This document shows, one piece after another, positions 1 through 64,000 of a stretch of DNA of 64,000 nucleotides; positions within the stretch are counted from its first letter, which is position 1, and each line of letters starts with the position of its first letter. The notes beneath the pieces were generated by a model. The model was not told the DNA's origin, searched no databases, and saw nothing but the letters and a program-made list of their open reading frames with translations. Source of the DNA: Bacteroidota bacterium (GTDB taxonomy: Bacteria; Bacteroidota; Bacteroidia; B-17B0; Aurantibacillaceae); assembly GCA_021323535.1 (NCBI GenBank), contig JAJONO010000028.1:1-64000 (forward strand). The letters run 5' to 3'. The position numbers and the translations under genes were made by a program.

Positions 1-1
1 C

Positions 2-139
2 AAATCGCGTGGAAGTTTTTTCATGGAGCTAAATGCCCGTTACGGATTCTCGCCTTACTTTTTCCAGGAAGATTATACGGCTTCGTCTATGTTCATGAAT
101 AGTGTGCATTTGAGTTTGTTCATGGGGTTTAAGTTTTAA
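2..139 (+). CDS. C-terminal end of an outer-membrane beta-barrel protein (partial)
   Basis: Only the last 45 codons are in the window; the frame is open at the left edge and ends with TAA at 137-139. The residues alternate polar and aromatic/hydrophobic positions (for example LNARYGFSPYFF) and the protein ends LSLFMGFKF, a terminal strand finishing in Phe, which is the usual C-terminal signature of outer-membrane barrels recognised by the BAM machinery. Nothing can be said about which barrel family it is. The gene is followed by about 240 bases of repeat-containing non-coding DNA. Confidence 0.6.
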   Translation, partial: KSRGSFFMELNARYGFSPYFFQEDYTASSMFMNSVHLSLFMGFKF

Positions 140-380
140 CCTTCACTTTAAAACCACATAGACACATAGAATACTTTTTCTAACTGCAAAAAAAGGAAAC
201 ATAGGATTTATCCTTCGGATAAATGTATAGTAAATCAAACATATCACTCTCAACATTTAAATTGTCACCATACTCTCACACTCCAAACTGTCATCCCGAC
301 CTAAGGAGGGATGACAAAACGCAGAAAGGTAAACCCAGGATTTATCTTTCGGATAAATATATAGAGAATACTAAATTAAC
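140..380. repeat. Intergenic block with word repeat and three hairpins
   Basis: At 145-172 there is an ACCACATAGACACATAGA-type word repeat. Two related modules follow, at 195-229 and 329-364: each has GGAAAC or GGTAAAC, then AGG, then an inverted repeat ATTTATCC/GGATAAAT with a TTC loop (206-224 perfect; 340-358 with one G-T pair), then TATA. Between them lies a perfect 9-bp inverted repeat, TGTCATCCC (289-297) and GGGATGACA (308-316), around a 10-base loop. A 60-codon open frame through this block is made of the repeats and is not called. A third, more decayed copy of the module is at 862-895. Confidence 0.6.
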
Positions 381-581
381 CTACTTCTCCTCCGGAATTT
401 TATAATCTCTCCAATAAATCTGATGTTTAAGAACGCTAAATGTAACCTCAGAATCACTCACCAAAGTAAACAGTTTGTTCTCTGAATCATACACTGTTAT
501 ATGATAAATACCATTAACAGATATTAAAGTAGTTTGTCCGTGTGAAGGCAAACTATCTGTGCTCATATTGAACCATTTCAT
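381..581 (-). CDS. Small DUF551-like protein
   Basis: A 66-residue ORF starting at ATG 579-581. The pattern DSLPSHGQTTLISVNGIYHI, then VYDSENKLF and near the end IYWRDYKIPEE, resembles the short DUF551 domain, in which an opening LP-x(2)-GQ stretch is followed by a beta sheet and a closing W-x-x-LP-x-PP segment. That resemblance is by eye. No signal peptide or membrane segment. It lies alone in repeat-rich DNA and the usual opening Trp of the domain seems to be shifted or missing, so it could be a remnant. Function unknown. Confidence 0.5.
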   Translation of the reverse strand: MKWFNMSTDSLPSHGQTTLISVNGIYHITVYDSENKLFTLVSDSEVTFSVLKHQIYWRDYKIPEEK

Positions 582-980
582 TCGTTAACACGCACTCATC
601 ACAGTAAATGTTATAAACCTGAAAATTGTTCTTGGGGGAGAAAAAGGGGTAAAAAATTCTGAACGCAAATATCCGGCATTTATTCCGTCTTTAAAATGAA
701 AATAATGCTAATGTTAAGATTTCAGGAAAACTGTGGCGCTTTTTTCTCAGTAAACAAAAATGGGAAAGTGTTGCTGTTTTTATCACACTTCTCCCGATAA
801 TTATCGGGATCGCTCAGTGCAGATTCCGAAACATAGAGTCAAGTTTCTATAACGCTTAAAGGGAAACATAGGATTTTATCCTTTTGATAACTATATTGGT
901 GGTAGGTAGTCATTCAAGGTTTGGGAATCCTGAAGGTCTTTCAGGTTGATTACCTAAATCGAACAAAGAGTTGTTTAAAT
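582..980. other. About 400-base intergenic region with palindromes
   Basis: No gene seen on either strand. It holds an 18-bp perfect palindrome TCCCGATAATTATCGGGA (792-809), a decayed copy of the GGAAACATAGGATTT module (862-895) whose hairpin no longer pairs fully, and a hairpin CCTGAA/TTCAGG with loop GGTCT (929-945). The last lies just downstream of the minus-strand gene ending at 981 and could help end its transcript, though no T-tract follows. Confidence 0.5.
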
Positions 981-1634
981 TTACTTCACCTCTTCCTTAT
1001 CGCTGGTTACCGGATTAATTGAAGTATATTTTTTAATCTTAAGATCATCAATAACTATTGTTGTTTTTCTCCAGGCGCCTTCTTTAAGGTTTTGTGTAAC
1101 CGAACTTCCTCCGTTGAAATTTGTAATAGTATAGGTATTTCCTTTTGCCGACATAAGATCATAGGAAATATTTTTTTCAGTACAACCGGTATTTACAAAA
1201 CTATAACCCGAGTCAATTACCATAAGTTCATGAATTGCTTTCATAAAGTTGAGAAGGGAATCTTTATTGTCGAATTTTTTATTTATACATAATTTTATTA
1301 GAGTATCGCTTATGCCTCCATACCATAAAGGATCAACCTTAATTATTGCGGATTTTAAACTATCATACAAAACAATACAATTGGCCTGGTTTACATGATA
1401 ACCCAGATAGTTCGTAAGCTCCATTTTAAAAACATCATACTCCGGGAAATACTTTTTTATTTGAACCTTATCTAACTTTTCGATACTGGCGCGTTTGGCA
1501 TAAAACACCCAGCGACCATCTTTTGTAGAGCTTGTGGAAAGTTCCTTTTGCAGAACTTTTTCTAAGCCTGTATATTTTTGAGCGTATACAGAATGTATGA
1601 ACCCGAATAATAATAAAATGAGAAGCTTTTTCAT
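981..1634 (-). CDS. Exported protein of unknown function
   Basis: 217 residues from ATG 1632-1634; a longer frame extends 12 codons upstream, but this Met begins a clear signal peptide (MKKLLILLLFGFIHSVYAQ, cleavage near VYA-Q). The mature part is mixed alpha/beta, Lys-rich, with two Cys (one in NTGCTEKN) and the stretch NGGSSVTQNL. No family recognised. No membrane span after the signal and no T9SS tail, so a soluble periplasmic protein is most likely. It is transcribed toward the left, downstream of another exported protein gene of similar size ending at 1714; an operon is possible but the gap is 79 bases. Confidence 0.6.
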   Translation of the reverse strand: MKKLLILLLFGFIHSVYAQKYTGLEKVLQKELSTSSTKDGRWVFYAKRASIEKLDKVQIKKYFPEYDVFKMELTNYLGYHVNQANCIVLYDSLKSAIIKVDPLWYGGISDTLIKLCINKKFDNKDSLLNFMKAIHELMVIDSGYSFVNTGCTEKNISYDLMSAKGNTYTITNFNGGSSVTQNLKEGAWRKTTIVIDDLKIKKYTSINPVTSDKEEVK

Positions 1635-1713
1635 TAAATCAAATCTAGTGAAGAATCGGGGAATAATCAATTTGTGGATGCTCTTACTCCTGCCGATAAA
1701 TTTAATAAGCCAA

Positions 1714-2373
1714 CTAAAGTAAGTAACTCAGTTTTAGCCGGAAGATAGGAGAAACAATTTTTCTAGAATAGGTTTCTATTGATGGAACATCGGGATAAGT
1801 ATTAGGTTGCCAGTAATTGTAATAAATTCTTTCATGATATTCAATAGTTCTACGATAGCTGATATAATTAAATATAATATCTCCTCCCAGATAAAAATGC
1901 CTGTATATTTTCAGGTTAACACTTGTACCAGCACCTATGCCAAATCCGGTTCGCCTTTCGCTTTGCCTGATAATCTGGTATAATTCTCTATCCTGCATAA
2001 GATCATTCTCTATAAAATATGAAACCTCTTTATCATTAAAATAAACATTCATATAATCCATTGTAAGATCAGCAGAAAGCCGGAATCTCTTTCTTTTAAC
2101 TAGATCATATTTAAACAAATAATCTGTACGAAAGCCTTTATTGCAGGAGTAAAAATTCGAAGGAAATACTTTTACATTAAGAGAAATTTCATGCGCAAAT
2201 CTTTTCTTGCCAGCGTATTCAAAACCTAATGCAATATCTCCGATTATATGAGCCGAAGGATAATAATGAACGATAAACTGATTTTTAATTGCTGCCGTTT
2301 TAAGTAAAGTGTCTTGTCCGAAAATAGATGTTACACTTAATTGTAGAATTATTATACAAAACAGTTTCTTCAT
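1714..2373 (-). CDS. Small outer-membrane barrel-like protein
   Basis: 219 residues. MKKLFCIIILQLSVTSIFGQ is a signal peptide. The rest shows alternating strands rich in Tyr and Phe (for example GFRTDYLFKYDLVKRKRFRLS, GTSVNLKIYRHFYLGGDI, NYISYRRTIEYHERIYY) and ends FRLKLSYLL, consistent with an 8- to 10-strand outer-membrane barrel. No defined family recognised. A barrel role is inferred from this pattern only. Confidence 0.6.
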   Translation of the reverse strand: MKKLFCIIILQLSVTSIFGQDTLLKTAAIKNQFIVHYYPSAHIIGDIALGFEYAGKKRFAHEISLNVKVFPSNFYSCNKGFRTDYLFKYDLVKRKRFRLSADLTMDYMNVYFNDKEVSYFIENDLMQDRELYQIIRQSERRTGFGIGAGTSVNLKIYRHFYLGGDIIFNYISYRRTIEYHERIYYNYWQPNTYPDVPSIETYSRKIVSPIFRLKLSYLL

Positions 2374-2774
2374 GTAACCTGGTATAATAACGTCTTTACT
2401 ATCTTAATATTGCATAAGATAAATAGAACCACGTTCATCACGTTAATTGCAAAGTAACTCTTTGGAATCCGGAGATACTTATTGCTACTTTAGAGACAAG
2501 CATTGGAAACCTGGATTCCCTTTGTTTCTCTGTATCTCTGCGCCGGCGCTGAAGCTTTAGCGCAAGCGTTTTGGTAGAAAAAATGGCGATGAATTAAATC
2601 ACAACGTTATAAATCGTTGTAGTTAATCCTGCTGGCAAGGAATGCATGTTGCAACTTCATTTATTGCAAAAGGCTCCATGTCATTTATGTGGTATTTAAA
2701 TGTCATTTACAGTAGTTCCCACAGAACAAAACGCCTTGTTACTGCGTAAATTTATGTAACTAATTTGTTTAGTT
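2374..2774. other. Intergenic region with word repeat and hairpins
   Basis: No gene seen. 2517-2541 is a TTTCTCTGTATCTCTGCG word repeat (complement of the CGCAGAGATACAGAGA type). It runs into the palindrome GCGCCGGCGC (2540-2549) and a hairpin of 9-base arms at 2546-2563 with one G-T pair. At 2601-2620, ACAACG and CGTTGT enclose TTATAAAT. At 2757-2775, TAACTAA and TTAGTTA flank TTTGT and reach the A of the start codon of the next gene, so an RNA hairpin there could mask that start. Confidence 0.5.
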
Positions 2775-2969
2775 ATGGAGAATTTAAGCGCAGAAGAACT
2801 CGAGATAAAAATCAATAATTTAAATAACACGGTTGTTACTTTAAAAGTGGCCTTTTACGAGGTAAAATGCGAGAAGGCAAAAAAAATATTACAATCTCAA
2901 ATTGATACCTACAACAATCTATTGCGGCAAATGCTAAGCGCGCTTATTGATAAGAGTATTTTCAGGTAG
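2775..2969 (+). CDS. Small helical protein of unknown function
   Basis: 64 residues, almost wholly alpha-helical by composition, with heptad-like hydrophobics (EELEIKINNLNNTVVTLKVA and KKILQSQIDTYNNLLRQMLS), so it probably forms a short coiled coil or helical hairpin. One Cys (VKCEKAK). No signal peptide. It stands alone; the start codon lies at the right arm of a small inverted repeat (2757-2775). Downstream, at 2982-3024, is a CGCAAAGACGCAAAG word repeat. No family recognised; the amino-acid pattern looks like a real protein rather than a chance frame. Confidence 0.5.
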   Translation: MENLSAEELEIKINNLNNTVVTLKVAFYEVKCEKAKKILQSQIDTYNNLLRQMLSALIDKSIFR

Positions 2970-2981
2970 TTGTTAGAGTTT

Positions 2982-3024
2982 TAAACCGCAAAGACGCAAA
3001 GTTTTACGCAAAGACGCAATTCTT
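2982..3024. repeat. CGCAAAGACGCAAAG word repeat
   Basis: Reads AACCGCAAAGACGCAAAG, then TTTTACGCAAAGACGCAA: two copies of a 14- to 15-base double word about 20 bases apart. It lies immediately after the small gene ending at 2969 and before the secreted-protein gene at 3115. Confidence 0.7.
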
Positions 3025-3114
3025 AACAAGTTATAAAACAGGGTTTGGTTAAACAGTCCCCAGGTTGATTTTAAATAAATCTTTCCTACCTTAATGGTAC
3101 CAAAACCAAATACC

Positions 3115-3483
3115 ATGAAAAAGATAAACCTTTTATTGATTGTATTATTTGCCTTTGCTTCTTCATCATTTAAAACAAAACCCGCGAGGATTTTAAAAAC
3201 AGGAACCTACGGCGTGTGCGATTGCAGCGATAATACCGGCAAACCTGTTTCAATTGAATTGAAACTTAACAACGATAATACTTTTTCTTATGTTGATAAT
3301 ACCGTTTCGGCGAAAGTAAAAGTTACAGGCAACTACAGCATTAAAGGAAACACTATTTACCTGGAGAATTACAAAAGCGATTCGCGCATTCACAGCAAAT
3401 GGACCATAGATAATAACGAGAAATGTTTGAAGTCGCGAAAGAATCTGGAGTGGAGAAGATTGTGTTTGGTGAAAGGGTGCTAG
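3115..3483 (+). CDS. Small secreted beta-rich protein
   Basis: 122 residues from ATG 3115; seven codons upstream are open but this Met begins the signal peptide MKKINLLLIVLFAFASSSF. The mature part reads as an eight-strand-like beta fold: GTYGVCDCSDNTGKPVSIEL, LNNDNTFSYVD, VTGNYSIKGNTIYLENYKSD, WTIDNNEKCLKS. This resembles small lipocalin/NlpE-like barrels in which GxY, DNTF and GxYxxxGNxIxL recur, but the match is by eye. Four Cys (CDC, KCL, RLC plus terminal GC) may form disulfides. A large mixed repeat array begins right after the stop codon. Confidence 0.55.
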   Translation: MKKINLLLIVLFAFASSSFKTKPARILKTGTYGVCDCSDNTGKPVSIELKLNNDNTFSYVDNTVSAKVKVTGNYSIKGNTIYLENYKSDSRIHSKWTIDNNEKCLKSRKNLEWRRLCLVKGC

Positions 3484-3720
3484 AGGTTCTCGTGGAGTTC
3501 TAGCAGAGGAACGAAGGAGAGGACGCAGAGGATCTAAACGTAGAATATTTGCAGTAATCTCTCGCAAAGACGCCAAAGATTTCGCAAAGGACCGCAAAGC
3601 TAACTACATAATTATTCGTTGAAGCTCGCACGCAGATTTCACGGATTACGCAGATTGTTTCCCGCAGAGGGCGCAGAGGGTTCGCAGGGCACCCCAAAGC
3701 TAACTATAGAAGACAAACTG
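3484..3720. repeat. Composite array of several word-repeat families
   Basis: About 230 bases made almost wholly of related words in one orientation: GCAGAGGAACGAAGGAGAGG and ACGCAGAGG (3500-3533), CTCGCAAAGACGCCAAAGA then TTTCGCAAAGGACCGCAAAG (3558-3599), CGCACGCAGATTTCACGGAT then TACGCAGATTG (3629-3658), and CCGCAGAGGGCGCAGAGGG then TTCGCAGGG (3662-3690). The phrase AAAGCTAACTA occurs twice (3595-3605 and 3703-3713), so part of the block may be a tandem duplication. Open frames through it on the minus strand encode low-quality peptides made of repeat and are not called. Confidence 0.75.
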
Positions 3721-3760
3721 TGGAAAAAGAAAAAAGGGGGATTGAAGAATGAATAACAGT

Positions 3761-3883
3761 TTATTCCTCTTCGGGTGGGCAAACAAATATAATAGCTGCC
3801 CCGTCTTCGTGTGGTAAAGCAACTTCGGGTTTTGGCGCCTTGCCTTTTCTTTTTCTAAAGATAATATCTCTTAATTTTTTCAT
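3761..3883 (-). CDS. 40-residue basic/acidic small protein (unlisted smORF)
   Basis: ATG at 3881-3883 is preceded by a purine-rich AAAAAAAGGAC, and TAA is at 3761-3763. The product starts MKKLRDIIFRKRKGKAPKPE, continues VALPHEDGAAIIFV and ends CPPEEE: a basic N-terminal half, a short hydrophobic strand and a Pro-Glu tail with a single Cys. It has no signal peptide or membrane helix. Codon use looks like that of neighbouring genes and the frame stands out from the repeat DNA on both sides. No family recognised; it could be a regulatory peptide or a small RNA- or membrane-associated protein, which is speculation. Confidence 0.45.
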   Translation of the reverse strand: MKKLRDIIFRKRKGKAPKPEVALPHEDGAAIIFVCPPEEE

Positions 3884-4055
3884 GTCCTTTTTTTATCAAA
3901 GTTAGAAAGGGAACGAAGGGATGGAAAGGCAGAGATTTTTGATAACTGACAGATGTAAGATTTTTACTTGTTTCGATAAAAGTGAGATAGTGTAGATCTA
4001 TTTTCTCGCAACGCTTGCAGAAGGATGTTGCGGCACTCGGATCATGCAAATTAAT

Positions 4056-4140
4056 TTCTCAAGGTCCGCAAAGGGTTTCGCAAAGATATTCTCTTTGCGC
4101 GTCAGGTATATCCAGGTTCTTTGCGGGACTTAGCGTGCTT
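4056..4140. repeat. Word-repeat block with both orientations
   Basis: Contains GGTCCGCAAAGGGTTTCGCAAAG (4062-4084) followed by the opposite orientation TTCTCTTTGCGCG (4090-4102) and GGTTCTTTGCGGGACT (4113-4128), giving an imperfect inverted arrangement. It lies about 20 bases beyond the end of the minus-strand membrane-protein gene at 4159 and could fold in that transcript. Confidence 0.6.
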
Positions 4141-4158
4141 TGCAAGAAAATATGGAGA

Positions 4159-4677
4159 TTAAATGAAATAAAATCCCATCCAAACCACCGAAGCAACCGA
4201 AAAATACCAGAGCAGAAGATCTTCTTCAAACTTTAAGGAAACCTTATTGATCTTCATAGCTGCGAATATGGCGATTAATGCAAAATCGGGCCACATGCGT
4301 ACGCGATATTCGTGAAACCATTGATAATCCATGTAACTTAGAGCTCCTGGAACCGAAAATGCAACATCAACCATCAAGGCAGTGGCTAAAGCATAATTGT
4401 ATCCGATTCCTTCTTTTCCCTGACCTTGAAGTTTATTTGCAGTAATTATAAGTTGTATTGCAAAAATAAGAGCCGCAACGCTTCGAAGCTTCATGAGATA
4501 TGGCACTAGTCCGGCAAAAACCTCTGATATAAAAAACATGGAATGAATAAAATCAAGCAATCCACAAAACACAAAAACAATGGCCACTGTTCTGTAAAGA
4601 GGTTGTTTACATTTAACTGCACAAAAACACATGTAGGCAATTGTGGCAAGTGAAAAGATGGTGTAAAATGTCATCAT
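4159..4677 (-). CDS. Polytopic membrane protein of unknown function
   Basis: 172 residues, starting with two Met codons (4672-4677). Five or six hydrophobic segments are visible: FYTIFSLATIAYMCFCAV, LYRTVAIVFVFCGLLDFI, LRSVAALIFAIQLIITA, YALATALMVDVAFSV, MWPDFALIAIFAAM and LLLWYFSVASVVWMGFYFI. No conserved catalytic motif or named family recognised. The length and spacing fit a small integral inner-membrane protein. It has no close operon partner: word repeats flank it on both sides (4056-4140 and 4719-4760). Confidence 0.6.
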   Translation of the reverse strand: MMTFYTIFSLATIAYMCFCAVKCKQPLYRTVAIVFVFCGLLDFIHSMFFISEVFAGLVPYLMKLRSVAALIFAIQLIITANKLQGQGKEGIGYNYALATALMVDVAFSVPGALSYMDYQWFHEYRVRMWPDFALIAIFAAMKINKVSLKFEEDLLLWYFSVASVVWMGFYFI

Positions 4678-4718
4678 ACTGAATACAAGGTATGATTATA
4701 TTTTGGATTCTTGACGGG

Positions 4719-4760
4719 TTCTCGCAGAGAAACGCAGAAGAAAGCAGAAGACGCAAAGAG
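4719..4760. repeat. CGCAGAGAAACGCAGAAG-type word repeat
   Basis: TTCTCGCAGAGAAACGCAGAA, then GAAAGCAGAAGACGCAAAGAG. It fills the gap between the 3' end of the propeller gene (minus strand, ends 4766) and the start region of the membrane protein gene. Confidence 0.65.
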
Positions 4761-4765
4761 TGGTT

Positions 4766-6475
4766 TTATTCAATAATAATTTTGCCTTGTGTTACAGGCG
4801 CGTTATTGCCAATGATACGGTAGGTATAAAGTCCGGCCCCGAGTTGCGCTGTGTTTATCCTGCTATTTGCTGCAGAAATAGTTTGTTTAAGAATTAATTG
4901 TCCGAGTGAATTATACATTTCGATTTGTGCATCGCTTACCGCATGATTTAACTTTACATTAAAAAATTCAGAAGCAGGATTAGGATAAACACTGTTATTT
5001 CCTTCAAACCTGTTTTCATGAACAGATGTAATATCTCCAGCGAGTTTTAAAATAAAAATACCTGCAGTTGTTCCGTTAAGGGAATAATTGCCTGGTCCAG
5101 GATCAAAATCAACGAAGTCGAAAAAATGTCCGGTTACAAAAATATTACCTGAAGCATCCAGAGCAATGGCACTACCCTGATCATCATCCGATCCAACAAA
5201 AGATCCGGCCCAAACAAAATCTCCATTCAAATCTAATTTACTAATGAAAATGTCGGGATAAATTCCACCACCATTGAGATTATAAACCGGCGCGCCTGGA
5301 TCAAAATCTGCTGTGCCAATAAAATATCCTGTAGTGTAAACATTTCCGGCTCCATCGGTTGTAATGCCGAATCCTTTGTCTCCCATGGTTCCTCCCATCT
5401 GCCGTGCCCAGTTAAAATTGCCAGAAGGATTAAGTTTAATCACAAACACCTGCGCTGTTCCGGAACCTCCGCCATTCATAGTATACGTTGTAACTCCAGG
5501 ATCGAAATCGCAGCTGCCGGCAAAATTTCCTGTCATGTATATATTTCCTAAAGCATCCACAGTAACAGCGTTAGCAATTGCACTTAAATTACCCGTGAAA
5601 TGCCGCGCCAAAACAAAATTTCCATTCGCGTCGAGTTTACTTACAAAAGCGCTGGAGCCGCCGGTTCCTGAAAGTACAAACGATGCCGCCCCCGGATCAA
5701 AATCAACAGCGTTCGAAAAATATCCTGTTGTGTATATATTGGAAGACTGATCTACAGTAAGTCCATAACAATCATCCTTACCCACACCGCCAATGCTTTT
5801 TGCCCATATAAAATTACCTGAAGAATTAAGTTTGCAGATAAATATATCCATGTCATCTGCGGCAGTGATTGTATTTGTTGCCACAGAGGGATCAAAATCC
5901 ACTGTTCCCTTATACGAACCACCTACATACACGTTCGCAGAAGGATCTAGTGCAATGGCGTTTCCGGATTCTGTCTGCGAACCCTCAAAATTTTTTGCCC
6001 ATACAAAATTGCCCAAAGCATCGAGCTTAAGAATAAAGGCATCTGTTGACGCTGATGCTGACGAAATATTAAATACCACTGGCGAAGGATCAAAATCGCA
6101 GGTGCCGTCGAACTGACCGGTAACATAAACATTTCCGGTTGCATCAACTGTAATGGCATGTACAGCGTCGATACCTGTTCCGCCAAATGTTTTTGCCCAT
6201 ACAAGATTTCCTGCTGCATTTGTTTTACAAATAAAAGCATCATAATCTCCAACAGGAGAAGCTGTAAATGTTCCTGGTCCGGGATCAAAATCGGAAGAAA
6301 TCCCTTTGAACCATCCGGCTGTAAAAACATTTCCGGAAGCGTCGGTGGTAATAGTAATGCAATCTTCTGGTCCGTATGCACTACCCATTTGTCCTGCCCA
6401 GGCAAGTGCGTTTTGAGAAAAGTTAATGAGTGTGGAGAGACAAAAAATAAAGGCGATAAATAAATTTTTTTTCAT
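4766..6475 (-). CDS. SBBP-repeat propeller protein with T9SS sorting domain
   Basis: 569 residues from ATG 6473-6475, which begins a signal peptide (MKKNLFIAFIFCLSTLINF). The body holds seven copies of a roughly 55-residue unit of the SBBP type: VDATGNVYVTGQF-like strand, a DFDP motif (DFDPGPG, DFDPSPV, DFDPSVA, DFDPGAA, DFDPGVT, DFDPGAP, DFDPGPG), then IFICKLNSSGNFIWAKSIGG-like strands. Seven units fit a seven-bladed propeller. The last 85 residues (from about SVYPNPASEFFNV) form a T9SS type A C-terminal sorting domain ending GKIIIE, so the protein should be exported and anchored on or released from the cell surface. Ligand unknown. Confidence 0.85.
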   Translation of the reverse strand: MKKNLFIAFIFCLSTLINFSQNALAWAGQMGSAYGPEDCITITTDASGNVFTAGWFKGISSDFDPGPGTFTASPVGDYDAFICKTNAAGNLVWAKTFGGTGIDAVHAITVDATGNVYVTGQFDGTCDFDPSPVVFNISSASASTDAFILKLDALGNFVWAKNFEGSQTESGNAIALDPSANVYVGGSYKGTVDFDPSVATNTITAADDMDIFICKLNSSGNFIWAKSIGGVGKDDCYGLTVDQSSNIYTTGYFSNAVDFDPGAASFVLSGTGGSSAFVSKLDANGNFVLARHFTGNLSAIANAVTVDALGNIYMTGNFAGSCDFDPGVTTYTMNGGGSGTAQVFVIKLNPSGNFNWARQMGGTMGDKGFGITTDGAGNVYTTGYFIGTADFDPGAPVYNLNGGGIYPDIFISKLDLNGDFVWAGSFVGSDDDQGSAIALDASGNIFVTGHFFDFVDFDPGPGNYSLNGTTAGIFILKLAGDITSVHENRFEGNNSVYPNPASEFFNVKLNHAVSDAQIEMYNSLGQLILKQTISAANSRINTAQLGAGLYTYRIIGNNAPVTQGKIIIE

Positions 6476-6830
6476 GACCAATATGTTTATATAAAATTAA
6501 GGTATTTTGAATAAAAAATGATAGGACAAATCGTTGGATAGATTGGATAAAAACATGGAAGAGAGCTCGCATGAGGTTCTCGCATAAAAAGTAGAAGTAC
6601 TAACCGCAAAGATTTTTACCACCGAGAACACAGAGGTTTATTCACCCCCTTCGGGGCTGAGACTCTTGTTTTACTTTTTCGTTAATAATATTGAGTCCCT
6701 TCGGGACTCCTGAACACATAAACATTTGACTTTGAGTCTTAAATCCACCGCGGATTTATTACTTTGTTTCGCTTTGTGGAAAGCGAAGCGCCTTAGTGTA
6801 CTTTGTGTTATAAAATGTGAAGTAACTAAA
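6476..6830. other. Intergenic region with word repeats and TTC-loop hairpins
   Basis: No gene seen. 6570-6637 holds GGTTCTCGCATAAAAAG, CCGCAAAG and CACCGAGAACACAGAGG words. Two hairpins share the loop TTC: CCCC/GGGG at 6646-6656 and a perfect 7-bp GAGTCCC/GGGACTC at 6693-6709. From about 6738 to 6825 the words CCGCGGATT, TTTCGCTTTGTGGAAAGCGAAGCG and GTACTTTGTG lead into the stop of murF-alr; TTCGCTTT and AAAGCGAA there are themselves an inverted repeat (6769-6787). Confidence 0.55.
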
Positions 6831-9278
6831 CTATTCCTGCACGTAAATTCGCTTAACTCTACCCGATACACTGGTAAGAACTTCGTAAGTAATTGTTCCC
6901 ATAGCTGCGGCCATAGCGTTGAGCTGATCGATGGTTTCAAAAATGATAACAGTGTCGCCTTCTTTACAGGTAATGTTGGTAATGTCGATCATGCACATGT
7001 CCATGCAAATATTGCCAATGGTTTTGCAATAAGTTCCATTGATGTAAACACCGAAATTACCATTACCTAGACTGCGGCTAAACCCATCGGCATAACCAAT
7101 AGGAATGGTGGCTATACGAATATCAGTAGTTGTTTTTCCGTTACGGTTATAGCCAACCGTTTCACCAGCGAGAACATTTTTTATCTGCGATATTTTTGTG
7201 CGAAGTGTTCCCACATTCTGGAGCATTTTTTGTTCTTCGGCGTTCACTCCTACTCCATGCATTCCAATCCCAAGACGAACCATATCGTAATGCGCCTGTT
7301 TAAAACGCCTGATGGCACCAGAGTTACAAATGTGCTTAATGAATTTGTATCCTGTTTCATTCTCAATGTGCAAACATACTTTGTCGTATATTTTTATCTG
7401 AGTAGAAGTAAACTCATCGAGTTGCTCATTGTCTGATGCAGCTAAATGAGAGAACACGCTTTGCACTTTTACCTGTGGTGTTTTCTTAAGAATGTTAATG
7501 AGCTCCGTTATATGTTCCTCTTCAAAACCAAGACGGTGCATGCCGGTGTCTATTTTAATATGAACAGGATATGGTTCTGACACGCCAAGATGATCGAGTT
7601 TAAGAACAAATTCCTGCAGAGATTTAAAACTGTAGATCTCGGGTTCGAGACGATATTTAATAATATCTTCAAAGGCTTCTGTTTCGGGGCTCATTACCAT
7701 AATTGGCAATGTAATTTGCGATTGGCGAAGTTCAACTCCTTCGTCGGCATAAGCAACGGCAAGATAATTAACGCCAATGTGCTGTAATGTTTTTGCGAGT
7801 TCGCTTCCGCCACCGCCATAGCCCATAGCTTTTACCATGCACATGAGTTTTGTTGCAGGCTGAAGCAGCGAACGGTAATAGTTTACATTATCGGTTAGCT
7901 TATTTAAATTAATTTCGAAAACTGTATCGTGACTTTTTTGCTGGAAAAGATTTCCAATTTCTTCGAAACCAAAACTGCGCGCGCCTTTGAGAAGAATAGT
8001 TGAATTACTAAAACGATAATCAATAGTCTTGAATTGTTTGAGAAATTCATCGGTACTCTTAAAGAAAAGAGAATCTGCTTTGAAATAAGTTTTAAAAGAC
8101 GAAATCTTTTTTCCGATACCAACAAGTAAATCGATTTTATTTGCAGATACAAGAGTAGCAATCTCTCTGTAAAGTTGGTTATCCGGAACGCCCGATTGTT
8201 CTATATCAGAAACAATCACAGATTTAAACTGCCTCCTGTTTTGCTGATGTAAAAAATTGAGCGCTATTTTAAGAGAATCGAGATCGGAGTTGTAATAATC
8301 ATTTATGACCAGCGAATTATTTATCGCGCTTTTTATTTCGAGACGAAGTGCAAGGGCCTGAAGGTTTTCTAAACGCTCGGCAATAATGCCTTTGTTATAG
8401 CCAAGGCGCATTAAAGTAACCGCGCAGGTAGAAACATTGAGAACAGAGGCCTGGTCGCTGAACGGAATTTTAAAATTAAGTTCCTGCGAAGAGTTTTCCA
8501 GCTGAAGGTTTCCTTTATTAAAAGAGATTCTGAAATCAGCATCGGCTCTTTCTGAAACCAAAGTTGTTTTTGATTTTAATCCGGCAGGAATCTGTTCGAG
8601 TTTTAATCCGTTCACGATTATTTTCTCACAATTATCAACGAGCTTGAATTTTTCTTTTAGTTTTTTATCCCGTGAAGTAAATCCTTCGTCATGCGCCGAA
8701 CCTATAGAAGTAATAATTCCAAGGGTAGGTTGAATTATCTCAGCTAATTTTTCCATTTCTCCTTCCAGCGAAATTCCCGCTTCAAAAATTCCTAATGTAT
8801 GTGTAGCGTTTAAATTAAGAACACTTAAAGGAACACCAAGCTGCGAATTAAAACTCTTGGGACTACGGCAAATAGTATGTTCTTTTTTAAGAAGCTGGTA
8901 CAACCACTCTTTTACAATGGTTTTTCCGTTACTGCCCGTAATACCAATTACAGGAATTTTAAATTGCGCCCTGTGATAAGCCGCTAAGATCTGAAGTGTA
9001 CCTAAAGGATCAGGACAAACAACAAATGACACGTTCTTATCAAAGTAATCAGCAATTTCTATTTCGTTTTCCTGTACAAGAAAAGAGGTAACACCTTTTT
9101 CAATTAGTTCGGGAATGAATTTATGCCCGTTATTTTTTCCGGTCTTAATAGCAATGAACAATACTCCCGAAGGATCGGCGAGATTGCGGCTATCAGACAG
9201 AAAAGTGGTAATGTAATGATCGGTTTTTCCTTCGAAAGAAACCCCTGTGATCTTTGCTATGTTCTTAAGGCTGTACAC
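6831..9278 (-). CDS. murF-alr: Bifunctional MurF ligase / alanine racemase
   Basis: 815 residues, a fusion common in Bacteroidota. The N-terminal half (about 1-450) is UDP-N-acetylmuramoyl-tripeptide:D-Ala-D-Ala ligase with the ATP loop GSNGKT (115-120). The C-terminal half (about 452-815) is a fold-III alanine racemase: PLP lysine in MVKAMGYG (Lys 483), second catalytic Tyr in TVGYNR (Tyr 710), and GYADGFSRSLGNG. It would make D-Ala and add the D-Ala-D-Ala dipeptide to the peptidoglycan precursor in the cytoplasm. The start is GTG at 9276-9278, sharing one base with the TAG stop of tdk (TAGTG), so translation is coupled. Confidence 0.93.
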   Translation of the reverse strand: MYSLKNIAKITGVSFEGKTDHYITTFLSDSRNLADPSGVLFIAIKTGKNNGHKFIPELIEKGVTSFLVQENEIEIADYFDKNVSFVVCPDPLGTLQILAAYHRAQFKIPVIGITGSNGKTIVKEWLYQLLKKEHTICRSPKSFNSQLGVPLSVLNLNATHTLGIFEAGISLEGEMEKLAEIIQPTLGIITSIGSAHDEGFTSRDKKLKEKFKLVDNCEKIIVNGLKLEQIPAGLKSKTTLVSERADADFRISFNKGNLQLENSSQELNFKIPFSDQASVLNVSTCAVTLMRLGYNKGIIAERLENLQALALRLEIKSAINNSLVINDYYNSDLDSLKIALNFLHQQNRRQFKSVIVSDIEQSGVPDNQLYREIATLVSANKIDLLVGIGKKISSFKTYFKADSLFFKSTDEFLKQFKTIDYRFSNSTILLKGARSFGFEEIGNLFQQKSHDTVFEINLNKLTDNVNYYRSLLQPATKLMCMVKAMGYGGGGSELAKTLQHIGVNYLAVAYADEGVELRQSQITLPIMVMSPETEAFEDIIKYRLEPEIYSFKSLQEFVLKLDHLGVSEPYPVHIKIDTGMHRLGFEEEHITELINILKKTPQVKVQSVFSHLAASDNEQLDEFTSTQIKIYDKVCLHIENETGYKFIKHICNSGAIRRFKQAHYDMVRLGIGMHGVGVNAEEQKMLQNVGTLRTKISQIKNVLAGETVGYNRNGKTTTDIRIATIPIGYADGFSRSLGNGNFGVYINGTYCKTIGNICMDMCMIDITNITCKEGDTVIIFETIDQLNAMAAAMGTITYEVLTSVSGRVKRIYVQE

Positions 9279-9853
9279 TATTTTCTAAACTCCTTATTAA
9301 AACAGTTCCTGCAAAGTGGTTCGTATGAATCCGTTTCTCCGAGGAGAACAAGATTTTCGTTTTGCGCTTTGCGATGACTAACATAAGCGAGCTCTCCGCA
9401 ATTCATACAAATAGCGTGAACTTTGGTAACATATTCGGCAGTGGCCATGAGTAAAGGCATTGGCCCGAAAGGTTTACCGGTATAGTCAAGATCGAGTCCG
9501 GCTGCAATAACACGTATTCCACGCTTCGCAAGCTCGTTGCATACAAAGGGAAGTTCTTCATCAAAAAATTGAGCTTCGTCAATACCAACCACGTCTACAT
9601 CGGTTGCCATAAGAAGAATATTGGAGCTTGAAGGAACAGGTGTGCTCATGATCTCAACGCCATTGTGACTAACCACTTTGAGTTCGTGGTAACGCGTATC
9701 TATCCTGGGTTTAAAGATCTCTACTTTTTGTTTGGCGAACTGCGCGCGTTTAAGGCGACGAATGAGTTCTTCTGTTTTTCCGGAGAACATGCTACCGCAG
9801 ATCACTTCCACCCATCCACGTTTTCGTTCGGCATTATTATTCTCTAAAAACAT
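9278..9853 (-). CDS. tdk: Thymidine kinase
   Basis: 191 residues, type II thymidine kinase length. P-loop GSMFSGKT at 20-27; catalytic Glu in GIDEAQFF (Glu 93); C-terminal zinc site from CMNC and CRNC pairs. It phosphorylates thymidine to dTMP in the salvage pathway. The stop codon overlaps the GTG start of murF-alr by one base, a linkage also seen in other Bacteroidota. The start ATG is 77 bases from the divergent gene at 9931, so the gap must hold promoters for both directions. Confidence 0.95.
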
Positions 9854-9930
9854 TGTTCAAAAGGCGTTAAAAACAAAGTTTAAATGTAAACAAAATCAAA
9901 CTTATTTTTAAAAGTAGATATTCACAGGCC

Positions 9931-10467
9931 ATGGCTTTAGACAAAGTATTAAATCGTATCCAGCTACACATAAAAGAACTGGCCCCCACCCTTGAATTGT
10001 TCGTTGACGAAAGCGTTCAACCTTCTGTAAAAGATTGCGAAAATCTGCAGGAACAACTCGTTAAGCTGCAGGAATGCCTCGCTATTTATAAATACCAGAA
10101 GAAGGAAAAAGAAATTTCGCCAAGCTTTAACATTCACGCGAAAGTAAGTGAAAAGGAAAAGACAGCTCCGGTAGTTAAAGCCGAAGAAGAAAAACCGAAA
10201 GTTGACCCGGTTGTTTCAAGCATGGAAGAACCTGTTGTAAAAGCAAGTCCATTGGCTATTGGCATAAATGATAAATTCAGGTTCATCAATGAACTGTTCA
10301 AGCAAAACGCGCCGGAATATAATATAGCCATTGAGCAAATAAACGCTCTTAAAACCTGGGCAGATACCGAAAGTTACCTGAATTCGCTGAAGGATCTTTA
10401 TGAATGGAAACCGAACAACGAGGTGGTGATTTATTTTTATGCTTTGGTAAAAAAACGTTTTTCTTAG
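9931..10467 (+). CDS. Conserved two-domain protein of unknown function
   Basis: 178 residues. The N-terminal 60 residues are helical (ALDKVLNRIQLHIKELAPTL, LQEQLVKLQECLAIYKYQKK). A low-complexity Lys/Glu/Val/Pro linker follows (about 65-105). The C-terminal 70 residues start IGINDKFRFINELFKQ and end with EVVIYFYALVKKRF, a compact helical unit whose wording is very typical of an unnamed Bacteroidota family. No signal peptide; cytoplasmic. Divergent from tdk-murF-alr. Function not known to me. Confidence 0.7.
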   Translation: MALDKVLNRIQLHIKELAPTLELFVDESVQPSVKDCENLQEQLVKLQECLAIYKYQKKEKEISPSFNIHAKVSEKEKTAPVVKAEEEKPKVDPVVSSMEEPVVKASPLAIGINDKFRFINELFKQNAPEYNIAIEQINALKTWADTESYLNSLKDLYEWKPNNEVVIYFYALVKKRFS

Positions 10468-10493
10468 TTCACTAAACCCCAAAGTTTTATTGT

Positions 10494-11726
10494 ATGACAG
10501 GCAAATTACAGAGTAGAAATACTTCGCTTTTTTTTTACCACAGAGAAACAGAGACCACAGAGAATTTCTTCGGAATTTACCAATATTTCTTTTTCTTATC
10601 CATACTCTTTCTGTTCACTGTTTCTGCCTATTCACAAGATACTCTTTATGCTCGTTCCGTTATTAAAAAGTTAACGTCAAAAGAATGTTTTGGAAGAGGT
10701 TATCTGAATAATGGATTAGATGTTGCCGCTAAATACATTTCATCTGAATTAAAAAGACTGGAAGCAAAACCTTTATTTTCTTCGGGATATTATCAGTGGT
10801 TTGATTTTAATGTAAATACTTTTCCAAAAAACATTCTCGTAAAAATAAATAACAAACTTCTGAAGCCGGGAGAGGATTACATTATTTCTCCAGAAAGTAA
10901 CAGCCTGAAAGGGAAATTTACCATGACGAAAAAAGATTCCGTCACCTACTTTTCAGAGAGCGGAAGTCTTCCTTTAGTACTATCTATTAAAAAGAAACTC
11001 ACGTTTAGCGTAGCGGATTATGCCGCCGACTTTTGTCGGGTTGAATTGCTGGATAAAAAAGAATTCAAAGACATTAAATCCGCTGAAGTAAATATTCAGA
11101 ATAAGATCCTTGTAAAATACATTAATAAAAATATCTGCGCTTATCTCGATGGAAAACAGAATAACGACACTATGATCGTTTATTCAGCGCATTACGATCA
11201 TCTTGGTGGCTTGGGAAAGAAAACCTATTTCCCCGGCGCCAACGATAATGCCAGTGGTGTAAGTGTTCTGCTTAACCTTATTCAACATTACAAAAAGTAT
11301 CCGCCAAAATATAAAACCGTATTTATTTTTTTTGCAGGAGAAGAGGCAGGACTCATTGGTTCAAAATATTTTGTAGAGAGTAAAGTAATGGATCTTAAAA
11401 AAATAAAATTCCTCGTCAATCTTGATCTATTAGGAACGGGGGATGAAGGTATTATGGTAACGAACGGATATCTTCATGAGAAAGAGTTTAACATACTGAA
11501 TGAGATCAACAAAGAAAAAAACCTGGTGAAGGAGATCAAACGACGCGGTAAGGCCCAGAACAGTGATCATTACTGGTTTACAGAGGCAGGTGTTCCGGCA
11601 TTTTTTATTTACACTTTAGGGGGAATAAAAGCGTATCATGATATCTACGATATTGAAAAGACGTTACCGCTGACGGATTATGTGGATGTGGTGAAGTTGA
11701 TTACGCAGTTTGTGGAGAAACTTTAA
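10494..11726 (+). CDS. M28-family zinc aminopeptidase, exported
   Basis: 410 residues as drawn. Signal-like core FFFLSILFLFTVSAYSQ at about 32-48. Peptidase M28 ligands are all visible: His 233 in AHYDHLG, bridging Asp 251 in GANDNASG, general base Glu in AGEEAGLIGS (283-284), Asp 311 in NLDLLG, and a final His in YHDIYD. It would hydrolyse peptides in the periplasm or outside. Oddity: residues about 15-24 (FYHRETETTE) are encoded by a CACAGAGAAACAGAGACCAC word repeat (10537-10565), and no other ATG lies between it and the signal core. Either the repeat inserted behind the original start, or a non-ATG start near the signal core is used. Confidence 0.85.
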   Translation: MTGKLQSRNTSLFFYHRETETTENFFGIYQYFFFLSILFLFTVSAYSQDTLYARSVIKKLTSKECFGRGYLNNGLDVAAKYISSELKRLEAKPLFSSGYYQWFDFNVNTFPKNILVKINNKLLKPGEDYIISPESNSLKGKFTMTKKDSVTYFSESGSLPLVLSIKKKLTFSVADYAADFCRVELLDKKEFKDIKSAEVNIQNKILVKYINKNICAYLDGKQNNDTMIVYSAHYDHLGGLGKKTYFPGANDNASGVSVLLNLIQHYKKYPPKYKTVFIFFAGEEAGLIGSKYFVESKVMDLKKIKFLVNLDLLGTGDEGIMVTNGYLHEKEFNILNEINKEKNLVKEIKRRGKAQNSDHYWFTEAGVPAFFIYTLGGIKAYHDIYDIEKTLPLTDYVDVVKLITQFVEKL

Positions 11727-11728
11727 AG

Positions 11729-11780
11729 TTCACACGGATTTCGCAGATAATTTCCCGCAAAGTTGCGCCAAGGTTTACGT
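11729..11780. repeat. Mixed CGCAGAT / CGCAAAG word repeat between convergent genes
   Basis: TTCACACGGATTTCGCAGAT, then TTTCCCGCAAAGTTGCGCCAAGG. It fills the 60-base gap between the 3' ends of the M28 peptidase and nadD. Confidence 0.6.
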
Positions 11781-11786
11781 CAATGA

Positions 11787-12362
11787 TTATTTTCGATAAA
11801 GATTCATTTCATCGACATATTCCCACACCTTTGGATGCAGGAAATACTGAACATTCTTTTTATCTTTTATAGCCTTACGAATAAAGGTGGAAGATATTTC
11901 CATAACAGGCGCCTCGGTTAAGTGAACATGTCCGTGCGTGTCGAATGGAGATGATTCGCAACCAACTCTCGGGTACACATAAATATGATGCCGCGTCAGG
12001 ATCTCTTCGTAATTTTTCCATTTATCGAGCGACTGAAGATTATCTCTTCCCATAATGAGGCTGAACTTATTCTTCGGAAATTTTTCTTTGAGATATGCAA
12101 GCGTGTTAATTGTATAAGAAGGTTGCGGAAGACTGAATTCAATATTACTTGCTTTTATCTTCGGATGAAAATCGAGAGCGAGATTTACAAGATTGAGGCG
12201 CTCCTGCTGATTAAGAAGACTGGCTTTTGGTTTAAGAGGATTATGCGGACTAACAATGAACCACACTTCATCCATATCGGTAAAAGTGAGCATATAATTT
12301 GCCAAAGCAAGATGCCCGATATGAACTGGGTTAAACGATCCGAAAAATAATCCTATGTGCAT
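11787..12362 (-). CDS. nadD: Nicotinate-nucleotide adenylyltransferase
   Basis: 191 residues from ATG 12360-12362; an in-frame TTG two codons upstream is less likely. MHIGLFFGSFNPVHIGHL gives the nucleotidyltransferase HxGH motif in GSFNPVHIGH (8-17), and ISSTFIRKAI is the C-terminal ISSTxxR motif. It adenylates nicotinate mononucleotide to deamido-NAD in NAD synthesis. The gene follows the toxin-antitoxin pair on the same strand with 9 bases between, and ends convergent to the M28 gene. Confidence 0.93.
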   Translation of the reverse strand: MHIGLFFGSFNPVHIGHLALANYMLTFTDMDEVWFIVSPHNPLKPKASLLNQQERLNLVNLALDFHPKIKASNIEFSLPQPSYTINTLAYLKEKFPKNKFSLIMGRDNLQSLDKWKNYEEILTRHHIYVYPRVGCESSPFDTHGHVHLTEAPVMEISSTFIRKAIKDKKNVQYFLHPKVWEYVDEMNLYRK

Positions 12363-12371
12363 AAGCAAAAT

Positions 12372-12698
12372 CTATGGAAGATACTTTAGTAATTCTTTTA
12401 ATTCCTTATCAGTAATGCTTGTAACCTCAGATTTATCATAAATAGACAACAAATAAACTGTTTGATCCATGATTGCAATATTGGTAATTATTCTTGCTCC
12501 TCCTGATTTGCCCTTTCCCTTTGAAGTAATTGCAAATCGTACTTTGTAACAATTGCTGCCAAGTGAAGTTCCCATTTCAGGATTTTCGCTTAACTCATTA
12601 ACCAGCAACAATAAATCTTTTTTAAGAGAAGGGTATTTTTTTGAAAGACGCTTAGCTTGTTTTTCGAAAACAGAAATCGTTTTTATTTTAAAGCTCAT
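12372..12698 (-). CDS. RelE/ParE-type toxin
   Basis: 108 residues. FKIKTISVFEKQAKRLSKKY is the typical opening strand and basic helix of RelE-fold toxins, followed by SLKKDLLLLVNELSENPEMG, a central NCYKVRFAITSKGKGKSGG and a closing VYLLSIYDKSE strand. Members cleave mRNA on ribosomes or poison gyrase; which of these cannot be told. The ATG lies inside the end of the antitoxin gene (11-base overlap), so the antitoxin is translated first. It sits in the same direction just upstream of nadD. Confidence 0.8.
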   Translation of the reverse strand: MSFKIKTISVFEKQAKRLSKKYPSLKKDLLLLVNELSENPEMGTSLGSNCYKVRFAITSKGKGKSGGARIITNIAIMDQTVYLLSIYDKSEVTSITDKELKELLKYLP

Positions 12699-12894
12699 TT
12701 ATAAAATCGATTGCGTTTTTTGACTTTTTCTTTTTAGCTTTCACTAATTTCATCTCTTCAACGGCTTCACGTATTTCAGATAGAATTTTAGCTTTTGAAT
12801 CCGTAAGTTTTTTTGTTTTAACAAATGAAATACTTTTTAGCACCTCTAAGAGAGACTCAGCTTTATTATCTGGGACTTCCAACAATAATTTCAT
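12688..12894 (-). CDS. Antitoxin partner of the RelE-like toxin
   Basis: 68 residues: a short beta-strand start MKLLLEVPDNKAESLLEVLK, a helical middle KILSEIREAVEEMKLVKAKK and a basic to mixed tail ending NAIDFINEL. Small size, order before the toxin and overlap fit a type II antitoxin of the kind often paired with RelE/HigB-type toxins in Bacteroidota. The strand-helix start could be the dimer/DNA-binding part. Identification rests on context as much as on sequence. Confidence 0.7.
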   Translation of the reverse strand: MKLLLEVPDNKAESLLEVLKSISFVKTKKLTDSKAKILSEIREAVEEMKLVKAKKKKSKNAIDFINEL

Positions 12895-12933
12895 GTTATA
12901 AATTTACGAATTGTTACCCGTATTAAAAAGTTT

Positions 12934-13992
12934 CTACACCTTCTTCCTGTTAAACTTAAGAGCTTTTAACATCCAATCGGGCAAACGTTTTTCCGGTGCA
13001 CGTTTTTTAAGATCGAGATACCAGCCCCATTTTTTCATGATCGGGATTTTCTTTGTCTCCACAAATTCTATCAATGTTCCATCGGGATCTTCGATGTAGG
13101 TAAAATGTCCGGCCGCTTCACCCATTTCAAAACCAGCTCCGCCATCAACAGTGAATGGATGTCCGGCCGCTTCACAGGCTTTCTTTAAACCTGCCATGTT
13201 TTTGATATCAAAACATAAATGAATAAATCCTAAATCTCCCCAAAGACGATTTTCGAATATCTTTCTAGGCGTATAATTTTTTGCTTCCACCAATTCAATA
13301 TATCCTTTTCCAAATAATTTAGAGAAAGGTCCTTGTCGTTCATTCGTGTGAGTAAGAATGGCGCGTTTGCACGTCACCGCTCCTCCGGGAAGAACAGCGA
13401 GATCATCGAAACTATTCTCTCCTTTGAAAAGAACTTTATCATAGCCAAGAACCTTCGAATAAAACTCAATTGATTTTTCGAGATTGCTAACACCAATCAT
13501 CATACCAACTGGTCCGCCGGTATTCTTAAATCCTTTTCCGAACCAGGCATCGTCTTCCACTACTTCGAATAAATTTCCAAATGCATCTTCCAGGAAAAAA
13601 TGTTTTTTACCTGCGGGAGAGGTTGAAATATTTCCAAGAAGTTTCACATTCTGCGACGTGAGATAATCGTAAGAAGCCTGAACATTATCGGTTTTCATTT
13701 TGGCGCAGAAAAGTCCAAGATCGCCTAACTGTGGTTTAAATGTTGCAGCCTGAGGAGTTCTGCTGGTGTATTGCCATATCTCGAAACCACCGCCGCCTTT
13801 TAAATTAATAGCGAGAATAGCATGACGCTTATGAGGTTTGCCACCTGTATAAGGAAGCATAAGATTTGCTTCGGCTGCTTCTTCAAAAATAGGCACATCC
13901 ATACCAAAATGTTTGTTGTACCACTTAAAACCTTCGTGAACATTGGCAACTCCAATACCCACCTGCTGAATTCCTGAAATAATGTAAGACAT
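12934..13992 (-). CDS. Two-domain VOC (glyoxalase/dioxygenase superfamily) protein
   Basis: 352 residues from ATG 13990-13992; an upstream 29-codon extension is open but not protein-like. Two vicinal-oxygen-chelate domains: the first (about 4-145) starts ISGIQQVGIGVANVHEGFKW and ends LEDAFGNLFEVVED; the second (about 165-305) starts GGPVGMMIGVSNLEKSIEFY and ends YIEDPDGTLIEFVET. Each closing Glu (FEVVE, IEFVE) and a His in GFIHLCF fit metal ligands, but the classic first-strand His is replaced (QVGIGV, GMMIGV), so metal binding may be incomplete. It lacks the C-terminal signature of 4-hydroxyphenylpyruvate dioxygenase. Substrate unknown. Confidence 0.75.
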   Translation of the reverse strand: MSYIISGIQQVGIGVANVHEGFKWYNKHFGMDVPIFEEAAEANLMLPYTGGKPHKRHAILAINLKGGGGFEIWQYTSRTPQAATFKPQLGDLGLFCAKMKTDNVQASYDYLTSQNVKLLGNISTSPAGKKHFFLEDAFGNLFEVVEDDAWFGKGFKNTGGPVGMMIGVSNLEKSIEFYSKVLGYDKVLFKGENSFDDLAVLPGGAVTCKRAILTHTNERQGPFSKLFGKGYIELVEAKNYTPRKIFENRLWGDLGFIHLCFDIKNMAGLKKACEAAGHPFTVDGGAGFEMGEAAGHFTYIEDPDGTLIEFVETKKIPIMKKWGWYLDLKKRAPEKRLPDWMLKALKFNRKKV

Positions 13993-14124
13993 ATAATTGC
14001 CAAATTTAGTAAGAACCTTACTATTTAGCAATGAAAATAACCTTGTGCCTTTTTTAATCAGGATTACAGAAGTATACAAGGATACAATTATCCGTAAAGA
14101 GACTGCAGCTGCAGATGATCCTGA

Positions 14125-15996
14125 TTATTTTATTATCAGCTTTTGATTATACGCTTTATCGCCTGACGATACAGTGAGCATGTAAATTCCGGACAAAAAC
14201 TGTTTTTGAGAGTCAATGTCAATTACCTCATTATCGGTTTCTGTTTGTATAGATCTGGAATAAATTTTATTTCCTGCCACGTCAGTTATCATTAAATGCA
14301 CCTCCTGATCTTTTAATCCTGTAACATTTACTGAAATATTACCATCAGAAGGATTAGGAAAAGCTCTGATTCCTGAATCCTGCATTATATCGTTGGTAAT
14401 TGGTATAAGTGGTGTCTTTATTGTATTAGCACTTTTATCCTTTGCTATGAGACGGTAATACGATAGCCCTGTATACGGAGACAGGTCCACCTCTTTATAA
14501 TCTTCCTCTAACGAATTGTTATTTGTTTTAATTACCTGTACCGTTTCAAAATTCACGCCGTCTTTTGTTTTTTGTATTGTAAAAGATTCAATAGTTGTGT
14601 TGTTTGAGTTTGTGTTCCAACTAAGATCGACATGGCTTCCGTTTATTACAGCATTGAAATCGTTCAACTCAATAGGCAATGTGCTTACTGCGAAATTCTT
14701 TGTGCCAATCGTATAATAGCCATCGTTGTTTAAATTATAATTACTGAAAATTATTCTGTCTCCTGTTATGGAGTTTGCTGTTGCGAGTTCGGTCCAGTTA
14801 CCGCTTTGTGCCGCCCGGTACAGCAACACATAATCAGATACCGACCCGAGACTAAAAGCGCCAACACCACCATCGCTCATATCAAATTCAATGTTTGTGT
14901 TTATTAGTGAAGATGTATTAGTAACATCTATATACCAGATCCTTTGCCACCGCGCATTATTAGTTCCCGACATTCCTCCCACATCGTTAATTATCTGACC
15001 ATTTACAGACATTGCATGGCCCGCGAACACGTAATCCGAATTGTCTAAGCCTGAATTTGAGCTTATTGTTAACCCTCCTGAGACTGACGCGGAAAAAGAA
15101 ACATTGCTCCCGGTAGTTTCCTGCCCGATGCCAGCCACTTCTCTGTCATAATTTCCATTGGCTGGAGTGTCGCCAAGGTATTTATCATTACTGGTAAGAG
15201 GTAAATCATATTTAGATGATAAATAATTATTGATTATAATTCTTTGCGCGTCGTTTACTGCAATAGTATACGTGATAATTTCAGAGATATAGCCGCCAAA
15301 GGGCCTGTTATTGCTGCTATGGGTACATCCCACATTTAACGGCGATGGTTTATTTGGAACCAGGGCACTTGTTTCGGTGAATGTTTTTCGCAGAATTTCT
15401 TCCTCATAAATTTTACTTCTGCTTGCAGCTGGTAATGTTCCATCATAAAAAGCATTTAAAATGTGGCCGGTATTGGTAGTGTAGGCAACAGGACTTGTAG
15501 ACTGTCTGTCGCCCAGGCCATCAAAATCAACGTTAAGATAAGCGGGGTTCCAGTAAAACAACATAAATGCTTCGTCAATGTCTATAGAAGTACGTTTCGA
15601 AATTATACACCTTGCATCTGTTCCAATATTTTTCATTAATGAAACGGTGAAAAAAGAATAACCGCTTGTGTTATCGAGGCTGGAATTATCGGGCGCTCCC
15701 AGATAATCATTTTGACCGGCGGTATTATTATTATCAAATTCAATAGCAGGAAAGCCATTTAAAACTGAAGCGGCATAAGACGGCTGCTGAACAGAAACAG
15801 TCTGACTCACATTAATATTATTTCCGGAACAATCGTTCCAGAATGAGATAGGAGCCCCATTCACCGTACTTGAGGTGCCTTTGTCGGCTTTTAACCACAA
15901 AACGTTGGTAGAGCTCGTTCCCACGCCCGCTGGCCCGGTTTGTGAAATCATATTTAGCACATTAAGTAGTAAAATAATGAGTTTGATTTTTTTCAT
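14125..15996 (-). CDS. T9SS-sorted protein with LamG/concanavalin-like domain
   Basis: 623 residues from ATG 15994-15996 (signal MKKIKLIILLLNVLNMISQ); a longer frame begins 17 codons upstream. An LWLKADKG...WNDCSGN opening followed by GYSFFTVSLMKN and GGYISEIITYT is the usual form of the laminin-G/concanavalin-like domain of Bacteroidota exported proteins (about 25-250). A central beta domain with NYDREVAGIGQE and a strand-rich stretch near STLPIELNDFNA follow. The last 80 residues (AFPNPSDGNISVN to QKLIIK) are a T9SS type A sorting domain. It probably acts at the cell surface; ligand unknown. Confidence 0.85.
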   Translation of the reverse strand: MKKIKLIILLLNVLNMISQTGPAGVGTSSTNVLWLKADKGTSSTVNGAPISFWNDCSGNNINVSQTVSVQQPSYAASVLNGFPAIEFDNNNTAGQNDYLGAPDNSSLDNTSGYSFFTVSLMKNIGTDARCIISKRTSIDIDEAFMLFYWNPAYLNVDFDGLGDRQSTSPVAYTTNTGHILNAFYDGTLPAASRSKIYEEEILRKTFTETSALVPNKPSPLNVGCTHSSNNRPFGGYISEIITYTIAVNDAQRIIINNYLSSKYDLPLTSNDKYLGDTPANGNYDREVAGIGQETTGSNVSFSASVSGGLTISSNSGLDNSDYVFAGHAMSVNGQIINDVGGMSGTNNARWQRIWYIDVTNTSSLINTNIEFDMSDGGVGAFSLGSVSDYVLLYRAAQSGNWTELATANSITGDRIIFSNYNLNNDGYYTIGTKNFAVSTLPIELNDFNAVINGSHVDLSWNTNSNNTTIESFTIQKTKDGVNFETVQVIKTNNNSLEEDYKEVDLSPYTGLSYYRLIAKDKSANTIKTPLIPITNDIMQDSGIRAFPNPSDGNISVNVTGLKDQEVHLMITDVAGNKIYSRSIQTETDNEVIDIDSQKQFLSGIYMLTVSSGDKAYNQKLIIK

Positions 15997-16114
15997 ATCC
16001 CCAAAATTAGATGCACTCCGGGAGCTTTTATTGGCGTTTTCGGTCAAAAACTTACATATGTATAATAAATGAGGGTTTTTCAGGCCCTTTTTAGATTTTA
16101 TACGTTGTATTTTT

Positions 16115-16122
16115 TAAATTTG
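16115..16122 (+). promoter_or_regulatory. Possible -7 element before kbl
   Basis: TAAATTTG matches the Bacteroidota -7 consensus TAnnTTTG and ends 20 bases before the kbl start codon. No clear TTTG is found at the -33 distance, so this is tentative. Confidence 0.35.
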
Positions 16123-16141
16123 TTTATTCTAAAAACTTATC

Positions 16142-17341
16142 ATGTACGGTCAATTAAAACAACAGCTTCAGGCAACTTTAAAAGAAATTGAAAATAACGG
16201 ACTTTTTAAACGCGAACGCATCATTACCACGCCACAGGACGCGGTAGTAAAAGTGAACGGAAAAGAAGTTATCATATTTTGCGCGAATAATTATCTTGGA
16301 CTTTCATCACATCCCAAAGTGATTGAAGGCGCTAAAAAAACCTTAGAATCTCATGGTTATGGAATGAGCAGCGTGCGCTTTATTTGCGGAACGCAGGATA
16401 TTCATAAAACCCTTGAGAAAAAAATAGCTGATTTCCTGGGAACAGAAGATACTATTTTATACGCGGCCGCTTTCGACGCAAACGGGGGTGTATTCGAACC
16501 TTTATTCGATGACAAGGATGCTATTATAAGTGATGAATTAAATCACGCCAGTATTATTGATGGTGTTCGTTTATGTAAAGCTGAACGTTACCGTTATAAA
16601 AACTGCGACATGGCTGATCTGGAAGAACAATTGAAAAAAGCTCAGGCGCAACGTCACCGCATTATTGTTACTGATGGTGTTTTTAGTATGGATGGGCACG
16701 TTGCTCCTCTTGATAAGATCTGTGATCTCGCTGATAAATACAATGCATTGGTGATGGTGGATGAAAGTCACGCTACGGGTTTCATTGGTAAAACCGGAAG
16801 AGGAAGTGTTGAGTTAAGAAACGCTATGAAACGTGTTGACATTATCACTGGTACTTTAGGAAAGGCGCTTGGCGGCGCTATGGGCGGGTTTACAACCGGG
16901 CCAAAAGAAGTCATTGAAATATTAAGACAACGTTCACGTCCGTATTTATTTTCAAACTCATTAGCACCGCATATAGTTGGAGCTTCTATTGCCGTGTTTG
17001 ATATGCTGAGTGAGACAACTGAACTACGTGACAAATTAGAATGGAACATCAACTATTTCAAAGACGGAATTAAAAAAATTGGTCTCGAGTATAGAGAAGG
17101 CGAATCGGCCATTGTGCCTGTTATGTTATACGATGCAAAATTATCACAGCAGTTCGCTGATAAATTATTACAGGAAGGAATTTATGTGATCGGTTTCTTT
17201 TACCCGGTTGTTCCCAAAGATAAAGCAAGGATCCGTGTTCAGCTCAGCGCGGCACATTCTAAAGAGCATTTGGATAAAGCCCTTGCCGCTTTCGAAAAAG
17301 TTGGCAAAGAATTAGGCGTGATCAAAATGCAGAATGTGTAA
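16142..17341 (+). CDS. kbl: Glycine C-acetyltransferase (2-amino-3-ketobutyrate CoA ligase)
   Basis: 399 residues, the usual length of the alpha-oxoamine synthase family. PLP lysine in [14 protein letters not shown] (Lys 241), DESH at 207-210 contacting the cofactor, [12 protein letters not shown] and [12 protein letters not shown] as expected. The sequence fits Kbl closely ([24 protein letters not shown]), which cleaves 2-amino-3-oxobutyrate with CoA to glycine and acetyl-CoA in threonine breakdown; the related enzyme BioF is less likely. The stop codon overlaps the next gene by 8 bases. Confidence 0.9.
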
Positions 17342-19280
17342 CAGTCCGAAAATACATTTACTGGTTTTCTTTTTTTTCCTGGCGGGATTTTCTTTTTCGC
17401 AGATCAATATTGATTCGCTTGTAAAAGAATTTGACGCTCTTCCTAACGACACGGTATCTATTGGAAAGATTACGAGGTACGCTAACTTTCAGAAAAAGAT
17501 CAATAATGATGTTGGCCTGGCTGCTTTTCAGGTGGCCCTAAAGAAAAGCCGGGCCATAAATGATCCTGATAAAACTGTTCAGTCACTTTTGTTCGTTGGT
17601 AACGCTTACCTGATCAAATCCGATTTTCCAAATGCTTCTTTGCATCTTAATGAAGCCGAACGTATGGCAATGTCTCTTAATGACACTAAAATGTTGCTGA
17701 GAATAAAAATGACCATCGGCAATATGTATTCCTATAGTCACCAGACATCTAAAGCAAAGGAAATTTATTTTGAGGTGCTGAACTTATGCGGCAATAAGCC
17801 TTCTACTACGAGAGCCACCGTTTTAAATAACATTGGCGGTATCTTATACAGAGAGGCTGCAATGAGACCCGATAAAATTGCCGAAGCAGGGCGTTATGTA
17901 TTGAATGCGGTTAAAACACTGGAAGAAATAGGAAGCGATCACGATATCATCAGCAAATACAATAACCTTGGTTTGATATATGGCGATATTCAGAAATATG
18001 ATTCGGCCTTATTGTTTCTTAATAAAGCAAAGGTATTAATTGACAAAGAAAATCTTCCCGATGATCTTATCAATTATTACATGTACATGGGAAGAATTTA
18101 TATGGACCAGCGTAAATTTGAAGAAGCTGAGAAAGTTTATTTCCGCGCCCTCGAAGAAAGTAATAAACTCCGGCTTCCTGAATGGGTTGCCGAATCTTAC
18201 ATCTCACTTGCCGATCTGTATGACGCGAAAGGTGATTATAAAACCTCACTCGACTACTTCAGAAAATACCATGCTTTATCTGATTCGTTAGTGAACGCCA
18301 CCAACTTTAAAACAGCTGCCGACATTCAGAATAAATTTGAACGCGAGAAAAAAGAAACCGAATTAACCAAACTCAAAGCCGAGCAGGCCAAGAACCGCAT
18401 CTTTAATATTGCACTGATCGCTATTTCGGTTCTTCTTGTTATTTCAGGGGGCATGATGTACAGTCGCTTTAAAATAAAAGCAGAGTCGGAGAAAAAACTG
18501 AAATCGCAAAACGAAATCATCAGCCAGAAGAACAAAGACATTACCGACAGTATTAATTATTCCAGGAAGATACAGGATGCTATTCTTCCTTCTGAGAAAA
18601 ACATTCTTGAACTTTTCCCTCAGAGTTTTGTTTACTACAAACCAAAAGACATTATCAGCGGCGATTTTTACTGGTGCGCCAAAGTGGGCTCGCTTAAATA
18701 TTTTGCCGTGGCCGATTGTACAGGACATGGTGTACCGGGAGCATTAATGAGCATGCTTGGAACTTCTTTGCTCAAGGAAATTATTCTTACAAGAAATATT
18801 ACAAAAACAAATGAGATCCTGAATGAATTAAGAAAACTCGTTATCAATGCTCTTGATCAGAATTCGGGGAGTAAAGACGGAATGGACATTGCCTTGATCT
18901 GTTATGATGAAAAAAATAAAGAACTTCATTTTTCAGGCGCGAACAATGCGGCTATAATTGTATCGAACAATAATCTGAACGAATTAAAACCCGACAAGCA
19001 GCCAATAGGGTCTTATGAAAAAACCGAAGACTTTACTTCTAAAACAATTTCGGTGGAGCCCGGAACATTGGTTTACATGTATACCGATGGATACGCCGAT
19101 CAGTTTGGGGGACCAAAAGGAAAGAAATTTAAATACAAACAACTCGATGATCTTTTAATAGCGAACAACAATTCGTCATTACAACTACAAAAAGAAATTC
19201 TTCATAAGGCTTTAAGTGATTGGAAAGGAACACTTGAACAGGTAGATGATGTTTGCGTTGTGGGAATTCGATTAATGTAA
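17334..19280 (+). CDS. TPR-repeat PP2C-type (SpoIIE) serine phosphatase
   Basis: 648 residues. A signal peptide or anchor ([15 protein letters not shown]), several tetratricopeptide repeats (about 50-330, e.g. [40 protein letters not shown]), a membrane helix [20 protein letters not shown] (about 355-375), a coiled coil ([20 protein letters not shown]) and a SpoIIE phosphatase domain (about 410-648) with [32 protein letters not shown] and [12 protein letters not shown]. The metal-binding acidic residues are present. A sensor facing the periplasm with a cytoplasmic phosphatase is likely. ATG lies inside the kbl end, so the two are co-transcribed, although a functional link is unclear. Confidence 0.88.
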
Positions 19281-19294
19281 AAAGAAAAGAGAAG

Positions 19295-19340
19295 ATGGAA
19301 AATGTAATCCGTTTTCCATTTTACATCTTACATTTTCCAT
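19295..19340. repeat. Inverted ATGGAAAATGTAA repeat between convergent genes
   Basis: ATGGAAAATGTAA (19295-19307) is a perfect complement of TTACATTTTCCAT (19328-19340); the 20-base spacer holds another word copy, TTTTCCATTTTACATC. It lies between the stops of the phosphatase (19280) and the receptor gene (19352) and could end both transcripts. A close relative is at 55277-55330. Confidence 0.75.
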
Positions 19341-19351
19341 AAGTAGAGAAT

Positions 19352-21787
19352 TTATCCCCCTTTCCCTGCCCTCTGCTTTACATCATCGGCCGCTCCGGCT
19401 TTTCGTTGAACACCTTTGACTCCGTTATTACCAAATTTATAAGTAAACGCCACATTAACCACTCTTGTCTCTCTCTGAACCAGAAAATTCTCTTTATACC
19501 CTGTGAATTCGGCAAGAGCTGATATTTTATTAGTGAAGAAAACATCAGAAGCATTGATGCGAAGAGTAGCTTTGTTTTTTAATAAACGCCATTGCATTCC
19601 AGCCGAAACGGACCAGATTGGATTAACGAATTCATAAGCATAAATTTCTTTAGCGCGGTAGCTTCCGCTTAATTCAGCCGAAAGATTTTTAGTGATGTTG
19701 AATGTGTTCACAGAGTTAATATTCCACGCCACATTTCCTCTTTGAGAAATTGTAGTGTTGGCAATATTTCCGCTATACAAACCGTAATAGGTTCCCAAAT
19801 CGTTTTGCGTGTACCACCATTTGAAGATTTCAACCGGGACCGAAAAATTAAGTGCATACACATCCACAGTTGCCAGGTTTTTATTTGTCTGAACCGTAAT
19901 GGTCAATTGTTTTTCACTTGGGGAAATGACTTCGGTAATATTATTTGTCGTTCTTCCATAGCTAAGAGTCGTGTAAATCTTTTGTTTGAATACATGACTA
20001 AATTCCCAGGAATGAGTTGTTTGGGGTTTCAAATAAGGATTTCCTTCTTTATACGTTGTTGGATCAAGATAAAACTTAAAGGGATTTAACTGGTCATAAC
20101 CCGGACGGTTAATTCTTCTACTGTAAGTCAATTCAAAACCGTTTTTCTCATTGGCTTTATAGCCCACAAACGCGCTTGGAAAAAGCTGAAGATAACTTGT
20201 ATCGTTGGTCACATTATAGATCACTTGTTTCCCTGAAACTCTTGTCTGCTCAGCTCTCACGCCCAACTGAAAGCTCCATTTTTTAGTTTCTTTAAATAAA
20301 TTAAAATAGGCCGCGTTAATATTTTCCGTGTAAATAAAATGATTGCTTTTAGTCGTATCAAAAGTATTTCCGCCACTGCTTCTGTTAAAGAAAGCAAGAT
20401 CATTATCGGCTTGCACAAAACTTGACTTTGCCCCGGCCTCCAGTTTGAATTCCTTTTTCATAGGCTTTACATAATCTACTTTTGCGGCGTAGATATCGAG
20501 ATTTCCGTTTAAATCGCCATAGAGATAATATGGATTCAGATATTCATTTCCTGTAAGATCATAATACCTTGTAAGAAAATTCTGCTCTGTATGATTTCCA
20601 AAATGGGCGTAATCTACATCGCTCGTGAGTTCGCTTCCTGTGGAATCGAAAACATGTTTAAAATTTAAGTTGGCGGAATAATTGTACCAGTTATCGTAAG
20701 AACGGTTGGTGGTTCCAAAACGCGAAACCACATTTCCAGTGTGATCAATAACATCTGAGGTATTTTCTCCATTCGGATTGAATTTATTACTTACTCCATT
20801 CAGTACAATTCCAATCGTGTTTTTCTTATTGATAAAATAATCTCCACCCACTCTTGCAACATGATTTCTGAAAGGGAAGATCAGATAGTTTTTCTGAACG
20901 TAAGCTCCTATCATAGAATCGTTACGGTAGAATTTACGCGTTAGTCGCAGATCATTAAACCCTTGCCGGAATGAATAGTTGTAATTAGCGAAGAGACTTA
21001 CTTTTTTGTCGCGGTGATTAATAGAAAAGCCTCCGTTTGCTTTTGGATACACTCCATGCCCGGCCCCAGCGGTTAATGTTCCGTTTGTACCGAAGCGTTT
21101 ATCTTTCTTTAGTTTAATATTAATGATAGCTGTCCCCGCCGCGTCATATTTGGAAGAAGGATTAGCAATGAATTCTATCTTTTCGACTGAGCTTGCTGAA
21201 ATTCCTTTCAGGTAATTGGCAAGATCTGCTCCTGTCATTGGCGTAGGTTTTCCATCGATCTGTATCTGCACACCTCCTTTTCCTTTGAAAATAATATTAT
21301 CGTTATTATTGATCACAACACCCGGAGCTTTTTCAATCACTTCAAACACCGATGAGCCCGCAGCCGAAATACTGCTTTCTACATTTAAAACAACTTTACC
21401 GTGATCGCGCTCAATAAACGGCTTACGTGTTGTAACTGTCACCTCCTTGAGTTCTACTCCTTCCCTTTCAAGAATAACTGATTCAAGTTGTAAATCATTG
21501 TTTACTTCAAAAATTTTCCCAGCATTTTTCTTATACCCGGCAAGTGTTGGAATAATAAAATATGAACCTGTTTTTACTCCCTCAATTATAAAGTTGCCTG
21601 AACCATCTGTAAACTCTGTTTTCATTAAGGCAGAATCCTTTGCGTTGAATAATTGAACGATAATGTCGGGGACACCAGTTTGTTTATCATCTTTAAAATT
21701 CCCAGATACTTTATGCAAAGCGCGTTCCTCGTTTTGGGAAAAAACAGAAGTTACAAGAAAAGTAAATATGATTAAAAGATATTTCAT
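19352..21787 (-). CDS. TonB-dependent-type outer-membrane receptor
   Basis: 811 residues from ATG 21785-21787 (signal MKYLLIIFTFLVTSVFSQ); a 23-codon upstream extension is open. A CarboxypepD_reg-like domain (about 25-105: KVSGNFKDDKQTGVPDIIVQ) and a plug (about 130-225: VVLNVESSISAAGSSVFEVI, GGVQIQIDGKPTPMTGADL) precede a large barrel of the type common in Bacteroidota, with RRINRPGYDQLNPFKFY and GNPYLKPQTTHSWEF near the end. The tail after the last strand is basic (GVQRKAGAADDVKQRAGKGG). No SusD partner is next to it, so its substrate is unknown; iron or peptide uptake are possibilities only. Confidence 0.85.
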   Translation of the reverse strand: MKYLLIIFTFLVTSVFSQNEERALHKVSGNFKDDKQTGVPDIIVQLFNAKDSALMKTEFTDGSGNFIIEGVKTGSYFIIPTLAGYKKNAGKIFEVNNDLQLESVILEREGVELKEVTVTTRKPFIERDHGKVVLNVESSISAAGSSVFEVIEKAPGVVINNNDNIIFKGKGGVQIQIDGKPTPMTGADLANYLKGISASSVEKIEFIANPSSKYDAAGTAIINIKLKKDKRFGTNGTLTAGAGHGVYPKANGGFSINHRDKKVSLFANYNYSFRQGFNDLRLTRKFYRNDSMIGAYVQKNYLIFPFRNHVARVGGDYFINKKNTIGIVLNGVSNKFNPNGENTSDVIDHTGNVVSRFGTTNRSYDNWYNYSANLNFKHVFDSTGSELTSDVDYAHFGNHTEQNFLTRYYDLTGNEYLNPYYLYGDLNGNLDIYAAKVDYVKPMKKEFKLEAGAKSSFVQADNDLAFFNRSSGGNTFDTTKSNHFIYTENINAAYFNLFKETKKWSFQLGVRAEQTRVSGKQVIYNVTNDTSYLQLFPSAFVGYKANEKNGFELTYSRRINRPGYDQLNPFKFYLDPTTYKEGNPYLKPQTTHSWEFSHVFKQKIYTTLSYGRTTNNITEVISPSEKQLTITVQTNKNLATVDVYALNFSVPVEIFKWWYTQNDLGTYYGLYSGNIANTTISQRGNVAWNINSVNTFNITKNLSAELSGSYRAKEIYAYEFVNPIWSVSAGMQWRLLKNKATLRINASDVFFTNKISALAEFTGYKENFLVQRETRVVNVAFTYKFGNNGVKGVQRKAGAADDVKQRAGKGG

Positions 21788-21794
21788 ATTACGG

Positions 21795-23090
21795 TTAATT
21801 TGTTGCGAGAGATTCAAGAGGAAAATCGGTATGATTAAGAATAAATCCGTGAGCATCCTTGATCGATTGTCCCTGTTTGATTTTATCTTCTACAATCCTT
21901 TCAATTTTCCAGGCGCCAATTTTATAACAGAGCGATTGTCCCGGCCACTTTGTAATCCGTGTTATTTCGCGTTCAGCAATTTCATCCTGACCTTTTATAT
22001 TTTCTTTCCAGTACGCCAGAGTCTTTTCGTAATCCCATCCGTAGTAATGAATACCAACTTCCATAACCAACCTGGCAGAACGTACGAGATCCCATTCGCA
22101 AAGTCCTAAGTATGAAAACTCGCTTTTGTAGAGTCCCAGATCTTTTCCAAACCGTTCAATATAACAGGCCCAACCTTCGGTGGTTCCGAAGTAAAAAAAG
22201 TTGTTCGCTAATGGATTGTTTTGATTGGTGATACTTTGAAGATGATGACCCGGAATAGCTTCATGCATATACAGCCATTCGATGGAGCGTTTGTTATGGC
22301 GTTTATTAAAGAAATTAAACTGGAAAACATCTACACCATAAGGATTATTGGCTTTGTTCAGATAGATTCCCGGAGGCGTAAAAGCATTGGCATCGGGCCA
22401 CTCCATAGCTTCAATTGCCGGGACATTGGCTATATTGAACAATTTATAAAGATTTTTTCTGACAATACTGTCGGTACGCTTATAAGATAGAAGCACTTCA
22501 TCTTTTGAATTGAGATAAAATTTTTCGGTCTTCAGATCCGAATAAAATTCTTCCTGGTTTTTGTATCCTAATTTACTCTGGATGTTTTTTAGTTCTTCCT
22601 GTACACGTTTTACTTCTGATTCGCCATATTTAAAAACATCATCGGGATGAATATTCACACCTGTAAAATGTTTTACATAATATTCGTACCATTTTTTTCC
22701 ATGCGGAAGACCAAACAAGCCTTTGGGAGAAGTAATTTTATTTCCGTTCCAGTTTTTCTCCAGCGAAATACGTTCCAGGTTTCGCGCCACCTGGTAAGCG
22801 AGATGTTTGTGTTTAATCTTTTGTTCCGCGTTAAGAATAAGGAAATCTATTCTAGAAAGATCATTTTTATACTTCTGAAAAAACTTTTCCTGCTTTTCAA
22901 GTTCTGTTACACTTTGTATCCTTGAAAAATTGACCGTATAATCAAGATCCGTATCCGGAATGTTAAGAGTTTCATATTCCTTCATAAATGCAGAATATAG
23001 TTTGTCTATTCCCGTTGTTTTTGAAGAACTTTGGGCAAAAAATATTCCATTGACAGCCAACATAATTAAAATGATAATTTCCCTTTTCAT
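21795..23090 (-). CDS. DUF885-family protein, exported
   Basis: 431 residues from ATG 23088-23090, which shares one base with the TAA of the upstream gene; a 7-codon longer frame is less likely. MKREIIILIMLAVNGIFFAQ is a signal peptide. The DUF885 hallmark MHEAIPGHHLQ is present, an inverted-HExxH-like motif suggesting a metallopeptidase, followed by a conserved FYFGTTEGWACYIERF with the third-ligand-like Glu. Seven bases separate it from the receptor gene, and it overlaps the PDZ-hydrolase upstream, so the three form one operon. Peptidase activity of the family is likely but the substrate is unknown. Confidence 0.85.
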   Translation of the reverse strand: MKREIIILIMLAVNGIFFAQSSSKTTGIDKLYSAFMKEYETLNIPDTDLDYTVNFSRIQSVTELEKQEKFFQKYKNDLSRIDFLILNAEQKIKHKHLAYQVARNLERISLEKNWNGNKITSPKGLFGLPHGKKWYEYYVKHFTGVNIHPDDVFKYGESEVKRVQEELKNIQSKLGYKNQEEFYSDLKTEKFYLNSKDEVLLSYKRTDSIVRKNLYKLFNIANVPAIEAMEWPDANAFTPPGIYLNKANNPYGVDVFQFNFFNKRHNKRSIEWLYMHEAIPGHHLQSITNQNNPLANNFFYFGTTEGWACYIERFGKDLGLYKSEFSYLGLCEWDLVRSARLVMEVGIHYYGWDYEKTLAYWKENIKGQDEIAEREITRITKWPGQSLCYKIGAWKIERIVEDKIKQGQSIKDAHGFILNHTDFPLESLATN

Positions 23091-24397
23091 TATCCGGTTT
23101 TTTTGAGCCATTCGCTTATACGTGTTCCTACTTCAGGATTATACGATCCTTCCTTCTTTAAAGCTTCCTGGAAATTTTCAGAATGATTCATTCCGTGAGA
23201 AGCCTTTACCGAAACAAATTCAGCATTTCCTTTATGATAAAAATTGATAGCGTCTTTGATGATCTCATGATCTTCTTTCGCCGCTACATAATCACTCTCG
23301 CCCCACATCAGCAAAGTTTTTCCTGAAAAATTCTTCCAGGCTCCTGGTAAATTCAAAGCGTATAATTCATCGTTGTATTTTCTTGAGCGTAAATCAAACA
23401 CACCAAGATATTCTTTGCAATCTTTTTTCTTTTGCGTTGCCTGCTCAGTAGTCATTTTATCAGCAAAGTACCAGGCAGCGCATTCGCAATAATCTTTAAT
23501 GTACTCATCGGTTTCATCCGGACCCATATTATAAGCCTGGGCAATAGTACGGCGTGTCTTTGCAAGATATTCAATGAAGTTTGAGCCAAGAGTTCCGTAC
23601 GCGATAATTCCTTTAATATTTGTTTTTTGTGCAATCACAGGCGCCATGGCTCCTCCCATGCTATGACCAATGATATAAACTTCATTCGAATCAATGTAAT
23701 TGTATTTTTTCACCGATTGAATCGCGGATACATATCCACTCACCTCATCGTTAAAACTTACTTCGGCACATGGGGTACATTTTAAGTTATCGCCAACACC
23801 GGGTTTTTCGGCACGCACACAAACGTAGCCATCTCTTGTGAGTTTATTTAATAATTGGGTTTCAGAACGTAAGGTATCCATTGGTGTATCGAGAGAATAA
23901 CAACCAATTCCTCCAATGAAAACTACAACAGGCGATCTTTGTTTGTTCAATGGTTTACTTACAATTAAACGTTGTATCCCATTCACCGTTTTCACAGACG
24001 TGTATTGCATTTCCATTCCCTTATGCTGTTCTTTTGCTGCGGCGAGGAAAACAGATTTTCCTTTAATGAGTTTTTTGTCACGAATGATCTCATACGTAAA
24101 TTTATCTCCACCAGAATAAGACGCGACGGCTTTCACTCCTTCATCGGGAGAATTGATTTCTTTGTCATTTATCCTAAGAAGAACATCTCCTGTTTTAAAT
24201 CCCGCTAATTCAGCCGTAGACGCCGGAATAACAGCTTTGATCAAAACTCCTTTCAGGGAAGAAAGTCCCATGATGCGTTTGGTGTCTTCATCCACTTTCA
24301 GCATTTGTATTCCAAGAAAGGGTCTACGGGCAAGCTCTTGTGATCTCACAATGAACATGCTCATGAAGCAGAACAGAAATAAAATTCTTGTTTTCAT
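23090..24397 (-). CDS. PDZ domain plus alpha/beta hydrolase, exported
   Basis: 435 residues. A signal peptide MKTRILFLFCFMSMFIVRSQ, then a PDZ domain (about 25-105: GVLIKAVIPASTAELAGFKT, GDVLLRINDKEI), then an alpha/beta hydrolase domain (about 130-432). The nucleophile Ser is in IIGHSMGGAMAP; the oxyanion region is VVVFIGGIGCYS; the acid is probably in LLMWGESDYVA; the catalytic His is in ASHGMNHSEN. It may cut esters or peptides in the periplasm. It is the first gene of an operon with the DUF885 protein and the receptor. The order (PDZ before hydrolase) is uncommon but known in Bacteroidota. Confidence 0.8.
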   Translation of the reverse strand: MKTRILFLFCFMSMFIVRSQELARRPFLGIQMLKVDEDTKRIMGLSSLKGVLIKAVIPASTAELAGFKTGDVLLRINDKEINSPDEGVKAVASYSGGDKFTYEIIRDKKLIKGKSVFLAAAKEQHKGMEMQYTSVKTVNGIQRLIVSKPLNKQRSPVVVFIGGIGCYSLDTPMDTLRSETQLLNKLTRDGYVCVRAEKPGVGDNLKCTPCAEVSFNDEVSGYVSAIQSVKKYNYIDSNEVYIIGHSMGGAMAPVIAQKTNIKGIIAYGTLGSNFIEYLAKTRRTIAQAYNMGPDETDEYIKDYCECAAWYFADKMTTEQATQKKKDCKEYLGVFDLRSRKYNDELYALNLPGAWKNFSGKTLLMWGESDYVAAKEDHEIIKDAINFYHKGNAEFVSVKASHGMNHSENFQEALKKEGSYNPEVGTRISEWLKKTG

Positions 24398-24529
24398 TTT
24401 ACAGTATTTACTACAAAATTATTAAGCACTCAGCCGTAAACTCTAACCTAAAAAGGGTGATTTACGCGAATGCAAATTTTGTATTACAAACGGTAATAAA
24501 AAAGGATAGTGACGTTAAAGAAAAGTTAA

Positions 24530-24572
24530 TGTCACAGAAATCGCGGAGAAAGCTGAGAGCGCAGAGGGAAAG
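24530..24572. repeat. Word repeat upstream of the PDZ-hydrolase operon
   Basis: GTCACAGAAATCGCGGAGAA, then AGCTGAGAGCGCAGAGGG. It lies in the 195-base gap between the 3' end of the response regulator gene and the start of the PDZ-hydrolase gene, about 130 bases from the latter. Confidence 0.55.
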
Positions 24573-24592
24573 TGTATCAAAAGCGGACACTT

Positions 24593-25225
24593 TTAAATGT
24601 ACTTGTTGTCTTTGGCTTGTTTAATAGCGTCTTCTCTTGAGTGAACGTTGAGTTTCGAATAAATATTTTTGATGTGTGATTTTACAGTTTCGAGATCCAC
24701 GAAAAGATCCTTCGCGATTTTGCTGCGGCTCTTTCCTTCGGCGATCTGTTCCAGGATTTCTGTTTCACGTTTCGTGAGAGGAGAATTTCTGTTCTTGTGA
24801 AAAGATTTGATAACGATCTTGGCAATATTCATACTCATTGGCGCGCCTCCGTCCATTACTTCCTGGATAGCGTCGACAATTTTTTCGGTGTTGCTGTTTT
24901 TAGTGAGATATCCCGAAGCGCCATTCGTTAAAGCCTTAAACACGAGGTCCTCGTTATCGTAAACCGTTAACATCAGAATATGTGTTTTTGGTAACAGACT
25001 CTTAATTTTTGGAATAGCTTCTATTCCGCTTATTCCGGGAAGCTCAATGTCGAGTAAAATAACATTAGGATTATTAGCCTGCAATTTCTGAAGCGCGTCT
25101 TCAACATTTGAATAAGAACTCACTACATTGAATTTAGACGTAGCGTTGATCAGGTAAGAAAATCCTTCGCGTATGGTTTTGTCATCCTCGATGATAACCA
25201 CCTGTATTTTGTTTTCGGTACTCAT
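24593..25225 (-). CDS. NarL/LuxR-type response regulator
   Basis: 210 residues. Receiver domain (about 7-125) with acidic pocket EDD (13-15), phospho-acceptor Asp 59 in VILLDIELPG and Lys in LTKNS. A LuxR-type helix-turn-helix (about 145-208) contains LTKRETEILEQIAEGKSRSK and VDLETVKSHIKNIYSKLNVH. It binds DNA when phosphorylated. The start ATG overlaps the stop of the kinase gene by 4 bases, so the two are a cognate pair. Target genes unknown; the neighbouring M1 peptidase and PDZ-hydrolase are candidates by position only. Confidence 0.92.
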   Translation of the reverse strand: MSTENKIQVVIIEDDKTIREGFSYLINATSKFNVVSSYSNVEDALQKLQANNPNVILLDIELPGISGIEAIPKIKSLLPKTHILMLTVYDNEDLVFKALTNGASGYLTKNSNTEKIVDAIQEVMDGGAPMSMNIAKIVIKSFHKNRNSPLTKRETEILEQIAEGKSRSKIAKDLFVDLETVKSHIKNIYSKLNVHSREDAIKQAKDNKYI

Positions 25226-28191
25226 ATATGAAAAATGTCTTTTAATGAGATCATGATCTCGGTTCCATTATTTAACGAAGAATTAATTGAAAAGGTTCCG
25301 TTTATGCGTTTGATCCTGTTCTGCATATTTTTTAATCCATTTCCTTTATGTTCCACTCCGGAATCAAATCCCCGGCCATTATCACTGATCATAATAATAG
25401 CTTCTTTGTTATCTACCAATTCAATTCTTGCATTTACAATATGCGCCTGAGAATGTTTGAGGATATTGTTATACACTTCCTTAAAGATCATGATCAGGTT
25501 ACGACTATAATCCAGTTTTAGTTTAATGTTATCCGACGATTTAATATTATGATCAAAGTGGAAATTAGTCTGCGTTTCAGAGAAAATTTCCTGTCCAAGA
25601 CTTTTCACATGTTCGGTGATCTCATAAAAATTATCGTTCTTGGAATTGAGCGACCAGATAATATCCCTTGAACCATTGTAAAGCGCCGTGGTGTTTTCCT
25701 TGATCTGGCTTACAATATTCAACGCTTCTTTTTCGGATGAAGAAACTTTAGATTTTAAAATATCGGTAAGTACAGAAATACGTGTTAGCTTATTGCCCAT
25801 TTCATCATGAAAATCTTCCGCGGTACGCTGTCTTAATTTTGTAAATTCTTCTTCGCGGATCTTTTCACGCATGAGTTTTTCGTTTTGTTTTTTGCGATAA
25901 TAGATCATCACGATCAATCCTGCAGAACCTGTAATGACAAAGAACGCCAGTAACATGAACCAGGCCTGCTGATAGAAGGCTTTTAAAATCTCGAAGCTGT
26001 AATTTACAGAGTTCGAGGATTCAACTCCTCCCTTCGTAATTGCGTAAACAATCAACGTGTATTTCCCCGGAGGAAGCGCCGGATAATTGATCACCGGATT
26101 ATTACTGATGGTATAATCTTTGTCAATTCCCTCGAGTTTATACTTATAAAGGATCTCTTCCGGGTTGGAAAGAAAAATTCCTGTGAGCTCAAATGTTAAG
26201 TGATTTTGTTTTGCTTTTAGTACCAGGTTTTCAGGAATGTTGTACCATGGCGAAAATCCTGTGCTCAATGTGCTATCTTTAATGTCTGCCGAAAATAATT
26301 TTACAGATTTAAGAATGATGTAGGGCCTGATGTTTTCGTCGCTTTGCCCCGACGGTTTAAAATGAGCTAATCCTTTTGTTGTTCCGAACCACATGGTTGA
26401 ATCTTTCGCCAGCAATTCAGAAGTATGATTACACTCCATGCCAATAAGACCTTCGGCGCGACTGTAATTTTTCACCTTCATTACCTTACCACTATTATCA
26501 AGAATAAGATTACAGATTCCAAAGCCCGTACCGAGCCATACATCATTGTTATTTCTCACGATCATACTATAGATGAAGTTGCTCGGGAGCTTCGCGGCAA
26601 GATTATTGTATTGTTGTGAACTGTTGTTTTTCGCATCCCATCTGAACATTCCGTGCTCCGTTGTTCCAAGCCAGGCAATGCCGTTGTTATATTTAAGGCA
26701 GAGGATCTCGTTATTGTCTATTCCTTTTACTTTCGGGAAAGAAGCTTTATAATTGCTGTCAAGCATCACCAGTCCATTCGTGCTCCCCACAAGTACCGTT
26801 CCGTTATCGCCCTGCACAATGGCGTTATAAGTTGCAGGGGGGGCTTCTATCTTGCTGACTTTATTTTCTTTGTTTACAACAAAAAGTCCTTGCGCGTTTC
26901 CTACTATCAGGTTCCCTTTTTTGTCTTTCAGAAAACAATTACTTCCTCTCAGTTTGTAATCCACATCGTCGCCTACAGGAGTAAAAGGTGACCTTGCATT
27001 AAGTTTTGGGTTGTATTTATAGATCCGTTTTCCAAGACTGCCGATATAAAGATTATTTTCATTGTCAGCGTAAATGGTATTTATTTTTCCTTCCTGAATA
27101 TCTGTTCCTTCCAGTCGTACCGGAACAATTTTATTTTCGGCATCAATGAGGTAAAGATTGCCGCTATAATCAGCAGCATAAATATTTCCGTCGTTGGTTT
27201 GCGCCACACCCATAATAGTTGGATTGACCAAGCCAAAGGATTTGTCATAGAAACTGAAATTATTCTCTTTGAATTTAAAAATACCATCCGCATCGCTCGC
27301 GAACCAGAGATTGTTTTCTACATCCTTAAAGATTGAATACACGTTATTGTCACTTAATCCGTTCCTGCTATTAAAATGAATAAGATTTCCATTTTCGATC
27401 TTGTAGGCTCCTTTATCGGTACCAAACCATAGCGCCGAACTTAGTTCTTCAATACCAAATACATTAAGGTCAACCGGTGTTCCATCATTTAATTTCAGAT
27501 AAGAGAATTTATTTTTCTTCACTGTAACAATTCCTTTGCCGCCGGTAAGTAAAGTGTCCGATGTACTTGTGATAAAAATATGTCTCACTACAATATCCTG
27601 TAGGTTTCCTTCCGAAGAATGCATCAGTTGCCATTTGTCGTTTTTCAGGCAGTAAATTCCTTTCGAATAAACATAAGCCAGTAAATCACCCTTCGGTGTC
27701 TGATAAATAGCTGTTACTTTTTCTGAAGTATCCGTTACAGATGATCGTTCAAAACTGAAATTTTTTATAATACCCAGTTTGAAATTATTTACTGTGTATA
27801 CCTGGTCGTTGGCCTGAACGAGAAAACTACAATTTCCTATTGGTTTTCCATTGGAGAGCGCCTGTCTGAAATTCTTTCCGTCGAAAACAGAAATGCCTCT
27901 TTTGGTAGCGATCCATATATTTCCATTGGCATCGCAAAGCAGACGGTTGATAAAATTAGAGACAAGTCCGTCCTGCAAGGAATATTTTACGAATGTTTTT
28001 CCGTCGAATTTACAGAGCCCGCCTTCTGTTCCTATCCAAAGGTATTTGCTTTTATCCTGTACAATGTGCATTGCCTGCGATTGTATGAGGCCGTCTTCTA
28101 CTGTAAAGTTTACGAAATTGTACTTCTGGGAAAAGAGTGACCCTGAGATCAGGAATAATACGAGAACCGCTATCTTCACTTTTGCTAACAT
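25222..28191 (-). CDS. Propeller-type sensor histidine kinase
   Basis: 989 residues. Signal peptide MLAKVKIAVLVLFLISGSLF, then two-component regulator propeller repeats (about 25-640; repeated YLWIGTEGGLCKFDGKTF and GNIWIATKRGISVFDGKNF-like units, fourteen-blade-size array), a Y_Y_Y domain (about 670-750, EEILYKYKLEGIDKDY), a membrane helix (WFMLLAFFVITGSAGLIVM), a HisKA_3 dimerisation helix with the phospho-His in FHDEMGNKLTR and a HATPase with SDNGRGFD and GNGLKNMQNR. The periplasmic propeller senses an unknown ligand. In Bacteroidota such sensors often control polysaccharide use, but no carbohydrate-active gene is adjacent. It overlaps its regulator by 4 bases. Confidence 0.9.
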   Translation of the reverse strand: MLAKVKIAVLVLFLISGSLFSQKYNFVNFTVEDGLIQSQAMHIVQDKSKYLWIGTEGGLCKFDGKTFVKYSLQDGLVSNFINRLLCDANGNIWIATKRGISVFDGKNFRQALSNGKPIGNCSFLVQANDQVYTVNNFKLGIIKNFSFERSSVTDTSEKVTAIYQTPKGDLLAYVYSKGIYCLKNDKWQLMHSSEGNLQDIVVRHIFITSTSDTLLTGGKGIVTVKKNKFSYLKLNDGTPVDLNVFGIEELSSALWFGTDKGAYKIENGNLIHFNSRNGLSDNNVYSIFKDVENNLWFASDADGIFKFKENNFSFYDKSFGLVNPTIMGVAQTNDGNIYAADYSGNLYLIDAENKIVPVRLEGTDIQEGKINTIYADNENNLYIGSLGKRIYKYNPKLNARSPFTPVGDDVDYKLRGSNCFLKDKKGNLIVGNAQGLFVVNKENKVSKIEAPPATYNAIVQGDNGTVLVGSTNGLVMLDSNYKASFPKVKGIDNNEILCLKYNNGIAWLGTTEHGMFRWDAKNNSSQQYNNLAAKLPSNFIYSMIVRNNNDVWLGTGFGICNLILDNSGKVMKVKNYSRAEGLIGMECNHTSELLAKDSTMWFGTTKGLAHFKPSGQSDENIRPYIILKSVKLFSADIKDSTLSTGFSPWYNIPENLVLKAKQNHLTFELTGIFLSNPEEILYKYKLEGIDKDYTISNNPVINYPALPPGKYTLIVYAITKGGVESSNSVNYSFEILKAFYQQAWFMLLAFFVITGSAGLIVMIYYRKKQNEKLMREKIREEEFTKLRQRTAEDFHDEMGNKLTRISVLTDILKSKVSSSEKEALNIVSQIKENTTALYNGSRDIIWSLNSKNDNFYEITEHVKSLGQEIFSETQTNFHFDHNIKSSDNIKLKLDYSRNLIMIFKEVYNNILKHSQAHIVNARIELVDNKEAIIMISDNGRGFDSGVEHKGNGLKNMQNRIKRINGTFSINSSLNNGTEIMISLKDIFHI

Positions 28192-28223
28192 CCTTCTAAT
28201 TTAAAAATAATTCCCTGAAATTC

Positions 28224-30782
28224 TTACTTCACGGTTTCTGTCACTTTATCTTTCAGATCCTTAAATCCTGCTTCGCCTGTCTTCGCTTTTTCCGTGACAA
28301 CAGGAAGGAATTCATCCTTCAGAAAGTTTTTCATAAACCTGGCTACACCTTTATTCTCGCTTTTGACTAATTGCGTTACATCATTAAACAAAGCCTGAAA
28401 CGCTGTATAAGAATTACATCTTTTAACGAGTTCCGCGTAATAGTAAAAGAAATCGAAAACTTTATTGTCGCTGAATTCATGTATCCTGTTCTGAAAATAG
28501 GGTAGATTTTTCTCTGATCCTCCAAGCGAATAAACCGAGGCCACAGCATCGGTAACCGTCGCGTTTTTTTCATTGCTGAATTTATCCGCAAGGGCCATTG
28601 CTTCCACTCCATTAGTTGATCCCATGGCCTGAATAGCTGAAGCGATCACATAATACGATTGTTCATTGGTTTGTTTGATGAGGAGATTTTCAATATCCTT
28701 CCCCGAATAATTTTCGCCGAGAATACGATTGGTGGCGCTTCTTACAGAAGTATTTTTATCTTCCGTTGCAATTTTCATAAGAAGAGGTTTTAATTCACTT
28801 TCTTTTTCTTTAGCAACAGGCTTTAAATAATTTATCGCGGTTTCGCGCAGGCCGGACCATTTATCATTCTTTGCTGCCTGAAGCAACACATCGTAGGCTT
28901 CCATACTTTTAACGTTTTCTGCAAGAGCTTCAATAGCTTCAAGCCTGTCGGAAAATAAGGGCGCGTGATTGTATTGGTAAATATATTCCTTTATAGTTTT
29001 GTTGTATCTGCGCCTGTGCAGTAACTGACGCTCAGCATCAAAGTTCACCAAGTCGGGCTCTGTATTCACATTAAATAAAAATTCCTGTTCTGACTGCGAG
29101 ATAATAATTCTTTTTCTCTGTACTTTTCCATTCACATATAAATCAACATCTACGGGCAAGGTATAAAGCGGAGCCTCTCTGAGATTTTGTTTCTGCTTTA
29201 TTTTTAACTTCACTTGTTTGTTCGCAGCATCATATGTTTTTATGATCTCTAGTTCAGGATGTCCTTTCGCAAGGAACCATTCATTGAAGAACCAGTTTAA
29301 ATCTTCTCCTGTAATTTCTTCGAAAGCAAGACGAAGGTCATGGATTTCGGCGCTTTTGAATTTATTTTTCTCGAGATACAATTTCAGGGATGCGAAGAAG
29401 GCTTCATCTCCAACATATTTACGAAGCATGTGAAGAATTTGTCCGCCCTTGTTATAACTGAACGCGTCGAACATATCTTCTTTGTCATTGTAATGAAACC
29501 TGATCATGTCAACTTCATTTCCATAAGCTGACGATGTGAAATATCCTGCTCTGGACTGGTAACTATGTGCGTCTGCGGCATCGCGACCGTTTTTATATTC
29601 CTGCCACAAATACTCTCCGTAAGTAGCGAACGATTCATTTAACGGGAGATTACTCCAGCTTTCGGCGGTAACAAGATCTCCAAACCATTGATGAAATAAT
29701 TCATGTGAAATAACATCTTCGCCTTTTTTACCATCAAGCATTTCGCGCGAAGTCTGGTACACCATAAAATCGCCATGAAGTGTTGCGCTGGTGTTTTCCA
29801 TAGCGCCACTTACATAATCACGAACAACGATCTGCGAATACTTTGGCCATGGGTAAGGAGTTCCAAGAGCTTTAGAAAAAAATTCAATCATCTCTTTCGT
29901 ATTCCCGAAAATTTCTTTGGCATAAGGTTCGTATTCTTTTTCTACATAATAACTTATCTCTTTTCCGTTCCATGGCTCATCCACTACTTTTTTAAATTCT
30001 CCTACGCCCATCATGAGTAAATATGGTGAATGAGGCTGATCCATTGTCCAGTGATCGGTTCGTGTTCCATCGCCGTTCTTTTTACTTTCGGAAAGAACAC
30101 CGTTTGAAAGTGTTGTGTACTTATCGTCTACCGTCATGAAGATTTCGTTGGTCATTTTTTCATTCGGACTATCAATCGTTGGGAACCAGGCCGAGCTTGA
30201 TTGCGTTTCGCCCTGGGTCCATATCTGCGGCATTTTATTTTTTTCTTTTCCTTTTGGGTTGATAAAATACAAGCCTTTATCGTCGGTGATGGCCTGGCTA
30301 CCGAAACCTTTTACCTCTTCGGGTTTGGCAATGTATTTAATTTTGACAAGGTATTTTTCGGCGGACGTAAATTGTCTTCCGAGATTAATATTGATGGAAT
30401 CGTTTTTGTAAGTGAAGGACGAATTCAGTTTCATTGCGGAAGGTATGTTATCGACCAGTTTTCCGCTTGTGTTTTTCTGATTACTGTATTCGTAAACTTC
30501 TACCAATTGAATTTCCATTCCACGCGCGTCGAGAATAAGTTTATCGCTCGTTTTAAAATAAGGCTTTGCAATGATAGACGCTTCTCCCAACATTTGTGAT
30601 TTGTTCCAATCGAACTTCACATTCAGTTTAGTATGAATAATATCCGAACTACGTGTATTGGCTGCCCGGTAAACCGCTTTCCTTGAAGGAATGGTTCTGA
30701 TTGTATCAGAAGGCTTATATGCCAGCATTGCAAATGTGGCCAGTGAAAAAATGCCGGAGAACAGTATACTTACTGCGCGCAT
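28224..30782 (-). CDS. M1-family aminopeptidase
   Basis: 852 residues with an N-terminal signal or anchor (SILFSGIFSLATFAMLAY). Beta saddle domain (about 40-240), substrate-binding GAMENTSATLHG, zinc motif HELFHQWFGDLVT with the third ligand in NESFATYGEYLW, and a following helical domain. From about residue 610 to the end are HEAT-like helices (LEAIEALAENVKSMEAYDVL, VRSATNRILGENYSG), an extended tail found in several bacterial M1 enzymes. It trims N-terminal residues from peptides, probably in the periplasm. It lies 32 bases upstream of the kinase gene on the same strand, so it may be co-transcribed with it. Confidence 0.92.
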   Translation of the reverse strand: MRAVSILFSGIFSLATFAMLAYKPSDTIRTIPSRKAVYRAANTRSSDIIHTKLNVKFDWNKSQMLGEASIIAKPYFKTSDKLILDARGMEIQLVEVYEYSNQKNTSGKLVDNIPSAMKLNSSFTYKNDSININLGRQFTSAEKYLVKIKYIAKPEEVKGFGSQAITDDKGLYFINPKGKEKNKMPQIWTQGETQSSSAWFPTIDSPNEKMTNEIFMTVDDKYTTLSNGVLSESKKNGDGTRTDHWTMDQPHSPYLLMMGVGEFKKVVDEPWNGKEISYYVEKEYEPYAKEIFGNTKEMIEFFSKALGTPYPWPKYSQIVVRDYVSGAMENTSATLHGDFMVYQTSREMLDGKKGEDVISHELFHQWFGDLVTAESWSNLPLNESFATYGEYLWQEYKNGRDAADAHSYQSRAGYFTSSAYGNEVDMIRFHYNDKEDMFDAFSYNKGGQILHMLRKYVGDEAFFASLKLYLEKNKFKSAEIHDLRLAFEEITGEDLNWFFNEWFLAKGHPELEIIKTYDAANKQVKLKIKQKQNLREAPLYTLPVDVDLYVNGKVQRKRIIISQSEQEFLFNVNTEPDLVNFDAERQLLHRRRYNKTIKEYIYQYNHAPLFSDRLEAIEALAENVKSMEAYDVLLQAAKNDKWSGLRETAINYLKPVAKEKESELKPLLMKIATEDKNTSVRSATNRILGENYSGKDIENLLIKQTNEQSYYVIASAIQAMGSTNGVEAMALADKFSNEKNATVTDAVASVYSLGGSEKNLPYFQNRIHEFSDNKVFDFFYYYAELVKRCNSYTAFQALFNDVTQLVKSENKGVARFMKNFLKDEFLPVVTEKAKTGEAGFKDLKDKVTETVK

Positions 30783-30861
30783 GGGGTTTTTGTTTTAAAC
30801 AAAGCTAATAAATGAAGTTACGTATTGTATCCCTCAAATAGGGGGAAATGCTTGTATTTCC

Positions 30862-31236
30862 TTATTCCCAGCCAAAGTCGTTCATATCGCGACGATCTTT
30901 TTTAGTAGGTCTTCCTTCTCCTTTTTTGCGTTTTACATTTACGGTAAAGAAGGCGGCCTGCTGTTTTTCTTCCTTATCCTGTACAGGAGAATGATCTGTG
31001 TAATTGAGTTTGGCGACCTCAAAACTCTGGCGTTTATCTATGATGCCGGTAACTTCAATGATCTTTTTAGTTGTACCAATAGTTGCCGAATAAAATTCAC
31101 CGATCTTCACTACATGTGAAGGCTTAAAACTGTCATCATTGAGTTTTACTTTTCCTCCTTTAATAGCTTCGGCTGCAATGGTGCGTGATTTGAACATCCG
31201 GATGGCCCAGAGATACGTATCGGCTCTTACTTCCAT
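30862..31236 (-). CDS. S4-domain RNA-binding protein (Hsp15-like)
   Basis: 124 residues. An S4 domain occupies the first 60 residues: RADTYLWAIRMFKSRTIAAE, AIKGGKVKLNDDSFKPSHVV, with KIGEFYSATIG closing it. The rest is a basic tail with KKGEGRPTKKDRRD, as in Hsp15/HslR proteins that bind nascent-chain-carrying 50S subunits. The start codon shares one base with the TAA of the upstream T9SS-protein gene (TAATG). It is cytoplasmic. Coupling to an exported protein gene has no obvious functional reason. Confidence 0.88.
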   Translation of the reverse strand: MEVRADTYLWAIRMFKSRTIAAEAIKGGKVKLNDDSFKPSHVVKIGEFYSATIGTTKKIIEVTGIIDKRQSFEVAKLNYTDHSPVQDKEEKQQAAFFTVNVKRKKGEGRPTKKDRRDMNDFGWE

Positions 31237-31835
31237 TACCGGTTAATGATAAATTTTGCGGCGAAAACATTATTGCCATCGCTGAGCCACACGGTGTAAA
31301 GACCGTTTCCGAACTCGCTGATATAAGAAGTGGCGAGATCTCCCTGTGTAAAGACATCAATGTATTTTACAGGCTTACCAAACTGGTTATAGATGGCGCC
31401 AACCAGGTTGGCATTATTCACATTAAAAACTTTAAGATTGAGAATGTCATAAACACCAACAACAGGATTTGGATAAACCAAAATTGAAGGGAGCTGATTT
31501 TCGCCTACATGTATTCTTTTTATCTCTGATACTTCTATTGGAAAAAGATCGATCTTATAAAAGTTAGGTTGATTAAGGGCAGGAGTTGTATGCGTGTAAG
31601 TGTAATCCTGATTCGAATTCATATCGCCACAAATGCCCGGATAATTATAGATCTGATTAAAGTTGACAGAATCGAGACTGTGATAAATAGTATAACCATT
31701 GCATTGCGGTCCCTTGGTAACAGTGAAACGAATACCAACACTTTGCCCGGCAGAGAAAACATTAAAGTTCTGGATGCGTTGCGGCAGTGCTGTTATTGCA
31801 AGTGCACAAAAAAAGAGTATCAGTATTTTTTTCAT
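31236..31835 (-). CDS. Small secreted protein with T9SS-like tail
   Basis: 199 residues from ATG 31833-31835, fixed by a 4-base ATGA overlap with the upstream BNR-protein gene; a GTG five codons upstream is rejected. Signal MKKILILFFCALAITALPQ. A fibronectin-III-like segment (VGIRFTVTKGPQCNGYTIYH, PNFYKIDLFPIEVSEIKRI) is followed by SILVYPNPVVGVYDILNLKV to AAKFIINR, a T9SS sorting-domain pattern of about 75 residues. It may be a surface partner of the co-transcribed sialidase-like protein. Function unknown. Confidence 0.75.
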   Translation of the reverse strand: MKKILILFFCALAITALPQRIQNFNVFSAGQSVGIRFTVTKGPQCNGYTIYHSLDSVNFNQIYNYPGICGDMNSNQDYTYTHTTPALNQPNFYKIDLFPIEVSEIKRIHVGENQLPSILVYPNPVVGVYDILNLKVFNVNNANLVGAIYNQFGKPVKYIDVFTQGDLATSYISEFGNGLYTVWLSDGNNVFAAKFIINR

Positions 31836-33385
31836 TCGGCGGTTATCCACACAAAGGTGGTCTTATTCTTAAAATATAAAGTTAAGATATAAGATCCTTT
31901 TTGTAAAGCCAAATCTTTTGCATTGATTAACATTGAATTGTTACCAGCCCTGAACTTTTTATTCTTAAAAACTGATTTCCTGAATCCGGTTTCCAGGGGT
32001 TTTGTGATCTCGGCCGAGATTTCCATTTTCTCTTTTATGTTAAAATTTACCCTGATTTCGTCGGCAAAAGGAATCATTTTCTCCACCTGAATGTCATTAT
32101 TCGTTTCAGTGTATTTCTTCAATACTACTTCGTCGATTATGGCCGTGTAAACATTCAATTCTTTCTTTTTATCCTGTTGCATCCAAATCGGTCTTACATT
32201 GCCTTTAACGGCGCTTACACCAATATAATCTCCAAAAGAACCATTTTTATTAGGTTTGAAAGAAGTTTCATTCACCTTGTAATAATCAAATTTCTGTGTT
32301 CCGTTTCTGCTCACTGCAAGATAAACGTCGGTTTCACCATCCTCAAAATGATTCTTCTGATCGTAATATAAAATGTAAAGGTAACCGGTGGAGTTATCGA
32401 GGCACATGGCCGGCATGAACTGTGCTTTATGATTGGGATGATATGTTAAAATAACAGGATCCACCCAGGTGTCGCCACCATCATCGCTGTACATGTAAAA
32501 CACATCTTCATTATTTTCGCCATTGCGCTCATCGCACCAGCTCACATAAACTCTTCCTTTATGCGGACCCTTGCTATTATCGCATACAATAGAAGGCAAT
32601 CCATTGGCTTTATATTCTCCATTGATCTTAAAATCCCATCCTCCCCTTAAAGGCGCGAGTGCTTTTTCTTCCTTTGCCCACCCGTTCTTATAGCTGTGAA
32701 ACATTAGTCCTTTCGGTCCTCCCCAACAAACGTAAACTTCGCCATTTGGTCCAACACACGATACGGCCCCCATCAGGGTACTGTCGCTGTTTTTACAATC
32801 TCCGCTTATGGAACTAATGGTTCGTGGTTCGGTCCACATGGTTCCTCCGTCGGAAGAGCGGCTGTAACGCACAAAAGATGAGTCTTCAGAAGCTTTACTT
32901 TCAAAGCGGTTGAATTGAGTCCAGGTTACATGAATGTCGTTGTTTTTAGGGTTCACAGAAGCAAAATGCCTGAACTGAGCCTTCTTTCCATTCTTGCCAA
33001 CATATTCGCAGGTGCTGTAATATCTGCCAGCACTGTCGGAGTGATTAAGAATGATCCTGTCTACCCAGCTGCCATCGGTTACAACAGCGGGATTTGGGAA
33101 GGAAATATCGGTAAAATAGGCTCTGCGGGCCGTATCCCAGAACACACGTGGGGTTCCGAAAAGACCGTAGGCATTGCAGATGCTGTTACTTTTTTTCCAG
33201 GACAGGCCGCCATCTTCGCTGTAATAAGCATTGGCCATGCCTGCACCAACGAGCTGTTGCCTGGTATCTTTAGGATTAATAGCAATGGAAACCCCTTTGG
33301 GGTGAAGCTGTTTGCTGATAAGTACGTTAGGAAACTGGGCAAACGCTATCTGGCAAATGAGTATGAAAATCAGGCAAAGTCTCAT
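31832..33385 (-). CDS. Exported BNR/Asp-box (sialidase-fold) protein
   Basis: 517 residues with a signal peptide MRLCLIFILICQIAFAQ. Asp-box repeats are visible: AYYSEDGGLSWKKS, RYSRSSDGGTMWTEP, MYSDDGGDTWVDPV, spaced as in six-bladed sialidase-type propellers. A sialidase Arg triad cannot be confirmed by eye, so calling it an active sialidase would go too far. A beta domain from about 430 to the end closes it. First gene of an operon with the T9SS protein, the S4 protein and perhaps the M1 peptidase. Confidence 0.78.
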   Translation of the reverse strand: MRLCLIFILICQIAFAQFPNVLISKQLHPKGVSIAINPKDTRQQLVGAGMANAYYSEDGGLSWKKSNSICNAYGLFGTPRVFWDTARRAYFTDISFPNPAVVTDGSWVDRIILNHSDSAGRYYSTCEYVGKNGKKAQFRHFASVNPKNNDIHVTWTQFNRFESKASEDSSFVRYSRSSDGGTMWTEPRTISSISGDCKNSDSTLMGAVSCVGPNGEVYVCWGGPKGLMFHSYKNGWAKEEKALAPLRGGWDFKINGEYKANGLPSIVCDNSKGPHKGRVYVSWCDERNGENNEDVFYMYSDDGGDTWVDPVILTYHPNHKAQFMPAMCLDNSTGYLYILYYDQKNHFEDGETDVYLAVSRNGTQKFDYYKVNETSFKPNKNGSFGDYIGVSAVKGNVRPIWMQQDKKKELNVYTAIIDEVVLKKYTETNNDIQVEKMIPFADEIRVNFNIKEKMEISAEITKPLETGFRKSVFKNKKFRAGNNSMLINAKDLALQKGSYILTLYFKNKTTFVWITAE

Positions 33386-33461
33386 TTTACTGTAAAATTA
33401 CTAAAAAGAAATGCCCGCCATTTGTCCGAAAAAAAGTTAACTTTAATGCTTTAATTTTTTT

Positions 33462-34859
33462 ATGGATAACGCAGCTATTAAATCTTATATCGACCAGAAT
33501 AAGGATCGTGTACTCAATGAATTACTTGACCTTTTAAGAATACCGTCTGTTAGCGCGGACAGTAAATACAAGCAAGACGTTTTAAAAACAGCGGAAGCCA
33601 TCAAAGCCAGGCTGATTGAGGCCGGAGCGGATAAGGTAGAGATCTCGCCAACCAAAGGTTTTCCAGTAGTTTATGGTGAAAAGATCATTGATCCTAAAAA
33701 ACCAACGGTTGTGGTTTATGGTCATTACGACGTTCAGCCAGCGGATCCGCTTGAATTATGGCACTCGCCCCCTTTTGAGCCTGTGATCAAGAAAACTGAG
33801 CTTCATCCGGATGGGGCCATTTTTGCCCGCGGTTCGTGCGACGATAAAGGTCAGATGTACATGCATGTTAAGGCGTTTGAACTAATGATGAAAACTAATA
33901 CGCTTCCATGTAACGTAAAGTTCATGATCGAAGGTGAAGAAGAAGTTGGCTCTCCAAGTCTTGGCGATTGGATCATTGAGAACAAAGAAAAATTAAAGGG
34001 TGATGTCATTTTGATTTCCGATACGTCTATCATTGCCAACGATACTCCGAGTATTGATTCCGGACTTCGTGGTTTAGCATACATGGAAGTAGAGGTTACG
34101 GGCGCTAACCGTGATCTTCACAGCGGTGTTTACGGCGGTGGCGTTGCAAACCCTATCAATATACTTTGTAAGATCATTGCAAGTTGCCATGATGAAAACA
34201 ACCATATTACTATTCCTGATTTTTATGCAGATGTTCTTGAGTTAACCAAAGAACAACGCGACGAATTAAACAAAGCTCCTTTCGATATTAATAATTTCAA
34301 AAAAGATCTTGGGATTGAAGATGTATGGGGAGAAAAAGGATACAACACGACTGAAAGAACAGGTGTTCGTCCTACTTTAGATGTTAACGGCATCTGGGGC
34401 GGGTATACCGGAGAAGGCGCAAAAACAGTTCTCCCTTCGAAAGCCTTCGCAAAGATCAGCATGCGTTTGGTTCCTAACCAGAGCTCTGATAAGATCAGCG
34501 CTGTTTTTCAGAAATATTTTGAAAGTGTTGCGCCTAAATCTGTAAAAATTGAAGTGAAACCGCATCATGGCGGCGAGCCCGTTGTGGTGAGCACCGAAAG
34601 TGTAGGTTACAAAGCCGCGAGCATGGCTATGGAGCAAACGTATGGTAAAAAACCAATTCCAACACGTGGCGGCGGAAGCATTCCTATTGTGGCTTTATTC
34701 AAAAAAGAACTCGGCCTCGATAGCATCCTGTTAGGTTTCGGACTTGACACTGATGCCTTACATTCACCAAACGAACATTACGGAATATTCAATTATTATA
34801 AAGGCATTGAAACCATTCCTTTATTCTATAAATATTTTACAGAGTTACAAAGTAAGTAA
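33462..34859 (+). CDS. M20-family dipeptidase/peptidase
   Basis: 465 residues. The zinc ligands and catalytic residues of M20 are visible: His and Asp in VVYGHYDVQPADP, bridging Asp in RGSCDDKGQ, catalytic Glu pair in IEGEEEVGSPS, Asp in ISDTSIIAND and final His in DALHSPNEHYG. The lid domain carries HSGVYGGGVANPI. The closest type is the cytosolic nonspecific dipeptidase group. No signal peptide. The TAA stop shares a base with the ATG of the next gene, giving a three-gene operon to 35549. Confidence 0.92.
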   Translation: MDNAAIKSYIDQNKDRVLNELLDLLRIPSVSADSKYKQDVLKTAEAIKARLIEAGADKVEISPTKGFPVVYGEKIIDPKKPTVVVYGHYDVQPADPLELWHSPPFEPVIKKTELHPDGAIFARGSCDDKGQMYMHVKAFELMMKTNTLPCNVKFMIEGEEEVGSPSLGDWIIENKEKLKGDVILISDTSIIANDTPSIDSGLRGLAYMEVEVTGANRDLHSGVYGGGVANPINILCKIIASCHDENNHITIPDFYADVLELTKEQRDELNKAPFDINNFKKDLGIEDVWGEKGYNTTERTGVRPTLDVNGIWGGYTGEGAKTVLPSKAFAKISMRLVPNQSSDKISAVFQKYFESVAPKSVKIEVKPHHGGEPVVVSTESVGYKAASMAMEQTYGKKPIPTRGGGSIPIVALFKKELGLDSILLGFGLDTDALHSPNEHYGIFNYYKGIETIPLFYKYFTELQSK

Positions 34860-35104
34860 TGGATTTGAGCAGTTGGATCGGAACCATTGGCGTTACGCTT
34901 TTGCTCATTGCCTTTGCATTGAATCTCGCTAAAAAATTAAGCGCCACTTCTAAAATTTATCTAGGCTTGAATTTTGTAGGAGCAGGCTTAGCCGGCGTTT
35001 CCAGTTACATGATAGAATTCTGGCCATTTGTTGTTCTGGAAAGCGTATGGGCTATCGCAACTTTGATCGCACTTTTAAAACCGAATACCAATGAAAATAC
35101 GTGA
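34859..35104 (+). CDS. Small membrane protein, CBU_0592-like
   Basis: 81 residues with three hydrophobic segments: WIGTIGVTLLLIAFALNLA, KIYLGLNFVGAGLAGVSSYM and FVVLESVWAIATLIALLK. The layout and wording (GxxGVxLLLxAF, LNxxGAxL, VVLExxWxxxxL) fit the CBU_0592-type family of small inner-membrane proteins, function unknown. Translationally coupled to the peptidase upstream (TAATG), and it overlaps the LEA lipoprotein gene downstream by 14 bases. Confidence 0.8.
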   Translation: MDLSSWIGTIGVTLLLIAFALNLAKKLSATSKIYLGLNFVGAGLAGVSSYMIEFWPFVVLESVWAIATLIALLKPNTNENT

Positions 35105-35549
35105 TTTCTTGTTTCTCGTTTCTTGTTTCCTGTTTCTAACTAATTGTTCTAATCTCAAAGAAGCACAGATCACGGGTGTTCAGGGATTCAAGATCAACAA
35201 AGTGGACGCGAAAGGAATTGACGCGGATATTATGCTCGGCGTAAAAAATCCAAACACCATCGGGTTTTCAGTTTACAGAAGCAAATTTGATGTGGTATAC
35301 AATGGGATTAACCTGGGACAGGCTAAATCTTCCAGGCGTGTTCACATAGATGCCAATACAGAAAAAACATATGCCTTCCGTTTAAAAAGCGATTTCAAAA
35401 ATGTGAACCTGATGGACATTATGAAACTGGTGAATGGTGGCGGCGGAAGCGGAATGATAGAAATAAAAGGAGATATGAAAATTGGAAAGTTCTTTTTTAT
35501 AAGGAAAAAATTTCCTGTTCATGTAAAAGAAAGAGCGAGGATGAATTAA
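35091..35549 (+). CDS. LEA type 2 (WHy-domain) lipoprotein
   Basis: 152 residues. A lipoprotein signal ends in the lipobox LTNC (Cys 19). The rest is a WHy/LEA-2 beta sandwich: ADIMLGVKNPNTIGFSVYRS, FDVVYNGINLGQAKSSRRVH, then TYAFRLKSDF and GMIEIKGDMKIG, with the family's NPN motif. It probably faces the periplasm attached to a membrane. Oddity: the signal core is encoded by TTCTTGTTTCTCGTTTCTTG and TTTCCTGTTTC, four copies of the CTTGTTTC-type word seen also at 41343-41392. The stop codon overlaps that of yqgE on the opposite strand (TTAA). Confidence 0.8.
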   Translation: MKIRDFLFLVSCFLFLTNCSNLKEAQITGVQGFKINKVDAKGIDADIMLGVKNPNTIGFSVYRSKFDVVYNGINLGQAKSSRRVHIDANTEKTYAFRLKSDFKNVNLMDIMKLVNGGGGSGMIEIKGDMKIGKFFFIRKKFPVHVKERARMN

Positions 35550-36085
35550 TTCACCGACGGATCAAAACCAATATTCGCGAATATTTCGTAGCTCTGTTTT
35601 ATTTCCGTTAATTGTTGTTTCCAGAGATCTTCAGCGTCCCACAAAAATAATTCTTCTGTAACATGTTTGTTCGTGAGCCAGCTGTTGTTTTTTATTTCAC
35701 CGTTCAACTGATCAAGACCCCAGCCGCTGTATCCGGCAAAAAATCTTACCTCGTGTGATTTTACTTTGTTATGCTCAATAAGGTGAAGCATTTCATAAAA
35801 ATCGCCGCCGAAATAAAGATTATCTTTTATCTGAACACTTTCACTTACATTATTACCTAATGTATGTAGAAAAAATAACTGGTCCTTCGCTACTGGACCA
35901 CCTTCGTAGATCGGAAAATTTCCATTTTTAACCTGCGGCCTTACATCACGTAATTTGAATTGCGTTCTGAAATTTAAAATAAATCCAAGTACCCCATCCT
36001 CTGTATGATTAGTGAGATAAATTACTGAGCGGTTAAAGAAACCATCGTTCAGCAAAGGATGCGCTATCAATACTTCCCCTTCCAT
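35546..36085 (-). CDS. yqgE: YqgE/AlgH family protein
   Basis: 179 residues from ATG 36083-36085 (a GTG directly upstream is less likely). The family signature is clear: GEVLIAHPLLNDGFFNRSVI, GVLGFILNF, YEGGPVAKDQLFFLH, FFAGYSGWGLDQLNGEI and an ending LW motif. YqgE is a widespread cytoplasmic protein of unresolved function, once called AlgH. It is a single gene, ending tail-to-tail with the LEA lipoprotein gene with stop codons sharing bases TTAA. Confidence 0.92.
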   Translation of the reverse strand: MEGEVLIAHPLLNDGFFNRSVIYLTNHTEDGVLGFILNFRTQFKLRDVRPQVKNGNFPIYEGGPVAKDQLFFLHTLGNNVSESVQIKDNLYFGGDFYEMLHLIEHNKVKSHEVRFFAGYSGWGLDQLNGEIKNNSWLTNKHVTEELFLWDAEDLWKQQLTEIKQSYEIFANIGFDPSVN

Positions 36086-36214
36086 CACTGTAAATTTACG
36101 AAATGCTTTCGTTTCTTTTGCAACTTTCTTAAGCTTTCGGGATTACAATTAAGTCCTTAACACAATTTATCAGGATGACTTTTGCAATCATACTGGCATA
36201 ATTTTATCAATCTT

Positions 36215-36249
36215 TTTGTTGTGCGACTGAACTTATTTAAATAGGTTTG
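36215..36249 (+). promoter_or_regulatory. Bacteroidota-type promoter for folA
   Basis: A TTTGTTG stretch at 36215-36221 is followed after 20 bases (counted from the second TTG) by TAGGTTTG (36242-36249), an exact fit to TAnnTTTG. The folA ATG is 41 bases downstream. Confidence 0.5.
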
Positions 36250-36290
36250 TATCGCCGATTGAAGATCCAATCACACAAAATTTACTCATT

Positions 36291-36785
36291 ATGATCATTG
36301 CTGCAGTTGTTGCCACCGACCTTAATAACGCCATTGGAAAAGACAATAAACTTTTGTGGCACTTACCCGCCGACCTTAAGTTTTTTAAGGAAACAACAAT
36401 GGGTTGCCCGATTATTATGGGGAGGAAAACCTACGAGAGCATTGGCCGTCTTTTACCAGGAAGAAGAAATATTATTATTACACGAAATACGGATTACAAG
36501 GTCGCCGGCGCTGAAATATTTACCACCGTTGAACACGCCATTGAAAGTTGTAAAACCGAGGATAAAGTGTTTGTGATTGGCGGTGCCGAAATTTTTAAGA
36601 TCACCGAAAAATTCACCGACATTATTTACCGTACACTCGTTAAAGAAAAATTTGAGGCCGATGTTTATGTGGATCCTATCGACGCTTTAGAATTTAAAAT
36701 GACCTGGGAAGAATGTCACACTGCCGACGAAAAAAATAAATTTGATTTTTGTTTCCAGAAATGGGAGAGAATTAAACAGGCCTGA
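36291..36785 (+). CDS. folA: Dihydrofolate reductase
   Basis: 164 residues, normal length. Start IIAAVVATDLNNAIGKDNKL, WHLPADLKFFK with the substrate-binding Asp 28, MGRKTYESIGRLLPGR for NADPH binding, and FVIGGAEIFK. It reduces dihydrofolate to tetrahydrofolate. It is a lone gene with its own promoter (36215-36249) and a hairpin-T-tract at its end; thymidylate synthase is not beside it. Confidence 0.95.
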   Translation: MIIAAVVATDLNNAIGKDNKLLWHLPADLKFFKETTMGCPIIMGRKTYESIGRLLPGRRNIIITRNTDYKVAGAEIFTTVEHAIESCKTEDKVFVIGGAEIFKITEKFTDIIYRTLVKEKFEADVYVDPIDALEFKMTWEECHTADEKNKFDFCFQKWERIKQA

Positions 36786-36802
36786 CATCAGGTAATTTTT
36801 TT
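36781..36802 (+). terminator. Hairpin with T-tract after folA
   Basis: CCTGACATCAGG (arms CCTG/CAGG) overlaps the folA stop and is followed by TAA and seven T. The stem is short, so efficiency is uncertain. Confidence 0.45.
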
Positions 36803-36807
36803 CTGAG

Positions 36808-37734
36808 TTATCTTTTTTCGTTCTCCTGAACGCTTTTGGCATCACCCCGGATCTCTACCATTTTTACTGTCACCGCATATTCCTTAGGCTTTATTGTTGC
36901 TCCGTATTTCAGTGAATACGCTTTTGTGAACTCAGCTCCATAATACAAAATAAGCGAAGAATAAAATACCCATAATAGAAGGATCACCAGCGATCCGGCC
37001 GATCCATAAGCGCTTCCAAGATTACTGATCTTAATGTAAAAGGTGATGGCGAACTTTCCCAACATGAACAGGATCCCGGCAAACAAGGCTCCTGCCATTA
37101 CATCCTTCCACCGTATAACAGCATCTGGAAGTAATTTATAGATCAGTGCAAATAAAAACGCAACAACTAATAACGTTATCAGCAGATTAAGTATGTAAGC
37201 CAGCACAACTGTCATATGCGGGAATATTTCATGAAGTTTATCCATAAATCCCTCGAGCAATACATTTATAAGCAGGGAAACAAGTAATAAAAAACCCATT
37301 CCTGTTACCATGGCAAAGGACAATAACCTGATTTTGAGAATTTGCATCCAGCCCCGGTTCTTCTTCACGCTTAAACTCCAGATGGTATTAATTGAATCCT
37401 GGATCTCTGTGAACACAGTGGTAGCAGTTATTATTAAAATGATAAAACTTACAACAGCCATAAAATTATGGCCTTTGATAGAAGCATTTTTAATGATTTC
37501 CTGGATCTGGATAGCAGATTCTTCACCAACAATTCCGTTAATGTGTTTATAAATCACCCCTTCCACAGCATCACGTTCCCAGAAAAGATTAGCAAAAAAA
37601 ATAACCACCATCATCATGGGGCCCAAAGAAAAAATGGTAGCAAAGGAGAGTGAGGCGCTTAGTTTAAGTATTTTATGTGTGCCAAAGCCCTGGCTGGCCA
37701 TTTTGATTGTTTGCCATAATCCTTTTATTTTCAT
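36808..37734 (-). CDS. YihY/BrkB-family membrane protein
   Basis: 308 residues with six membrane segments: LSASLSFATIFSLGPMMMVV, HNFMAVVSFIILIITATTVF, FAMVTGMGFLLLVSLLINVL, VVLAYILNLLITLLVVAFLF, WKDVMAGALFAGILFMLGKF and GSLVILLLWVFYSSLILYYG. The family marks are the SLSFATxFSLxP opening and YGSAGSLVILLLWVFYSS with GAEFTKAY. Older annotations as ribonuclease BN are wrong for this family; its role is not settled. Single gene on the minus strand. Confidence 0.9.
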   Translation of the reverse strand: MKIKGLWQTIKMASQGFGTHKILKLSASLSFATIFSLGPMMMVVIFFANLFWERDAVEGVIYKHINGIVGEESAIQIQEIIKNASIKGHNFMAVVSFIILIITATTVFTEIQDSINTIWSLSVKKNRGWMQILKIRLLSFAMVTGMGFLLLVSLLINVLLEGFMDKLHEIFPHMTVVLAYILNLLITLLVVAFLFALIYKLLPDAVIRWKDVMAGALFAGILFMLGKFAITFYIKISNLGSAYGSAGSLVILLLWVFYSSLILYYGAEFTKAYSLKYGATIKPKEYAVTVKMVEIRGDAKSVQENEKR

Positions 37735-37890
37735 GAAAAGTGTTTCCTGATTGAGAAACCATCTTCCATCAACTCAAAAAACAAACCATCATTCACGTAA
37801 AATTAATGTTGCTATTTAAAATAATTAACAACTGAGTAATTTTTTACCTGAAATAAACGCGATTCCAGCCCTGATATCACTGGCCCAAAC

Positions 37891-37923
37891 ATTTTAGTCG
37901 TTTGTATTTAGAACGTCTAAAAT
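37891..37923. promoter_or_regulatory. Inverted repeat just upstream of the OmpA lipoprotein gene
   Basis: ATTTTAGTCG (37891-37900) and CGTCTAAAAT (37914-37923) pair at 9 of 10 positions around a 13-base spacer and end 7 bases before the ATG. The position suits an operator or an RNA element covering the start region. Confidence 0.4.
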
Positions 37924-37930
37924 TTAAGTG

Positions 37931-38770
37931 ATGAAAAAAATAATTTGTTTTACTGCCGCTGTAAGTCTTCTTCTTTCTGCTTGCGTTAGCCGAAAAAAAT
38001 ACAGGATCCTTGAATCTGAAAGAAATTCACTTAATCTAAGCTCAAAGAATTGTAATGATGAGCTTAAAAATGAAAAAGCGTTAACCGCTGATCTTACGAA
38101 CAAAAATAAAGCGTTATATGCACAGGTTGAGGATCTAAAAGCACGCAGCAATCAAATGCTTACTACACTACAGGATATGTCGGTACTTTCCGCTAAACAA
38201 GCAGAGAGCATTAAACAATCGTTAGACAATATTTCGGAAAAAGACGTTTATATCAGAAATCTTCAAACCGCGTTAAAACATAAGGATTCTCTGAATATGG
38301 CGCTAGTAATGAACCTGAAGAAGAACCTCGATGACATTAACGATAAAGATGTAAATATTAAAGTAGATAAAGGGGTTGTGTTCATAGACATCTCTGACAA
38401 AATGCTTTTTAATTCAGGAAAATACACGGTAACGTCAGACGCTAAAAAAGTGTTGGGCAAAGTAGCAAAAGTATTGAATACCTATCCCGATATTGAATTT
38501 ACTGTAGAAGGCCATACCGATACAATACCTATTCGCACTGAAGTTGTAGCCGATAACTGGGATTTAAGTGTGAAGCGTGCCACTGCAGTTGTAAGGTTAT
38601 TGCAGAAAGAATATAATATTTCACCGGCAAGAATGACCGCATCGGGTCACGGCCAGTATGCGCCAATTGCGCCAAATAACTCGGAAGAAGGAAGATCAAT
38701 AAACAGAAGAACGCGCATTATTATTCTTCCTCAACTGGATCAGTTTTTTAAGCTGATGGTGCAGAATTAG
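37931..38770 (+). CDS. OmpA-family lipoprotein
   Basis: 279 residues from ATG 37931 (a GTG one codon upstream is less likely). Lipobox LLSAC with Cys 19, then a long coiled coil (about 25-130, SKNCNDELKNEKALTADLTN to NISEKDVYIRNLQT), then an OmpA peptidoglycan-binding domain (about 145-270) with VEGHTDTIPI, NWDLSVKRATAVVRLL, MTASGHGQYAPIAPN and NRRTRIIILPQLD. The Asp and Arg that hold diaminopimelate are present (HTD, NRRTR). It should link the outer membrane to peptidoglycan. Single gene, preceded by an inverted repeat. Confidence 0.92.
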   Translation: MKKIICFTAAVSLLLSACVSRKKYRILESERNSLNLSSKNCNDELKNEKALTADLTNKNKALYAQVEDLKARSNQMLTTLQDMSVLSAKQAESIKQSLDNISEKDVYIRNLQTALKHKDSLNMALVMNLKKNLDDINDKDVNIKVDKGVVFIDISDKMLFNSGKYTVTSDAKKVLGKVAKVLNTYPDIEFTVEGHTDTIPIRTEVVADNWDLSVKRATAVVRLLQKEYNISPARMTASGHGQYAPIAPNNSEEGRSINRRTRIIILPQLDQFFKLMVQN

Positions 38771-38808
38771 GTTTGAATGAAGCGGAATTATTTGCAGGAT
38801 ATAGTTGT

Positions 38809-39099
38809 TTAGATTTGTGCCAAGCGGGAGTGTACCGTAAAACAATCAAAACAAATAAACGTATGTATCACCATACAGTCTGCAAGATCATACTTTTCTC
38901 CAATTGAATCTATCTGCGCATAAAAGCTCATTTGATTTTTACAACTTTCGCACCTGGGGTAATCTGTGTTATTAATATCTTCCGATTCTCCGCCTAAAAA
39001 GTGACGGGTCCCGATTTCCTTGTTCCAGGTATAACTTATTGCCTGTTTTTCCTCCTCGGTTTCAGGCATGGGCACAAGTTTAACTTTTGGTATCTTCAT
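38809..39099 (-). CDS. Small DUF1963-like protein with Cys pairs
   Basis: 96 residues. RHFLGGESED, then YPRCESCKNQMSFYAQIDSI and FICFDCFTVHSR read like the end of DUF1963/YwqG-type proteins, where a GGxPxW..C.xC...M.F..Q segment precedes a CxxC; two CxxC pairs could hold zinc. If so this is a shortened version, since full DUF1963 proteins are about 250 residues. Last gene of a minus-strand run of uncharacterised genes (38809-41343), 13 bases after its neighbour. Function unknown. Confidence 0.6.
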   Translation of the reverse strand: MKIPKVKLVPMPETEEEKQAISYTWNKEIGTRHFLGGESEDINNTDYPRCESCKNQMSFYAQIDSIGEKYDLADCMVIHTFICFDCFTVHSRLAQI

Positions 39100-39112
39100 T
39101 AGGGCTAAAGTT

Positions 39113-39583
39113 TTATTGAGTGTAATAGGTCGTTACTATATCATACATTTTTTCTCTCGAAACATTTTCGGGGATTTCAATGTCCGGAAATATATGAATG
39201 CTAAAAAACTCCTTATAATCACTCACAAACGATCTGAATTCTTCGTCGCTTAACTTTTCGAAATCAGAAACATCATCAGGATAAGCTCTATCGTCGAGAA
39301 GTTGTCTGATTTTCTCCGTTTTTACTTTTGGATTGTGATACCAGTCATCGCCATATTCTTCCCAGATGGAAATCATTCCTAATAAACGCAAAGGATCCTG
39401 CGCGTCGAAATTTCTTCCACCTTTTTTGGCCCAGTACGTGCAGTTTGCGGGATTTTCTTCAGAAGGATTAGGCCAGATCATAAGTTTAAAGCCTTTGCTC
39501 TTCAATACGGTTAAAGCGCAGTTGTAAATATTGGGATGATCTGTCATACGACAAATTCCGTCATCACTTTTTTCCTTTGCCAT
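39113..39583 (-). CDS. Acidic cytoplasmic protein of unknown function
   Basis: 156 residues from ATG 39581-39583, which overlaps the upstream gene by 20 bases; Met 13 (39545-39547, MTDHPNIYNCAL) is an alternative with no overlap. Acidic and rich in Trp and Tyr: KLMIWPNPSEENPANCTYWA, LRLLGMISIWEEYGDDWYH, YKEFFSIHIFPDIEIPENVS. No signal peptide, no named family recognised. The style (small, acidic, aromatic-rich, in a cluster of odd small genes) is like immunity proteins of polymorphic toxin systems, but no toxin gene is present, so this is only a suggestion. Confidence 0.6.
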   Translation of the reverse strand: MAKEKSDDGICRMTDHPNIYNCALTVLKSKGFKLMIWPNPSEENPANCTYWAKKGGRNFDAQDPLRLLGMISIWEEYGDDWYHNPKVKTEKIRQLLDDRAYPDDVSDFEKLSDEEFRSFVSDYKEFFSIHIFPDIEIPENVSREKMYDIVTTYYTQ

Positions 39584-40082
39584 CTTTATCGATTCCGTTT
39601 AAGAGTAACATCAGTTTTGTAAGTTCAGAAATATAAATGCTGTCCTGTTTTCCCACTGCATCTTTATTTTCCGGATTGCTGATTTGTGGATCGGGATGTA
39701 AAGGCGATTTCATTACGCGCCTGTTATTACAGGGATTATAACCATAAAGGCCGTTGGTTTTTGTAGAATACATCAGGAAACGGATTCCGATATACTGGTC
39801 GCGATGAGTGAAACGTTCTACAAAACCACAGGTGCCTTGCTTTGATTTTAAAAATACCGTGTCTTTTATTTTTCCCTTATGAATTCTCACAGGATAAAAT
39901 TTAAGAAGAAGATTATCTCCGTTTACATCAACAGGAACTTCGTCAACACTCACCAGCTTTCCTTCAAAAATAAGGTCCGATTTTTTGACGAGCGCCGCAG
40001 AAAGTTCCGAATCGTTACAAACGCAGGATAGACCCGCATAAGCAGCACAAATAATAATAGTTATTTTGAATAGTTGCTTCAT
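39564..40082 (-). CDS. Exported netrin/TIMP-like (NTR) protein
   Basis: 172 residues. A signal peptide ends near AYAGLSCVC, which could also act as a lipobox-like Cys. The order CVC, KKSDLIFEGKLVSVDEV, FYPVRIHKGKIKDTVFLKSK, TCGF, QYIGIRFLMYSTK, NPCNNRR matches the pattern of bacterial TIMP/NTR-like OB-fold domains (CxC, aDxVFxGxV, CG, YLxY, C). Those proteins are exported and of unclear function. ATGA overlap with the preceding gene and 20-base overlap with the next show tight co-translation. Confidence 0.6.
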   Translation of the reverse strand: MKQLFKITIIICAAYAGLSCVCNDSELSAALVKKSDLIFEGKLVSVDEVPVDVNGDNLLLKFYPVRIHKGKIKDTVFLKSKQGTCGFVERFTHRDQYIGIRFLMYSTKTNGLYGYNPCNNRRVMKSPLHPDPQISNPENKDAVGKQDSIYISELTKLMLLLNGIDKDGKGKK

Positions 40083-41173
40083 ATAATTCTTTTTGCCAGA
40101 TCCGTTAGTGTAATCATAGTTCCATCAGTTTTCAGACAACCCGCCCGTTTTAATTTTTCTATAGTGTCCATCACTTCCTGTTCATTTAGTATTTTTTCAT
40201 ACCGTTTACATATTGCTTCTACACTTGCCGATCCTTTACTTACATAATTAATAAAACGAAGCATAGTATCATCGCGGTAAGTCATTCCGTTTTTAAAACT
40301 AAAGACAAATATTTTTTCTTCGTTCAATGCTTTTTCAGCGGTTTCGATGCTGTACATGAAGTTGGAGATTTTGCGATGCTCGTCATTGAATTTCATTTCC
40401 AGTTCGTAGATCGTGCCATCGTAAGCTTTCTTGTCTATTGGCTTAAACTTACTCATTTTGGGATCTATCTCCGGCTTTTTATAATTATCGAGTAAAGGTT
40501 TCACGTCCTTACGGAGTTTTATATACAGGTCCCTGATCTCATCAGTGGTTATTTCTACCAGACTTACCAACTCGTTGCTCTTTCTGCTTTCTACAATATC
40601 CTTGATGTAAGGCGCTACCGTAAAGCTGTCGAAATAACTGCAATAACCATTGTTTTGATAAATGCCTTCCTTGTAAAGAAAAAAAGTCACACCGTCGTCA
40701 CATGGTTTTTCAGTTTTTATTTTTTCATTCCATTCACGTTCCAGGTGACAATGGTAACAAATGTCCTTTGGCAAATACTCGCTCGTTGTTGGAATAATCA
40801 GTTTATTACAATCGGCGCAGCTGATGGCGAGATGACGTTCAGTCCATCGCGGACAATCATCATCGGGATCATCAGGGGAAGGAAAGTAAAATGTGAGTCC
40901 GTATTTTTCTTCGGCGCGTTTCCCGATTTCCTTTGCAAGAGCTGCTTCGGGCCACGAAGGAACTTCGCCGGTGAATAAGCGAATATCGCCGCCAAACGTA
41001 ACTGTTCCCAGGTAATGACTTGTCTCACCACCTAAAATGTTTTTCTTTATATAAACGGAAAGACATAAGTACCAGCCCTGTGTATCACCATCCCACAGTG
41101 CTTCTAATACCGTTGGCTTACCCCCTAAAGTATTAATTTGTTGTTCTACCTGTTCGTATGAAGTAATAGACAT
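40079..41173 (-). CDS. Zinc-ribbon protein with possible C-terminal winged helix
   Basis: 364 residues, no signal peptide. A beta-rich N-terminal part (VLEALWDGDTQGWYLCLSVY) is followed by a Cys-rich knuckle CADCNKLIIPTT...ICYHCHLE (about 115-145), which could bind zinc. The C-terminal 75 residues (DDTMLRFINYVSKGSASVEA, VMDTIEKLKRAGCLKTDGTM, ITLTDLAKRII) look like a winged helix. Whole-protein family not recognised. ATG is 2 bases after the stop of a small membrane ORF and its stop overlaps the NTR-like gene by 4 bases. Confidence 0.6.
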   Translation of the reverse strand: MSITSYEQVEQQINTLGGKPTVLEALWDGDTQGWYLCLSVYIKKNILGGETSHYLGTVTFGGDIRLFTGEVPSWPEAALAKEIGKRAEEKYGLTFYFPSPDDPDDDCPRWTERHLAISCADCNKLIIPTTSEYLPKDICYHCHLEREWNEKIKTEKPCDDGVTFFLYKEGIYQNNGYCSYFDSFTVAPYIKDIVESRKSNELVSLVEITTDEIRDLYIKLRKDVKPLLDNYKKPEIDPKMSKFKPIDKKAYDGTIYELEMKFNDEHRKISNFMYSIETAEKALNEEKIFVFSFKNGMTYRDDTMLRFINYVSKGSASVEAICKRYEKILNEQEVMDTIEKLKRAGCLKTDGTMITLTDLAKRII

Positions 41174-41175
41174 GA

Positions 41176-41343
41176 TTAGCCGCCAATATTACTTATAATA
41201 TTAAGAAAAAATATGCCAAGTGCAAGGGGGATGATGAATACCAACGCCATTAAAATGAAAAATAAAACTCCAAGAATATAACCAAGAAATCCCTGCTGAG
41301 CGAATTGATTTTTCCTTGATTTTATAAAATTAATTACCCTCAA
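41176..41343 (-). CDS. Small membrane protein without ATG start (unlisted)
   Basis: A 55-residue frame reads from TTG at 41341-41343 to TAA at 41176-41178. It has a basic start (RVINFIKSRKNQFAQQ) and a long hydrophobic stretch GYILGVLFFILMALVFIIP then LALGIFFLNIIS: one long or two short membrane helices. The stop lies 2 bases before the ATG of the zinc-ribbon gene, so it looks like an operon member. The only ATG is inside the membrane segment. A CTTGTTTC-type word repeat (41343-41392) abuts its 5' end, so the original start may have been lost or replaced. Confidence 0.45.
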   Translation of the reverse strand: MRVINFIKSRKNQFAQQGFLGYILGVLFFILMALVFIIPLALGIFFLNIISNIGG

Positions 41344-41392
41344 TCTTGTATCCAGAATCTTGTTTCTTGCTCATTGTCTCTTGGTTCCAGAC
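41343..41392. repeat. CTTGTTTC-type word repeat
   Basis: ATCTTGTATCCAGAATCTTG, then TTTCTTGCTCATTGTCTCTTGG. It separates mqnD (ends 41400) from the small membrane ORF on the same strand. Confidence 0.6.
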
Positions 41393-41399
41393 TCTAATT

Positions 41400-42254
41400 C
41401 TAATCAATCATCAGTTTCTCCATCCCGGTATTAAAGAGCCCCGCATCACTTGCCTTCTTAAACATGAGCTTCACAGCCTTTGATCCCTCTTCTCCTAAAT
41501 CGACAGAAAATTTATTTACGTAAAGAGCAATATGTTTTTTCATTACCTCTTCACTCATTTCCTGGGCATGTTCCTTTACATAAGGCATTGAACTTTCGGG
41601 ATTGGCAAAAGCGAATTCCACACTTTTACGAATGAGGAGATTTACTTTTTGTTGAAGTTCAGCATCTAAATTTCTTTTGATCACAATTCCTCCGAGTGGG
41701 ATAGGCGCGTGTATCAACGAATCCCAATATTCTCCAAGGTCAATTATCTTTTTTAATCCTTTTTGCTCGTACGTAAAACGGTTTTCATGAATGATCAATC
41801 CGGCATCTACTTTTCCGGAAAGAACGGCATCTTCAATATCGCTGAACACCATCTCAATTTTATTTTTTAAGTGAGGATATGCCAGTGAGAATAAAAAATT
41901 AGCCGTGGTCATTTTTCCGGGAATGGCCACTTTGAGATCATTTGATAACTCAGGTATTCCATTCGTTGAACGTTGAACGTTGAACGTTGAACGACTGATG
42001 AGTAAAGGGCCGCAATTGAATCCCAACGCACTTCCTGCTCTTAACAGAATGTATCTATCAAGAACGTAAGCATAGGCATGAAAGCTCAGCTTAGTAATAT
42101 CCAACTCTCCTTTTAAAGCTTTTTGATTGAGTGTTTCCACGTCGCCCAGTTCAACGTCAAATTCCAATCCTTCAGTATCAATTTTTTTATGAATGAGCGC
42201 GTCAAAAATAAAACAGTCATTCGGACAAGGGGAATATCCTAAGGTAAGTTTCAT
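41400..42254 (-). CDS. mqnD: 1,4-dihydroxy-6-naphthoate synthase
   Basis: 284 residues, periplasmic-binding-protein fold used as an enzyme. LGYSPCPNDCFIFDALIHKK, KLSFHAYAYVLDRYILLRAG, GSALGFNCGPLL and VAIPGKMTTANFLFSLAYP fit MqnD, which cuts cyclic dehypoxanthine futalosine to 1,4-dihydroxy-6-naphthoate in futalosine-route menaquinone synthesis. The start overlaps mqnB by 4 bases (ATGA). Oddity: four copies of CGTTGAA on the plus strand (41965-41992) lie inside the gene and encode RSTFNVQRST in the loop just before the VAIPG strand. Confidence 0.9.
   Translation of the reverse strand: MKLTLGYSPCPNDCFIFDALIHKKIDTEGLEFDVELGDVETLNQKALKGELDITKLSFHAYAYVLDRYILLRAGSALGFNCGPLLISRSTFNVQRSTNGIPELSNDLKVAIPGKMTTANFLFSLAYPHLKNKIEMVFSDIEDAVLSGKVDAGLIIHENRFTYEQKGLKKIIDLGEYWDSLIHAPIPLGGIVIKRNLDAELQQKVNLLIRKSVEFAFANPESSMPYVKEHAQEMSEEVMKKHIALYVNKFSVDLGEEGSKAVKLMFKKASDAGLFNTGMEKLMID
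41965..41992. repeat. Tandem heptamer (CGTTGAA)x4 inside mqnD
   Basis: Four perfect copies of a 7-base unit, read in mqnD as TTCAACG. As 7 is not a multiple of 3, gain or loss of one unit would shift the frame. Confidence 0.9.
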
Positions 42255-42913
42255 GAATCGAGTTCGGTTATAAGTTTAATCACAAATTCATTTATGTTTT
42301 TTATCGCAACAGGAATGTTCCATTTACTTTTATCGCGTTTCTCTACATAATTAGAAATTGCCCGTAACTGATAATAGTTTCCTGAATGTCCCTGACAACC
42401 TCTAAAAAAAGCAGCTCCTTCCATACTTTCCACCTGGGGATTATAAGTATTTTTTACTTTTGAAATGCTTTCCTCGTTGCCATGAACTTTATTTACCGTG
42501 ATTCCTTTTACTTTTTTCAGGGAGTCAAGTAATCCGTTGTCTTTTTCAATAAAGCTTCTATATGTATTGGTACCTCCGAGTTTCATGTCTTCATAGTTGA
42601 TGAACTCATTTCCATCTTCGGCTCCCATTTCGCTGAGTGTATCCGAAACTACATTTACAATTTCACCTTGTTTTAATTCGCGGTCAAATGCCCCGCAGAT
42701 GCCGATATTGATCAGATGATCGAATGTTTGTCCGGATAATTTGCCCATGGCAAAGGCCGTATTCACCATTCCAACGCCGGTTACCGTCACTGAAATATCG
42801 ACACCTGAAGTTGCTCTGAAAAGTCCTTCATTCTCCAATGACAGAATTTTGAAATGGTCGAGCAAAGGCTGAACTTCGAATTTAGTTGCTGCAACGATCA
42901 GGAATTTAGGCAT
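42251..42913 (-). CDS. mqnB: Futalosine hydrolase
   Basis: 220 residues from ATG 42911-42913; a TTG two codons upstream is less likely. Nucleoside-phosphorylase-like fold: ILIVAATKFE-like opening (FLIVAATKFEVQPLL), TGVGMVNTAFAMGKL, INIGICGAFD, and VESMEGAAFFRGC with the catalytic region; LRAISNYVEKRDKSKWNI near the end. It releases hypoxanthine from futalosine. It forms a two-gene unit with mqnD and, by orientation, may continue into the unknown genes to 38809. Confidence 0.9.
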   Translation of the reverse strand: MPKFLIVAATKFEVQPLLDHFKILSLENEGLFRATSGVDISVTVTGVGMVNTAFAMGKLSGQTFDHLINIGICGAFDRELKQGEIVNVVSDTLSEMGAEDGNEFINYEDMKLGGTNTYRSFIEKDNGLLDSLKKVKGITVNKVHGNEESISKVKNTYNPQVESMEGAAFFRGCQGHSGNYYQLRAISNYVEKRDKSKWNIPVAIKNINEFVIKLITELDS

Positions 42914-42944
42914 GGTCAAAATTAAACATTCTCGCTGTTTTTAG

Positions 42945-43025
42945 CCACAGATTTCGCGGATTTTCACAGATGTAGAAGCAAATACAAGATCAAAAATCTG
43001 TGAAATCTGCGTGAATCTGCGACAG
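42945..43025. repeat. Inverted pair of CGCAGATTTCACAGATT words in a divergent gap
   Basis: CCACAGATTTCGCGGATTTT then CACAGAT (42945-42971) faces ATCTGTGAAATCTGCGTGAA then TCTGCG (42996-43021), giving an imperfect stem of about 26 bp with a 24-base loop. It fills the space between the divergent starts of mqnB and the first PTPS gene. Confidence 0.7.
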
Positions 43026-43056
43026 AAAAACAAGTAATTTACTTAAATTTGCACCC

Positions 43057-43464
43057 ATGATTTACCTCACCCGCCACGAACATTTTAATGCCGCACACAA
43101 GCTCTATAACCCTGAATGGAGTGAAGAAAAAAATCTTGAAATCTTTGGTAAATGTGCGAATGCTAACTGGCACGGACATAATTACGAGCTTATTGTTACG
43201 ATTAAAGGCGAAATTAATCCTGAAACAGGTTTTCTTATGGATGCTAAAATATTAAGCGCTATTTTACAGGAACACGTATGTGAGGTAATCGATCATAAAA
43301 ACCTGAACATGGACGTTGATTTCATGAAAGGAAAACTCGCCAGCACCGAAAATCTGGCAGTTGGTATCTGGAACCAGATTGTCCCACATCTCCCTACAAA
43401 CGTTAAATTACACTGCGTAAAGCTCTACGAAACACCACGGATTTGCGTGGAATATTTCGGGTAA
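43057..43464 (+). CDS. 6-pyruvoyl-tetrahydropterin synthase / QueD-like protein, paralogue 1
   Basis: 135 residues. Zinc ligands in EHFNAAH and WHGHNYE, catalytic Cys in FGKCANAN, and the family DHKNLNMD and ASTENLAVGIWNQI segments are all present. It acts on dihydroneopterin triphosphate to make either 6-pyruvoyl-tetrahydropterin or, in the queuosine route, 6-carboxy-tetrahydropterin. Which one cannot be told. A -7-like TAAATTTG at 43044-43051 lies so close to the ATG that a leaderless transcript is possible. Its paralogue starts 269 bases downstream. Confidence 0.85.
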   Translation: MIYLTRHEHFNAAHKLYNPEWSEEKNLEIFGKCANANWHGHNYELIVTIKGEINPETGFLMDAKILSAILQEHVCEVIDHKNLNMDVDFMKGKLASTENLAVGIWNQIVPHLPTNVKLHCVKLYETPRICVEYFG

Positions 43465-43732
43465 TCCTCAACGTTTTTGACGCGAATTCCGCGAGTTAAG
43501 CTAATCCGCCAGGTCCAATCTCACACTATCTGATTAGTGAAATTTGCATCAGACAACATGCCCATGGAATAGAAACATATTTTAACGATAATATTCCATT
43601 AATTTCCTTATTTTTACGTTCAGAATACCTGACATTAAAGCCACTTGACCGGCAAACTTCCGGCGCAGTGCTTTAGAAAAAATTAAAATCAAAAAACATA
43701 GCCTAACCACCTATTTTATTGATTTAAAAATT

Positions 43733-44146
43733 ATGAGCAAGAAAATTGCCGTATATCGCAAGGAGCATTTTAATGCTGCCCATCGTTTGCACAATCCTGC
43801 ATTGAGCGACTCTGAAAATGCCATGCTCTTCGGAAAATGCAATCACCCGAACTATCACGGTCATAATTACGAACTCATCGTAAAGGTAACAGGAGAAGTT
43901 GATCCTAAAACAGGATACGTGATCGATATGAAATTACTTGGCGATCTTGTAAAAAAAGAAGTGATCGAAAAATTTGATCATAGAAACCTGAACCTTGATA
44001 CTAAAGAATTTAAAGAGCTGAATCCAACTGCCGAAAATATCGCCATGGTGATTCATAACCTGCTTGAACCAAAACTGGACAAGCGTTACGAACTAAAAAT
44101 TATCCTTTATGAAACAGAAAGAAATTTTGTTGAATTCCCTGCTTAA
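43733..44146 (+). CDS. 6-pyruvoyl-tetrahydropterin synthase / QueD-like protein, paralogue 2
   Basis: 137 residues with KEHFNAAHRLHNPA, FGKCNHPNYHGHNYE and DHRNLNLD, PTAENIAMVIHNLL. All zinc and catalytic residues of the family are kept. It differs from paralogue 1 at many positions, so the duplication is old. The end overlaps folE by 38 bases, which makes folE-PTPS a coupled unit: FolE would supply dihydroneopterin triphosphate directly to this enzyme. A biopterin-type cofactor or queuosine precursor are the likely end products. Confidence 0.87.
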   Translation: MSKKIAVYRKEHFNAAHRLHNPALSDSENAMLFGKCNHPNYHGHNYELIVKVTGEVDPKTGYVIDMKLLGDLVKKEVIEKFDHRNLNLDTKEFKELNPTAENIAMVIHNLLEPKLDKRYELKIILYETERNFVEFPA

Positions 44147-44828
44147 AGAAAATACTTTATCATTAAGCGACTTAACAGCCGAAGAAGTAGGCAACGAGCA
44201 CTTATTTACAAGTATTGAAACGCCTATGAAAAAAGACGCGTTTGAATTAAGCAACGAAGAAAAAATAAAAAAGATCGAGTTCCATTTCGCTGAGATCATG
44301 GAAACTCTTGGCCTTGATCTAACTGACGATAGCCTCAAAGGCACACCGCACCGTGTTGCGAAAATGTACGTGAAAGAAATTTTCAGCGGACTGGATCCTG
44401 CTAACAAACCTAAAGTGGCGCTTTTCGAAAATAAATATCAATACAATCAAATGCTCGTAGAAAAAGATATTACGTTCTACAGCAATTGCGAGCATCATTT
44501 CGTTCCAATCTTCGGAAAGGCCCATGTGGCATATATCTCAAGCGGAAAAGTGATCGGCTTATCTAAACTGAATCGTGTGGTTCAGTATTTTTCAAAACGC
44601 CCGCAGGTACAGGAACGTTTGACGATACAAATCGCGAAAGAACTTCAGAAAATTTTAAATACCGAAGATGTCGCCGTCATTATTGACGCTAAACATCTTT
44701 GCGTTTCGTCACGTGGTGTTCAGGATCACAATTCAGCAACAGTGAGTTCATTCTACGGAGGGAAATTCCAGGACGATATTACCAAACAGGAGTTTCTGAA
44801 ATACGTGGAAATGAAAACGAATTATTAA
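44109..44828 (+). CDS. folE: GTP cyclohydrolase I
   Basis: 239 residues. LTDDSLKGTPHRVAKMYVKE, the zinc and active-site YSNCEHHFVPIFGKAHVAY, GLSKLNRVVQYFSKRPQVQE and HLCVSSRGVQDHNS with the second Cys ligand. It turns GTP into 7,8-dihydroneopterin triphosphate. The start overlaps the PTPS gene by 38 bases; Met 40 (44226) would avoid overlap, but GNEHLFTSIETPMKKDAF upstream of it matches the usual N-terminal wording of Bacteroidota FolE, so the upstream start (or a non-ATG start between) is preferred. Confidence 0.92.
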   Translation: MKQKEILLNSLLKENTLSLSDLTAEEVGNEHLFTSIETPMKKDAFELSNEEKIKKIEFHFAEIMETLGLDLTDDSLKGTPHRVAKMYVKEIFSGLDPANKPKVALFENKYQYNQMLVEKDITFYSNCEHHFVPIFGKAHVAYISSGKVIGLSKLNRVVQYFSKRPQVQERLTIQIAKELQKILNTEDVAVIIDAKHLCVSSRGVQDHNSATVSSFYGGKFQDDITKQEFLKYVEMKTNY

Positions 44829-44830
44829 TC

Positions 44831-44866
44831 ATGAAGCGTAAATTCCGTAGGAATTTTCTGCTTCAT
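44831..44866. terminator. Two-tier hairpin between convergent folE and the 1508-residue gene
   Basis: ATGAAGC (44831-44837) pairs with GCTTCAT (44860-44866), and inside AAATTCC (44840-44846) pairs with GGAATTT (44850-44856) around a GTA loop. Flanking TTAA on each side (44825-44828 and 44869-44872) can extend the stem. The position between the two stop codons suits a two-way terminator, although long T-tracts are absent. Confidence 0.6.
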
Positions 44867-44868
44867 GG

Positions 44869-47800
44869 TTAATCCTCCTGCTTATCGTTGTCTTTGTCTT
44901 CTGAAGCGCTGTAACGTTTCATCATGCCGGTGAATTTATCCACCTTATTTTTACTACCAAGATCAAAACTGTACGAAGGACCTTTTTCAATATCCATTTT
45001 ACGTTTACTGCTCTTTAATTCTTTAATGTCGTTGTTGAATGCTTCATTACTGCTGTAAGCTGTCATTCTTCCATTAAAGTAGTTGAAATAATACCAGGTA
45101 TTTCCATCCGCTTCAAGATAAATATCCAACATGTCTTTATCCTTTCCGCGATTCTTAGTAATAACAACGTATCCATTCATATAACGGAACACCTCGTTCT
45201 TCTGAATATTTCCAACACCTATCATCCCATCTGAAACAAAGGCCTTTTTTCCGTTGATTATTTTCTGTGTCATTTTTACATCGTTCAACACCAGATTTTT
45301 TTCCAACTCATCGGGGAATTTTTTGTAATTACTGTATAAATTCAATTCTGATAAAGCGCGGTCGCCTCGCTCTTTGCCCAACAATTCAATGATACCATGA
45401 TTAAATAGATCTCCTTCAAACGGTGTAGGGCTAAGACTTCCGCGATACAATTCGAAATCCTTAGCCATTTTTTTAATAGCGCCGCTTTCAAAGAAGAAAT
45501 CCACCACCATCATCAGGTTAAAGTTGATACTATCATTAACTGTACTGTGTTCTGCATTTCCCACGCAGGTTAGTTTAATCTGACCAAGATCGGTACTCAT
45601 ATTGTATCTTCCTTCTGTATTGATAAGGCAGTTGCTTGTTTTAAGACTAACATAGTTGCCTGGTAAACTCATCTCCGCTAATTTTTCTTTGTTCGAGATT
45701 TCGTAGGTTTCGTTTTCTTTATCGTAAGTTAATACACCATCAGCCTCAATAACATCTTTAGAACTTCTTGCGCCTTGTAATGAAAGGAAAGTAGAGTACA
45801 TCATACTATCCGGGTTAAAGAATAATCCGGTTCCAACGGCCGCGCCGTTCATGTCCACCGCTTTTTTAGGAATCGGAATTAAAATTTCTTTTGGATTGAT
45901 CTCACCGGTAAATTTCAGATATGACTTACCGATCTTGGTACAGCTATGTACGATCTTGGTTCCTCCATCAAAAGTTAAGAACTGCTGTGTGGCCTGCAGA
46001 TACACTTTACCTGCAAAACTGAAATAATCGTTGAATTTGAAATTATCTTTCTCAGGAATCAAACCTTCAGAAATAGTTTGTCCGGACGTGTCCGGTTTTA
46101 TGGTCTTGAATACAATGAGATAAGGCTTATCGTTTTCGTCGAGGTATTGATATTCACCGCTTGAGAGATAACTTCTCCTTCCGAAAATATTCGTTGTACA
46201 GTTACGGATCGTGTGAAACTTGGTAACCGTATTGGCAAGGATGTTAGATTGCTTTAATGTATCCATTACAGCATTTTTGTAAATTCTTACATCTCCATTG
46301 TTAGGAAACACGCGCGCATCGGCTACATCAATGTACGGTACATTTTTACAATCAATAATGTATTTTCTCAGATTGTATTTCGCGCCCGGCGCAAAGAAAC
46401 GCAACGAATCCTGTTTAGGATGTATGCTTATAAACTCCGGCCCTTCGAGATCGAGTCCCTGTTCCGATTTATCTGTATCCATTTTTTTCTGTGTATCACC
46501 AAGCTCAATATCTTCGTTATCCATGTACCATTTAAAACGATCCATGTAAGCGATGTATTGGTTCTTGTCAAACTTCACATAGGAGGCCTTACCGTTGGTG
46601 ACAAACTCCCCGATCCTTGCATCGAAATCAATTTTAGCATTTACGTTTATGGTACTGAACGTAAACCCTTCTTCATCGAAGGCTTTTAAGTGGAAGTTAC
46701 AAGTATCACTGAAGAACCGTCGTTTTACAAAAAGAATTTTTCCTGCCTGTAAATCGGCTTTCTGGAAATCTACTTTTCCATTACCTGTAAGTTCTTTATT
46801 CGTGAGATCAAAACGCCCGTGAAATCTTACGTCTTCTTTGTATGCTCTGAATGGTCTCTTAATATCTTTTGCCTGCAACACTTCTGCATATGGTCTGAAA
46901 TGAATGTTCACGGTATCACCATGCGCGGTAGGAAACTCGGGATTATCACCTTCCTTTACATCAAATGTCTTAGCAATTCCGTTGGCGCTATCAGGGAAAA
47001 AGATCAGATCAGGAATTACGGAATGACTCGAGCTGAAATCAAGATCACCACCGCCGCGAAGACCTTTATTACTTAAACGGATCTCCTGGTTAAATTTTGC
47101 TTTTCCTCCGTAAACCGGAAATCCTTCAGGTGGTGTCTGGCGAATAAATCCGAGTGAATAATCTTTCTGTAATGTAAGCTTCTCTCTGAAGTCAGGAAAA
47201 ATTCCGGCCGAGGAAAATGTTCCGTCGAAGCGTAAGCGTTCATTACGGAAGTTATCGAGACTGTCAATACTGAATGGATCCAGTTTAAAATAAAATTTAT
47301 CGCGGTTATAAACTCCTTTGAAGATTTGTCGCTTGTCATAAAACGCATAACTCTCCTTGAAGCTCTGGAAGCTCGGGAACGTTGGCGCCTTGCCCCACCC
47401 GCTCTTATTCTTAGGAGCATCAATACGAAGTTCGCCGTTCACATTTTCAATCAGGGTTTTTACTTTTTTGAAAGGAACGTTTCCATTGATATCCGGTTCG
47501 TAAGCTTCAACATAAATTTTAATGGAGTCGATGGTTTTCATTTTGATCTTGAATCCTTCGTAATCAAAAATGAAATCTTTTCCAACGAATTCAAATTTTC
47601 CGGAAGCCACCGTTCCATTAAATTCCATTTCCCTGTTTTTCTTAAGTTTAATATCTCCGTTTTTCGGGAAGATGAATACTTTCTGTGTATCGCTAAGGAG
47701 AACGTTTTTCACTCCATGTACCGTCAATTCGTAATTCAACAAATTCATTGTAGCATTGTCGAGTCGTTTTCCGGTACCCGTATCCATGCGGTTGCCGGTA

Positions 47801-49395
47801 ACAGAATGCAAGGTGATGATGTCGTAATCGTGTTTATGGCGGATGTTTTCGGCATAATCAAAGAGGCGTTGTCTCACGGTGATCATATCCGTTTCTGGAT
47901 CAAAATAAATTAACCCGTAAATAGCCATTTTAAAAATGATAGGTCGTAAATCGTTCGCCAGGTATTTTATGTATTTCGCGAAATCGATCACACTAAATGT
48001 TTTGAGATTTCCGGAGATGTTATGGTACTCGATCATCTTAGCAACCGGACTCACACTCTCATTTCCTCTGATGATGTCAATCTTCTGTTGTGTAAAAAAA
48101 TCTGCCGATTCAAAGAATGCTTCTCCCTGGAAATTGTTCGGAAGGAAATTGAAGGCCATCAGAGGCTCATCAATGTTCCATACGATCTGCTCAAAATACA
48201 TATCGTACTTGTGATACGAATTAGTAAACGGAACTTTTTGTAAACCATCATCGCCACGCAAAATATTCACCGTTCGTTTCTCAACCAGGTAAGTAAAACT
48301 TAGGCCCTGATGATAGATCGTATCTTTTCCAAGATAGAATTTAACAGCTCCAGGGCTCGCAATGATCTTGTCTTTACCCATACCAAAGGCGCGGGCGCTC
48401 ACTTCCAGAAATTTTTCTTTGTTTCTTCTGAAAATGATCCGGGCGGGATTGGCGTTGCTCCCTGAACCAACAAATTTTGGTCCGCGCATTCCAAATCCTC
48501 CATCATAATCCACATCCGGATAAATGTTTTTCACCAATAAGCGCTTGCTGTAAGAGTCAAAACGTGGATATGTTTTTTCACCATTCTCTGTAATGATCCT
48601 GTCTGAAAGCCTTCCTACCTGTGGTTTGTCAAAGAATTGTTTGCCCACAAATGTAGCAGTGTCGCTGGCATAATTTCCGGTTTTGCAATCAATGTTGTAG
48701 CGTTTAATAGTTGCAAAAACATCGGCTTCGAGACCGGCTCTGGTCCAGCTTACTTTTCCGCCTTTTCCAACAAATCTTCCATTGGTGGGATAAAAGATCC
48801 CGCTCGTTTCTTCAACAGCGATACTATCGCCGCGCGGATTTACACCCACCATGGTGATGTTGTTGAACACCACTTTAGGAATGGAATCGTATTCGAATTT
48901 GTAGTTTGGTTCTAAGCTGTAATAGGCGTAAGAAGGGCTCTTATAAAACACATTATTTTTAAAAATATTCTCGCTCATTTCAAAAAACTCCTGTATGCCT
49001 CGGTTAGATTTTCCCTTGAGAATTTTGTCTACGCATTCCTGCCAGTTTTCGAAATCATCTTCCGATTTTTTAGTAGTAATGCCATTGATAAGCGTATTGA
49101 AATACGCATAGAAGAAGGGGTATGGCTTCATTCGCCTGGCCAGCATGGCATTAGCAGTGCGGATAGAAACATCTTTGTAAAAACCGGCAATAACATTTTC
49201 TTTCCACAGCTTATCGAAGTTTTTCATGTAAGCAGCCGCTTCTTCTTTGTTAACGGTGTTATCATAAAAATAGGCTGCCAGATCCTTCACAAATTTATTG
49301 GTATCGTTAGCGAACTGGGTGGTTTTTTGTGCCTGAAAAGTGCCGGAAATCGTTATCAATAGGGCCAGGAGGATATGGTTGAGTTTAAAACGCAT
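44869..49395 (-). CDS. Giant conserved exported protein of unknown function
   Basis: 1508 residues with a signal peptide (HILLALLITISGTFQAQ). The N-terminal 200 residues are helical (KFVKDLAAYFYDNTVNKEEA); the rest, to about 1400, is a repetitive beta structure: strands such as GNGKVDFQKADLQAGKILFV, FEFVGKDFIFDYEGFKIKMK, NGELRIDAPKNKSG recur, often in the order shape GxF/GxV then a charged strand, like long periplasmic beta-sheet proteins. The tail is acidic (SASEDKDNDKQED). I do not recognise a named family; the wording is typical of large proteins conserved across gliding Bacteroidota. No T9SS tail. Divergent from purL. Confidence 0.7.
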   Translation of the reverse strand: MRFKLNHILLALLITISGTFQAQKTTQFANDTNKFVKDLAAYFYDNTVNKEEAAAYMKNFDKLWKENVIAGFYKDVSIRTANAMLARRMKPYPFFYAYFNTLINGITTKKSEDDFENWQECVDKILKGKSNRGIQEFFEMSENIFKNNVFYKSPSYAYYSLEPNYKFEYDSIPKVVFNNITMVGVNPRGDSIAVEETSGIFYPTNGRFVGKGGKVSWTRAGLEADVFATIKRYNIDCKTGNYASDTATFVGKQFFDKPQVGRLSDRIITENGEKTYPRFDSYSKRLLVKNIYPDVDYDGGFGMRGPKFVGSGSNANPARIIFRRNKEKFLEVSARAFGMGKDKIIASPGAVKFYLGKDTIYHQGLSFTYLVEKRTVNILRGDDGLQKVPFTNSYHKYDMYFEQIVWNIDEPLMAFNFLPNNFQGEAFFESADFFTQQKIDIIRGNESVSPVAKMIEYHNISGNLKTFSVIDFAKYIKYLANDLRPIIFKMAIYGLIYFDPETDMITVRQRLFDYAENIRHKHDYDIITLHSVTGNRMDTGTGKRLDNATMNLLNYELTVHGVKNVLLSDTQKVFIFPKNGDIKLKKNREMEFNGTVASGKFEFVGKDFIFDYEGFKIKMKTIDSIKIYVEAYEPDINGNVPFKKVKTLIENVNGELRIDAPKNKSGWGKAPTFPSFQSFKESYAFYDKRQIFKGVYNRDKFYFKLDPFSIDSLDNFRNERLRFDGTFSSAGIFPDFREKLTLQKDYSLGFIRQTPPEGFPVYGGKAKFNQEIRLSNKGLRGGGDLDFSSSHSVIPDLIFFPDSANGIAKTFDVKEGDNPEFPTAHGDTVNIHFRPYAEVLQAKDIKRPFRAYKEDVRFHGRFDLTNKELTGNGKVDFQKADLQAGKILFVKRRFFSDTCNFHLKAFDEEGFTFSTINVNAKIDFDARIGEFVTNGKASYVKFDKNQYIAYMDRFKWYMDNEDIELGDTQKKMDTDKSEQGLDLEGPEFISIHPKQDSLRFFAPGAKYNLRKYIIDCKNVPYIDVADARVFPNNGDVRIYKNAVMDTLKQSNILANTVTKFHTIRNCTTNIFGRRSYLSSGEYQYLDENDKPYLIVFKTIKPDTSGQTISEGLIPEKDNFKFNDYFSFAGKVYLQATQQFLTFDGGTKIVHSCTKIGKSYLKFTGEINPKEILIPIPKKAVDMNGAAVGTGLFFNPDSMMYSTFLSLQGARSSKDVIEADGVLTYDKENETYEISNKEKLAEMSLPGNYVSLKTSNCLINTEGRYNMSTDLGQIKLTCVGNAEHSTVNDSINFNLMMVVDFFFESGAIKKMAKDFELYRGSLSPTPFEGDLFNHGIIELLGKERGDRALSELNLYSNYKKFPDELEKNLVLNDVKMTQKIINGKKAFVSDGMIGVGNIQKNEVFRYMNGYVVITKNRGKDKDMLDIYLEADGNTWYYFNYFNGRMTAYSSNEAFNNDIKELKSSKRKMDIEKGPSYSFDLGSKNKVDKFTGMMKRYSASEDKDNDKQED

Positions 49396-49413
49396 AAGAG
49401 AAAATTATTCTAC

Positions 49414-49436
49414 CAAATATAACAATCGCAAATGTA
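49414..49436 (-). promoter_or_regulatory. Candidate -7 elements for the 1508-residue gene
   Basis: On the minus strand TATATTTG (49414-49421) and TACATTTG (49429-49436) both match TAnnTTTG. They lie 18 and 33 bases before the start codon. No clear -33 TTTG accompanies either. Confidence 0.35.
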
Positions 49437-49454
49437 AAAAGGCACAGATATTTT

Positions 49455-49510
49455 GAAATTATCTCAAAAATAGATTTTCGTGTTTTTTCAGGTGTTTTTG
49501 AGATAGTTTC
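49455..49510. promoter_or_regulatory. 16-bp inverted repeat in the divergent purL promoter region
   Basis: GAAATTATCTCAAAAA (49455-49470) and TTTTTGAGATAGTTTC (49495-49510) are complementary at 15 of 16 positions, with a 24-base spacer. The repeat lies between the start of the 1508-residue gene (49395) and purL (49581). Either two half-sites for a DNA-binding protein or, in an RNA, a hairpin. Confidence 0.55.
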
Positions 49511-49556
49511 TTATAAATTGTTAGTTAAAATTAACCTAAAATGCCCGTTAAATAGG

Positions 49557-49564
49557 TATCTTTG
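49557..49564 (+). promoter_or_regulatory. Candidate -7 element of purL
   Basis: TATCTTTG fits TAnnTTTG and ends 16 bases before the ATG. No TTTG at the -33 distance is evident. Confidence 0.35.
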
Positions 49565-49580
49565 AGCCTTCATTTTTATT

Positions 49581-51815
49581 ATGACTACAACTTCATACAA
49601 AGACCAGCTTACCACTGTTGAAACGGCTAAAAAATTAGGATTACTTCCTGAAGAATTTGAGAAGATCAAAACTACCCTCGGCAGGGTGCCAAACTTTACC
49701 GAATTATCTATTTACTCAGTGATGTGGAGCGAGCATTGCTCTTACAAAAATTCCATCATCTGGCTGAAAACTTTACCGAAAGATGGTCCGCACATGCTCG
49801 CAAAAGCAGGTGAAGAAAATGCAGGGCTGGTTGATATTGGCGATGGATTAGCCTGCGCTTTTAAAATTGAAAGTCATAACCACCCAAGCGCGCTTGAGCC
49901 TTATCAGGGAGCTGCTACAGGTGTGGGTGGAATTAACCGCGATATTTTCACAATGGGCGCCCGTCCTATTGCACAAATGAATTCATTACGTTTTGGAGAT
50001 ATTAATTCTGATAAAACAAAGTGGCTCATCAAGGGTGTTGTAAAAGGAATTGGTGATTACGGAAACGCGTTCGGAATCCCTACTGTTGGCGGAGAAGTTT
50101 TCTTCGATGATTCATTCAACGTAAATCCGCTCGTGAATGCCATGAGCGTTGGTATTGTGAAAAAAGGAGAAACCATCAGCGCTACTTCTTATGGCGAAGG
50201 AAATCCGGTTTTCATTGTAGGATCTTCTACCGGAAAAGACGGAATCGCAGGCGCGGCCTTTGCAAGTAAAGATATAACAGAGGAATCGTCGAAAGATTTA
50301 CCTGCCGTTCAGGTGGGCGATCCATTCCAGGAAAAATTATTGCTCGAAGCTACTCTCGAAATTATTCAAACCGGCGCCGTAGTTGGTATGCAGGATATGG
50401 GCGCGGCCGGAATTACCTGCAGCACAAGCGAAATGAGCGCTAAAGGAGAACACGGTATGGAAGTGTGGCTCGACAAAGTGCCAACACGCCAGGCTGGAAT
50501 GCATCCTTTCGAAATACTTCTCAGCGAATCGCAGGAACGCATGCTTGTTGTTGTAAAAAAAGGAAGAGAAGACGAAGTGAAAAAGATCTTTGATAAGTGG
50601 GACCTTAACTGCGTTCAGATCGCTACAGTTACCAAAGGTGATCGTTTAAAATATTATTTCCACGGCGAACTTGTTGCCGATGTTCCTGCAGGATCATTGG
50701 TGCTTGGTGGTGATGCGCCGGTTTACAAAAGAGAATACAAGGAGCCTGCTTCTTTTGCAGAATCTAAAAAATTCAACATTACTTCTATCCAGGAACCAAA
50801 AGATTTAAAAGCGGTAATGATACATCTTGCGTCACATCCAAATCTTGCAAGCAAACGTTGGGTATACAATCAATACGATAGCATGGTGGGAACTATAAAC
50901 ATGAGCACCAACAAGCCAAGCGATGCTGCGATCGTAAATATTAAGGGCAGTAAAAAAGCGTTAGCAATGAGCGTTGATTGCAATAGCCGTTACGTGAACG
51001 CTGATCCCGAAACAGGATGCGCCATTGCAGTTTGCGAAGCTGCAAGAAACATTGTGTGCAGCGGAGGTTTACCAAGCGCGGTGACCAACTGCCTCAATTT
51101 CGGGAACCCATACAATCCTGAAGTATACTGGCAATTTGTTGGTTCCATTAAAGGAATGGGAGCAGCTTGTTTAAAATTACAAACTCCTGTTACCGGTGGA
51201 AATGTAAGTTTCTATAATCAATCAAGCTATGAAGGGCCTGTGTTCCCTACTCCAACAATTGGTATGATCGGAATTGTGGAAGATAAAAAACATCAAACCA
51301 CTTTAGATTTCAAAAACGAAGGCGACCTGGTTTATTTACTCGGAAAATCTCAGAACGATATCAGTTCTTCAGAATATGTTTACTCATTTCACAAAGTAAA
51401 AAACACACCGGCTCCTTATTTTAATCTTGATGAAGAACATACTTTACAAAAAGGGATTACTTCAGCTATTCAAAAAGGATTAGTGAAAAGCGCGCATGAT
51501 GTAAGCGACGGCGGTTTATTCCTCACTCTTTTCGAAAGCGCTTTACATGGCAATGCAGGATTTGAAATAAAAACAAATTCTTCATTCAGAAAAGATGCTT
51601 ATTTATTCGGTGAAGCTCAGAGTCGCGCTGTGATCAGCGTTGCTTCTTCTAACAAAGATGCATTTGAAGCTGATCTGAAAAAATCAGGTGTTCATTTTGA
51701 ATTGATTGGAACAGTAAAAGGAAAAAATGCGGTGATAGACGGAACAGATTTCGGAAGCGTAAACGATTTCGCTGTTTTATACAAACTCTCTGTGTTCTCT
51801 GTTTCTCTGCGGTAG
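49581..51815 (+). CDS. purL: Phosphoribosylformylglycinamidine synthase, small PurL type
   Basis: 744 residues, the length of the three-component (PurLQS) large subunit. YSVMWSEHCSYKNS, the nucleotide-binding IESHNHPSALEPYQGAATGV, GGEVFFDDSF, MQDMGAAGITCS and SDGGLFLTLFE fit the family. It uses ATP and ammonia from PurQ to amidate FGAR in purine synthesis. Oddity: the last 10 residues (KLSVFSVSLR) are encoded by a CTCTCTGTGTTCTCTGTTTC word repeat (51786-51815) and the expected closing helix after FGSVNDFAVLYK is gone, so the native C-terminus seems to have been replaced. Confidence 0.92.
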   Translation: MTTTSYKDQLTTVETAKKLGLLPEEFEKIKTTLGRVPNFTELSIYSVMWSEHCSYKNSIIWLKTLPKDGPHMLAKAGEENAGLVDIGDGLACAFKIESHNHPSALEPYQGAATGVGGINRDIFTMGARPIAQMNSLRFGDINSDKTKWLIKGVVKGIGDYGNAFGIPTVGGEVFFDDSFNVNPLVNAMSVGIVKKGETISATSYGEGNPVFIVGSSTGKDGIAGAAFASKDITEESSKDLPAVQVGDPFQEKLLLEATLEIIQTGAVVGMQDMGAAGITCSTSEMSAKGEHGMEVWLDKVPTRQAGMHPFEILLSESQERMLVVVKKGREDEVKKIFDKWDLNCVQIATVTKGDRLKYYFHGELVADVPAGSLVLGGDAPVYKREYKEPASFAESKKFNITSIQEPKDLKAVMIHLASHPNLASKRWVYNQYDSMVGTINMSTNKPSDAAIVNIKGSKKALAMSVDCNSRYVNADPETGCAIAVCEAARNIVCSGGLPSAVTNCLNFGNPYNPEVYWQFVGSIKGMGAACLKLQTPVTGGNVSFYNQSSYEGPVFPTPTIGMIGIVEDKKHQTTLDFKNEGDLVYLLGKSQNDISSSEYVYSFHKVKNTPAPYFNLDEEHTLQKGITSAIQKGLVKSAHDVSDGGLFLTLFESALHGNAGFEIKTNSSFRKDAYLFGEAQSRAVISVASSNKDAFEADLKKSGVHFELIGTVKGKNAVIDGTDFGSVNDFAVLYKLSVFSVSLR

Positions 51816-51846
51816 AAAATTTTGTGGTGATAATTAAACACAGTGT

Positions 51847-52486
51847 ATGCCAAGTAAACTCGAAAAATTTGCCGAACTCGAAACTTTTGGAAATTGTTTC
51901 CCTCTGCATTTTGAGAACATTGTAGCCGGCCTTCCATTAAAAGGAAAATGGCGCAGTGATTTTTTCAAAAATGAAAATCCTGTTGTTGTAGAATTAGGGT
52001 GTGGAAAATAACAAGGACAAAAATTACATTGGCGTTGATGTAAAAGGTAACCGTATCTGGACCGGCGCTAAACATGCCGTTGATAATAAATTAAACAACG
52101 TTGCTTTCATAAGAACACGTATTGATTTTATTGAGCATTGTTTTGGTGAAAATGAAGTTGACGAGATCTGGATCACGTTTCCTGATCCGCAACCACAAAA
52201 AACAAGAGCAAGAAAACGACTTACGCATCCTATGTTTCTTGAACGTTATAAAAAATTTCTGAAGAAGGATGGAATTGTTCATTTGAAGACAGACAATACG
52301 GGCCTTTACGAATACACGCTGGAAACCATAAAAGAAAATAAGCTTCCCCTGATCTGGCACACAAACGATCTGTATAAAAATTGTCCTGCCGACAGAAAAG
52401 AACTTACGTCAATAAAAACTTATTACGAAAAACTGTTTACTGGTAAGGGTGAGGATATTAAATATATTCTGTTTAAACTTACTTAG
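51847..52486 (+). pseudogene. trmB: tRNA (guanine-N7)-methyltransferase, frameshifted by a deletion
   Basis: From ATG 51847 the frame encodes KLEKFAELETFGNCFPLHFE and ends VVVELGCGK with TAA at 52009-52011. The rest of the protein continues in another frame from about 52004 (NNKDKNYIGVDVKGNRIW, TRIDFIEHCF, WITFPDPQPQ, to 52486). Compared with normal TrmB, about 8-10 residues after ELGCGK (the GEYTxxLA part of the SAM-binding loop) are missing. A loss of roughly 29 bases between GAAAA direct repeats would explain it. Motif I of the SAM site is destroyed, so the gene is probably dead, unless the read or assembly is wrong. It ends overlapping the opposite-strand gene by 8 bases. Confidence 0.85.
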
Positions 52487-53219
52487 CCTTATTGCTTAAA
52501 CTGTACGACATTTTAATTCCAGGAGTAAACCAAACTGCTCTGCCTGCACCCATTCTGTCCTGCAATATATAATCGGGTCTTTTATAAAACCTTGCATAGA
52601 AGAAATCACATTTGGGCCCTAAAGAAAATCTGCTATTTACAGAATACAAACTTTCAAAACCATAGCTGCAGGCAACATTCATGTTAATATCTTTGGCTGA
52701 TGATTTAGTTCCGAATCCAAAATCCATACGCTCTTCGTGATAACGGCTTTGCGTTCTAAGATTCACAAACGTACTCAGCATAAAATTCCCGCCAATACTA
52801 AATCTTTTAACATCAAACTTTGGTTGAATTCCGAATGAAACGTCTGCTGATTTAACGTTTTGCCATGTTGTAACATTATAGAAAAAAGGTAGTGGAGATG
52901 GCGGCCCGTCACACCCCTGCATTCCCCCGCTCCAGGTTTTTGAATTCACACTTTTATATGAGATCCCAACAGGAAGTTCCAGGCTGAACGCTTTATATTT
53001 AAGCAATTTAAAATCCATTCCGGCTTTAAAATAATGGCCATAACATGTATTGGCAGCAAAGCCCCCATAAATATTAATTGGCTGATTCATTTTATATTTT
53101 ATCGGCTCCTGAATAGGCTTATTGATCACGACCCCGCCTTCAAAAAACACCTTATTGTTTTTTTGCGCTTTTAAAAAACAGGCACTTAAAACGAGAATTA
53201 TTACCAGATAATTTTTCAT
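52479..53219 (-). CDS. Outer-membrane barrel-like protein, possibly lipid-modified
   Basis: 246 residues from ATG 53217-53219; a 52-codon upstream extension is open but not protein-like. The signal MKNYLVIILVLSACFLKAQ contains LSAC, which could be a lipobox, or AQ-N a normal cleavage site. Alternating beta strands (KYKAFSLELPVGISYKSVNS, FSIGGNFMLSTFVNLRTQSR, FSLGPKCDFFYARFYKRPDY) and the end PGIKMSYSLSNKAK suggest a small barrel. Family not recognised. It lies tail-to-tail with broken trmB. Confidence 0.6.
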   Translation of the reverse strand: MKNYLVIILVLSACFLKAQKNNKVFFEGGVVINKPIQEPIKYKMNQPINIYGGFAANTCYGHYFKAGMDFKLLKYKAFSLELPVGISYKSVNSKTWSGGMQGCDGPPSPLPFFYNVTTWQNVKSADVSFGIQPKFDVKRFSIGGNFMLSTFVNLRTQSRYHEERMDFGFGTKSSAKDINMNVACSYGFESLYSVNSRFSLGPKCDFFYARFYKRPDYILQDRMGAGRAVWFTPGIKMSYSLSNKAK

Positions 53220-53417
53220 GTTTCTTCTATTAAAATTACAAAATGGTTTCCATCCTGTCAACCATAACGTATCAAACACCAAAAAGTTGGGGACATTTTC
53301 AAAAAACTGAGGATTTTGCCTTGATTTTGTCCGGTTTATGCTCATTTTCATCGAATTGTCCCTTTTAAAATCCAAAAAAAATGCCGTATTTTATTGTCTT
53401 GCAAGTATTTCCCCGTT

Positions 53418-55250
53418 ATGGAAAAGCGTCCTTTATTAGAAGTTAAAAACCTGGTCACTCAGTTCAAAACCGAAGAAGAGTACATCAAGGCTGTTAACGA
53501 CATTTCCTTTACTCTTCATAAAGGTGAAACCATTGGAATTGTTGGAGAAAGCGGTTCAGGTAAATCTGTTACCTCACTTTCCATCATGCAACTGATCCCT
53601 AATCCTCCCGGAAAAATTACTCACGGAGAAATTATTTATCATACCAAAGACGGAAAAACAGTTGATCTTGTAAAAACAAAGAAAGACGAAATGCGTCATT
53701 ACCGTGGTAATGAAATTGCCATGATCTTCCAGGAACCAATGACTTCGTTGAATCCGGTTATTAAATGCGGACAACAGGTTATGGAAAGCATTTTACTTCA
53801 CCGTAAAGTTTCTTACAAAGAGGCTCGTGAAAGAACCTTACAGTTATTCAGAGAAGTACAGCTTCCAACCCCTGAGCTTATGCTCGACCGTTATCCGCAT
53901 CAGTTATCAGGCGGACAAAAGCAGCGCGTGATGATAGCCATGGCTATGAGTTGTGACCCTAATATTCTTATTGCTGACGAACCAACAACCGCGCTTGACG
54001 TTACCGTTCAAAAAACCATTCTTGATCTCATGCAGAAACTGCAGCAGCAGCACAACATGGGAATTCTTTTTATTACTCACGATTTAGGAGTAATTGCAGA
54101 ACTCGCCGATAAGGTAGTAGTAATGTATAAAGGAAAAATTGTGGAGCAGGGACCGGTTCTCGAAATTTTCTCAAACCCACAACATCCTTATACACGTAGT
54201 CTTTTGGCCTGTCGCCCTCCTCTCGATAAACGTCTTGTACGTCTTCCTGTAGTAAGCGATTTTATGCGTCGTGGTGATGATGGTGAAATTGTTGAACTGA
54301 ATAAAGATGTTTCCAGCGCTGTTAAAAGTCTGTCGATCACAATAGAAGAAAGAAAACAACAGCACGAAGAATTATATAAACGCGATAAAATTCTTGAGAT
54401 ACAGAATTTAAAAACCTGGTTCCCTGCCGAGAAAAGTATTTTCGGAAAAGTATTGTCTTACACAAAAGCGGTTGACGACGTGAGCTTTGATGTTTACGAA
54501 GGCGAAACGCTCGGACTTGTAGGAGAAAGTGGTTGTGGAAAAACAACATTGGGACGTTCTATTCTGAAATTAAGCGAGGCGCACGAAGGCAAAATATTTT
54601 TCAAGCGACAGGAGCTTCTGCGAATGAAAGAAGGTGATTTCAGAGAGATCCGCAAAAACATGCAGATCATTTTCCAGGATCCGTATTCGTCATTAAACCC
54701 ACGTCTTACTATTGGCAATGCTATTATAGAACCTATGAAGGTTCACAATATTCATAAGAATAATAAGGAAAGAATTGAGAAAGTGTACGACCTTCTCAAA
54801 AAAGTTGGTCTCGAAGAAAAACATTTTAACCGTTACCCTCACGAGTTCAGCGGCGGACAACGCCAGAGGATCTGTATTGCGAGAGCGCTCGCTCTTAATC
54901 CCCAGTTTATTATCTGTGATGAAAGCGTAAGTGCGCTCGATGTGAGTGTTCAGGCGCAGGTTCTCAATTTATTGAACGATCTTAAAAAAGAATTTAAATT
55001 CACGTATATTTTTATCAGCCACGACCTCAGCGTTGTAAAATTCATGAGCGATAGAATGGTGGTAATGCAAAGAGGAAAGATCGAAGAAATGGGAGATGCC
55101 GATGAAATATATAATCATCCCAAAACAGAATATACGAAGAAGCTCATTAACTCCATTCCTAAAGGAGGACTCGACGACATTAAAGCTTCTATCAGCAAAA
55201 AAGAATCACTCCTGTTACCGAACGACTCACTTCAGGATTTCAAAAGCTAA
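53418..55250 (+). CDS. Double ABC ATPase for peptide-type transport
   Basis: 610 residues from ATG 53418; a TTG eight codons upstream is less likely. Two complete ABC domains in one chain: first (about 5-265) with GESGSGKS, signature LSGGQKQR, Walker B LIADEPTTALD; second (about 330-595) with GESGCGKT, signature FSGGQRQR, FIICDESVSALD. The extended C-terminal parts (NPQHPYTRSLLACRPP; HPKTEYTKKLINSIP) are the oligopeptide/dipeptide-type (OppDF/GsiA) mark. It would power a di/oligopeptide importer, but no permease or binding-protein gene is adjacent. Confidence 0.92.
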   Translation: MEKRPLLEVKNLVTQFKTEEEYIKAVNDISFTLHKGETIGIVGESGSGKSVTSLSIMQLIPNPPGKITHGEIIYHTKDGKTVDLVKTKKDEMRHYRGNEIAMIFQEPMTSLNPVIKCGQQVMESILLHRKVSYKEARERTLQLFREVQLPTPELMLDRYPHQLSGGQKQRVMIAMAMSCDPNILIADEPTTALDVTVQKTILDLMQKLQQQHNMGILFITHDLGVIAELADKVVVMYKGKIVEQGPVLEIFSNPQHPYTRSLLACRPPLDKRLVRLPVVSDFMRRGDDGEIVELNKDVSSAVKSLSITIEERKQQHEELYKRDKILEIQNLKTWFPAEKSIFGKVLSYTKAVDDVSFDVYEGETLGLVGESGCGKTTLGRSILKLSEAHEGKIFFKRQELLRMKEGDFREIRKNMQIIFQDPYSSLNPRLTIGNAIIEPMKVHNIHKNNKERIEKVYDLLKKVGLEEKHFNRYPHEFSGGQRQRICIARALALNPQFIICDESVSALDVSVQAQVLNLLNDLKKEFKFTYIFISHDLSVVKFMSDRMVVMQRGKIEEMGDADEIYNHPKTEYTKKLINSIPKGGLDDIKASISKKESLLLPNDSLQDFKS

Positions 55251-55276
55251 ATACATCATTTGACGTTGGCAGGACC

Positions 55277-55330
55277 ATGGAAAATGTAAACTTTCACTCC
55301 ATTATCCATTTTACATTTTACATCTTCCAT
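55277..55330. repeat. Inverted ATGGAAAATGTAAA word repeat
   Basis: ATGGAAAATGTAAA (55277-55290) faces TTTACATCTTCCAT (55317-55330), 13 of 14 paired, with more word copies (TATCCATTTTACATT) in the loop. Same family as 19295-19340. It fills the gap between the ABC ATPase and the PrsW gene on the same strand. Confidence 0.7.
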
Positions 55331-55355
55331 TCGTAGCATTAACTCAGGCATTCAT

Positions 55356-56675
55356 TTGGAATTATTTTTCATCATACTCATCAGCTTTCTTATTTCCTTT
55401 ACATGGATCTATTATTTCAAGATCATTGATCTCTTCGAGCAGGAAAAAACACTTCATATTGTTGTTACATTCATTCTTGGCACAATTATTCCGTTTATCA
55501 TTTATCCTATTCACGATTATGTTTTCACTCCATTGGGGATTTCAGACAGCGAAAATCCGTTGTATAGTTTTTTATATTACACGTTGGGAGTAGGATTACT
55601 TGAAGAGGTCATCAAGTGTATTCCACTCATCATTATTCTTTTTATATTTCAAAAAGCCGTAAACGAACCGCTCGATTATGTGCGTTACATATGTATATCA
55701 GCCCTTGGTTTTGCCTTCGGAGAAAATATCGAATACGCGCTCGGGTACGGCGAATATGTTTTATTAGGAAGGTCGATCCTCTCAGTGCCAGGGCACATGT
55801 TCTTTTCGGCGCTTTTCATTTACGGATTAATAGAATACAAATACCATCGCCAGAATGTACTCCATGTTTTTAAATATGTTTTTCTCGCGGCTCTTGCTCA
55901 TGGGATATATGACTTTCTTCTTGGTTTTGAATTGGCAATTCTTGGGGTGTTCCTTAATATTTTATTTTTCTTTCTTCTCATCAGCGCTTTCGTTACAATT
56001 CTTAACAACAACATCAATCACTCTCCGTTTTATTCGCCAAAAAAAATAATTGACCAGGAAAAAGTGCGTAAACATCTTGTGTGGTTCTATATTCCCGTTC
56101 TTTTGCTCATACTCGTTGTTACAGCTTCGTTCAAAGGAACTGATACGGCCTTATCGGTTTACCTCACGCTCATGTTCTGGAAATCTACCATCTTATACGT
56201 ACTGATAGTAAGGTTGAGCAGGTTTAACATTATTCCTTTAGTGAAAAGAAAAGTGAAAATTGAATTTCCGTTTCATTACAAGAAGCAGCCCGACCGTGAC
56301 GACTTTAATTTATTCTTTGGCATTTTAACTGTGAAGGGCGAATCACATAACGAGGCGCGATTGGCCCTTATGTACCAGGAAGATATTAGAGTAGTTCCTC
56401 TCAATTCTAATAAAACACATTTAACAGGAAACTCCGATGGTATCATTGAGCAGAAAATATCTGTTAACGAATCATCAATCTATATTTTAAAGTTGTATTT
56501 AGATAATTCGAAAGTTAACTTTAGACATTATTTGGTGCGGCCAAAAACAATAGGAATAAGCTATACCGAACAGGGTGACCCCATCGTTTCCCTGAACAGC
56601 CTGGATGTTAAAAACAATAACAAACTGGTTTTTCATGAATGGGTCATTCTGAAACAATACAAGAGCAAAAGCTAA
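55356..56675 (+). CDS. PrsW-family intramembrane metalloprotease
   Basis: 439 residues. Eight or so membrane helices in the first 290 residues, with the family motifs: EEVIKC, FAFGENIEYALGYG, a His in VPGHMFF and AHGIYDFLLGF, which together form the metal site within the membrane. The soluble C-terminal part (about 300-439) is beta-rich and of unknown role. The start is TTG 55356: the frame is closed upstream at 55287 and has no ATG before residue 140, so a TTG (or ATT) start is real. The inverted word repeat at 55277-55330 lies right before it. DedA follows after 3 bases. Confidence 0.83.
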   Translation: MELFFIILISFLISFTWIYYFKIIDLFEQEKTLHIVVTFILGTIIPFIIYPIHDYVFTPLGISDSENPLYSFLYYTLGVGLLEEVIKCIPLIIILFIFQKAVNEPLDYVRYICISALGFAFGENIEYALGYGEYVLLGRSILSVPGHMFFSALFIYGLIEYKYHRQNVLHVFKYVFLAALAHGIYDFLLGFELAILGVFLNILFFFLLISAFVTILNNNINHSPFYSPKKIIDQEKVRKHLVWFYIPVLLLILVVTASFKGTDTALSVYLTLMFWKSTILYVLIVRLSRFNIIPLVKRKVKIEFPFHYKKQPDRDDFNLFFGILTVKGESHNEARLALMYQEDIRVVPLNSNKTHLTGNSDGIIEQKISVNESSIYILKLYLDNSKVNFRHYLVRPKTIGISYTEQGDPIVSLNSLDVKNNNKLVFHEWVILKQYKSKS

Positions 56676-56678
56676 TAT

Positions 56679-57299
56679 ATGTGGGATTTTCTGAAACAGC
56701 TTATGAACCCCGAAAGTATCATCAACTATGGAGGTTTGTGGTTGCTGCTCTTTGTTATTTTTGCCGAAACCGGTTTACTCATAGGTTTTTTTCTCCCCGG
56801 CGACAATCTTATCCTTCTTGCAGGAATTCTCTGTAAAGCAAAACCGGAATTACTGAAGGTTGATTTTTACGTTCTTGTCCCTCTCATGATTATTGCCGCT
56901 GTTCTCGGAAACACGTTCGGATATTGGTTTGGAAAGTCGGCCGGAGAAAAATTATATAGTCGTAAGGACAGTTTTTTCTTCAAACAAAGACACCTTGAAG
57001 TAACCCGTAAATATTATAACAAATATGGCGGAAACCTCACGTTGATCATCGCCAGATTTCTGCCGGTAATACGAACCTTCGCTCCCGTTCTTGCAGGAGC
57101 CATTAAAATTGATTTTGCCAGGTTCATGTTATTTAATCTGATTGGCGCCGTGGCATGGATCATAAGCTTAACCAGTATCGGTTATTTCCTGGTTCAGGCT
57201 TTTCCTGGAATTACAGATCACATGGGATATATTTTTATCGCGTTGATTATTATTACCGCTGTTCCTATTCTCAGAATTGCGTTTCGTAAAGAGAAATAA
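56679..57299 (+). CDS. DedA-family membrane protein
   Basis: 206 residues. VIFAETGLLIGFFLPGDNLI (the E...GxxxPGD motif), GNTFGYWFGKSAGEKL, then KYGGNLTLIIARFLPVIRTF with the FxRxxPxxR motif, and helices closing with GYIFIALIIITAVPIL. DedA proteins are thought to move phospholipid carriers (such as undecaprenyl phosphate or phosphatidylethanolamine) across the inner membrane. It is 3 bases after prsW and so co-transcribed with it. Confidence 0.92.
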   Translation: MWDFLKQLMNPESIINYGGLWLLLFVIFAETGLLIGFFLPGDNLILLAGILCKAKPELLKVDFYVLVPLMIIAAVLGNTFGYWFGKSAGEKLYSRKDSFFFKQRHLEVTRKYYNKYGGNLTLIIARFLPVIRTFAPVLAGAIKIDFARFMLFNLIGAVAWIISLTSIGYFLVQAFPGITDHMGYIFIALIIITAVPILRIAFRKEK

Positions 57300-57319
57300 A
57301 AACTTTCACTTTCAATATC

Positions 57320-57415
57320 ACACACGCAGATGACGCTGATTTCGCAGATCTGTTTTTAAGGTTTGGCTAGTAACGTATCCGATCAATCTGTGTAATTTGT
57401 GAAATCTGCGTGAAA
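57320..57415. repeat. Inverted CGCAGATTTCACAGATT word repeat between convergent genes
   Basis: ACACGCAGATGACGCTGATT then TCGCAGATCTG (57321-57352) faces ATCAATCTGTGTAATTTGTG then AAATCTGCGTGAAAC (57382-57415). The arms pair imperfectly with a 29-base loop. It spans the entire gap between dedA (+) and vanZ (-) stops. Confidence 0.7.
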
Positions 57416-57808
57416 CTAAATATCAAGATTCTGAAATTTTCTCTTCAATTTTCCAAACAAGGCTAAAGCAACAACGCAGCCAAATGAGTTGGCTATAAAA
57501 TCCTGCCAGTCGGCGCTTCTGTTACTGAAAAAATAAGCCTGCATGATTTCAAGCGCGCCGCCATATACAACACTCAGGAAAAAACAAATTCCTACAACAA
57601 GATTGTTTAAGTTTTTCTTTATAGCAATTGAGAGAAGGAACATACTCAGAATAAAAAATATGGAGGCGTGAACCCATTTATCAAAACTGAGTATCTCCAG
57701 CCATGAAATGGACGGTACATATTGTCCGGGCGTTGAACAAAGCCCAAGTATGATCATTGCCCATACGACAGAAAGCCATTCGCAGTTCTTATAAAGAAAC
57801 TTCCACAT
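57416..57808 (-). CDS. VanZ-family membrane protein
   Basis: 130 residues with four hydrophobic helices: WLSVVWAMIILGLCSTPGQY, WVHASIFFILSMFLLSIAI, LVVGICFFLSVVYGGALEI and ANSFGCVVALALFGKLK. DKWVHA-x-FF, GGALEIMQAYFF and the SADWQDFIANSFG motif are the usual VanZ-like signature. Real vancomycin/teicoplanin resistance is not implied; the small family is widespread. The order sprA-gcvH-vanZ is conserved in many gliding Bacteroidota. A terminator hairpin separates it from gcvH, so it may be read at reduced level or from its own promoter. Confidence 0.85.
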   Translation of the reverse strand: MWKFLYKNCEWLSVVWAMIILGLCSTPGQYVPSISWLEILSFDKWVHASIFFILSMFLLSIAIKKNLNNLVVGICFFLSVVYGGALEIMQAYFFSNRSADWQDFIANSFGCVVALALFGKLKRKFQNLDI

Positions 57809-57844
57809 ATAAAATAAAAAACCCTTTCCTGTTCAGAAAGGGTT
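57809..57844 (-). terminator. Rho-independent terminator after gcvH
   Basis: AACCCTTTC (57820-57828) and GAAAGGGTT (57836-57844) form a perfect 9-bp stem with loop CTGTTCA; on the minus strand it is followed by TTTTTATTTTAT. It lies 20 bases after the gcvH stop and right before the vanZ start. Confidence 0.85.
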
Positions 57845-57864
57845 CAGTTAATATTCTGAAACTT

Positions 57865-58245
57865 TTAAGCTCCGATTAATTTTTTATAATCGTCGGCGTT
57901 TAATAATTCGCTTACTTCTGAAGGATTTGACAATTTGATTTTGATCAGCCAGCCTTTTCCATAAGGATCAGAGTTAACACTCTCAGGAGCCGAATCAATG
58001 TCTTTGTTTACTTCAAGAACCTCTCCGCTCAACGGCATAAAAAGATCGCTTACCGTTTTAACAGCTTCAACAGTTCCGAATACAGCTTCTTTGTCAACCG
58101 TTTCTCCAATTGTATTTACATCAACGTAAACAATATCCCCTAATTCGTGTTGTGCAAAATCTGTAATTCCTACCAAAGCTTCATCGCCGGTAATTTTTAC
58201 CCATTCATGATCTTTCGTATATTTTAAGTCTGCAGGAAAATTCAT
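57865..58245 (-). CDS. gcvH: Glycine cleavage system H protein
   Basis: 126 residues, full length. The lipoyl-accepting lysine is in [11 protein letters not shown] (Lys 63), preceded by [17 protein letters not shown] and followed by LMPLSGEVxExN-type [20 protein letters not shown] and [11 protein letters not shown]. It carries the aminomethyl group between P, T and L proteins. gcvT, gcvP and the lipoate enzymes are not in the window. It has its own promoter (58266-58295) and strong terminator, so its expression is separate from sprA despite the synteny. Confidence 0.96.
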
Positions 58246-58265
58246 AGTATTATTTTTTTGTGCTA

Positions 58266-58295
58266 CAAATGTAGTTGTTTGTTTGAATTACCAAA
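58266..58295 (-). promoter_or_regulatory. Bacteroidota-type promoter for gcvH
   Basis: On the minus strand TTTG (58292-58295) is followed after 18 bases by TACATTTG (58266-58273), an exact TAnnTTTG. The gcvH ATG lies 20 bases further on. The best promoter candidate in the window. Confidence 0.6.
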
Positions 58296-58332
58296 CATTT
58301 TTTAATGAAAATATTTGGGAAATCCCCGACTT

Positions 58333-58427
58333 TTTAAGCCGCAGATTTCACAGATTCATGCAGATAAATGAATGGATATCCTGCTTACAGCGATCCGCGA
58401 AAATCCATGAAATCTGTGGCTTATAAA
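58333..58427. repeat. Inverted CGCAGATTTCACAGATT word repeat after sprA
   Basis: TTAAGCCGCAGATTTCACAG then ATTCATGCAGAT (58334-58365) faces ATCCGCGAAAATCCATGAAA then TCTGTGGCTTATAA (58393-58426). The outer part AAGCCGCAGATTTCA / TGAAATCTGTGGCTT pairs with one G-T pair. It starts 12 bases after the sprA stop, on the transcript side of sprA. Confidence 0.75.
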
Positions 58428-58438
58428 AAGAGAGTTGT

Positions 58439-61400
58439 TTATTGGAAGTTAATTCTTAAGCTAAATCCTCCGGTAGCATTTGATGTTGGGAACGAAGCCG
58501 AAGTTTTAGGTTTGGTTCTTATCCAATCGTAGAAGAGACGCAGGTTTATATTTTGCGTTAAAGCATAATCGGCCGACGACCTCAACGTGATAATATCCGT
58601 TCCACCTGTTGGAATACTGATTCCATCAGAGATCCTTCTGATCACCGATATATTCTGACGGTAGCTTACATCTACCTTAATGGTAAGATTACTTTCAAGT
58701 GGTTTGCCCTGGATCTGTACTTTTTTGAAACGAAGCTTAGGATACATATAACCTAACCCTAAAATGTATTCCTGTCCTTTTGTTTCAATGATCTGCGGAC
58801 CTGTAATATTCAGACTCGTTGTTTTATCGCGCTTGGTTTCAACGTTGGCCGACCAGCCTTGTTTCATAAACTGGAAGTCGAATTTCACCAGTGGTGCAAA
58901 TGCTTCAGTTATTGTAATAGCGTTCATGCTGTAATAAGGGATAAAGTTCGGAGTCAATGCAAAACTATTACTTGCAACTGTTACCGGTACTCTCACGTTT
59001 TGTGTCGTTCCATCAGCATTGAATAATAAGTTGTTAGCAAAACCTGAAACGGCCATATTACTTCTGTAACCATGTCGGATAGTAATGCTTCTGAATGTTT
59101 TCTTAAGCAGTGGTATTTTTCCTAAACCATCCCAGCTGATTGTCCAGTTAGGAAGAGGAATAGTTGGGAAAGGATCGTGCGTTTTGTATCCTTTAATTTT
59201 TCTTCCGGTGTAAGTGTTGTGGAAAGCAGCGAAAAGCACGTCCTGCTGATTATCGTCGTACCCATCAATATAACTTACAGTAGTTGTTCCCTGCTGGTAA
59301 CTTAAAGCGCCCTGCGATAAAGGGTTGGCAGCACCCAGTTCGTTAGCAACTGTTCTTCTTTCTGCCAGGAATTCTTCAAACAGTTTAGACTTAGAGTCAT
59401 CATTTCCATCTGTGAATGATTTGAAAAAGGTAAATGTTGAAATGTTGAAAGTTCCGCTTTCGGCCCTGCTGACATGGAAATCAAAATCTTTTTTGACTGT
59501 GTCGTAAATGAGGTATTCGCTCAGGCTCTTCGACAACTTGTACATACCGTTGAGTTCTATTTTCAGACTTCCATGAGGCTCTATACTTGAACGATAGGAG
59601 AAATCTTTACTTGTAGTGGACGTATACGGCGTGGTTTGCTGCGGCCATTTTGAGAGCCAGTTGTTCTCTGCGCTTCGTTCACGTAAACGCTCATCGTACC
59701 ATCCTGTTGTAAAGAGGAAGCCAGGCGCATAGTTGTATCGCGAATCCATACCGGCATACTGCGAGCTTGGTAAGAAATTAGGAAGCGCTTGCCCGCCAGT
59801 TAAAGCGTATGTCACCGAAACATTTTTTATCATCATGATTCCTCTTGCAAGAAATTCAAGAACATCTTTAAAGTTTTCGTCTTTTTTCGGATTAGTGCTA
59901 TCCGTTAACGCTTTGTTAGTTCCGCCTTTTGTTGTTTGTCCTTTTATGGTTGACGAGCCAGGATTTTTAGAGCTGCTTTTCTGATTTGTATTTAGTTTTT
60001 TGAAGTATGGAATCTTATTATACAGTTGTATCATATTAAAGTTCCCTGTATAATTATGCGTATTTGTATTCTGAATAGTATTACCAATGCTGTCGTTAGC
60101 GGCAAACGGACGACGCGACCATGTATAAGTTCCACCGTAGCGATATGTTAAGGTTGCAAAATCAAGAATAGGAATTTTGTTGATAGGCACAGTAACATTC
60201 AGGTTCATTTGTTGCCTGTAACCAATATTCTCTCCAAATCTTCCGAAATCGTTCTGGTTATTTGCTTTTTTACCATAGAGAAAAGTGTTCAGAATCGAAT
60301 CACGGTTTTCTTTCTGTTTAGGACCAACTTCTCCGAGCGGTTCAATGATACGTCCATCATTGCTTGCGGTATAATCAAATTTCACCGATTTACTAAGATC
60401 CCATCTTAAGTTATAATTTCTTGTAACAACAAATGTTTTGTTGAACAGAACCGGATTCTCGAAATCGCTGGCTCCTGCATAAATCCCGGTAATGTCACGG
60501 TTTTTAAGCGCCGCGAAATTACGGTTAACATCCATCGAAGCCCCGAAACTATTTGGTAAAAGCTGAAGATTAAAGTCCTTGATCAATGCAAACCATTTGT
60601 TCTGAAGGAATTTTACTTTGCTGAAAGGACGAATTGTAAACGGCGTTGGAATTGTATAGGCGTATTGAATATTTCCGCGGTATTGTCTTATTGTATTCGA
60701 CTCAATATTAACATTACGCTTAAACATTTCGGTGTAGGCATATGTCACCGAGAAATTCTTAAGATCCCAAGGGAATGGTTTCGCGTCTTTTCGTTTAAAG
60801 CCATCGATCCTTACATTGGTTAAATTGAAGCCTTTCCGTTCTGTAAAGTCAAGCGCTTTCTTTTTAATGTCTTCTTTTTTATCTACAGGAATATTTTCGT
60901 TGTTGTTAAAGTCCTCCATCCTCACATCCGGATCAATAGGATTAAAAAGCGGAGTAATGATTGTCTGGCCGTAATTGTAGAAAATAGGAAGGCTTATTTT
61001 CCAACTTGCAGGGAAAAATTTGCCGGCGTTTACACTTGTGCTAAGATCCCATACAAAGTTGGTTTCTTTTTGTCGCTCATTGATTTTCTTCTCAACACTT
61101 CCCCAGAAAGGCGTGCTGTAAGTTCCTGCAAGTGATACTACACCAAGGTCGGCCAGTTTTGCCTGCACCTGGCCCGTTGTTGCCCAACCACCTTTATTAT
61201 TGAATTCTGTAAGGCGTAATTCGTTGATCCATACTTCAACACAATGCGCAATGTTATCTGTTCCCTTGGTATTACGTACACCCACCATGATACTCTTGAT
61301 CATACCCAGGTTCGGATTTCCAACAACAGTAATTTTATATCCGCCAAAATCTTTAGTAAATGGTTTTGTATACTGGTTAAGGTTACTGAAATAACCATAT

Positions 61401-64000
61401 GCAGGATCTTCGTTACGCGCATTCCTTAAAATAGTAATGTCGCTGAATTTGAAATTGACTTCGTTCTCCGCCGGCCACACCTGGTATCTCGCGTCTTCGC
61501 TGTTTGGATCGTAAACTCCTTTTGGCGTTAATTTAAGCGGTACTTCATATTCGTAAAAGTTGTTGTTGTAATCTGTTCCTACACGGAAGAATAAAGTAAG
61601 GTCGCCATCATTGAGAGGAATGTTGTTAAGTTTCTCAGCGTGAACATTCATCTTAATGTTGTTGTACATACGTGTATCGAGGTCGGACATGTTTCTGAAA
61701 ATAGCGCGGCTGTCACCGTCTTTCAGATTACACACGCGCATCTGAAGCGCCTGCTCGTTCTGTAATACAAGGTTGGTGGTTTGAACGTTTTGCTGTTGCT
61801 GGATCTCAGGAGGAAGTACATAGTTAACCGGGGTTTTTGTTCCGTTTTCCTGTAAACTCACAGCCGAAACGTCGAACGACGTAGTGTTATCATCATTGGC
61901 AATATATTCGCCGGTTGATTTAAGATCAAAGGCGTAGCGTCTCCAGTCGCTTCTCACTAATTCGAAACGCGCCATACGTAATAACACCGGGCGATCGAAA
62001 CCTTTCATGTACACACGCATGAAACGGATCGAGTTAAATCCTTCAATACCTCCAACAACCTGCTCAAACTGAGTGATAGGAATTTTAAACTGGTACCATT
62101 TTACAGTTTTATTAATGCCTCCAAAATCGGCAGTTCCGTCAAAGGCATCCACAATAAAGTTTGTTCCCACCGAATTCGGATTAAGATCCTGTGGCGATAC
62201 TTTGATATGGTACTGGTAATAGTTTTCTGTTTCACTTAATGTGTTATCGCGGTTAACATCTTCAATGTTAGGAAGCGTATTCGGCGAACTGGTGTTATAA
62301 TTTCCTCCGTTCGGATTTGCCCCCGAATACTGATCTTCCGTTGGCGTATTACCTTCTACGTTATTGTATTTCGAATAACGTTCAAGTGTTTTTGCTTCAC
62401 TGGCATCGTAATCATCATCTCTGAAGAAATTATAATTATCTGTTGAAGGGTCATTTCTGAAAGCGTCTTTAGCAGCCTGCGAAGCACCTGAAGCTTCCAT
62501 GTCAGCAACAGCTGCTCTGAATCTCCATTTTTCAGCAGCGTCACTTAACCCATCATAACCTACATCCTGGAAAGGGCGGTCGTTATTATCCTGTGAGAAA
62601 GCATTTACTGTAGCTGGAATGATCGGGAAATTTCCAACGTCATTAGAGTCAACAGGCAAAGTGTTAGAAAAATTCGATTGCCCCTGGAGACCATTTTCAT
62701 ACATCATCCTGCCATCTTTCACAATGTCTTCGGAAGCATTACCCAGGTTGATGTAAAGATCTCCGGCAGGTAATTTTGTTTTATCAAAATCAGGATGCGT
62801 TGCAACGTCGTAATCTTCGTTGAAAGGATCCATTAACCAGAACTGGATGTATTCGATGTTAGCTGCCTGAAAATCGTTGGTCTCAAGTCGGCGCATGATA
62901 CCACCCCAGCGACTGGCAGGATTTTTCAGTCGTCCATCAGGTTCAATACCCGCAGAAATACCAGGGTCTGAATTTACATCATAGTTATAAGGGCCGCGTT
63001 CTGATGGGTAAAATCCTAGATCGAGTACCGGAAGAACAACCTGCTGACCGTTAGGTGGTGTTTTACTTGGGAAAAGTTCCGTTTCAAAAACCTGGCGCCA
63101 CATGTTGTTTGAGAAAATAGTATTGTTGTAATATCCCGGAGTTGTTCCGCTCTGCGAACGGGTAAACATTGGATCGATGCTATACCAGTTGAAACGCGCG
63201 CGGTTTTTACCCGTTTTAGTTGAATTGGTAGTTGATGCCTCAGGGAACATGCTTGGTAAGCCTTGTGGAATACTGGCGAGGAACCATGCGTTTGGACTTC
63301 TTACGTCAATAAGAGAAATAGATCCTTCGAATTCATCGATGTATGAGTTTCCGCTTTTTCCAATAGCTTTCGCGTTGCCCGGAAATAATTTCGCTCCTTC
63401 ACCACGGAAATTGATCGTACTCATTTCTTTGGTGCTGTAAAATGGTAATTTATCAAGTAGGCGCGTTAAGAAAGGCGCTTCGGTTTTGTAATTGAAATCC
63501 AATCCTGCAACAATGTTCTGAACCGGCTCATCACCAAGTCCCACTTTTTGCGTTACAGGTCTTTCATTAAAGCGAAGGAAGGTTCCGCCAAGTTTTAAAT
63601 TCCTTCCTGCGTTATAATCAAAACGGGTTCCCCACAAACTTCTTTGTTGTACGTTAAAGAGAGAGTTACTTTCGAGAGAAACTTTAATTTGTGCCCCGGA
63701 GTTAAGAATTCCTTCGTTGATAATTTTGACGCGGCCCAATGTATAATCAACCGTATAATCAGTATTCTCGGTAAGCGCCATTCCATTTGCAGTTACCATA
63801 ACGGCGCCTTGCGGAATGTTTAACGCGTTAAGCGCGATCTCTGAGCCCGAAGCGGATTTGTATGTTCCTTTGATCCTGTATTTATTTTTATCAGATATAA
63901 ATGAGGCGGCTGTTTTTGTTGAGTCATAAAGCTCCGTGAAAATATATTTATTTGCTTCAGGGAAATCGGAAGGGCTGAATTTAGCTGCTAAACTTCTGCC
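58439..64000 (-). CDS. sprA: Cell-surface gliding/T9SS translocon protein SprA (Sov), 5' end outside window
   Basis: 1853 codons are seen; the frame is open at the right edge (the first residues in the window are GRSLAAKFSPSDFPEANKYI), so the Met at 63797-63799 is internal. SprA is normally about 2400 residues and forms the 36-strand outer-membrane barrel that is the T9SS translocon. Typical segments: GEGAKLFPGNAKAIGKSGNS, GYDGLSDAAEKWRFRAAV, DVNRDNTLSETENYYQYHIK, PITQFEQVVGGIEGFNSIRF, ARFELVRSDWRRYAFDLKS and the closing strand ATGGFSLRINFQ. Together with several T9SS cargo genes in the window it indicates a working T9SS. gcvH and vanZ follow downstream, as usual in this phylum. Confidence 0.95.
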   Translation of the reverse strand, partial: GRSLAAKFSPSDFPEANKYIFTELYDSTKTAASFISDKNKYRIKGTYKSASGSEIALNALNIPQGAVMVTANGMALTENTDYTVDYTLGRVKIINEGILNSGAQIKVSLESNSLFNVQQRSLWGTRFDYNAGRNLKLGGTFLRFNERPVTQKVGLGDEPVQNIVAGLDFNYKTEAPFLTRLLDKLPFYSTKEMSTINFRGEGAKLFPGNAKAIGKSGNSYIDEFEGSISLIDVRSPNAWFLASIPQGLPSMFPEASTTNSTKTGKNRARFNWYSIDPMFTRSQSGTTPGYYNNTIFSNNMWRQVFETELFPSKTPPNGQQVVLPVLDLGFYPSERGPYNYDVNSDPGISAGIEPDGRLKNPASRWGGIMRRLETNDFQAANIEYIQFWLMDPFNEDYDVATHPDFDKTKLPAGDLYINLGNASEDIVKDGRMMYENGLQGQSNFSNTLPVDSNDVGNFPIIPATVNAFSQDNNDRPFQDVGYDGLSDAAEKWRFRAAVADMEASGASQAAKDAFRNDPSTDNYNFFRDDDYDASEAKTLERYSKYNNVEGNTPTEDQYSGANPNGGNYNTSSPNTLPNIEDVNRDNTLSETENYYQYHIKVSPQDLNPNSVGTNFIVDAFDGTADFGGINKTVKWYQFKIPITQFEQVVGGIEGFNSIRFMRVYMKGFDRPVLLRMARFELVRSDWRRYAFDLKSTGEYIANDDNTTSFDVSAVSLQENGTKTPVNYVLPPEIQQQQNVQTTNLVLQNEQALQMRVCNLKDGDSRAIFRNMSDLDTRMYNNIKMNVHAEKLNNIPLNDGDLTLFFRVGTDYNNNFYEYEVPLKLTPKGVYDPNSEDARYQVWPAENEVNFKFSDITILRNARNEDPAYGYFSNLNQYTKPFTKDFGGYKITVVGNPNLGMIKSIMVGVRNTKGTDNIAHCVEVWINELRLTEFNNKGGWATTGQVQAKLADLGVVSLAGTYSTPFWGSVEKKINERQKETNFVWDLSTSVNAGKFFPASWKISLPIFYNYGQTIITPLFNPIDPDVRMEDFNNNENIPVDKKEDIKKKALDFTERKGFNLTNVRIDGFKRKDAKPFPWDLKNFSVTYAYTEMFKRNVNIESNTIRQYRGNIQYAYTIPTPFTIRPFSKVKFLQNKWFALIKDFNLQLLPNSFGASMDVNRNFAALKNRDITGIYAGASDFENPVLFNKTFVVTRNYNLRWDLSKSVKFDYTASNDGRIIEPLGEVGPKQKENRDSILNTFLYGKKANNQNDFGRFGENIGYRQQMNLNVTVPINKIPILDFATLTYRYGGTYTWSRRPFAANDSIGNTIQNTNTHNYTGNFNMIQLYNKIPYFKKLNTNQKSSSKNPGSSTIKGQTTKGGTNKALTDSTNPKKDENFKDVLEFLARGIMMIKNVSVTYALTGGQALPNFLPSSQYAGMDSRYNYAPGFLFTTGWYDERLRERSAENNWLSKWPQQTTPYTSTTSKDFSYRSSIEPHGSLKIELNGMYKLSKSLSEYLIYDTVKKDFDFHVSRAESGTFNISTFTFFKSFTDGNDDSKSKLFEEFLAERRTVANELGAANPLSQGALSYQQGTTTVSYIDGYDDNQQDVLFAAFHNTYTGRKIKGYKTHDPFPTIPLPNWTISWDGLGKIPLLKKTFRSITIRHGYRSNMAVSGFANNLLFNADGTTQNVRVPVTVASNSFALTPNFIPYYSMNAITITEAFAPLVKFDFQFMKQGWSANVETKRDKTTSLNITGPQIIETKGQEYILGLGYMYPKLRFKKVQIQGKPLESNLTIKVDVSYRQNISVIRRISDGISIPTGGTDIITLRSSADYALTQNINLRLFYDWIRTKPKTSASFPTSNATGGFSLRINFQ

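Follow-up and report, generated by a model that had tools for sequence, protein, structure and literature searches.

TrmB, the tRNA (guanosine46-N7)-methyltransferase (NF001080, TIGR00091, PF02390), is the closest described system for the locus reported here, and its absence has been described in several bacteria. In E. coli, trmB is nonessential, and according to the excerpted text of PMC10130221 the mutant grows more slowly in hydrogen peroxide; the excerpted text of PMC7026641 records no growth difference for E. coli without TrmB, together with a decrease of acp3U to about 40%. Peroxide sensitivity of Pseudomonas aeruginosa and high-temperature growth defects of Thermus thermophilus, each without TrmB, are cited in the excerpts of these papers (PMC10130221/PMC7026641). 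A T. thermophilus trmB disruptant is described in the excerpt of PMC6320965, and for Acinetobacter baumannii TrmB is termed critical for stress responses in that of PMC10653896. As E. coli is viable without trmB and other bacteria are impaired, the gene, though useful, can be dispensed with by E. coli at least. A second point of comparison is the recent short-deletion pseudogene, slippage- or microhomology-mediated, which we take to be the relevant category for the lesion itself.

The gene analyzed here lies in a 64,000-nt stretch of DNA (the window), which comprises bases 1–64000 of contig C76 in a 5.3-Mb genome, probably that of an uncultured Bacteroidetes, of 141 contigs and 97.5% completeness. 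The features needed for the argument are as follows.

49581..51815, + strand: purL (FGAM synthase subunit PurL); family match, with last residues unlike those of relatives
51789..51813, + strand: arm of a dispersed repeat; last eight purL codons and first base of the stop codon
51847..52011, + strand: trmB 5′ fragment; 54 codons, ending VVVELGCGK and a stop; NF001080 match
52001..52486, + strand: trmB 3′ fragment; +1 frame; without motif I or the segment that follows it; matches to NF001080, PF02390 and chains 7nyb/2fca
52003..52012, + strand: deletion junction GGAAAATAAC; 29 nt absent relative to all 28 extracted relatives

At the thresholds used, no RNA feature or tRNA was found at the trmB site within the window.

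The two trmB fragments were characterized from their ORF translations and from profile and structure searches. The 5′ ORF begins MPSK and ends VVVELGCGK, with TAA following at 52009–52011, and matched the NF001080 TrmB profile over positions 5–57 of 224 (E 3e-13). This match is under the family cut-off, as expected of a short piece, and a Pfam search of the same fragment gave no match. The 3′ ORF, read in the +1 frame, runs from NNKDKNYIGVDVKGNR... through the C-terminal end of TrmB, and has a possible GTG start at 52001, overlapping the end of the 5′ ORF. It matched NF001080 over profile positions 66–222 of 224 (E 2.6e-60), with the C-terminal part complete, as well as PF02390 and, among solved structures, TrmB chains, the best being 7nyb and 2fca. 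Both fragments match NF001080, adjoining and in order, so that the profile match is spread over two frames and neither covers its whole length. A frame stop right after ELGCGK with resumption one frame over had been claimed in the initial annotation of this DNA, and both ORFs bear this out, coordinates included.

For measurement of the lesion, trmB was extracted from 28 of the 29 relatives with returned loci, L016 being left out because its contig ends within the gene. Between ELGCG[K/R] and the next conserved motif, [K/R]N[Y/F][I/V]G, all 28 relatives have 13 codons (39 nt), as against 10 nt in the window; 29 nt have therefore been lost, in agreement with the ∼29-base deletion proposed earlier. 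The lost stretch is the counterpart of GEYTxGLAx and makes up most of the SAM-binding loop (about nine residues, where 8–10 had been claimed), and its removal shifts the reading frame. The conserved ELGCG[K/R]GEY, which we take to be motif I, is incomplete: the window ends at ELGCGK, and GEY comes next in 28/28 relatives. Within motif I of class I methyltransferases, the lost residues come after the first glycines. Unlike intact TrmB, the window has thus lost both 29 nt and the frame within this motif, and it encodes no complete protein.

From the normal start, translation would stop after 54 residues, and the most that the downstream ORF would yield is a polypeptide lacking motif I and presumably unable to bind SAM. 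That the two ORFs together still make a working enzyme, whether the ribosome shifts to the +1 frame at AAA TAA or re-initiates at GTG 52001 and two pieces assemble, would fit the 3′ ORF being open and well conserved, with its overlap of the 5′ ORF end and its possible start codon. A frameshift product, however, would still be without about nine residues (GEY[T/S]xGLxx), among them the glycine after ELGCG[K/R] that is kept in 28/28 relatives, and we regard a working two-ORF enzyme as very improbable. Judged from the sequence, neither the frameshift product nor the 3′ ORF should bind SAM. The cell would then be left without m7G46 in its tRNA, a loss of a kind that E. coli tolerates.

The deletion is best explained as a single 29-nt event, by replication slippage or end-joining, which would most likely have taken place between short A-rich stretches flanking the SAM-loop codons. 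A GAAAA microhomology had been suggested for this junction. A single GGAAAA is left there, and any microhomology has to be reconstructed from relatives that are at most 77% identical across trmB, the direct repeat of the intact allele not being visible in the window. The ninth lost codon is Gln/Glu in 21 of the 28 relatives and the tenth is Lys/Asn in 22, and an A-rich overlap is therefore likely; a ninth codon GAA or CAA followed by AAT, as in L011, L009 and L025, would give an overlap of 5 or 4 bases. When the same 29-nt deletion was drawn in each of the 28 relatives, the overlap was 0 nt in six, 1 nt in five, 2 nt in three, 3 nt in 11 and 4 nt in three, that is, at least 3 nt in 14/28 and 5 nt in none. 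The specific GAAAA microhomology is plausible but not provable because the intact allele is gone. As in recent short-deletion pseudogenes, the deletion is short, lies beside an A-rich stretch and is out of frame relative to intact orthologues (28/28), with the rest of the gene undecayed. Measured against that category the window trmB shows nothing unusual.

The distribution of trmB was then considered among relatives and in the class. The gene was present in 58 of 59 relatives, the exception (G032) being a genome that is 60% complete, and its frame was open for at least 221 codons in 57 of the 58, the copy in G031 being cut by a contig end. An NF001080 search of a Bacteroidia sample, requested at ≥95% completeness, gave a match over the TrmB cut-off in 239 of 246 genomes, including the present one; the other seven comprised three with no match and four with weak matches. 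In at least five of the listed matches (G271, G197, G077, G093 and G146) there is a single stop within the region of the match. Loss of trmB in Bacteroidia is thus uncommon, and broken copies may occur in other genomes of the class. A genus-wide deletion was ruled out for the relatives seen, as those extracted keep the 39 nt. The statement in the initial annotation that trmB is normally kept holds; the weight it attached to a loss is high for a gene without which E. coli is viable. Separately, locus L050, on a contig labeled Candidatus Saccharibacteria, has a trmB 71% identical to that of the window and is perhaps a misbinned Bacteroidetes contig.

A search for a second trmB and for an alternative allele had also been proposed, and neither was found in this assembly by profile and DNA searches; with the genome at 97.5% completeness, the result for a second trmB covers the assembled part. 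DNA searching of the genome with the trmB sequence returned this place only. With PF02390, four matches in the genome were flagged as exceeding the 24-bit Pfam cut-off, trmB scoring 81.7 bits and the other three 22.4–24.6 bits, one of these reaching 25 only with its neighbors, over the first 56–77 profile positions. These three were rejected as TrmB and assigned to other methyltransferases, since their best NCBIfam matches were to cyclopropane fatty acid synthases, TrmN and UbiE/MenG, of which, among the matches shown, only the UbiE/MenG one was over its family cut-off. The cyclopropane-fatty-acid-synthase-like match also hits TrmB, at 24.8 bits compared with a cut-off of 132. Five NF001080 matches were counted in this genome, none of them among the matches listed.

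To place the loss in time, the remaining trmB was compared with the same 28 relatives. One change was found in the 78 columns that are invariant among them (leave-one-out range, 0–2), and the median dN of the window trmB versus relatives was 0.187, the relatives' own range being 0.168–0.246. No dN/dS ratio is claimed because dS, among the eight nearest pairs printed, was undefined for six and exceeded 2.5 for the remaining two. With no excess change at conserved positions and dN within the range of the relatives, an old decaying pseudogene was ruled out. Since the remaining gene has not decayed, the deletion, as far as its sequence indicates, either is recent or does not exist in the population, the allele then being an artefact of assembly or strain.

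An undecayed remainder would equally be expected if the population keeps an intact trmB and the deletion either arose as an error of assembly or consensus or belongs to a minority strain whose allele the assembler picked. In keeping with such an origin, the assembly is split into 141 contigs, and a metagenome-assembled label is borne by 14 of the 15 nearest loci that carry a name, among the best 80. The surrounding genes, on the other hand, argue for an accurate consensus. The 29 window genes at 30.9–64 kb were compared with ten stretches from five related genomes, relatives' ORFs of <120 codons being left out, and 21 had a same-strand counterpart and eight had none; the window genes of 1–30.8 kb had no counterpart in the ten stretches and lie outside this frame comparison. 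Of the 21 comparable genes, 20 align without a change of frame; trmB is the sole exception, and its split is the same with each of the trmB genes compared from four relatives. Poor sequence quality was thereby ruled out for the compared part of the region, and the local error rate is low. The trmB DNA matches the genome once, so there is no repeat of trmB to explain a misassembly; to our knowledge short-read data do not usually produce a false 29-nt gap where no long repeat is present, and an alternative allele was not found in the assembly. An error or minority variant is on balance unlikely.

Our preferred reading, to which we assign a probability of roughly 0.78, is that trmB of this lineage, or of the assembled strain, has been inactivated by one recent 29-nt deletion and is an ordinary pseudogene. 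The further step, that loss of TrmB became fixed very recently in a lineage of Bacteroidetes, seen here before any decay and at the first stage of losing m7G46 from all of its tRNAs, is a possibility that we hold to be less likely than not. If real and fixed, the deletion would provide a natural trmB-null bacterium, showing which tRNAs and stresses make m7G46 worth keeping; at present it amounts to a single fragmented assembly in which a gene that E. coli can spare has recently become a pseudogene.

The initial annotation had linked the trmB lesion with the altered end of purL as signs of local instability. In the window purL ends YKLSVFSVSLR, and the C terminus is YNTSIENKLN in 4/28 relatives where the script recognized purL just upstream of trmB; the PurL family match extends to residue 720 of 744 and profile position 697 of 723. 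The pattern of 51789–51813 gave ten genome matches at ≤2 mismatches, the backward control giving none. A looser arm pattern gave 36 matches in the same genome (control, 0), 0–2 per genome in 24 others of the genus and at most 12 in other class members, with two matches of the backward control over all 41 genomes. Four pairs of arms in opposite orientation, 61–65 nt apart from start to start, were found on contigs C54, C58, C98 and C135, and by eye L006 and L025 have similar inverted arms in the purL–trmB gap, with a normal purL end. Most likely, given these copies, the altered purL end comes from a dispersed repeat element of which one arm was left there. Because the purL end carries a repeat arm and so records a different kind of event, there is little support for a cause shared with trmB, and the proposed link is weak. 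A text search for short repeat strings gave none on such repeats among the papers listed and is too narrow to call the element unpublished. Other arms in the window are at 10537–10561 (minus strand) and 2985–3001, and the element is often inverted. The former arm lies inside the predicted N terminus of ORF 10494–11726, and the true start of that ORF is therefore probably further downstream.

Two further observations were made in the region used for the frame comparison. Six ORFs at 36808–41173 are without a counterpart in the compared stretches, and in G016 the homologues of 36291–36785 and 41400–42254 adjoin. The genes at 43057–43464 and 43733–44146, which we take to be 6-pyruvoyl-tetrahydropterin synthase-like, are adjoining related short genes, an arrangement also present in G016 and G029.
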